Assembly: GCA_021818615.1 (NCBI GenBank)
Contig: JAKATT010000216.1
Coordinates: 1 to 36,281 of the forward strand
Direction: 5' to 3'
DNA from: Actinomycetes bacterium
Lineage (GTDB): Bacteria; Actinomycetota; Acidimicrobiia; Acidimicrobiales; Bog-793
DNA length: 36,281 nucleotides
The position numbers and the translations under genes were made by a program. Positions within the stretch are counted from its first letter, which is position 1; the number at the start of each line of letters is the position of its first letter. Under the pieces are notes generated by a model. It had not been told where the DNA came from, did no database searches, and was given only the letters and a program-made list of their open reading frames with translations. Shown here one piece after another: positions 1 through 36,281 of this stretch.

Positions 1-41
1 ACCTTGACACCGGGGCCCCGTCGCCTGCTCAGCAGCAACTA

Positions 42-66
42 CGCGCCGGACCTCTGGTCCGGCGCG
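42..66. terminator. Perfect inverted repeat (cgcgccggacc-tct-ggtccggcgcg), possible factor-independent terminator without a U-tract
   Basis: 11-bp perfect stem with 3-nt loop, in the non-coding flank downstream of the minus-strand MFS gene; no T-run on either side. Confidence 0.4.
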
Positions 67-356
67 CCCAGAAACCCGCGCACAACAAGTCGTTCAGGGG
101 GCTTGACAAGCCGTTCCACATGAGAAGCTGGTCCCTCTCCACATCAGCGGTCAAGAACAGGCACTCGGCGCCTCAGCGCTCCTGCCACTGGGTCTCGCTC
201 AGACCTGCCTCGTCCAAATGGTGGTGCGCCGTGGCCAGGGACTTCCAACCCTGGTCTACCCGATCGACGCCTTCACTGCCCGGGACAGGTGAACAGTTAC
301 GCCCAGCCTTCGCCACCGCACGGCGCGAACCGGGCGCCCGCCCGCCGTCCTTCGGC

Positions 357-1709
357 TCAGCCGGCCTTGGCCGTAGCTCCCTCGGCGGCCAGCGCCTGCT
401 CGCCGTCCATCCGGCCGATCCGGCGAACGAGCGGCCGGGCGAGGACGAGCGCCACGGCGCACTGTGCCCCACCCGCCAGGTAGAGCGGCAGGCGCAGGCC
501 GCCGAGCACCGCCAGCCCTCCTGCTGCGATGGCACCGGCAGGCGCGGCGCCCCAGATGATGCCGCGCCAGGCCGAGCCGACGCGCCCCATCAGCTCGTCG
601 GGCGTCAGCTTCTGGCGAAGGGCGATCGCGATCGTGCTGCCCACCCCGATGGCAAAGCCGACGAGGACGAAGGCGGCGCCGGCCAGCGGCCAGTCGTGGG
701 CGGCGCCCATGACGAGGTAGTCGAGGCCGGACAGGACTGCGGCGCCGAGCAGGGTCCAGACGCTGCCCAATGCACGGGCGAGGCGGTCGGCCAGGAACGC
801 CCCGAGCATGATCCCCGCCGCTTCCGCGGCGACGAAGGCGCCGTAGCCGCTCGCGGGAACTCCCCAGTCCTTCGTGGCGACGAGGACGAGCACCCCGGAC
901 ACGAGGCCCTGCAAGCCGGCGAGCGACGCCATCAGGTAGACGAGGAGCCGCAGCTTGCGATTGCCGAGCACATGGCGCAGCCCGTCGTACAAGTTGCCCC
1001 TTCTCGCGTCCCGGACCCGCTGGCTCGTGCGCAGCCCCAGGAGGGAGAGCCCCGACAAGAACATCGCGACCGCGTCGGCGGCAAACGGCACTGCCCTCAC
1101 GGCGGCGAAGGCCATCGTGCCGAGCGTCGGGCCGGCGAGGTTCTCGGTCGCCGCCTCCGTGCCGTAGAGCACCCCGTTCGCCCGGTTGAAGCCGGTGGCG
1201 TCGATGAGCTCTGTCATGGCGGCCTGGGAGGCGGAGTAGTAGACGGCCCGTATGCCGGCGTTGGCGAGGACGAAGAGGACGAGGAGGGCGTAGTCGATCT
1301 CTCGCAGGCCGACGAGAGCGGCCATGACGCCGAGGAGGACCCCTCTGGCGACGTTGGCGACGGCCATGACGCGTGCCCGCTCGAAGCGGTCGGCGATCGC
1401 GCCGGCGTGAAGGGCCAGCAGGAGCCAGGGCAAGCTGTCTGTCGCGACGACGGCCGACACGGCAAGTGGCCGCGGGTCGACGACGACGGCGAGGAGGGGG
1501 ACCGCCGAGTAGATGAAGCCGTCGCCGAGGCTTGAGACGGCGAACGTCGCCCAGAGCCGGCGAAAGCCCCGGCCGAACGTCCGGGCGGTGCGAGGCGGCG
1601 AGCTGCTGCCCGGGCCCGGGCTGTGCGGGGGCTCCTCCCGCTCGCCCGAAGGGAGCAGCGGGCTTACCGGCGATGCCGGCGGCTCCGCAGCCACACTCCC
1701 CATTCCCAC
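357..1709 (-). CDS. MFS transporter (MFS_3/EntS-like exporter)
   Basis: 450-aa ORF with multiple hydrophobic segments; motifs such as LWATFAVSSLGDGFIYSAVPLLAV and LLALHAGAIADRFERARVM are typical of MFS_3 transporters. GTG 1709 or ATG 1703 are possible starts. Confidence 0.85.
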   Translation of the reverse strand: MGMGSVAAEPPASPVSPLLPSGEREEPPHSPGPGSSSPPRTARTFGRGFRRLWATFAVSSLGDGFIYSAVPLLAVVVDPRPLAVSAVVATDSLPWLLLALHAGAIADRFERARVMAVANVARGVLLGVMAALVGLREIDYALLVLFVLANAGIRAVYYSASQAAMTELIDATGFNRANGVLYGTEAATENLAGPTLGTMAFAAVRAVPFAADAVAMFLSGLSLLGLRTSQRVRDARRGNLYDGLRHVLGNRKLRLLVYLMASLAGLQGLVSGVLVLVATKDWGVPASGYGAFVAAEAAGIMLGAFLADRLARALGSVWTLLGAAVLSGLDYLVMGAAHDWPLAGAAFVLVGFAIGVGSTIAIALRQKLTPDELMGRVGSAWRGIIWGAAPAGAIAAGGLAVLGGLRLPLYLAGGAQCAVALVLARPLVRRIGRMDGEQALAAEGATAKAG

Positions 1710-1773
1710 CCCCCCATTCCCAACCCGCGGCCTTCCTGCGAGCGGTCGGGCCAGACCTGCTCATCGCCGGCCC

Positions 1774-1779
1774 ATTATG
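1774..1779 (-). promoter_or_regulatory. Candidate -10 box (CATAAT) for the MFS gene
   Basis: Minus strand reads CATAAT (5/6 to TATAAT) about 65 bp upstream of the MFS start; no convincing -35. Confidence 0.35.
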
Positions 1780-1798
1780 CCCGCGGCTGGGCTGATCA

Positions 1799-1831
1799 CC
1801 GGGATGCGGCGCGATTGCCGGGATGCGGCGC
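1799..1831. repeat. 14-bp direct repeat pair (ccgggatgcggcgc), period 19 bp
   Basis: Identical 14-mers at 1799-1812 and 1818-1831, just upstream of the candidate MFS -10. Confidence 0.6.
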
Positions 1832-1981
1832 CGTGACCGGACAACCCGGAGGAGAAATTCCTCAAGCTGCCCGGCCACCGCGCCGATAGGTATCAGGAAG
1901 CCTCCGCCGTGGCAGAGGCGGGTTCAGCTCAACCCCATCTTTCCGTACGGGCCAAGTCGACCACCTCCCTCCTGCAAGTCG

Positions 1982-2054
1982 GGGCATCGGTCGGGGGAGA
2001 TGAGGGCGATACACCGTGCTACCGGTGCCCTCTAATCCCCCGCGACCGATATCC
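1982..2054. other. Long imperfect inverted repeat / structured RNA candidate
   Basis: Nested pairings: CGGTC 1988-1992/GACCG 2044-2048; GGGGGA 1993-1998/TCCCCC 2036-2041; GAGGG 2002-2006/CCCTC 2028-2032; CACCG 2012-2016/CGGTG 2023-2027, with small bulges. Confidence 0.6.
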
Positions 2055-2080
2055 TCCCAGGAAGCTGCCGTCAAGGGCAA

Positions 2081-2124
2081 GCACACCGTCCACAGGCTCC
2101 ACTTGCGGCACACTGCCCACAGGC
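2081..2124. repeat. Imperfect 17-bp direct repeat pair, 27-bp period
   Basis: gcacaccgtccacaggc (2081-2097) and gcacactgcccacaggc (2108-2124), 15/17 identical. Confidence 0.6.
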
Positions 2125-2127
2125 CGC

Positions 2128-2145
2128 CGGCGCGAGCTCGCGCCG
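2128..2145. repeat. 18-bp perfect palindrome CGGCGCGAGCTCGCGCCG
   Basis: Self-complementary over all 18 bases, intergenic. Confidence 0.6.
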
Positions 2146-2216
2146 AGACGACGCGCTCAGCCAGCCGCCGGGGCGGAGGGATATATACCGCCTGTCCTCG
2201 GCCGTGGCCGCAGGCG

Positions 2217-4829
2217 TCAGGCGAGACCCTTCAGGCGCCCGGGGAGGACCCGCAGCGGATGGGCAGAGGCCAGCTCGGCGAAGCGGAGGCGGGGCTTGGT
2301 GCTCAGCCAGCGGGTGAGGTCCGCTGCCGAGAGCGGGGGAGACAGGTAGTAGCCCTGCAGGGCGTCGCAGCCGGCGTCGGCCAGCATCGCGCAGGTCAGC
2401 TCGTTCTCGGCGCCCTCGGCCACCACCGAGAGGCCGAGGGAGTGGGCCATGGCGATCGACGAGCGGACGATGATGGCGTTGCTCTCGTTCGCAGCGATGT
2501 TGTTGACAAAGGACCGGTCGAGCTTCAGCTCGTCGAGCGGCAGGCTGTGCAGGTAGGCGAGGGACGAGTACCCGGTGCCGTAGTCGTCGACGGCGATGCG
2601 CACGCCGAGCTCCCCGAGCTCGGCGAGCACCCGGCTGGCCTCGCGGACGTCCGCCATGACCTCGGTCTCGGTCACCTCGAGCGACAGCGCGCCAGGCGGC
2701 AGGCCGCAGTCGTGAAGGCGGGAGGCAATCTTGCGGACGATGGAGTGGTCGGCCAGGTCCTGGCCCGAGAGGTTGACCGTGAGGCCGAGCTCGTAGCCCT
2801 TCGCCCGCCATGTCGCGAGCTGCCGCAAGCCCTCGCGGAGCACGAAGTCGGTGATCTGGCCGATCAGGCCCATCTGCTCGGCGATGCTGATGAACTCGTC
2901 GGCGGGCACCTGCCCGTGGTCCGGGTGGTACCAGCGCGAGAGCGCCTCGAGGCGGACCACCTCACCGGTCGCGAACTTGGCGATCGGCTGGTAGACGAGG
3001 CTCAGCTGCTTGCCGCTCGCGAGGGCCTCCGTGAGCTGGCCGCCGAGCATCAGCTTTCGCTGCATGCTGCTGTCGTGGGAGGCGGAGTACATCTCGATCC
3101 CCGAGCGCCGCTCCTTGGCGTGGTACATGGCGATGTCGGCCCGCTGCAGCAACGTGGCGACGTTGTTGCCGTGCTCGGGGGCGAGCGAGACGCCGGCGCT
3201 CGCAGTCACCGCCAGGGTGATGCCCGCGAGGTGGACCGGGCGGGAGATGGCGCTCTCGATGTCCCGCACGATCCCCGTCGCCTCCTCCGGCCCCATGACG
3301 CCGGGGATGACGAGGGCGAACTCGTCGCCGCCGAGGCGGGCCACCGTGGCCCTTCCCGCCGCCACCTTGAGGAGGCGCTCGGAGATCTCGCACAAGAGGG
3401 TGTCGCCGACGCCGTGGCCGAGCGTGTCGTTCACCTCCTTGAAGCGGTCGAGGTCCAACAGGGCGATCGCCGCCCTGCCGGTGGCCGCGAGGGACGCTCC
3501 CGCCGACTCGAGGAAGAGGACCCTGTTCGGGAGCCCGGTGAGCTCGTCGTGGGTGGCCTGGTGGGTCTTCGCCTCCGACTCGAGGCGGAGCTCCTCGACG
3601 AGCCGGGCGCGCTCGAGCGTCGTGCCGGCGTGGGCGGCGAGGGCTTCGAACAGCCGCAGGTCGTCCTCGTTGAGGGGAGCGAAGCCCGGCGCCCGATCGA
3701 GGGCGACGAGGACGCCGATCACCTGCTCGACGCTCGAGATCGGGACCACCGCCGCCTCCTCGAACTCGCCGAGGACGTCGTCACGCACCGTCTCCTTCCC
3801 CCGTGGGGTCGTGCGGCCCGACTCGAGGAGCGACTGGCGCGTCGTCACGACGCGCGCCACGAGCGAGCGGTGGGAGAGCGCCACCTTCTCGTTCACCCGC
3901 CTGCCCTCGTCGTCGACCGAGAGCCGGTGCGCCGTTCCCGGCTCGTCGATCACGACGAGCTCGGCTCGGCGAGTCCGCATGACGGACAGCACCCGCTCGA
4001 GGATCGCCCACACGGTGCTCGACGTCTCGAGCGACATCGCGCCGACCGACTTCGAGAACTCGTAGAGCTGCTGCAGGGCGCCGAACTTGTCCGTGAGGCC
4101 GAGGTAGCGGCGGTAGGCGAAGATGACCAGCACCCCGATGAGAAGCAGCGGCCCCACGGCGGCGATGTCGAGCGTCGCAGCATCGAGGACGACGACGGCG
4201 AGGGCTATCGACGCTATCACGACGAGCACCAAGATCATGTGCGCCGAGTCAGGCGCCCACCTCAACTTGCGCTTCTCGCCGTGGAGGCGGAGCACGAGGG
4301 CGAGGGTGAGCCTGGCAAAGAGGGTCTGAGCCAGAAGAGCGGCAGCAGCCGCGGGCCAGCCGAACGTGCCAATCACGCTGTGCGAGCCAAGCACCGCACG
4401 GTATACATATGAGGCGACGATCGGAACCGTCACACCTGCGGCCAGGTTGAACACCAACTTACGCCACACCTGCCGCTTCACGAGCCCGTAGACGACCGCA
4501 TCCGAGAGGAGCCAGCTCAGGACCAGGGTCCGGGGCGTCACCATGACCAGTCCGAGGAGGAGCGGGACCTCACTCAGCACGACCAGCGACACCTGGCCCC
4601 GGAACCGTATCGAGAGCGGCGTCAGGTTGACGAGCGCGAACAGCACGACGAGGAGGCCGGTCGCCACCGGCTCGGGGGCGAGGTGGCGGATGACCGGAGC
4701 GCGGGCGAGCGGGCCCCACACGAGGGCGGCCACGGTTCCCGCCACCAGCAGGGCCGCGAAGGCGAGCACTCGGGCCGCAGCCCCGCGGCCTCTCGCTGTT
4801 GGGCCCGCGCTCTCGTCCCCGGCGTTCAC
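2217..4829 (-). CDS. Membrane-anchored GAF-GGDEF-EAL protein (c-di-GMP turnover)
   Basis: N-terminal multi-TM region, GAF-like region, then ARLGGDEFALV and RLEALSRW...VTETE...DDYGTGYSSL...LKLDRSFV...VAEGAEN. Start placed at GTG 4829; the ORF stays open to 5375 through the tandem repeats, so the start is uncertain. Confidence 0.88.
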   Translation of the reverse strand: MNAGDESAGPTARGRGAAARVLAFAALLVAGTVAALVWGPLARAPVIRHLAPEPVATGLLVVLFALVNLTPLSIRFRGQVSLVVLSEVPLLLGLVMVTPRTLVLSWLLSDAVVYGLVKRQVWRKLVFNLAAGVTVPIVASYVYRAVLGSHSVIGTFGWPAAAAALLAQTLFARLTLALVLRLHGEKRKLRWAPDSAHMILVLVVIASIALAVVVLDAATLDIAAVGPLLLIGVLVIFAYRRYLGLTDKFGALQQLYEFSKSVGAMSLETSSTVWAILERVLSVMRTRRAELVVIDEPGTAHRLSVDDEGRRVNEKVALSHRSLVARVVTTRQSLLESGRTTPRGKETVRDDVLGEFEEAAVVPISSVEQVIGVLVALDRAPGFAPLNEDDLRLFEALAAHAGTTLERARLVEELRLESEAKTHQATHDELTGLPNRVLFLESAGASLAATGRAAIALLDLDRFKEVNDTLGHGVGDTLLCEISERLLKVAAGRATVARLGGDEFALVIPGVMGPEEATGIVRDIESAISRPVHLAGITLAVTASAGVSLAPEHGNNVATLLQRADIAMYHAKERRSGIEMYSASHDSSMQRKLMLGGQLTEALASGKQLSLVYQPIAKFATGEVVRLEALSRWYHPDHGQVPADEFISIAEQMGLIGQITDFVLREGLRQLATWRAKGYELGLTVNLSGQDLADHSIVRKIASRLHDCGLPPGALSLEVTETEVMADVREASRVLAELGELGVRIAVDDYGTGYSSLAYLHSLPLDELKLDRSFVNNIAANESNAIIVRSSIAMAHSLGLSVVAEGAENELTCAMLADAGCDALQGYYLSPPLSAADLTRWLSTKPRLRFAELASAHPLRVLPGRLKGLA

Positions 4830-4884
4830 CCTGCCGGGCTCTTCGAGGGCGCGCTCGCGGGCGCGGTCGACGGCAACCACGCGG

Positions 4885-4890
4885 AGATTA
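4885..4890 (-). promoter_or_regulatory. Candidate -10 (TAATCT) for the GGDEF-EAL gene
   Basis: Minus strand TAATCT about 56 bp upstream of GTG 4829; no clear -35. Confidence 0.25.
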
Positions 4891-5018
4891 TCGACCACCT
4901 GGCCGGCGAACTTGAGGATCCCCTCGCGACTCCTCCTGTTCCCCACGGGTACAGCTCCTGTTCCCGACGGGTGCAGCGGAGAACCGGCGAGCTCTCGGGC
5001 CACGGCGGCGACGGGGAG

Positions 5019-5187
5019 GGCCACGACGTGCCAGGTGCGGTGAGCGGCCACGACGTGCCAGGTGCGGTGAGCGGCCACGACGTGCCAGGTGCGGTGAGCG
5101 GCCACGACGTGCCAGGTGCGGTGAGCGGCCACGACGTGCCAGGTGCGGTGAGCGCCACGACGTGCCAGGTGCGGTGAGCGCCACGAC
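5019..5187. repeat. 27-bp tandem repeat array (6 copies plus a partial)
   Basis: Unit ggccacgacgtgccaggtgcggtgagc: five perfect copies (5019-5153), a sixth of 26 bp lacking one g (5154-5179), then partial gccacgac (5180-5187). Confidence 0.97.
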
Positions 5188-6451
5188 TGGAACCGAGCTC
5201 TCCGCCCGGGAAGCCCGCAGGATCGCCCTCCGGGCGCAGGGCCTCCTCGGGCCTCGGATCGCCAAGGGCCCGCTCGGAGTCCTTCGCCACCTGGGCGCCG
5301 TACAGATCGACACCATCTCGGTGCTCGCCCGCTCCCACGAGCTGGTCGCCTACGCCCGCCTCGGCCCGCTCCCACGCCGGCGGATCGAGCAGGCCTACTG
5401 GGGAGCCGGCGGCGACACCGGCCCCATCCGCCCGCACTCCTTCGAGTACTGGTCGCACGCCGCCTGCATCCTGCCTCTCGAGGAGTGGCCGCAGTTCTCG
5501 TTCAAGCGGGCCGAGCGGCGAGAGCGCGGCAGGCGCTGGCACCGCCTCGAAGACGCCGAAGCCAGCTGCCGGGCGGTGCTGGACAAGCTGAGGGCGGAAG
5601 GTCCCCTCACCGCCCGTGAGCTCGGCGGGGCGAAGAGGGGCGGCCCGTGGTGGGACTGGTCCGAGGTGAAGATCGCCGCCGAGTGGTTGCTCGACATCGG
5701 CGAGGTCGTCTGCACGAGCCGGCGGGGCTTCCAGCGCATCTACGACCTCCCCGAGCGCGCAGTGCCGGACGACCTGCTCGGTGCCGAGATCGAACGCGAC
5801 GAACAGCTCCGCCACCTGATGGGCAGGGCAGCCACCGCGCTCGGCGTGGCCACCGCCGACGACATCGCCGCCTACTGCGGCATCACGAGCGCCGACGCCA
5901 CCCGCCTCCTGCCCGACCTCGATCTCGAGCGGGTCAGGATCCGCAGCTGGGGCAAGCCTGCCGTCTGCGACCCCTCGCTCCTCGTCTCGGGTACCTCGGG
6001 CCTCCGTTCGAGAGCGGTGCTCCTCTCCCCGTTCGACTCCACGATCTGGTACCGCCCTCGTGTCGAGCGGGTCTTCGGGTTCCGTCACCGCCTCGAGGCC
6101 TACGTGCCGAGACCGAAACGGGTTCACGGCTACTTCTCCATGCCGGTCCTCGTCGGTGATCGCCTCGTCGGCCGGGTCGACCCGTCCCGTGACGGCTCGA
6201 CGCTCGTCGCCAACAGCATCCACCTCGAGCCAGGTGCCAGCATCGCGGCCGACGGACGGGGAATAGCCGCCGCCCTCGCAGCCGCGGCGAGCTGGGTCGG
6301 CTGCTGCGATGTCGCCGTCGACCGGGTCTACCCGACCCACGCCAGGACGCCGATCGAGCAGGCCCTCGGCAAGGCGCTGCGGAGTCACTCTTCGGCGAGC
6401 CTCGGCAGCACCGCGCCGCTCCGGCCGCCTACGACGACGGCGGCCAGGTAG
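5174..6451 (+). CDS. Winged-helix DNA-binding / YcaQ (AlkZ)-family DNA glycosylase-like protein
   Basis: LSAREARRIALRAQGLL...HLGAVQIDTISVLARSHELVAYARLG includes the QID motif of the YcaQ/AlkZ (HTH_42) family. GTG 5174 lies within repeat unit 6; the track start at 5162 is an alternative. Confidence 0.85.
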   Translation: MSATTGTELSAREARRIALRAQGLLGPRIAKGPLGVLRHLGAVQIDTISVLARSHELVAYARLGPLPRRRIEQAYWGAGGDTGPIRPHSFEYWSHAACILPLEEWPQFSFKRAERRERGRRWHRLEDAEASCRAVLDKLRAEGPLTARELGGAKRGGPWWDWSEVKIAAEWLLDIGEVVCTSRRGFQRIYDLPERAVPDDLLGAEIERDEQLRHLMGRAATALGVATADDIAAYCGITSADATRLLPDLDLERVRIRSWGKPAVCDPSLLVSGTSGLRSRAVLLSPFDSTIWYRPRVERVFGFRHRLEAYVPRPKRVHGYFSMPVLVGDRLVGRVDPSRDGSTLVANSIHLEPGASIAADGRGIAAALAAAASWVGCCDVAVDRVYPTHARTPIEQALGKALRSHSSASLGSTAPLRPPTTTAAR

Positions 6452-6479
6452 TCGTCGCCGGCGGCGCCGTCGTAGGCGG
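6425..6479. terminator. 12-bp inverted repeat spanning the ycaQ-like stop, candidate bidirectional terminator
   Basis: CCGCCTACGACG (6425-6436) and CGTCGTAGGCGG (6468-6479) are perfectly complementary across a 31-nt loop, between convergent genes. Confidence 0.45.
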
Positions 6480-6496
6480 TGGCGCCAGCCCCGCTC

Positions 6497-7495
6497 TCAG
6501 GACCGGGACTGGGCAATGAGGCCCCCGGCAAGCTCGGTGGGAGTGATCGAGCCGGGGCGCCGGCGTTGCCTGGCCATCTCGTTCGCAACCTGGCGGAGCC
6601 GCTCGTTCACTGGCGTGGCGATGCCATGGAGCCGGCCGAGCAGGACGATCTCGCCGTTCAGCCAGTCGGCCTCGATGTTGCCCGTGCCCCGCTCGAGGCT
6701 CTGCCAGGACGAGCCTCCCGCCTGCACCGGCCCTTTGGCGGGCTGGAGCGGGCCCCGCAGGCGCCGGCGCTCCCTCTCGGCAACCTCGTCGGCGAGCGCG
6801 ATCCCGGCCGCCTCGTAGCACGCCCGCGCCTCGCGCCGGGCGGCCGAGGCGAGCTCCGACGCGACCGGGTCCTCGAGGGTGCCGCAGGCGGCCTCGATGG
6901 CGTTCGTCAGGTTGCTGAGCAGCTTCAGGTACTTGTGCTCCATGACGTGCTCGCTCTCCTCCGCGTCGAAACCCACCGCCCGGAGGTCCTCGGCCACCGC
7001 GCTCGCGAGCCCGTCGCTGCCCGAGGGGTACCGCCCGAGGTCGAGGATGCCCGACACGGGAGAGGTCGATATCTCGACCACGCCGGGCTCGAGGTGCGTC
7101 GCGGCAAGGATCACCCTCATTCCGTAGACGTCGGCGAAGCGGCGCAGCGCGACCCGCTCGTTCTCGACGCCGTTCTGCGCGCAGACGACGGCGGTCCCGG
7201 CCGGTGCGACGGCGGCGAGCGCTCGGAGCGCCTCCTCGCTCTGCTGGCTCTTCGTCGTGAGCAGCACGACGTCGCCTGGGCGGGGACCGGCCTGTGCTGC
7301 CGAGCCGACCGCCGGGACGTCGAGGCGGACGTGCCCAGCCGGGTCCCTCAGCTCGAGACCGCGCTCCTGCAGTGCCCGGAGGTGATCGCCTTGCGCGATG
7401 AGGACCACGTCGCGCCCGTGCTGGTACAGGCGGCCGCCGATGGCGCCTCCGATGGCGCCGGCACCGAGGACGAGGTAGCGCACGGCCCTAGGCAC
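6497..7495 (-). CDS. panE: 2-dehydropantoate 2-reductase (ApbA/PanE family)
   Basis: [30 protein letters not shown] Rossmann motif, AQNGVENE and [15 protein letters not shown] motifs. Confidence 0.85.
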
Positions 7496-7934
7496 CGAGC
7501 TCCAGCAGGATCGTCACCGGGCCGTCGTTGGCGAGCTCGACGAGCATGTCGGCGCCGAAGCTTCCGGTCGCTACCTCGGCGCCGAGCTGGCGAAGCTCGG
7601 CGACCACCGTCTCGACGAGCGGCTCGGCCACATCGCCCGGCGCCGCGGCCAGCCACGAGGGGCGGCGCCCCTTGCTCGTGTCGCCGTAGAGGGTGAACTG
7701 GCTGACGACGAGGAGGGGCGCCCCGAGCTCGGCGGCGGAACGGTTCATGCGACCCTCGTCGTCGGCCATCACCCGCAGGTTCCAGAGCCGCGAGGCGAGC
7801 GTGGCTGCGACGCTCTCGTCGTCGCTGTGCGTGACGCCGACGAGCACGCAGAGCCCCGGCCTCGAGATCGAGCCGACCACCTCGCCGGCAACGCTCACTC
7901 TCGCCCAGGCGACCCGCTGGACTACGGCCCTCAC
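7488..7934 (-). CDS. dtd: D-aminoacyl-tRNA deacylase
   Basis: [23 protein letters not shown]...[17 protein letters not shown]...[22 protein letters not shown] start overlaps the upstream stop by 4 bp. Confidence 0.95.
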
Positions 7935-8629
7935 GCCGGCGCTGCCCGAGCTGGCCTCCGCCGGGAGGCACTGGCTCCGTCGGGGGCGGAGGGCTCGAGA
8001 TATGCCGGCACCCGGATGCCGCCTGCGAGGTCCGCCGACGGCTCGGGGTCCCTGCGCTCGCAGGAGAGCCGCACGACGCCGGCCCAGCAGCGCGAGGCGA
8101 GGTCGCGCTCGTCGTCGACCGGGTCGCCCGCGCGGACCTTGGCGGACACCGTCTCGAGCGGCAGCTCGAGCATCGCCGTCTGGCGCAGCTCGCCTCGATC
8201 CGGCGCCCGTGCGTCCACAGAGCGCCCAGGAGCGACCTTCTCGACCAGTTGTTCGAGCACACGCCTCTTTGTTGCCTCGTCCGCCACGATCGAGGCGGTG
8301 CCGTGGACGACGACCGAGCGGTAGTTGACCGAGTGGTGGAACATGGACCGGGCGAGGACGAGGCCGTCGATCAGCGTCACCTCGAAGCTCACCGAAAGGC
8401 CCCGCCGCCGCACCGCCAGGCGGGCAGGACGGGCCCCGGTCGAGCTGTGCAGGTAGATGCTCCCGCCCTCGCGTACGAACAAGAGCGGCAGGAGCTGCGG
8501 CGCGCCATCGGCGACGAATGCAAGATGCCCGACAAGGGCTTCGTCGAGGATCGAGTGCACGGTCGCCTCGTCGTAGCGGGCTCGCTCGGGGTGGCGAGAG
8601 GGTGCAGTCGATGCGACCGGCTCGTACAT
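7931..8629 (-). CDS. Pyridoxamine 5'-phosphate oxidase-like FMN-binding protein
   Basis: [40 protein letters not shown]...[16 protein letters not shown] is typical of the PPOX/Pyridox_ox_2 family. Confidence 0.85.
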
Positions 8630-8634
8630 GGCGA

Positions 8635-9051
8635 CTAGGCACCCGCTTCGCCGAGCAGGCGGCCGAGAGCTGCGCGCGCCTCGGCGTTCTCGAGCGCGAG
8701 CGTCGCCAGGTAGGACGCCAGCAGCTGCGCCCACTCGGCCACCGAGATCTCGCGCCGGCTGATCACGACCCCTCTCACCTCCTGGCTCGCCGTCGCGACG
8801 ATCCTTCCCCGCACGGCTCGCAGCTCGAGAGCCCGCTCGCCGAGCGAGAGCCGGATGACCGTCGCCCTGCCCGGCCGGCCGGCCACGCGGTCCGACATCG
8901 ACCGCTCGCGCTCCACCTCCACCATGCCGGCAGGCAGCAGGCCGGCGACGGTCTCGGAGAGGACGCGGTGGTAGGAGTCGAGATCGTCCGTGTCGGCGCG
9001 CAGGGCGGCCGCAAGCTGCTCGACGGCGCTCGGCTCGAGCTCTCCTGTCAC
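8635..9051 (-). CDS. Conserved-looking hypothetical protein
   Basis: 138-aa ORF tightly packed in the operon (16 bp after the upstream gene, 5 bp before the next start); no family recognised. Confidence 0.65.
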
Positions 9052-9067
9052 TCGGGCTCGGACCTGC

Positions 9068-9886
9068 TCAACGGTCGGTGAGGGGGAGGGTCAGCTGCGG
9101 CTTCGCTATGACATGGTCGGCTCGCAGCGGACGGACGGCAGTTCCGACGGCGAAGAATTCCGTGGTGTGGCCGCCCCAGCGGTGCGGGAGCGCCAGCAGC
9201 TGCACCCCGACGATGCCCTCGGCCTGCAGCTGCTCCGCCTCGGCCTGCATGCGGCTCATCGCCAGCTCGCGGGCGTCGTAGAGGGCTTCGGTGTACTGGG
9301 GGATCTCCACGTTGCGCCCGACGTTGCCCATGGCCTTGAACGCCCCCTGGTGGGCGATGTGGTACACGCAGCTGCCCATCACCATGCCGAGCGGGGCATA
9401 GCCGGCCTGGACGAGAGTCCAGAAGTCCTGACCCGACAGGTCGGAGGTGAAGGGCTGACCCTGGTTGTTGCGCCAGCTCGAGCCGTCGTCGGCCACGACG
9501 GCGGTCCCGACGGCGACGAACTCGGCGAGGTCGTTGCCGAACTCCTTGAACTCGATGTCGAGGCGTACGCCGACGATGCCGGCGGCACCGAGAGCCGCCG
9601 CCTCGGCCTCCATCCTCGTCATGGCGAGCTCGCGAGCGTGGTACATCGCCTGGGAGAGCGTGTCCATCTCCATGTTCTTCGACCAGCGCCCGATCTGGAT
9701 GCCGACGTGGTAGATGCTCGAGCCGAGCACGAGGCCAAGTGGCCGGAAGCCCGCCTCGCGCACCAGCAGGAACTCGTTGACGCTCAGGTCCGAGGTGAAC
9801 AGGGCCCCTGGCTGGCCGGGCCGCATCTCGGCCAGGCGGCGCATGGCATCCTCGGGGATGCCGAGGCTGGCGGTGTCGATCGTCAT
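9068..9886 (-). CDS. Double YbjQ-like (DUF74 / heavy-metal-binding fold) protein
   Basis: Two repeats: FTSDLSVNEFLLVREAGFRPLGLVLGSSIYHVG...YHARELAMTRMEAEAAALGAAGIVGVRL...VGTAV and FTSDLSGQDFWTLVQAGYAPLGMVMGSCVYHIA...YDARELAMSRMQAEAEQLQAEGIVGVQL...VGTAV. Confidence 0.75.
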   Translation of the reverse strand: MTIDTASLGIPEDAMRRLAEMRPGQPGALFTSDLSVNEFLLVREAGFRPLGLVLGSSIYHVGIQIGRWSKNMEMDTLSQAMYHARELAMTRMEAEAAALGAAGIVGVRLDIEFKEFGNDLAEFVAVGTAVVADDGSSWRNNQGQPFTSDLSGQDFWTLVQAGYAPLGMVMGSCVYHIAHQGAFKAMGNVGRNVEIPQYTEALYDARELAMSRMQAEAEQLQAEGIVGVQLLALPHRWGGHTTEFFAVGTAVRPLRADHVIAKPQLTLPLTDR

Positions 9887-10812
9887 GGCTTCCTTCCTGT
9901 CGGCACTCGTGGGTTCGTCATCGGCAGCACTGAGAGGCTGGCGGTCGGCGCCTTCTCCTCGCTGTGGAAGCGGGCGATCGCCGTGCCGAGCACCGTCGCG
10001 AGCGCCACGTGGTCGCGGTGGTTCTCGGCGACCTCCTGCTCCCAGACGCTGAGCGACATCGACGACATGATGGCCGCGTCGGCCCCGTAGCCCGAGCTGC
10101 GCCTGTGGAACTGCTGGCGGGCATCGGCTCGCACGTGGTTGACGAGCTGGGTGTAGCCGGACACCTCGGTGTTGCCCGACCAGGCGGACGCCTGGCTCAG
10201 CGTCGCCCAGTCGTCGTGGCGGACGGCGACCGAAAGGCCGACGCAGAGCGAGACCGGCACCCACCCGCCGTGCAGCAGCTTGGCGACGTCGTTGCCCGGC
10301 AGCTGGGTCGAGAACAGGTTGGCCGGCCGGCTCGCGCTGTGCGCCCGGACGGCGGTGCCGTAGGCGAGGAACTCGCGGTTGCCCTCCCCCATGCTGGTCA
10401 CCTGCAACTGCACTCCGACGACCCCGTCGGCCCCGAGGTCACGGCATTCGTAGAGCATGCGCAAAAGGGCGGTGTCGTAGCCATGGTAGAGCGCCTCGGC
10501 GTAGGCGCCGAAGCCGACCCAGGCGTTGGACGCGCCGCTCGTGACTGCCGTGGCCGGGCCGAGGACGTAGCCGCCGCCCAACGCGCCGTAGCCGCCGTAG
10601 CCGCCGTAGCCGCAGCCTCCGAAGCCCTGCCAGCCGATGTGGTGGACGATGCAGCCCATCACCTCGCCGGCGACGCTGAAGCCGCAGCCTTCGAGGGCGG
10701 CTTGGCCCGACACGCTGAGAAGGCTGCCCGCCGGCCCGCCGGCGCGCCCTCTTTCCATTCTCGCCCGGGCTGCCGGCGGCAACCCCTGCCCGTCCCAGTC
10801 GCTCACTCGCAC
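9883..10812 (-). CDS. Second double YbjQ-like protein with Gly/Tyr-rich insert
   Basis: LYECRDLGADGVVGVQLQVTSMGEGNREFLAYGTAV, and a second divergent copy FSTQLPGNDVAKLLHGGWVPVSLCVGLSVAV...ATVLGTAI; insert GFGGCGYGGYGGYGALGGGY. ATGA overlap with the next gene. Confidence 0.7.
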   Translation of the reverse strand: MRVSDWDGQGLPPAARARMERGRAGGPAGSLLSVSGQAALEGCGFSVAGEVMGCIVHHIGWQGFGGCGYGGYGGYGALGGGYVLGPATAVTSGASNAWVGFGAYAEALYHGYDTALLRMLYECRDLGADGVVGVQLQVTSMGEGNREFLAYGTAVRAHSASRPANLFSTQLPGNDVAKLLHGGWVPVSLCVGLSVAVRHDDWATLSQASAWSGNTEVSGYTQLVNHVRADARQQFHRRSSGYGADAAIMSSMSLSVWEQEVAENHRDHVALATVLGTAIARFHSEEKAPTASLSVLPMTNPRVPTGRKP

Positions 10813-10862
10813 CTCCGCGTCCTACCGACGCTAGCTGGCGCGGCGTCCCCCCGGGGCGGGCA

Positions 10863-10877
10863 GGGCTCGCCGAGCCC
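10863..10877 (-). terminator. Small hairpin (gggctc-gcc-gagccc) just after the SBP stop
   Basis: 6-bp inverted repeat immediately downstream of the SBP stop on the minus strand; no U-tract. Confidence 0.25.
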
Positions 10878-10880
10878 GGA

Positions 10881-12254
10881 TCAGAAGGTCGGGTTCGTAA
10901 AGCTCGGCGGGGTCGAGGGAGAGCCGGTGTAGGTCGTGATCGGGCCGCTGTTGGTGGTCTGGTATATGGGGCCGGACAGCACGAACTTGCCGCCCGTGAT
11001 CACGCCGATCTGGGCGCCCTCAAAGCCGTAGTGGTCGCTCGAGGAGTACGAGAGCGGGACGAGGCCAGGGGTGTTGAAGGTGGGCCCCTTGGCAGCGAGC
11101 GTCGCGACGAGGCTCGCCCGGGTCGGGTTCGGCCCGGCCGCCTGCAGCAGGTCGAGCATCGTGAAGGCGACGGCCATGCCGTACTCGGTGTTCCCGTCGA
11201 ACTTGTTCTTGGAGGTGTTGTCGTACTTCTCGTAGATCTGGTGGAAGAGAGAGATCCACGGGTTCGACAGGTCGGCAGGCGACGGCAGGTAGTCGTCGCT
11301 GATGATCCCGTTCAACAAGGCGGCACCCGCCTTGCCCCCCGAGATGACAGAGACGAGCCCCGAGAGCGTGATGACGTCGGAGCCGACGTTCGAGACCACG
11401 TACTGGGCCTTCAGGCCGAGCTTGGCGCCGCCGAGCAGCGCCTCGGCCGTCGCGGCAGGGATGGTGAACAGCACCACGACCTGGGCGCCGGCGGCCTGCA
11501 CCTTGCTCATCTGGTCGCCAAGCCCGGTCGCCTGCAGGAGCTGGGCGATCGAGTAGGGCTGGCGCGCCACCACCTGGCTGGCGGGGATCTCCTGGTCGAG
11601 TCCCTTCACGCCATCCTGGCCGAACTCGTCGTCCTGGTAGACGTAGGCGATCTTCTTGCCCTTGAAGTGGGACTCGACGTACTTGCCGAGGACCTTTCCC
11701 TCGATGACGTAGTTGGTCTGCCACCCTGTCGTGTACGGGTAAGCCGGATTGCTCCAGCAGGCGCAGCCCGACGCGACGAAGAGCTGCGGCACCTTCTGAC
11801 TGTTCAACAGGCCCTGCACCTGGAGCTGGGTCGGCGTGCCAAGCGGGTCGAAGTCGGCGAAGACAGGCTCGGCGAGGAGCTGGCGCGTCTTCTGGACTGT
11901 CTCGGTCGGGTTGTAGGCGTCGTCGAGGTAGTTGTAGACGATCTTGCGGCCATAGATGCCACCGTGGGCGTTCGCCCACTGGAAGACGGCGTTCGATGCA
12001 GGGGCGATCTCGCTGTAGCCGGGGGCCGCCGGCCCGGTCAGAGGCTGGGTCGAGCCGAGCACGATCTGGTTCGCGGTGATGCCGGGCGCCGAGGCCGTCG
12101 GTTTGGCGCTCGTGGTCGAGCTCGACGATCCGCTCGTGGTGCTGGCACCGCTCGTGCCGCTCGTGCCGGTCGAGGCCGTGCCGCAGGCCGCCGCGAGCAG
12201 AGCAGCTGCTGCGAGTGAGCCGATGATGCGTAGTGATCGAGACCACCGAGACAT
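10881..12254 (-). CDS. LIV-type ABC transporter substrate-binding lipoprotein
   Basis: Lipoprotein signal (SLAAAALLAAACG), S/T/G-rich linker, ANQIVLGSTQPLTGPAA and GGIYGRKIVYNYLDDAYNPTETVQKTRQL of the LivK/Peripla_BP_6 family; AAGGAGG ribosome-binding site. Confidence 0.9.
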   Translation of the reverse strand: MSRWSRSLRIIGSLAAAALLAAACGTASTGTSGTSGASTTSGSSSSTTSAKPTASAPGITANQIVLGSTQPLTGPAAPGYSEIAPASNAVFQWANAHGGIYGRKIVYNYLDDAYNPTETVQKTRQLLAEPVFADFDPLGTPTQLQVQGLLNSQKVPQLFVASGCACWSNPAYPYTTGWQTNYVIEGKVLGKYVESHFKGKKIAYVYQDDEFGQDGVKGLDQEIPASQVVARQPYSIAQLLQATGLGDQMSKVQAAGAQVVVLFTIPAATAEALLGGAKLGLKAQYVVSNVGSDVITLSGLVSVISGGKAGAALLNGIISDDYLPSPADLSNPWISLFHQIYEKYDNTSKNKFDGNTEYGMAVAFTMLDLLQAAGPNPTRASLVATLAAKGPTFNTPGLVPLSYSSSDHYGFEGAQIGVITGGKFVLSGPIYQTTNSGPITTYTGSPSTPPSFTNPTF

Positions 12255-12318
12255 ATGCCCCTCCTTGTGCTGGGCCTGCCGACCGTGACGATCCTCTGAC
12301 GGCTTAGTTACGGGCAAG

Positions 12319-13374
12319 CTACCACCGGAGCACCCTGCGTGCCCGGGCAGCGAGGCGGTTCAACCCTCCTTGTATCCCCTGGGGAGCAAGCAGGACTACG
12401 AGCACGATGAGGGCGCCAAAGATCATGTTCGGCAGGTTGGCGCCGAAGTTCGTCTGGTTGCTCGTCGCGCTCGAGAGCCAGAGCGGGACGTAGACGACGA
12501 GGATCCCTCCCCACACCGCTCCTATGAGCGTGCCGGTGCCGCCGACGACCATGCCGGCGATGAGCGAGATCGAGAGGCTGATCGGGAACGCACCTGAGGT
12601 GGCGCCCAGGTTGACGAGAGCCAGCAGGGCGCCGCCGAGACCGGCGCAGGCCGCCGAGAGCACGAAGCCGAGCACCTGTGCCCTGGCCACGCTGATACCC
12701 GAGAGCGAGGCGGCGATCTCGTCCTCGCGCACGGCGGCGAAGGCCCGGTACCAGCGGCTCGAGCGCAGGTTGGCCAGCAGGAAGAGCACGACGAGCGCCG
12801 ACAGCAGGCAGATCCAGTCGAGCCAGTGGTTGATCTCGATGCTGGACGGCGGGGTGAGCTGGACAGGGATGCCCTGGTCGCTGTTGAAGTAGTGGTCGGC
12901 GAGCTGGGGCACGGCCAGACCGAGCGCCAGGGTGACTCCTGCGAGGTAGGGGCCCCGCAGGCGGGCCGCCGCCACGCCGATCACGAGGCCCGCCACGCCA
13001 GTGAGCGCCGTAGCGAACAGCAGGCCGGCAACGAGCGGCACATGCGGGTTGTGAACCTCGAGATCCGCGTAGGAGTAGGCGCCGATCGCCATCAAGGCGG
13101 CATGCCCGAGCGATACCTGGCCCGTACCCCCGACGAGGAGCGACAGCCCGGCGATCACCACCGTGTAGACCGCCACCGTGGCGATGTTCGCGTTCGTCAG
13201 GCTGCCGACGCTGATCGACAAGGCGTAACAGAGGACGCCGCCGGCAACGGTGAGAAGGCCGTGCCGGAGAAGGGGCTGGCGCGGGAGCCTCACGAGCTCG
13301 GACAGCCGGCGCCGCCCGCCTTGCTCGGGCGGCGCCGGGGCCGGCTGCTCCATGGTGCCGAGCTCGCTCGCCAT
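12319..13374 (-). CDS. Branched-chain amino acid-type ABC permease (LivM-like)
   Basis: AGLSLLVGGTGQVSLGHAALMAIGAYSYA...LRGPYLAGVTLALGLAVPQLA...GGTGTLIGAVWGG. Confidence 0.9.
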   Translation of the reverse strand: MASELGTMEQPAPAPPEQGGRRRLSELVRLPRQPLLRHGLLTVAGGVLCYALSISVGSLTNANIATVAVYTVVIAGLSLLVGGTGQVSLGHAALMAIGAYSYADLEVHNPHVPLVAGLLFATALTGVAGLVIGVAAARLRGPYLAGVTLALGLAVPQLADHYFNSDQGIPVQLTPPSSIEINHWLDWICLLSALVVLFLLANLRSSRWYRAFAAVREDEIAASLSGISVARAQVLGFVLSAACAGLGGALLALVNLGATSGAFPISLSISLIAGMVVGGTGTLIGAVWGGILVVYVPLWLSSATSNQTNFGANLPNMIFGALIVLVVLLAPQGIQGGLNRLAARARRVLRW

Positions 13375-14258
13375 CAGACCCTTCTCTGCTCGGCAGAGCT
13401 GAACAGACCGGCCGGGCGGACCATGAGCACGACGACGAGCAGCCCGACAGCTCCGATCGGCTGAAAGGAGCTGCCGAGGTAACCGCCGACGTAGGAGAGG
13501 GCGAGCCCGGAGACGAGGCCGCCGACGAGCGCGCCGAGCGGGCTCTCGAGGCCGCCGATGATGGCAGCCGTGAAGCCGTAGATGAGGACGGTGTCCATGT
13601 TCGAGGGCGAAAGGAAGACCCGGGGGGCGACGAAGAGACCGGCGAGCGAGCCGGCGGCGGCGGCGAGTGCCCAGCCGAGCGTGAACATGCGCTTCACGCG
13701 GACGCCGAGCAGCCCGGCCACCTCCGGTGCAAAAGCGGCGGCCCGCATGCGCAGGCCCACGGAGGTCTTCCGGAAGCCCAGCAGCAGAAGGAGCATGAGG
13801 CCGAGGACAGCCGCGATCGTGAAGACGTCGAAGGGATCGAGCTCGATCCCCTGGCCGCCGACGCGAAAGCCGATCTGCGAGAAGGGCGACGGAAAGCCGC
13901 GCTGGCTCGAGCCCCAGATGCCGCCCGCGAGCGCCTCGATGAATATGAGCACCCCGATCGCCACGATGACGGCGTCGAGCGCGTTGCGGTTCTCCACCGG
14001 CCGGATGACGACGCGCTCGACGAGCCCGCCGATGACAAAGCCGGCGGCGAGCGCCACGACAAAGGCGGCCCAGTAACCGACCTGGTGCTCGAGGGCCGCG
14101 TCGGCAATGTAGGTCGTGATCATGGCCATGGCGCCCTGCGCGAAGTTGAGCACCCGCGTCGAGCGCCAGACGAGGACGAGGCCGAGCGCCACGGCGGCGC
14201 CGATCATGCCCTCGGTGATCCCGTTCAACGTGTAGTTGACGAAAAGGCGCACCCTCAC
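13374..14258 (-). CDS. Branched-chain amino acid-type ABC permease (LivH-like)
   Basis: TLNGITEGMIGAAVALGLVLVWRSTRVLNFAQGAMAM...GFTAAIIGGLESPLGALVGGLVSG. Confidence 0.9.
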   Translation of the reverse strand: MRVRLFVNYTLNGITEGMIGAAVALGLVLVWRSTRVLNFAQGAMAMITTYIADAALEHQVGYWAAFVVALAAGFVIGGLVERVVIRPVENRNALDAVIVAIGVLIFIEALAGGIWGSSQRGFPSPFSQIGFRVGGQGIELDPFDVFTIAAVLGLMLLLLLGFRKTSVGLRMRAAAFAPEVAGLLGVRVKRMFTLGWALAAAAGSLAGLFVAPRVFLSPSNMDTVLIYGFTAAIIGGLESPLGALVGGLVSGLALSYVGGYLGSSFQPIGAVGLLVVVLMVRPAGLFSSAEQRRV

Positions 14259-14282
14259 CCCTTCCTGGTCATGGTCTGGTCA

Positions 14283-14400
14283 TTGACAACCTCCCCGCCC
14301 TGAAGGGCGAGGATTCCGGCTGACTCGGTCGTTCACGCAACGCATGAGCGATCTCCCGTCGGCCTTCGGCATGGCTTTCCGGTGGCCAGCCGAGACGATG
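14283..14400 (-). mobile_element. Relic of an IS200/IS605-family right end with residual TnpB C-terminus
   Basis: Minus strand AATCCTCGCCCTTCAGGGCGGGGAGGTTGTCAA: GC hairpin followed by TCAA, as in IS200/IS605 right ends. One minus frame reads ...NPRPSGRGGCQ*, resembling TnpB C-termini. Upstream boundary is approximate. Confidence 0.6.
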
Positions 14401-14405
14401 CTGTC

Positions 14406-15221
14406 TCAGGGAGCCGATGGCTGCCTGCTCGTCCCCCGTTCCTGTCGTCGCCAGCGTCGGAGCCATGCTCGCACGTCCACCCACTCGACCCGCCTGGCGA
14501 CGGCGGCAACGGTGGCACCCCACGCGATGCCGAGGAGCAGCCCAAATGCCACGTCGCTGAACCAGTGCACACCAAGGATGAGCCTCGTGTAGATGACGAA
14601 GAGCGAGGCGACGAGGGCAACCAGCCAGGGCCACAGCTTGCGGCGAGAGAGCGCGACCGCACCTAGGAGCGCGAACAGCATCGCTGTCACCGCCACCGAG
14701 TGCCCGGAGGGGAACGAGAAGCTCGTCTCGTGCATGCCTGGGACGGCACCCGGAGCCGGGTAGACGGCCGTCGGCGGCCGTGGCCGCCTGATGATCTCCC
14801 GAATGAGGAAAACCTGGAGCTCGCCGCCCAGATACGCCACGATCGGGATGAGGGCGCGGACTGATCGGAGCATCACGAGCAGGATCGCGCTCAGCAGCAC
14901 CGCGATCACGGCAAGCTTCGGGGCATCGCCGAGGAATGCGATCACCTTGGAGACGCCGACGAGGCCGAAACGGTGGTGCACGTCGAAGGTCTGCACCCGG
15001 TCGTCCCAGCCCTGGATTGCCCCGCCCCCGTGGCGACCGACGAAGGCCAGGCCGAGGAGCAGCCCGACGGCGAAGATGGCGGCCGCCGTCGCGACGAGGG
15101 TGACGATGCCGCGCCCCACCTTGCGGGGGTCTCCGGTCAGCTGCGCGGCGTGCGCTCGGCGCGTAGCAGCCGGTGGCGGCGAAGGGACGGCCGGGTTGGG
15201 GGCAGAGGACAAGACGGCCAA
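14406..15221 (-). CDS. PAP2-family phosphatase
   Basis: REIIRRPRPP (KxxxxxxRP-type motif), SFPSGHS, and RLILGVHWFSDVAFG (SRxxxxxHxxxD-like) motifs. Confidence 0.88.
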   Translation of the reverse strand: MAVLSSAPNPAVPSPPPAATRRAHAAQLTGDPRKVGRGIVTLVATAAAIFAVGLLLGLAFVGRHGGGAIQGWDDRVQTFDVHHRFGLVGVSKVIAFLGDAPKLAVIAVLLSAILLVMLRSVRALIPIVAYLGGELQVFLIREIIRRPRPPTAVYPAPGAVPGMHETSFSFPSGHSVAVTAMLFALLGAVALSRRKLWPWLVALVASLFVIYTRLILGVHWFSDVAFGLLLGIAWGATVAAVARRVEWVDVRAWLRRWRRQERGTSRQPSAP

Positions 15222-15225
15222 GAGG

Positions 15226-15480
15226 TTAACGAGCGGTTCCGCCCGAGGTCCGACAGCTGCGCAGGTCGATGTGCAGGCGGTTCTTCACGCGCTTCGACTC
15301 GGGAACCTTGAGGAACAGCAGGTCCGGCGCCACGCCCTCCTCGGCGCTGCCTTCCGGCAGCCCGAGGACCACTTCGGCCGCCTCCTCGTAGGTCCGCCTC
15401 CGCCCGAGCACCGCCTCCCGGAAGGAGGCGAGCGAGGACGGGTCGTGCGCATCGATGCAGACTGCCTGGAACCGAAGCAT
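15226..15480 (-). pseudogene. Truncated VOC/glyoxalase-like protein
   Basis: 84 aa; MLRFQAVCIDAHDPSSLASF...PDLLFLKVPESKRVKNRLHIDLR matches the N-terminal part of glyoxalase-like (VOC) proteins and ends right after HIDLR. Confidence 0.6.
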
Positions 15481-15655
15481 GCACTCGAGGCTATTGTGCG
15501 CCTGGGTGGCATGCAGGGGGGCGGAGCTGGGCCCGAGCGCGAACCGGCTCCGCCGTCGCTGTGAGCAGCCGGCGGCCGGACGCTTCCCGAGAATCGTCCG
15601 AGAGAAAGCGACAGAGCTGCCGGCACGGGTCGCGGCGACCGGAGGGACGAAACCC

Positions 15656-16909
15656 ATGGCCATGAACTGCAAGCCGATCCCGACCATCGACGAGCGGATC
15701 AACGACATCCGCATGCGCACGGCCGAGATCGTGAACGAGGACATTCTCCCGAACGAGCTCCGTCTGTGGGCGACTCGCCAGGAGGGCGAGTCGATGGAGC
15801 ACCGTCGGGAGGTGCTCGCACTGCGGGCGGAGATCAGGGAGAAGGTGAAGAAGGCCGGGCTGTGGGCTCCCCACCTGCCGAAGGAGTACGGCGGCATGGG
15901 GCTCGACTTCCTGGCACATGCCTACATGAACGAGGTGCTCGCCTACGCAGTCGGCGCTGCGTCGCTGTTCGGTGTCGTCGCTCCGAACTCCGGGAACCAG
16001 TCGATCCTCGTCAAGTACGGCACCGAGGAGCAGAAGGAGCGCTTCTTGCTGCCGCTCATCGATGGGACGATGGAGTCGGGCTTCTCGATGACCGAGCCGC
16101 ACAACCCGGGCTCGGACCCGCGCTCGCTCACGACTACCGCGGTGCGCGACGACGGGCAGTGGGTGATCAACGGACACAAGTGGTTCACCTCGAACGGTAT
16201 CGATGCTGACTTCTTCATCGTCATGTGCCGGGCCCTGGACGAGGGCGCCCGGCCCGCCAAGGGAGACCCGATGGTCCAGATCATCGTCCCGACCGCGACG
16301 AGGGGAGTCGAGATCGTACGAGGCATCGGGATCTGGGGACGCCGCGAGTCCGACCACTGCGAGGTCCGCTACAGCGACGTCCGGGTGCCGCTCGAGAACA
16401 TGCTCGGCCACGTCGGCGACGGTCACCAAGCGGCACAGGACCGCCTCGGCGCCGGACGCATCTACCACTGCATGAACTCTGTCGGACAGATGTGGCGCGC
16501 CTTCGACCTCATGGTCGAGCGGGCTCGCTCGCGCGAGGTCCACGGCGGTCTGCTCAAGGACAAGCAGTTCATCCAGGGCTTCATCGCCGACAGCTACATG
16601 GACATCCAGGCATCCCGGCTGATGACGTTGCACGCGGCGGAGAAGATCGATCAGGGTCTGCAGGGCGCCCGCACCGACATCTCGGCGATCAAGGTCTTCG
16701 TGCCGAACGCGTACTCGAGAGTCGTGGACCGGGCGATCCAGGTGTGGGGGGCGGCAGGGATCTCGAACGACCTCCCGCTCGCTCAGATGTACCTCGGCGC
16801 ACGGACCCTGCGCATCGCCGATGGCCCCGACGAGGTGCACCGCGTCCTCATCGCGAAGAACGTGCTCGGCCAGTACTCCAAGGGCGAGGGCTGGGACTTC
16901 GGGAACTGA
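15656..16909 (+). CDS. Acyl-CoA dehydrogenase
   Basis: WAPHLPKEYGGMGLDFL, GFSMTEPHNPGSDP, VINGHKWFTSNG, IQVWGAAGISNDLPLAQMYLGARTLRIADGPDEVH; GGAGGG upstream of ATG. Confidence 0.92.
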   Translation: MAMNCKPIPTIDERINDIRMRTAEIVNEDILPNELRLWATRQEGESMEHRREVLALRAEIREKVKKAGLWAPHLPKEYGGMGLDFLAHAYMNEVLAYAVGAASLFGVVAPNSGNQSILVKYGTEEQKERFLLPLIDGTMESGFSMTEPHNPGSDPRSLTTTAVRDDGQWVINGHKWFTSNGIDADFFIVMCRALDEGARPAKGDPMVQIIVPTATRGVEIVRGIGIWGRRESDHCEVRYSDVRVPLENMLGHVGDGHQAAQDRLGAGRIYHCMNSVGQMWRAFDLMVERARSREVHGGLLKDKQFIQGFIADSYMDIQASRLMTLHAAEKIDQGLQGARTDISAIKVFVPNAYSRVVDRAIQVWGAAGISNDLPLAQMYLGARTLRIADGPDEVHRVLIAKNVLGQYSKGEGWDFGN

Positions 16910-16989
16910 CCACGGCAGCGCAGCGGAGCGGGCCCGCCTCGTCACCGTGCCCGAGGCGGAGCGGCCGGGCCAGCGCTAGCGTCGCGGCC

Positions 16990-17226
16990 ATGACGACAAG
17001 CGCACGGGAGTGGTTGGCCGAGCTCGCCTCCGGCCTCGGGACGCCGGCGCCGAACGACGACGAGCTCGACGAGCTGCTGGCCCTGGCCGGCATCGCCGCG
17101 CATGCGTCGGAGCGCGCCGCGGCACCCGTCTCCTGCTGGCTCGTAGCGAGGGCCGGCTGTCCGACCTCAGAAGCCCTTGCCATAGCAAAGCGCATCGCCG
17201 ACTCCTGGTCGGAGGATGGCGAGTAG
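16990..17226 (+). CDS. DUF6457-like small protein upstream of mobA
   Basis: 78 aa; EWLAELASGLG...DELLALAGIAAHASERAAAPVSCWLVARAG...ALAIAKRIA; overlaps mobA by 11 bp. Family name from memory. Confidence 0.7.
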   Translation: MTTSAREWLAELASGLGTPAPNDDELDELLALAGIAAHASERAAAPVSCWLVARAGCPTSEALAIAKRIADSWSEDGE

Positions 17227-17914
17227 CTCGAGCGGGCAGCCTCAGCCAGCGCCGGTCCCTGCGATCGTCGCTGGCCTGCTCCTCACGGGCGGGGCGAGCA
17301 CCCGCATGGGACGCGACAAGGCGTCGATCCGCCTCGCGGGCTCGACGCTCACCCTTGCGCAGCGGGCGGGCAAGCTCCTCGGTGCCGCAGTGTCGCCGGG
17401 CCCAGCGATCGAGGTCGGGCCGGGCTCGTCCCGCCTCGGGCGGGCAGCCGACTTCGGCGTGAGCGACCCAGGGACCGGCCCTCTCACCGCAGCCGTGGCG
17501 GGGTGCGAGGCGCTCGAGAGATCGGGTTTCTCCGGACCGGTGCTCGTGCTCGCGGCGGACTTGCCGTGGCTCACGCCCGAGGTCCTCGCCTGGCTCGTGG
17601 GCTTTCCGGGCAGCGGTTCAGTCGTCCCGGTCGTCGCGGGCCGCAGCCAGCCGCTCTGCGCCAGATGGTCGCTCGAAGATCTCGGGCGGGCCGCCGCGCT
17701 CGCCCGGCAGGGCGAGCGGTCGGTGCGCGCCGTGTTCGGTCCGGCGGCTCGTTTCGCCGACGAGGCATGCTGGGGGGCGGTGGCCGAGCCGCTGGCCTTT
17801 GCCGACGCGGACACGCCCGAGGACCTCTGGCCCGGCCCTCATGGCAGCGAGCTCCCCCGGAGGGAGCGCCGAGCGCCCGCCAGGCGCTGGGGCCCGGGCT
17901 CTCACAGGCCGTAA
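17216..17914 (+). CDS. mobA: Molybdenum cofactor guanylyltransferase
   Basis: GLLLTGGASTRMGRDKASI nucleotidyltransferase signature, LVLAADLPWLTPEVL. Confidence 0.85.
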   Translation: MASSSSGQPQPAPVPAIVAGLLLTGGASTRMGRDKASIRLAGSTLTLAQRAGKLLGAAVSPGPAIEVGPGSSRLGRAADFGVSDPGTGPLTAAVAGCEALERSGFSGPVLVLAADLPWLTPEVLAWLVGFPGSGSVVPVVAGRSQPLCARWSLEDLGRAAALARQGERSVRAVFGPAARFADEACWGAVAEPLAFADADTPEDLWPGPHGSELPRRERRAPARRWGPGSHRP

Positions 17915-20736
17915 AAGCGTGCCTCGGTGACGCGCCGTGCCCTTCGCGTGACGCGCCTGTAAGCCTCCCGGAGGTCGGCCGGCGTCGCGCCGAGTGAGCG
18001 GGCGAGGGCACCGAGCGCCTCCCGGCTGGTCGGCAGGGAGTCCGAGCCGGCTCGAGCGACGATGCCACCGGCGCCCGCTATGAAGTTGCCGACGAGGTGC
18101 CAGCGCGTCCGGGTGCGGGTGAGGAAGCGGTAGGCCTCCGACAGGGCGGCGGCCTCCGCTGCAGGAAGGTGACCGGCGGCCCTGAGGTCGCTCAGGGCGG
18201 CGAGCGTGTTCGCTCCCGGGACTTGGTGCTGGAGCTGTAGAAGCTGGGTCGTCCACTCGACGTCGGACAGCGATCCCTTGCCGAGCTTGAAGTGGAACTG
18301 GGGATCCTCGCCGGCGGGGATGCGCTCACGTTCTATTCGCGCTTTCATCCGGCGTATCTCGCGCTCCTGCTCCTGGCCGAAAGGCAGCCCCCACAGGGCG
18401 GTGTCGGCGAGCTGGCGGAATGCCTCGAGCACGGCAGCCTCGCCGGCAATCGGGCGGACGCGAAGGAGCGCCTGGCGTTCCCAGGTCTCGGCCCAGCGGC
18501 TGTAGTACTCCGCGTAGGCCGCGAGGCTCCTCGCTCTCGGTCCCTGCTTGCCCTCAGGTCGGAGCGACGCGTCGAGGGTGAGGATCCGGTCTGCGGGCGT
18601 CGCTCCGTTGAGGAGGCGGAAGATCGCGGAGGCGGCCGCTTCGGCTGTCTCGGCATCGGCTGCACCCCGCCCTTCGTAGGCGAGGAGGACGTCGAGGTCG
18701 CTGCCGAAGGCGAGCTCCTCTCCTCCGAGGCGGCCGAGCGCCACGACTGCGAGCGGCACCTTTGGCTGCACGACGTGCAGGGCCGCTTCGATCACCGAGT
18801 CGGCGAGCGATGCCAGGGCTCGTGCCGTCGTCTCCGAGGACGAGCTTCCGAGGATCTCACCTGCCGCGAGGCGCAGAGTCTCGGCTTCGACGAAGTGGCG
18901 CAGCGCCGCCGGGGCCCGGACGAGGTCGTGCTCGGCGGCGAGCACCGCCCGTTCACGGAGCTCCCGCGTCTCGACCGGTACCAGCTCGTCGTCGTTTCCG
19001 ATGCGGAGGGCGACGTCGGGGTGCCGGCCCACGAGATCGGACACCTGCCGGCCGGTACCGACGAGCAGGCACAGGCGCCTTGCCAGTTCGGGCGAGTCGC
19101 GGAATCCCGCGACGAGCACATCCCGGCGGTGTGGCACGGAGGCGAACGTCCTCAGGGCAAGGAGCCCCTGATCGGGGTCGGCCGACTCCGAGAGCCACCC
19201 GAGCAGGACCGGCAGCATCTGCTGCATGAGGCGCGACGAGCGGGTGAGGCCGCGGGTGAGCTCGGCGAGCGCTTGTCTCGTCCGCTCCGCCTGCCGGAAA
19301 CCGAATGCCTGCAGCCGGGCGTCGAGGGCACCTCCTGGAGCCGGCCGCGCGAGGGCACCTCCTGGAGCCCGCAGTGCGGTGCCGCCGCCCTCCCTGCCCG
19401 GCGCGCCGGAGGGGCTCCGGTCGGCTGCCGGCCCGCGGTTCTCGGTGAAGGCCTCGAGGAGCGGGCGGAAGAAGAGCCGCTCGTGGATCGCCCGGGCCGA
19501 GCTCTGGTAGTGGGCGAGGACGCTGTCGAACTCCATCACATGGCGGCCGCGGGTCCTGCCGGTCCCGGCCAGCCCGAGCCCGGCCGCAAGGGCGGCGCGC
19601 CGGCCGCGATCCTCCGGGATCGTGTGGACCTGGGCCTCCTCGACGAGCTGGAGGCGGTGCTCGACCGTCCTTAGGAACCGGTAGGCGAGGCTGAGGGCCG
19701 CGGCGTCCCCCCCGTCCACGTAACCAGCGTCCGCCAGCTCGGCGAGCGCCGGGAGGGTGGCGGGGACTCGGATGCCCGCGTCCGCCGGACCATGCACCAG
19801 CTGCAGCAGCTGGACGGAGAACTCGATGTCCCTGATCCCGCCCCGCCCCCGTTTCACCTCGCGCTCAGCCAAGCCCCGCCCCGACGTGATCTGCTCGGAG
19901 CGACTCTTCATCGCCCGCAGCTCCGACAGGTCGTCTGCGTCGAGACGGCGGTTCCACAGCACGTGCTCGACGGCGCGGGCGAACCTCGTGCCGAGCTCGG
20001 CGTCGCCCGCGCACGGCCGGGCCTTGAGGAGCGCCTGGAACTCCCAGGGACGGGCCCAGCGCTCCCAGTAGGCCTCGAAGGAGGCGAGCGAGCGGACGAG
20101 CGCGCCGTTGCGCCCTTCGGGCCGCAGGTCCGTGTCGATGCGAAACGCCTCGCCCGCCACTGCGAGCACCCTTCTCGCGGCGCCGGACTCGTCTTTTCCT
20201 ACGAGCATCACGTCGACGTCGCTCGCGTAGTTGAGCTCCTTCGCGCCGTGCTTGCCCATCGCGATGACGGCGAGCCCGGCATCGGTGCCCACGCCGCTCA
20301 GCCTGCAGGCGGCTGAGAGCACTGCGTCGGCCAGCCGTGAGAGGGCCTCGCCTACGGCTTCCAGCGCGTCGAGGCCGGCGAGGTCCCTGGCGGAGATGCG
20401 CAGCAGGCCGAGTCGCTTGCGCCGGGCGACGTCGGCGGCGTCTCTTCCGAGCCCCGGGTCTGTGAGCGCCATCGGGCTCTCGCTGCGGTTCGCCACGCCG
20501 GCGAGCACGTCGAGCGCCGCCGGGTCGGTGAGGACGAGCCTCGCGAGGGAGTTGCTCGCTGCCGCCACGATCGCTACCAGCCGGGCGAGAGCCGGGTCGT
20601 TCTCCAGCCGTTCCACTCCCGATGCCTGCACCGTGCCGCCGGCGGCCTCGTCGACGAGGCGCTCGAAGAGCAGCCCGGCAGTCGCTGGCGCGCTGCAGGA
20701 ACGGGCGGCGTCCTCCAGTGCCGGCGGCAGGTTCAT
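17902..20736 (-). CDS. glnE: Bifunctional glutamine synthetase adenylyltransferase/deadenylase
   Basis: Two GlnE nucleotidyltransferase modules (FGSDLDVLLAY and YASDVDVMLVG), KRGRGGIRDIEFSVQLLQLVHG and KGSLSDVEWTTQLLQLQH. Confidence 0.95.
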   Translation of the reverse strand: MNLPPALEDAARSCSAPATAGLLFERLVDEAAGGTVQASGVERLENDPALARLVAIVAAASNSLARLVLTDPAALDVLAGVANRSESPMALTDPGLGRDAADVARRKRLGLLRISARDLAGLDALEAVGEALSRLADAVLSAACRLSGVGTDAGLAVIAMGKHGAKELNYASDVDVMLVGKDESGAARRVLAVAGEAFRIDTDLRPEGRNGALVRSLASFEAYWERWARPWEFQALLKARPCAGDAELGTRFARAVEHVLWNRRLDADDLSELRAMKSRSEQITSGRGLAEREVKRGRGGIRDIEFSVQLLQLVHGPADAGIRVPATLPALAELADAGYVDGGDAAALSLAYRFLRTVEHRLQLVEEAQVHTIPEDRGRRAALAAGLGLAGTGRTRGRHVMEFDSVLAHYQSSARAIHERLFFRPLLEAFTENRGPAADRSPSGAPGREGGGTALRAPGGALARPAPGGALDARLQAFGFRQAERTRQALAELTRGLTRSSRLMQQMLPVLLGWLSESADPDQGLLALRTFASVPHRRDVLVAGFRDSPELARRLCLLVGTGRQVSDLVGRHPDVALRIGNDDELVPVETRELRERAVLAAEHDLVRAPAALRHFVEAETLRLAAGEILGSSSSETTARALASLADSVIEAALHVVQPKVPLAVVALGRLGGEELAFGSDLDVLLAYEGRGAADAETAEAAASAIFRLLNGATPADRILTLDASLRPEGKQGPRARSLAAYAEYYSRWAETWERQALLRVRPIAGEAAVLEAFRQLADTALWGLPFGQEQEREIRRMKARIERERIPAGEDPQFHFKLGKGSLSDVEWTTQLLQLQHQVPGANTLAALSDLRAAGHLPAAEAAALSEAYRFLTRTRTRWHLVGNFIAGAGGIVARAGSDSLPTSREALGALARSLGATPADLREAYRRVTRRARRVTEARFYGL
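19323..19369. repeat. 20-bp direct repeat pair in the glnE interdomain linker (27-bp period)
   Basis: cgagggcacctcctggagcc at 19323-19342 and 19350-19369; encodes APGGALARP-APGGALDA. Confidence 0.7.
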
Positions 20737-20803
20737 CCGCCGATGATCCCAAAGCGGGGGGCCGCCGTCACCCCGTCGCCACGGCGGTCGCCCGTCCAGG
20801 AGT

Positions 20804-20809
20804 TACGCT
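20804..20809 (+). promoter_or_regulatory. Candidate -10 (TACGCT) for leaderless nadE
   Basis: TANNNT hexamer ending 7 nt before ATG 20817. Confidence 0.4.
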
Positions 20810-20816
20810 CGGATGG

Positions 20817-22568
20817 ATGGCTCGGGTCCGCATCGCCCTGTGCCAACTCAACCCGGTCGTCGGCGACCTCGACAACAACGCCGCCAAGGTGATCGAAGCG
20901 GTCCGCAGGGCCGAGGAGCAGGGAGCGGACCTGGCCGTCTTCCCCGAGCTCGTGCTGCCGGGCTACCCGCCGGAGGACCTCCTCGTGAAGCCGGCTTTCG
21001 TCGAGGGCAACATGGCGGCACTCGAGAAGGTGGCCGCCGCGACGGGCTCGTGTGCCGCCGTCGTCGGGTACGTGGACTCAGATGGTGACCTTTACAACGC
21101 GGCTGCCGTCGCTGCTGGCGGCAAGGTGCACGGCAGCTGGCGCAAGCAGCTCCTCCCCAACTACGGCGTCTTCGACGAGCAGCGGTGGTTCCGACCCGGG
21201 TCCGGTGAGGACCGCCTCTTCCTCGTCGCGGGCGTGCGCACGGGCGTCGTCATCTGTGAGGATGCCTGGAGCCCGAGCGGGCCCGTGGCACGCCTTGGTG
21301 CCGGCGGCGCCGAGCTCATAGTCGTCATCAACGCCTCCCCCTACAGGGCGGGTGCCCTGATGGAGCGCCGTCGGATGCTCGCCACGCGGGCGGCGGACGC
21401 CTCGACGGCGCTCGTCTACGTCAATCTCGTCGGCGGCCAGGACGAGCTCGTCTTCGACGGCGGGTCCATGGTCTTCGACCACCACGGGTCGCTCGTCGCC
21501 TCCCTGCCGCAGTTCGAGGAGCGCGTCGGCCTCCTCGACCTCGAGCTGCGACCCGCCTACCGCAAGCGGCTGCTGGACCCGAGAGGTCGCGCGGCGGCGG
21601 AGCCCATCGAGGCTGTCGTCGTCTCCGGCGCCCCGGCGGAGCGGACGGGCTCGCATGAGCCTGTGATCGCGCCGGCGCCAAGCCGTGCCGAGGAGGTCTA
21701 CGGCGCCCTTGTCCTTGCCACGCGCGACTACGTCGAGAAGAACGGCTTCTCCGACGTCCTCGTGTCCCTCTCGGGCGGCATCGACTCGTCGCTCGTCGCC
21801 GTGATCGCGGTCGATGCCATCGGCGCCGAGCGCGTGCACGGGGTGCTGCTGCCGTCCCGTTACTCCTCGAAGGGCTCGGTAGACGATGCCGAGGACCTCG
21901 TCCACCGGCTCGGCATCGAAGCCCGTGCCATCCCGATCGAGCCAGCCCACTCGGCGCTCATGGAGATGCTGGCCCCGTCGTTCGAGGGACGGCCCCACGG
22001 GCTCGCCGAGGAGAACCTGCAGGCGCGAATCCGCGGGACGGTCGTCATGGGGCTCTCGAACGAGTTCGGCTGGCTCGTGCTCACGACGGGCAACAAGAGC
22101 GAGATGGCCGTCGGGTACGCGACGCTGTACGGCGACATGGCGGGGGGTTTCGCCGTCATCAAGGACGTCCCGAAGACTCTCCTCTACGAGCTGTGCCGCT
22201 ATCGCAACGAGGCCGGGTCCGCCGAGGTGATACCGGAGGCCGTCATCGTGAAGCCTCCCTCTGCCGAGCTGCGTCCCGGCCAGGTCGACGAGGACAGCCT
22301 GCCGCCCTACGAGGAGCTCGACCCGATCCTCTATGGCTACGTGGAAGAGGATCGCACCATCTCCGAGCTCGTCGCCGAAGGGCACGAAGCCGCGGTCGTG
22401 CGGCGCGTCGTCGATCTCGTCGACCGTGCCGAGTACAAGCGCCGGCAGGCTGCGCCCGGCCCGCGGGTGACGAGCCGGGCGTTCGGCAAGGACCGCCGCA
22501 TGCCCATCACGAACCGCTTCCGCGGGCGGTCCGAGCCCCCTGGCTCGAGTCGCCAGAGCGGGCTGTGA
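20817..22568 (+). CDS. nadE: Glutamine-dependent NAD+ synthetase
   Basis: Nitrilase domain (VRIALCQLNPVVGDLDNN, FPELVLPGYPPEDLL, VVICEDAW) plus synthetase domain (VSLSGGIDSSLVAVIA, TTGNKSEMAVGYATLYGDMAGG). Confidence 0.95.
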   Translation: MARVRIALCQLNPVVGDLDNNAAKVIEAVRRAEEQGADLAVFPELVLPGYPPEDLLVKPAFVEGNMAALEKVAAATGSCAAVVGYVDSDGDLYNAAAVAAGGKVHGSWRKQLLPNYGVFDEQRWFRPGSGEDRLFLVAGVRTGVVICEDAWSPSGPVARLGAGGAELIVVINASPYRAGALMERRRMLATRAADASTALVYVNLVGGQDELVFDGGSMVFDHHGSLVASLPQFEERVGLLDLELRPAYRKRLLDPRGRAAAEPIEAVVVSGAPAERTGSHEPVIAPAPSRAEEVYGALVLATRDYVEKNGFSDVLVSLSGGIDSSLVAVIAVDAIGAERVHGVLLPSRYSSKGSVDDAEDLVHRLGIEARAIPIEPAHSALMEMLAPSFEGRPHGLAEENLQARIRGTVVMGLSNEFGWLVLTTGNKSEMAVGYATLYGDMAGGFAVIKDVPKTLLYELCRYRNEAGSAEVIPEAVIVKPPSAELRPGQVDEDSLPPYEELDPILYGYVEEDRTISELVAEGHEAAVVRRVVDLVDRAEYKRRQAAPGPRVTSRAFGKDRRMPITNRFRGRSEPPGSSRQSGL

Positions 22569-23092
22569 GGCGGGCCGTTCCCGGACGGCTCGCCGCCGAG
22601 CTGGCTGGGCCGCCGAGGGTCCTCACGCTGAGGGAGTGGGCGGAGGTGACCGGGGGCCTCCGCCACGTCGAGCTCACGCTGTTCGGGCGCCTCGGGCGCC
22701 TCGCCGTCGCTGCTCCCCTGCCCTCTCTGGCAGGCTGGGCGATGGGGGCGAGCCTCATGGCAGCCTGGCGCGCCGAACAGCTCGAGGTCCTGCTCCCCGT
22801 GTCGACCGGTCTTCCCGATCGTGGCTCGGTCACTCGACCGCGGTCGCCCGAGGTTGCCTCGGCGCTCGACCGTCTCGTCTCGCTCGGCGCCGTCGCGCTG
22901 GCAAGGGAGGTGTCAGAGCGCTGGTTCCCTGCGCTGCTCAGAGCTTACGAAACCCGCTCCGCTCATTGCTTCGAACCTGCCGACGCTCCCTTTGGCGCCG
23001 TGCTCGCCCGGCTTGTGGCCGACGTCGCGGACGCCTCCAGGCGGGCATCGGACCTGCTCGTTCGCGACGATGTGACCCGCGAGGACCCTTGA
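22565..23092 (+). CDS. Hypothetical protein
   Basis: 175 aa from GTG 22565 overlapping the nadE stop; no family recognised. Confidence 0.5.
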   Translation: MRRAVPGRLAAELAGPPRVLTLREWAEVTGGLRHVELTLFGRLGRLAVAAPLPSLAGWAMGASLMAAWRAEQLEVLLPVSTGLPDRGSVTRPRSPEVASALDRLVSLGAVALAREVSERWFPALLRAYETRSAHCFEPADAPFGAVLARLVADVADASRRASDLLVRDDVTREDP

Positions 23093-23259
23093 CGCCGCCG
23101 TTACACTGATCCCGGACAACACGGCAGTGCAGGTCGAGAGTTGTGGTTCCTGGGCGGCATCCTGTCGTCTCGGGCAGCGGAGCCGGGTCCCTGGCAACCT
23201 TGACCGCACCGGAGCCGGCGAGCCCCCTTCTTACTGCGACACACGGAGGCATCGGGATT

Positions 23260-24195
23260 TTGGCGAAGGAGCGAGTCGAGCGGGACGAGGAAGATCTCGT
23301 CCGCCTGTATCTCACCGATATCGGTCAATACCCGCTCCTCACCAAGGATGACGAGGTGCGCCTGGCGCAGGCCATCGAGGCGCGCTGGACGGCCGAGGAG
23401 GAGCTGCGGGCCAAGAAGGGGCTCACCCCGACGCGGCGCCGGGAGCTGGGCAGGGCAGTCAGGCAGGGAGAGACCGCCCAGCGCACCTTCGTGCAGTCGA
23501 ACCTGCGCCTCGTCGTGTCGATCGCGAAGAAGTACCAGGCATCGGGCCTGCCGCTCCTCGACCTCATCCAGGAGGGCAATCTCGGTCTGATGCACGCTGT
23601 CGAGAAGTTCGACTGGCGCAAGGGCTTCAAGTTCTCCACCTATGCCACCTGGTGGATCCGCCAAGCGATCACCCGCGGCATCGCCAACACCGGCCGGACC
23701 ATCCGCCTTCCGGTCCATGCCGGCGACACCCTCGCCCGGGTGCAGAAGGCACAGGCGCGGCTCGAGCTCAAGCTCGGCCGCCCGGCGACGCTCGCCGAGC
23801 TCGGCACCGAGGTGGAGCTGCCCGAGGACAAGCTGATCGAGGCCCTGCGGTTTCGCGCCGAGCCACTGTCGCTCTCCGAGCCCCTCCGGGAGGACGGCGA
23901 CGCCGAGCTCGGGGACGTGGTCGAGGACAGGTCGGCCGAGTCGCCCTTCGAGATGGCGGCCACGGCGCTCCTTCCCGTCGAGATCAACCGCCTGCTCGCA
24001 CCCCTCGACGAGCGCGAGCGTGAGATCCTCCGGCTTCGTTTCGGCCTCGACCGGGGCGAGCCGCGAACCCTGGAGGAGGTCGGCGAGCACTTCAACCTCA
24101 CCCGGGAGCGGATCCGCCAGATCGAGGCCCGGGCGATGTCGAAGCTGCGCCACCCCTCGAGCGATACCGGGGCCCGAGACCTCCTCACCGTCTGA
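23260..24195 (+). CDS. RNA polymerase sigma-70 family factor (RpoD/SigA-like, short N-terminus)
   Basis: LYLTDIGQYPLLTKDDEVRLAQAIE, NLRLVVSIAKKYQASGLPLLDLIQEGNLGLMHAVEKFDWRKGFKFSTYATWWIRQAITRGI, TRERIRQIEARAMSKLRHP. TTG 23260 chosen for the upstream ggagg; start uncertain. Confidence 0.92.
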   Translation: MAKERVERDEEDLVRLYLTDIGQYPLLTKDDEVRLAQAIEARWTAEEELRAKKGLTPTRRRELGRAVRQGETAQRTFVQSNLRLVVSIAKKYQASGLPLLDLIQEGNLGLMHAVEKFDWRKGFKFSTYATWWIRQAITRGIANTGRTIRLPVHAGDTLARVQKAQARLELKLGRPATLAELGTEVELPEDKLIEALRFRAEPLSLSEPLREDGDAELGDVVEDRSAESPFEMAATALLPVEINRLLAPLDEREREILRLRFGLDRGEPRTLEEVGEHFNLTRERIRQIEARAMSKLRHPSSDTGARDLLTV

Positions 24196-24258
24196 CATCC
24201 CGGGCTTCGACGCCAGGCCGGCGCAGCCGCCCGAGCAGCAAGCCGGTACGATCACCCC

Positions 24259-24336
24259 ATGTTGAAGAAGCTGATCGTGCTCGCAGTGCTCGTCGCCCTC
24301 GCAGCGCTCGCCGCCAGGCGGCTTCGAGGAAGCTGA
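24259..24336 (+). CDS. Putative 25-aa single-pass membrane microprotein MLKKLIVLAVLVALAALAARRLRGS
   Basis: ATG to TGA ORF with basic N-terminus, hydrophobic core and basic C-terminus; TACGAT hexamer ends 6 nt upstream; below the ORF-track cutoff. Confidence 0.5.
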   Translation: MLKKLIVLAVLVALAALAARRLRGS

Positions 24337-24347
24337 TCCCAGCCAGC

Positions 24348-25184
24348 TCAACGTTCCCCGGCGAGCCCCCGCCGGCGGGCGGCCAGCCACCAGCCGAGTG
24401 AGAAAGCGCCTGCTCCGGCGGCGACGGCGCCCACCGAGACGGCGATGACCGGTCTCGGCGGGACGGAGGAGATGCGGTCCCTTACGCCGCGCACCCTGTC
24501 GCGCAGACGAACCGGCTGTACGAAGCGCGTGATCTCGAAGCCGTGCTCCCTGGCGTACTTGGCGAGGACCCGGTCGGGATTGACTGCGACGGGGTGCCCG
24601 ACGGCCTCGAGCATGGGCAGGTCTGTGTAGGAGTCCGTGTAGGCATAGGACTCCTCGAGGTCGATTCCTTCGCGCTCGGCGAGCGCCGTCATCGCCTCGG
24701 CCTTGTACTCGCCGTAGGCGTAGAACTCCATCCTGCCGGTGTACCTGCCCTCTTCGTCGACCTCCGCCCTGCTCGCGATGGTCGCGTCGGCTCCGAGGTA
24801 GCGCCCGAGCGGGGCGACGAGCTCCTCGGGCGAAGCGGACACGATCACGACGTAATGGCCCTCGGCCAGGTGCTTGTCGATGAGGTCGGCCGCCTCTGCG
24901 TAGATGATCGGGTCGACGATCTGGTCGAGCGCCTCCTCGACGATCTCCTGCACCCTCGCCTGCTGCCAGCCACGGGTGAGCTTCAGCACCGATTCGCGGA
25001 TCCGGTCGAGCTTCTCCTCGCTCGCCCCGAGGTGCAGGTAGACGAGCTGGCCGTAGAGTGCCCGGAGCACGGTACGGCGGTTGATGAGGCCACCGTGGTA
25101 GAGCGGGCGTCCAAAGGCCACCATCGACGCCCTGGCGATGACCGTCTTGTCGAGGTCGAAGAAGGCTGCCTGGCGGTCGCTCAC
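24348..25184 (-). CDS. HAD-IB family hydrolase with C-terminal TM segment
   Basis: AAFFDLDKTVIARAS, VVIVSASPEELVAPL, YAYTDSYTDLPMLEAVGHPVAVNPD; C-terminal RPVIAVSVGAVAAGAGAFSLGWWLAARRR. Confidence 0.88.
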   Translation of the reverse strand: MSDRQAAFFDLDKTVIARASMVAFGRPLYHGGLINRRTVLRALYGQLVYLHLGASEEKLDRIRESVLKLTRGWQQARVQEIVEEALDQIVDPIIYAEAADLIDKHLAEGHYVVIVSASPEELVAPLGRYLGADATIASRAEVDEEGRYTGRMEFYAYGEYKAEAMTALAEREGIDLEESYAYTDSYTDLPMLEAVGHPVAVNPDRVLAKYAREHGFEITRFVQPVRLRDRVRGVRDRISSVPPRPVIAVSVGAVAAGAGAFSLGWWLAARRRGLAGER

Positions 25185-25906
25185 GGGCTCGCGGCGCTCC
25201 CTTGGCCGCCGTCCTCCGAGAGCCCGTGCGGGCCGTGCAGCGCCGTCGGGGCGAGCAGCTGGCGCAGCTCGTCGTCCTCGATCTGGGCGCTCGCGAGGAG
25301 GAGGACCTCGTCACCGACGTCGAGCACCATGTCCGAGCGCGGGACTACGACATGGCCGTCGCGCACGAGCGCCACGACGGTCGCGCCGCGCGGCAGGCCG
25401 AGATCGGCGACGGCCGCCCCCTGCGCCGGCGAGCCCTCGGCGAGGGTCACCTCGATGAGGCGGGTGTTGCCGCCCTCGAATTGCAGCAGGCGGACGAGGA
25501 CGCCGACCGAGACGGCCTCCTCGACGAGCCCGGCGAGCAACTGCGGCGTCGACACGGCGACGTCGACCCCCCAGCTCTCGTTGAAGAGCCAGTGGTTGCG
25601 TGGGTGGTTCACCCGGGCGATGACGCGCGGTACGGCGAATTCCTGTTTGGCCAAGAGCGAGATCACTAGGTTGTCCTCGTCGTCACCGGTCACGGCGACC
25701 ATCACCTCGGCCTCGTCGACTCGCGCATCGAGGAGGCTCGTGACCTCGCAGGCGTCGGCCGCGACGGTGCGGACCCCCTCCGGCAGGTCGAGCGAGCTTG
25801 CAAGAGCAGGGTCCTTCTCGATGAGCAGCACGTCGTGGCCGCCGATCGCCAGCTCCTCGGCCAGGAAGCGGCCGACCTTGCCGGCACCTGCGACGGCCAC
25901 TTTCAT
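25181..25906 (-). CDS. TrkA-type potassium transport regulatory protein (second of pair)
   Basis: MKVAVAGAGKVGRFLAEELAIGGHDVLLIEKD TrkA_N signature, TrkA_C-like C-terminus; ATGA overlap with the upstream trkA-like gene. The track start is 25915. Confidence 0.88.
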   Translation of the reverse strand: MKVAVAGAGKVGRFLAEELAIGGHDVLLIEKDPALASSLDLPEGVRTVAADACEVTSLLDARVDEAEVMVAVTGDDEDNLVISLLAKQEFAVPRVIARVNHPRNHWLFNESWGVDVAVSTPQLLAGLVEEAVSVGVLVRLLQFEGGNTRLIEVTLAEGSPAQGAAVADLGLPRGATVVALVRDGHVVVPRSDMVLDVGDEVLLLASAQIEDDELRQLLAPTALHGPHGLSEDGGQGSAASP

Positions 25907-26670
25907 CGGTGCCACCTGCTCGTCTCTCGGCGCTCGGCGGGCCGCCTCGTCGCGCGTGCGGCTCCTTTTGCAGGCGCCTCGGCCTGCAGGGTAGGGCTGG
26001 TGGCATGCATCGTGTCACTGCTGAACAGCTCGCGGAACGCCGACTCGCTGCGGGCGCTCACCAGCAGGTGCAGGACGTCACCTTCCTGGCCGACCAGAGT
26101 GTCGACGTCGAGCAGCGCTTGGCCCGCCCGTGTCACGGCCACGAGCTTCATCGACGGCGATGGACCAGACGCGAGCGCATCGCACACGCTGCGCCCAGCC
26201 CATGCGGCCGGGAGCGTGCGTTCGACGATGTGGAGCTGTCCGGACGAGTCTGTCCAGTCGAAGGCCCCCGCTCCGGGCAGGATCTTGCGGAAGACCTGGT
26301 CTATCGTCCAGCTCACTGACGGCACGGTGGGGATGCCGAGGCGCTGGAAGATCTCGGCGCGGCGCGGGTCGTAGATGCGGGCGACGACGTTCGGGATCTC
26401 GTAGGTCTCCCGGGCTATGCGGGCGGTGAGGATGTTCGAGTTGTCGCCACTCGTGACGGCGGCGAGGGCGTCCGCCCGCTCGGCGCCCGCCTCGTCGAGG
26501 TGGCCCCGGTCGAACCCGAACCCGAGCACCTTCTGGCCGCGCCAGCCTCGCGGCAGGCGCCTGAACGCGCTCGCCTGCTTGTCGACGATGGCGACGCTGT
26601 GCCCCTCGGCCTCGAGCTGCGAGGCGAGGCCCGAGCCGACCCGACCGCAGCCGACGACGATGACGTGCAT
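25903..26670 (-). CDS. TrkA-type potassium transport regulatory protein (first of pair)
   Basis: MHVIVVGCGRVGSGLASQLEAEGHSVAIVDK TrkA_N signature, TrkA_C-like region, basic C-terminal tail. Confidence 0.88.
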   Translation of the reverse strand: MHVIVVGCGRVGSGLASQLEAEGHSVAIVDKQASAFRRLPRGWRGQKVLGFGFDRGHLDEAGAERADALAAVTSGDNSNILTARIARETYEIPNVVARIYDPRRAEIFQRLGIPTVPSVSWTIDQVFRKILPGAGAFDWTDSSGQLHIVERTLPAAWAGRSVCDALASGPSPSMKLVAVTRAGQALLDVDTLVGQEGDVLHLLVSARSESAFRELFSSDTMHATSPTLQAEAPAKGAARATRRPAERRETSRWHR

Positions 26671-26737
26671 TGATCCCCATCCTTCCCGGTCCGGCCAGCT
26701 CACACAACTACCCGGGAGCTTCAAGGCACTTGATTGA

Positions 26738-29374
26738 GTGTCGCGTCGACCGGCGGGTCAAGATAGCTGGGTGGCAACGTCGCGCCCGGAGGGAACCGAT
26801 ACCCCGGTCACCGGTATCGCACCGGGTGCCTACGTCCTGCCGGAGCCGTTCAGCTACCGCCTGAAGAAGCGCCTCCTCGGCGAACCACTCGTCACCGAGC
26901 GCCTCTCGGAGGAGAAGCTGTCCAAGACAGTCGCGCTCGGCGTCCTGTCACCCGACTGCATCTCGTCCACAGCGTACGGCTCCGAGGAGATGCTCAACCA
27001 GCTCGTGCCGGTGATCGGTGTCGCGGCCTTCAGCCTTCTGCTGCCGGTCACCGGCGCGATCCTGCTGGTGCTGCTCTTCGTCACCCTCTCGTACCGAGAG
27101 GTCGTCATGGTCTACACGAAGGCCGGCGGATCCTACGTGGTGAGCAGGGACAACTTCGGTCCGCGGGTCGCCCAGGTGGCCGCGGTGGCGCTCATCATCG
27201 ACTACATCCTCACGGTCGCCGTGCAGACCTCTGCGGGCACCGACGCGCTCACCTCTGCCTTCCCGGTGCTGATCCCCGCCCACCTGTACATCACCGTCGG
27301 CGTCGTCGCCGTCATCACCTGGGGGAACCTTCGCGGCATCCGCGAGGCGGGGCGGATGTTCGCCCTCCCGACCTATCTGTTCATCTTTGGGATCGCCTCG
27401 CTCGTAGCCGTCGGTCTGGTCCGGCTCGTTCTCGGCGACCTGCCCGTCCATTCGATCCACCACCCGGGCGTCGACATAGGCCACCAGAGCCTGAACGGGC
27501 TGGCGCTCGGGGTGGCCACCATGATGATCCTGCGCTCTTTCGCCAACGGCGGGTCGTCGCTCACCGGCCTCGAGGCGATCTCGAACGGGGTGGCGAACTT
27601 CCGCAAGCCCAACGGCCGAAATGCCCGGCGAGTACTCGTCATAATGTCGGTCACGCTCGGCACGCTCGTGCTCGGAGTCTCGGTCATCGCCTGGCACACG
27701 CACGCCGTTCCATACCGTATCGGCACGCCGACTGTCATCTCCCAGGAGGCGCGCTTCGTCTTCGGGCACTCTCTGGCCGGCAACGTGGCCTTCTACTTCG
27801 TCCAGTTCGTCTCGATGCTGATCCTGTACACAGGAGCGAACACGAGCTTCAACGGCTTCCCCAACCTGGCGAGCTTCGTCGCCGAGGACGCCTACCTACC
27901 CCGCCAGCTCACGAGGCGGGGCCATCGCCTCGTCTTTTCCAACGGCATCCTCATCCTCTCCGTCGTCTCGATCGCGCTCATCATCGGCACGAAGGCCAGC
28001 GTGAACGCGCTCGTGGCGATGTATGCCATCGGCGTCTTCGTCGGCTTCACGATGGCCGGAGCCGGCATGGTGAAGCACCACCTCACCTACCGAGAGAGGG
28101 GATGGCGCTACAAGATATTGATCAACGGCTCTGCCGCCGTGCTCTCGGCGCTGATCGTCGGGATCCTCGCCGTCGTCAAGTTCACCGAGGGGGCCTGGCT
28201 CGTCGTCGCCCTGTTCCCCGTGCTCATCTTCGTGCTCATCCGGCTGCACAAGCAGTACTCCGACGAGAAGGCCGAGCTCGAGCAGAATGCCGGCAGGGCG
28301 GCCGCCGCCCCCGTGCTGCGCCACCACACCGTGCTCGTCTTCGTCGAGCGCCTCGACCTGGCGACCGCCCGGGCGCTGCAGTACGCCCGCACGCTCCAGC
28401 CGGACGAGCTGCGGGCGGTGCACTTCGTTCTCGACAGCGCGCAGGCCCGGGAGCTGCAGAGCCAGTGGAGCCGCCTCGGTCTCAGCCGCTTCCCGCTCGA
28501 TCTCGTCGAGTGTCCGGACCGGCGGATTACCCGGGCGTCGATGGAGCTGGTGGCCGAGGCGGCCGAGGACGGCCAGACCGAGGTGAGCGTCCTCCTGCCG
28601 CGGCGGGTGTTCGAGGGCGCGTGGCGCCGGGTGCTGCACGACCGTACGGCCGATCGCATTGCCGGTTACGTGAGTCAGCTGCCGAACGCCAACGCCACGA
28701 TCGTGCCGTTCCCGCTCGGCAAACGCCGCCGCGAGCTCGTGCCCTGGCGGGGCACCGCCGCCGAGACGGCCTCTGTGGCTGCCGCCGAGCAGTACCTGGC
28801 GTCCTCCGGTGAACCCGTGGCCGGCAGGCGCCGCCGCGCACGCCACGACATCGCGCACCCGTGGGGTCCAGCCGGCGTGGAGCGGTCGCGTCCCGAGGCA
28901 CCCGCGCCCGGTCACATAGCCGGTGAAGCCCGGGCGGGCCAGGCCGCCGGGCCGGGGCAGGCCGCCGGGCCGGGGCAGGCCGCCGGGCCGGGGCAGGCCG
29001 CGCCCGGCGAGGCCGAGCTTGCAGCCGCTGCCTCGGGGGCGCGGGGTCATGCTCTCCCGGACCGCGTCGCCCGCCAGCCAGGCGTCACGACGATCGGGGA
29101 GCTGCGCTGGCGACAGCGGGCCAAGGTGCAGGGTAGGGTGCGGTCCCTCAGGGTGCAGGCAGGAGCAGGCGTCCCGAGCGTCGAGTGCGTCCTCGCCGAC
29201 GAGACAGGCCAGCTAATGCTCGTGTTCCAGGGACGCAGGCGTGTTCCCGGTATCGAGCCGGGCGCTCGCCTGCTCGTAGAAGGGATGGTCGGCGAGCGGG
29301 GACGGCGCACGGCCATGATCAATCCGATGTTCACCATCTTGAAGACGGCGGAGGGCTCAGGCGAGCCCTCGTGA
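26738..29374 (+). CDS. APC-family permease with USP-like domain and C-terminal OB-fold
   Basis: SKTVALGVLSPDCISSTAYGSEEMLNQLVPVIGVAAF and multiple TM segments; VLVFVERLDLATARALQYAR... USP-like region; low-complexity linker; VTTIGELRWRQRAKVQGRVRSLRV...VECVLADETGQLMLVFQGRRRVPGIEPGARLLVEGMV OB-fold-like. Confidence 0.85.
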   Translation: MSRRPAGQDSWVATSRPEGTDTPVTGIAPGAYVLPEPFSYRLKKRLLGEPLVTERLSEEKLSKTVALGVLSPDCISSTAYGSEEMLNQLVPVIGVAAFSLLLPVTGAILLVLLFVTLSYREVVMVYTKAGGSYVVSRDNFGPRVAQVAAVALIIDYILTVAVQTSAGTDALTSAFPVLIPAHLYITVGVVAVITWGNLRGIREAGRMFALPTYLFIFGIASLVAVGLVRLVLGDLPVHSIHHPGVDIGHQSLNGLALGVATMMILRSFANGGSSLTGLEAISNGVANFRKPNGRNARRVLVIMSVTLGTLVLGVSVIAWHTHAVPYRIGTPTVISQEARFVFGHSLAGNVAFYFVQFVSMLILYTGANTSFNGFPNLASFVAEDAYLPRQLTRRGHRLVFSNGILILSVVSIALIIGTKASVNALVAMYAIGVFVGFTMAGAGMVKHHLTYRERGWRYKILINGSAAVLSALIVGILAVVKFTEGAWLVVALFPVLIFVLIRLHKQYSDEKAELEQNAGRAAAAPVLRHHTVLVFVERLDLATARALQYARTLQPDELRAVHFVLDSAQARELQSQWSRLGLSRFPLDLVECPDRRITRASMELVAEAAEDGQTEVSVLLPRRVFEGAWRRVLHDRTADRIAGYVSQLPNANATIVPFPLGKRRRELVPWRGTAAETASVAAAEQYLASSGEPVAGRRRRARHDIAHPWGPAGVERSRPEAPAPGHIAGEARAGQAAGPGQAAGPGQAAGPGQAAPGEAELAAAASGARGHALPDRVARQPGVTTIGELRWRQRAKVQGRVRSLRVQAGAGVPSVECVLADETGQLMLVFQGRRRVPGIEPGARLLVEGMVGERGRRTAMINPMFTILKTAEGSGEPS
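28943..28996. repeat. 18-bp tandem repeat x3 in the linker of the permease-OB fusion
   Basis: gccgccgggccggggcag repeated three times exactly; encodes GQAAGP repeats. Confidence 0.9.
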
Positions 29375-29401
29375 GCCCGGAGCTGTCCTGCTCACGAAAG
29401 T

Positions 29402-29431
29402 TTGAAGCACTGCCGGGCGAGCGTTTATCCT
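29402..29431 (+). promoter_or_regulatory. Candidate hppA promoter: TTGAAG -18 bp- TATCCT
   Basis: -35-like TTGAAG 29402-29407, -10-like TATCCT 29426-29431; aaaggag at 29447-29453 before GTG 29460. Confidence 0.5.
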
Positions 29432-29459
29432 CGCCCCGACCTCAGCAAAGGAGCTTTCG

Positions 29460-31805
<2,346 letters not shown>

Positions 31806-31817
31806 GGTTCGGCCTCC

Positions 31818-34646
31818 ATGGCCAAGCCACTTGTCATCGTCGAGTCGCCCGCGAAGGCGAAGACCATCGCCGGGTTCCTCGGGCGCGACTACGTCGTCGA
31901 GTCGTCGATCGGCCATGTCCGCGACCTTCCCCGCAAGGCAGCCGAAGTTCCGGCGGCCTTCAAGGGTGAGCCCTGGGCTCGCCTCGGCGTCGACGTCGAC
32001 AACGACTTCAAGGCGCTCTACGTCGTCAGCCCGGACAAGAGGGCGCAGGTTGCCAAGCTGAGGAAGCTCGTTGCCCAGGCGAGCGAGCTCTACCTCGCGA
32101 CTGACGAGGACCGCGAGGGCGAGTCGATCGCCTGGCATCTGGTAGAGGTGCTGTCACCTCGGGTGCCGGTGCGGCGCATGGTCTTCCACGAGATCACGCC
32201 GGCTGCGATCGACGCTGCGATCTCGTCGCCCCGGCAGCTCGACCGTCGCCTCGTCGACGCGCAAGAGGCGCGGCGGATCCTCGATCGCCTGTACGGATAC
32301 GAGGTCTCACCGGTCCTCTGGCGCAAGGTGGCGAGCCGTCTCTCGGCCGGCCGGGTGCAGAGCGTGGCTACTCGCATCGTGGTGGAGCGCGAGCGCGAGC
32401 GGATGGGCTTCCGGTCGGGATCGTGGTGGAGCCTGGAGGGGTTGTTCGAGGCGGCCGGGCAGCGCTTTGGCGCCAGGCTCGTCGACGTCGGCGGCGGGAG
32501 GGTCGCGACCGGCGAGGACTTCCTGCCAAGCGGCCGACTTGCCGAGCCCGGTTCGGTCGTGCTCCTCGACGAGGCGTCCGCCCGGGGGCTCACCGCCTCG
32601 CTCGCGCCGGCATCGTTCAGTGTCGCATCGCTCGAGGAGCGTCCTTACCGGCGCAGCCCGGCGGCGCCCTTCATCACCTCGACGCTCCAGCAGGAGGCCG
32701 CGCGCAAGCTGCGCTTCGGCGCCCAGCGCACCATGCGCCTCGCCCAGTCTCTCTACGAGCGTGGATACATCACCTACATGAGGACGGACTCGACGACTCT
32801 CTCGCAGACGGCAGTGAAGGCTGCGCGCCGCCAGGCCGTGTCCCTCTACGGGCAGTCCTCGATCCCGCCTTCCCCTCGCACCTATCGCAGCCGCGTGAAG
32901 AACGCCCAGGAGGCGCACGAAGCGATCCGGCCGGCCGGCGAGGTGTTCCGGACGCCGGCCGAGGTCTCCCGCGAGCTCGCGGGAGACGAGCTGCGCCTGT
33001 ACGAGCTCGTTTGGCAGCGCACCGTCGCCTCCCAGATGATCGACGCCACCGGGACGAGCGCCCGGGTACGTCTCGAGGCCCTCACCGCGACCGCCTGTCC
33101 GCTCGGGCCGGCCGGCACGCCTGCCGGCTTCGTCGCGACGGGCACGGTGATCACCTCGCCCGGCTTCCTGCGGGTGTACCGGGAGGACGAGGACGAGGCG
33201 GTGGACGCAGCCGAGCGCCGTGAGGAGGACGCCCGCCTGCCGAGGCTGCGCCAGGGCGAGGCGGCCTCGCTCGAGGGCCTCGACGCCGAGGATCACACCA
33301 CGAAGCCGCCGGCGCGCTTCACCGAAGCCTCCCTCGTCCGGCGCCTCGAGGAGCTCGGCGTCGGACGACCGTCCACCTACGCGAGCATCATCCAGACGAT
33401 CCAGGACCGTGGCTACGTCTGGCGCAAGGGCACGGCACTGGTGCCTTCGTTCACCGCCTTCGCCGTCGTCTCGCTCATGGAGCGGCACTTCCCGAACTTG
33501 GTCGACTACGGCTTCACCGCCAGCATGGAGGACGATCTCGACGAGATCGCCTCGGGCCGCGAGGAGCTCGTCCCTTGGCTCGAACGCTTTTACTTCGGTG
33601 AGTCTCGCCACCTCGAGCGCCCGGAGCCCGAGAGCGACAGGAGGGCTCGATCCTCCCGCCAGCCGCGCCACGTCCTCGCCGTGGACGGTCGCCGCGGTCT
33701 CAAGGACGCGGTTCTCGCCCACCTCGAGGAGATCGACGCCCGTGAGGTGAACTCCATCTCGCTCGGTGCTGACCCCGACGGCGAGGAGATCGTCGTGCGT
33801 GTAGGGCGCTACGGTCCGTACCTGCAAAGAGGCGAGGATCGATCGCCGGTGCCCGAGGACCTAGCTCCCGACGAGCTGACCGTCGAACGGGCCCTCGAGC
33901 TTCTCGAGAGCCCGTCGGGCGACCGGGCCCTCGGCTTCGACCCGGCGACAGGAAGGCCAGTGCTTGCCCGGACCGGGCGCTTCGGGCCCTACGTGCAGCT
34001 TGGGCAGGCCGAGGATGGCGGCGATCGCCCGCGGACGGCTTCGCTTCTGCCTTCCATGTCGCTCCAGACTCTCGGCCTCGACGAAGCGCTGAGGCTCCTC
34101 GAGCTGCCCCGTGTCCTCGGCACCGACGAGGCGACCGGCGAGGAGATCGTCGCGATGAACGGCCGGTTCGGGCCGTACCTGAAGCGCGGCGACGACACGC
34201 GCAGCCTCGAGGACGAGGGTCAGCTCTTCCAAGTGACGCTTGCCGAGGCGATCGAGCGGTTCACCCAGCCCAAACAGCGTCGCTTTGCCGCAGCAGCCGC
34301 CCCGCTGCGTGAGCTCGGCGCCGATCCGGTGTCCGGGCAGCCGGTGGTGCTCAGGTCGGGCCGCTTCGGCCCGTATGTCACCGACGGGACGCTGAACGCC
34401 TCGCTACGTCGCGAAGACGACCCTGACACCATCACGATCGAGCGAGCGGCGGCGCTGTTGCAGGCTCGCCGCGAGGCCGGGCCTTCGAAGCGCGGCCGGG
34501 CAGGCAAGCCAGCGCCAGGAGGGAAGAAAGGCACCGGGGCAAGAAGGGCTGCACCGAAGAGGTCAGCAGGCACGAAGAAGGCGCCAGGCAAGAAGGCCCC
34601 TGCCGCGAAGAGAGCCGGCCGGCCGGCGGCGGGCGACTCGCAGTAA
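31818..34646 (+). CDS. topA: DNA topoisomerase I
   Basis: LVIVESPAKAKTIAGFLG, ATDEDREGESIAWHL, YITYMRTDSTTLS; four C-terminal GRFGPY-type repeats and a Lys/Ala-rich tail. Confidence 0.97.
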   Translation: MAKPLVIVESPAKAKTIAGFLGRDYVVESSIGHVRDLPRKAAEVPAAFKGEPWARLGVDVDNDFKALYVVSPDKRAQVAKLRKLVAQASELYLATDEDREGESIAWHLVEVLSPRVPVRRMVFHEITPAAIDAAISSPRQLDRRLVDAQEARRILDRLYGYEVSPVLWRKVASRLSAGRVQSVATRIVVERERERMGFRSGSWWSLEGLFEAAGQRFGARLVDVGGGRVATGEDFLPSGRLAEPGSVVLLDEASARGLTASLAPASFSVASLEERPYRRSPAAPFITSTLQQEAARKLRFGAQRTMRLAQSLYERGYITYMRTDSTTLSQTAVKAARRQAVSLYGQSSIPPSPRTYRSRVKNAQEAHEAIRPAGEVFRTPAEVSRELAGDELRLYELVWQRTVASQMIDATGTSARVRLEALTATACPLGPAGTPAGFVATGTVITSPGFLRVYREDEDEAVDAAERREEDARLPRLRQGEAASLEGLDAEDHTTKPPARFTEASLVRRLEELGVGRPSTYASIIQTIQDRGYVWRKGTALVPSFTAFAVVSLMERHFPNLVDYGFTASMEDDLDEIASGREELVPWLERFYFGESRHLERPEPESDRRARSSRQPRHVLAVDGRRGLKDAVLAHLEEIDAREVNSISLGADPDGEEIVVRVGRYGPYLQRGEDRSPVPEDLAPDELTVERALELLESPSGDRALGFDPATGRPVLARTGRFGPYVQLGQAEDGGDRPRTASLLPSMSLQTLGLDEALRLLELPRVLGTDEATGEEIVAMNGRFGPYLKRGDDTRSLEDEGQLFQVTLAEAIERFTQPKQRRFAAAAAPLRELGADPVSGQPVVLRSGRFGPYVTDGTLNASLRREDDPDTITIERAAALLQARREAGPSKRGRAGKPAPGGKKGTGARRAAPKRSAGTKKAPGKKAPAAKRAGRPAAGDSQ

Positions 34647-34657
34647 CCTGCAAGAAC

Positions 34658-35296
34658 GTGGCGCACCCGGCTCTCCTCATCGCCATCGAGGGCGTGGAGG
34701 GGGCGGGCAAGTCGACCCAGGCCACCCGCCTCGGGAGGTCGCTCGGTGCGCACGTCACCCGGGAGCCCGGAGGCACCGCGCTCGGCGAGCAGGTGCGGCG
34801 TCTGCTCCTCGACCCGGCCAGCGGCGACATAGATCCGAGGGCAGAGCTGATGCTGATGCTGGCCGCACGCGCCCAGCACGTCGCCGGGCGGATCCTCCCT
34901 GCGCTCGCGACCGGCACGCATGTCGTCGTCGACCGCTTCTCGGGTTCGACGCTCGCCTACCAGGGCTACGGCCGCGGCCTCGCCGTCGACGAGATCATAC
35001 GAGCCTGCGACTTCGCGGCGGGCGGCAGATGGCCCGACCTGAACGTCCTGCTCGACCTCGACGTGGCGGCGGGTGCCGCCCGGAGGCACGACGAGGAGGC
35101 GGACCGCATCGAGGCAGCCGACGGAGCCTTCCACGACCGTGTGCGGCGCGGCTTTCTCGAGCTCGCCAGCTCCGATCCCGACACCTGGGCAGTGATCGAC
35201 GCCTCCGCCTCTCCCGACGAGGTCGCCGAGCACGTCCTTGCCGCGGTGACCGAGCGCATGGACCTGCTGGGATCCGGGGGGCGGCCGAAGCCGTGA
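34658..35296 (+). CDS. tmk: Thymidylate kinase
   Basis: IAIEGVEGAGKSTQATRL P-loop, VTREPGGTALGEQVRRLLLDP, VVVDRFSGSTLAYQGYGRGL. Confidence 0.95.
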   Translation: MAHPALLIAIEGVEGAGKSTQATRLGRSLGAHVTREPGGTALGEQVRRLLLDPASGDIDPRAELMLMLAARAQHVAGRILPALATGTHVVVDRFSGSTLAYQGYGRGLAVDEIIRACDFAAGGRWPDLNVLLDLDVAAGAARRHDEEADRIEAADGAFHDRVRRGFLELASSDPDTWAVIDASASPDEVAEHVLAAVTERMDLLGSGGRPKP

Positions 35297-36281
35297 CGAT
35301 CCCCGCGAGGCCAGCTTCGGCCCGGCTTCGGCCCGCCCCCTCGGCTCACTCGCCCGTCCTGGAGCGCATCGTAGGCCAGGCGCGGGCCGTCAGCCTGCTC
35401 GAGGCGAGCATCGCCGCCCCGCTTCACGCCTACCTGTTCGTCGGGCCCCCCGGAAGCGGCCGGCGGGAAGCGGCTCTTGCCTTCGGGGCTGCTCTCGCCT
35501 GTCCGAACAATGGATGCGGGATCTGCGAGACCTGCCGCGAGGCGCTTGCCGGGCGCCATCCCGACGTGGTAGTCGTGGAGCGCCGGGGAGCCTCGATCTC
35601 CGTCGAGCAGGCTCGAGATGTCACCCGCCTCGCCCTCCGTACGCCGCGGGCCGCCCCCTACCAGGTGCTCGTCCTCGTGGACTTCCACCTCGTGAGCCTG
35701 GCTGCGCCGGCCCTCTTGAAGACGATAGAGGAGCCGCCCGACACCACCGTGATCGTCGTGACTGCCGACTCGGTCCCGGCCGACTTCGTCACGATCGCGA
35801 GCCGGTGCCTTCGAGTCGACTTCGATCCGCTCACCGAGGTCGAGATCGCGCAGGTTCTCGAGCGGGAGGGTGTCGAGCAAGGACGCGCCGCGGCCGTCGC
35901 GCAGGCTGCCGGAGGGCGGCTCGACCGAGCGCGCCTGGCCGTGCGGGACGAGGGCTTCTCAGCGCGCCTCGATCGCTGGCGAGAGCTGCCGTCACGCTTC
36001 GACGGCACGGGCGCCACGGTCGCGCTCCTGGTCAGCGAGCTGGTCGCGGCGGCGGGCGAGCCTGTCGATGTTCTCAAGGCACGTCAGGCCGAAGAGCTGG
36101 AGCACCTCTCCGAGCTCGCCGAGCAGGCCGGCGAGCGCGGCATTCCCGGCCTTCCGCTCGTCGAGGAGCGTCACCGTCGTGAGCAGCGGCGGGCGCGCAC
36201 CGACGAGCTCCGGGCCGGGCTGGCAGCGCTGTCGGCCACCTATCGGGGCAGGCTCGGCGACGGGCGCGCCGCCTCTGGCCT
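35293..36281 (+). CDS. holB: DNA polymerase III delta' subunit, truncated by the window end
   Basis: GTG 35293 overlaps the tmk stop; open to the window end (absent from the ORF track). IVGQARAVSLLEASIAAPLHAYLFVGPPGSGRREAALAFGAAL...CGICETC...HPDVVVVE...KTIEEPP...SRCLRVDF. Confidence 0.88.
   Translation, partial: MTIPARPASARLRPAPSAHSPVLERIVGQARAVSLLEASIAAPLHAYLFVGPPGSGRREAALAFGAALACPNNGCGICETCREALAGRHPDVVVVERRGASISVEQARDVTRLALRTPRAAPYQVLVLVDFHLVSLAAPALLKTIEEPPDTTVIVVTADSVPADFVTIASRCLRVDFDPLTEVEIAQVLEREGVEQGRAAAVAQAAGGRLDRARLAVRDEGFSARLDRWRELPSRFDGTGATVALLVSELVAAAGEPVDVLKARQAEELEHLSELAEQAGERGIPGLPLVEERHRREQRRARTDELRAGLAALSATYRGRLGDGRAASG

Follow-up and report, generated by a model that had tools for sequence, protein, structure and literature searches.

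What is an OB-fold domain, of the kind typical of nucleic-acid-binding proteins, doing at the end of a potassium transporter? The question is raised by one gene in a contig of 36,281 nucleotides from an Actinomycetes bacterium (lineage Acidimicrobiia; Acidimicrobiales; Bog-793; JAKATT010000216.1 of assembly GCA_021818615.1), the whole of which was analysed and is called here the window. The original prediction, made from the letters alone, described an APC permease, a USP-like region and an OB-fold domain in a single reading frame, the last attached through a linker with GQAAGP repeats, and proposed a functional link between K+ transport and the OB-fold protein. The transporter and the OB-fold domain do share one frame: on the forward strand 878 codons run without a stop, and the same span on the opposite strand is interrupted by stops. 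Since conservation begins only near residue 34, the true start may lie slightly downstream of the listed one. The parts of the gene and its neighbours are given in Table 1.

Table 1. Coordinates of the fusion gene, its parts and the adjoining genes in the window.
Feature	Position	Strand	Remarks
TrkA1, TrkA-type protein	25181..25915	-	TrkA_N and TrkA_C domains
TrkA2, TrkA-type (RCK) protein	25903..26724	-	divergent from the fusion gene; probable start ATG at 26670
KimA-OB fusion gene	26738..29374	+	878 aa; listed start GTG at 26738
Membrane domain, KimA-type (residues 41-505)	26858..28252	+	KimA match; conserved K+/H+ residues
KimA cytosolic domain (residues 525-671)	28310..28750	+	PPAT-like in KimA; the "USP-like region" of the original prediction
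Disordered linker (residues 672-783)	28751..29086	+	113 aa here, 21-113 aa in relatives; sequence unconserved
18-bp tandem repeat, about 4 copies	28930..29001	+	inside the linker; encodes GQAAGP
Predicted OB-fold domain (residues 784-870)	29087..29347	+	basic; conserved F830, GRR 832-834, N862-P863
Membrane-bound ion-pumping pyrophosphatase	29460..31805	+	often adjoins KimA in this class

The transporter can be named with some precision. Residues 41-638 match KimA of Bacillus subtilis (6s3k, E 4.6e-108) over both its membrane and its cytosolic domains, and an AlphaFold2 model of the full fusion protein (mean pLDDT 82, the linker being of low confidence) gives the KimA structures 8b70, 8b71 and 6s3k as its best Foldseek matches, with E 6.7e-35 for 8b70. 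By match and predicted fold, the "APC permease" is a KimA-type K+/H+ symporter of the KUP subfamily, which narrows that part of the prediction. The USP-like region has to be given up: Pfam finds no Usp domain there, and the KimA match covers the stretch as KimA's own cytosolic domain, which has been described as PPAT-like (PMC6994465). The functional residues are also in place. D73, Y80, T159, T276, E279 and Y429 of the window protein correspond to D36, Y43, T121, T230, E233 and Y377 of KimA, whose roles in K+ binding and proton coupling have been reported (PMC6994465, PMC10284832). Among 58 fused proteins the equivalents of D36, Y43, E233 and Y377 are invariant, and those of T121 and T230 are kept wherever they can be read, the single exception being a residue given as X, so that each of the five K+-site residues (D36, Y43, T121, T230 and Y377) is present in 57 or 58 proteins and the glutamate with the proton-coupling role, E233 (PMC6994465), in all 58. 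Because these residues are kept, the fused transporter should work, K+ transport being what they predict. The likeness to B. subtilis KimA thus extends to the full-length match, the predicted fold and the invariant positions, and the differences are two: KimA stops after the cytosolic domain, whereas the window protein adds a linker and an OB fold, and two positions of the c-di-AMP pocket are altered in the fused proteins (V457 to E and A481 to D or E).

The C-terminal domain is harder to recognise in sequence. It matches Pfam PF01336 at 26.2 bits, just under the cut-off of 27, its NCBIfam match is RecG, and nothing significant came up when the OB domain by itself was searched against the PDB sequences. 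PF01336 is nonetheless matched, at E up to 0.01, by 49 of 55 members of the OB family to which the domain belongs. In an AlphaFold2 model (pLDDT 89.6) the domain is a barrel of strands, and Foldseek relates this model to archaeal RPA-type OB domains and to RecG (2ken, 3dm3 and 1gm5, E below 0.001), the protein-binding RMI core being also among the matches; on the strength of the model, the domain is an OB fold. The RecG wedge and tRNA_anti-codon OB domains (PF17191, PF01336) are its nearest Pfam families as well as structural matches. The fusion protein, in contrast to RecG and the tRNA_anti-codon proteins, is without a helicase or synthetase domain, and a true RecG (L246) scores only 26 bits against the OB family profile versus at least 45 bits for nearly all members, by which contamination of the family with RecG-like helicases was rejected. 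With a mean net charge of +5.5 and a median pI of about 11 the OB domain is basic, and the cytosolic end of KimA is near neutral (net charge about zero per 100 aa). Against giving the charge much weight, genomes rich in GC commonly encode proteins rich in arginine. Conserved positions are R792, G799, R800, D821, F830, GRR 832-834 and N862-P863; together with the basic charge they would suit binding of a polyanion or a nucleotide. OB folds can also bind proteins.

A frame that joins two domains through a repeat might have arisen by a sequencing or assembly error that removed a stop between them, and the original prediction had named this possibility, along with that of relatives being split throughout. 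A second species of the same genus, however, keeps the fusion in one frame with an unrelated linker. We also surveyed 30 genomes of the same family, checking the OB part and the end of KimA for a single open frame, and found them in one frame in 28; in the two exceptions the OB part is cut by the end of a contig (L042) or the copy is broken (L058). In the broken copy (positions 7171-8205 of the locus, genome G018) remnants of KimA and OB are joined in a short stretch, either by a real deletion or by an assembly join. The second species and the family survey together reject an artefact as the source of the fusion. Of the 80 best matches in the named collection, 74 are fused, three are truncated and three are overlapping pairs, a fused fraction that is biased upward by selection for similarity to a fused query; going by their titles these matches are mostly Acidimicrobiia, and the fused set includes an isolate, Aciditerrimonas ferrireducens (L114). 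Neither possibility therefore holds: no stop codon has been lost, and not every relative is split. Their linkers, of 21-113 residues, drift without sequence conservation, and the OB part meanwhile stays highly identical. The predicted GQAAGP repeat is there in the window as a tandem repeat (Table 1); it is absent from the relatives' linkers examined, for which reason we rejected it as a functional motif. The fusion is both ancient and conserved. More divergent KimA-OB loci (L053, L054, L055, L056 and L057) occur within the family as well; several of the genomes concerned carry such a locus as a second copy, which in the stretch seen is not near the TrkA genes.

Across the class and the phylum we found three arrangements, namely an OB gene near KimA, overlapping KimA and OB genes, and a single gene. 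The distance between the OB gene and KimA is about 0.6 to 5 kb in most genomes, and the TrkA pair usually stands between them. This agrees with the original prediction for other actinobacteria, where the KimA homologue, the OB gene and two TrkA-type genes are close neighbours without being fused. Nine unfused loci have KimA and then OB as consecutive genes, the OB start falling within 4 nt of the KimA stop and the two genes mostly overlapping. On a KimA tree (midpoint root, quick search) two changes explain the fusion, one gain and one loss, with the coupled pairs beside the fused clade and the separate neighbours further out. The loss is that of two Streptomyces plasmid copies (L005 and L006), whose KimA, 52-54% identical to that of the window, lies inside the fused clade without an OB part; these copies appear to have been acquired by horizontal transfer and to have lost the OB domain afterwards. 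Both plasmid copies adjoin sugar-biosynthesis genes. Also nested in the fused clade are a copy from another family of the phylum (L227) and MAG copies titled Frankiales and Pseudonocardiales, a placement which suggests that the fused copies outside the family reflect horizontal transfer. Viral contigs searched with the fusion protein gave no match.

The neighbours of the OB family at large are informative about its role. When matches were scored on the OB part, so that neighbours were not presupposed, and the loci first picked as KimA-OB pairs were included, 104 of 106 OB loci proved to be K+-uptake loci: 35 fused to KimA, 54 with KimA/TrkA and 15 classed as kdp, one of these (L010) by a KdpD-like kinase alone. 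The remaining two lie on cut contigs. Nineteen phylum and class matches had at first no nearby KimA; TrkA, KimA or kdp genes accompany 18 of them, and the one left is beside a pyrophosphatase gene on a short contig. Within the 30 family genomes, all 13 unfused OB paralogues adjoin kdp genes (L059-L061 and L236-L245), a count which leaves out RecG matches and the broken L058 copy. The orders are kdpA-kdpB-kdpC-OB and OB-kdpA-kdpB-kdpC, and several of the OB genes overlap the starts or stops of kdpA or kdpC. These genes match the same OB profile (52-76 bits) and are likewise set with a K+ uptake system, but their partner is the P-type ATPase KdpFABC, which is unrelated to KimA. That the OB protein is functionally linked to K+ transport was supported already by the conserved fusion and by the separate neighbours elsewhere; these paralogues in kdp operons make the link stronger than originally proposed. 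Since nearly all actinobacterial relatives adjoin K+-uptake genes, the OB domain probably takes part in the control of K+ uptake, a role not recognised before. Our literature search found no paper joining an OB fold with KdpFABC, and the search for KimA, potassium and OB-fold found only work on human protein complexes.

The two TrkA_N proteins (by Pfam) that adjoin the fusion gene bear on the same question. Two TrkA-type proteins encoded divergently beside a transporter recall the Trk system (TrkA plus TrkH); the difference is that 24 of 26 genomes, this one among them, lack a TrkH/KtrB-type subunit (PF02386) by a search that was positive in 11 of 14 controls, and that KimA takes the membrane place by position. 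Because TrkH is missing and KimA is encoded beside the TrkA pair and divergently from it, KimA is likely the membrane partner of these proteins.

Mycobacteria offer genetic data on the unfused arrangement. Transposon mutants of M. tuberculosis in ceoB and in the adjacent Rv2690c both show enhanced survival of rifampicin (PMC12216072). In M. smegmatis under rifampicin, MSMEI_2699, annotated as an OB-fold protein, acquired 11 mutations versus 1 without the drug, and MSMEI_2701 (trkB) 4 versus 0; in the rows shown of Table 2 of that paper, in which MSMEI_2699 appears solely in the table, it is the second most mutated gene after rpoB (PMC10433840). A phosphopeptide of Rv2694c, RIPGIDTGR (PMC4322841), resembles RVPGIEPGAR of the window OB sequence, and the gene order OB, DUF3159, TrkA2, TrkA1, KimA of locus L228 fits the MSMEI numbering from 2699 to 2701. 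Membership of both proteins in the OB family is therefore well supported, for MSMEI_2699 by annotation and position and for Rv2694c by the peptide. They are alike to the window domain in belonging to a family that recurs, by profile, in separate loci, and differ in that each is a separate gene, in Actinomycetes often followed by DUF3159, whereas the window OB is fused to the transporter. The rifampicin phenotypes shared by the OB gene, trkB, ceoB and Rv2690c agree with a link between them, and a role of the OB protein in K+ uptake would explain this rank of MSMEI_2699 in the rifampicin evolution experiment (PMC10433840). Mycobacterial K+ uptake is described as "Trk", in the sense of two TrkA proteins, and the literature on it that we searched names no TrkH/TrkG membrane subunit and does not mention KimA. 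The conserved locus supplies candidates for what is missing there: a symporter of the KimA type and a subunit with an OB fold.

From these data we consider it reasonably probable that the gene product is a K+ importer of the KimA type, coupled to protons, with a regulatory domain of its own. This domain, the OB fold, would belong to an actinobacterial family whose members control K+ uptake. Some of them would act as separate subunits, with KimA plus the TrkA pair or with KdpABC, and in the window this subunit would be tethered by a flexible linker to the cytosolic dimer of KimA. The basic face of the domain would most likely bind an anionic ligand (a nucleotide, a nucleic acid or a similar polyanion), and transport activity would then be set jointly by this binding and by the TrkA pair. 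Against control by the OB domain it can be said that KimA relatives without it, such as that of B. subtilis, must work alone, that the Streptomyces plasmid copies have lost it, and that its score in the window is just under the Pfam cut-off; a regulatory role is still the most likely reading. A wider proposal we advance only tentatively, giving it somewhat less than an even chance: a general actinobacterial OB-fold module for control of K+ uptake would serve both the KimA+TrkA pair and KdpABC and would sense, by binding a polyanion, one signal shared by the two, perhaps a nucleotide or the ionic strength, with KimA (Rv2690c) as the missing membrane part of "Trk".

The same neighbourhoods could be read in another way, with the OB domain binding neither nucleic acid nor nucleotide and acting as an adaptor between proteins, which would link KimA to the TrkA (RCK) ring or KdpABC to KdpD. 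OB genes do adjoin both TrkA and kdp genes, the TrkA pair needs another membrane partner as TrkH is missing, and the RMI core found by Foldseek is protein-binding. Kdp and KimA/TrkA, however, have no obvious partner surface in common, and the domain is strongly basic and nearest in sequence to nucleic-acid OB families, so we regard an adaptor as rather unlikely. Those families, the predicted likeness to RPA-type OB domains and RecG, and the basic surface would agree with control at the level of RNA, where the domain would bind an mRNA or small RNA and adjust the expression of K+-uptake genes, tethering serving only to localise it. Permanent attachment to a transporter across a class favours instead control of the protein itself, and a search of the window for Rfam elements at the gathering threshold gave none, a riboswitch included; we hold control through RNA to be improbable.

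Another candidate ligand is c-di-AMP, which inhibits KimA of B. subtilis (PMC10284832) and for which the OB domain could, in this branch, be the sensor in place of the KimA pocket or alongside it. In the 58 fused proteins V457 of this pocket is replaced by E in all and A481 by D or E in 56, but the other pocket residues are largely kept, R337 in 52 and H579 in all 58. The diadenylate cyclase domain (PF02457), moreover, was found in 15 related genomes and not in seven of the 22 (G000, G001, G003, G012, G013, G017 and G076), several of the genomes being incomplete MAGs; both genomes of this genus are among the seven, and the fusion is kept there. Signalling by c-di-AMP may have been lost in part of the clade. 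The genomes without the cyclase domain, some of them incomplete, disfavour c-di-AMP as the general signal, and a sensor of it we think very improbable. That the fusion is an accident without functional meaning, as the variable and partly repetitive linker and the OB loss in the Streptomyces plasmid copies might suggest, is scarcely credible given that nearly all members of the clade have it, that OB identity stays high while the linker drifts and that the same OB family occurs in kdp operons.

The regulated importer that we prefer has two further neighbours in the window. The pyrophosphatase downstream is named sodium-translocating by NCBIfam; a relative of it in another locus (L004, 3510-5870, minus strand) carries the motif GNTTKA, a mark of K+-independent, H+-pumping enzymes. 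On the other side, a long minus-strand ORF (23101-25314) has no Pfam or NCBIfam match, and parts of it are 47-69% identical in relatives.
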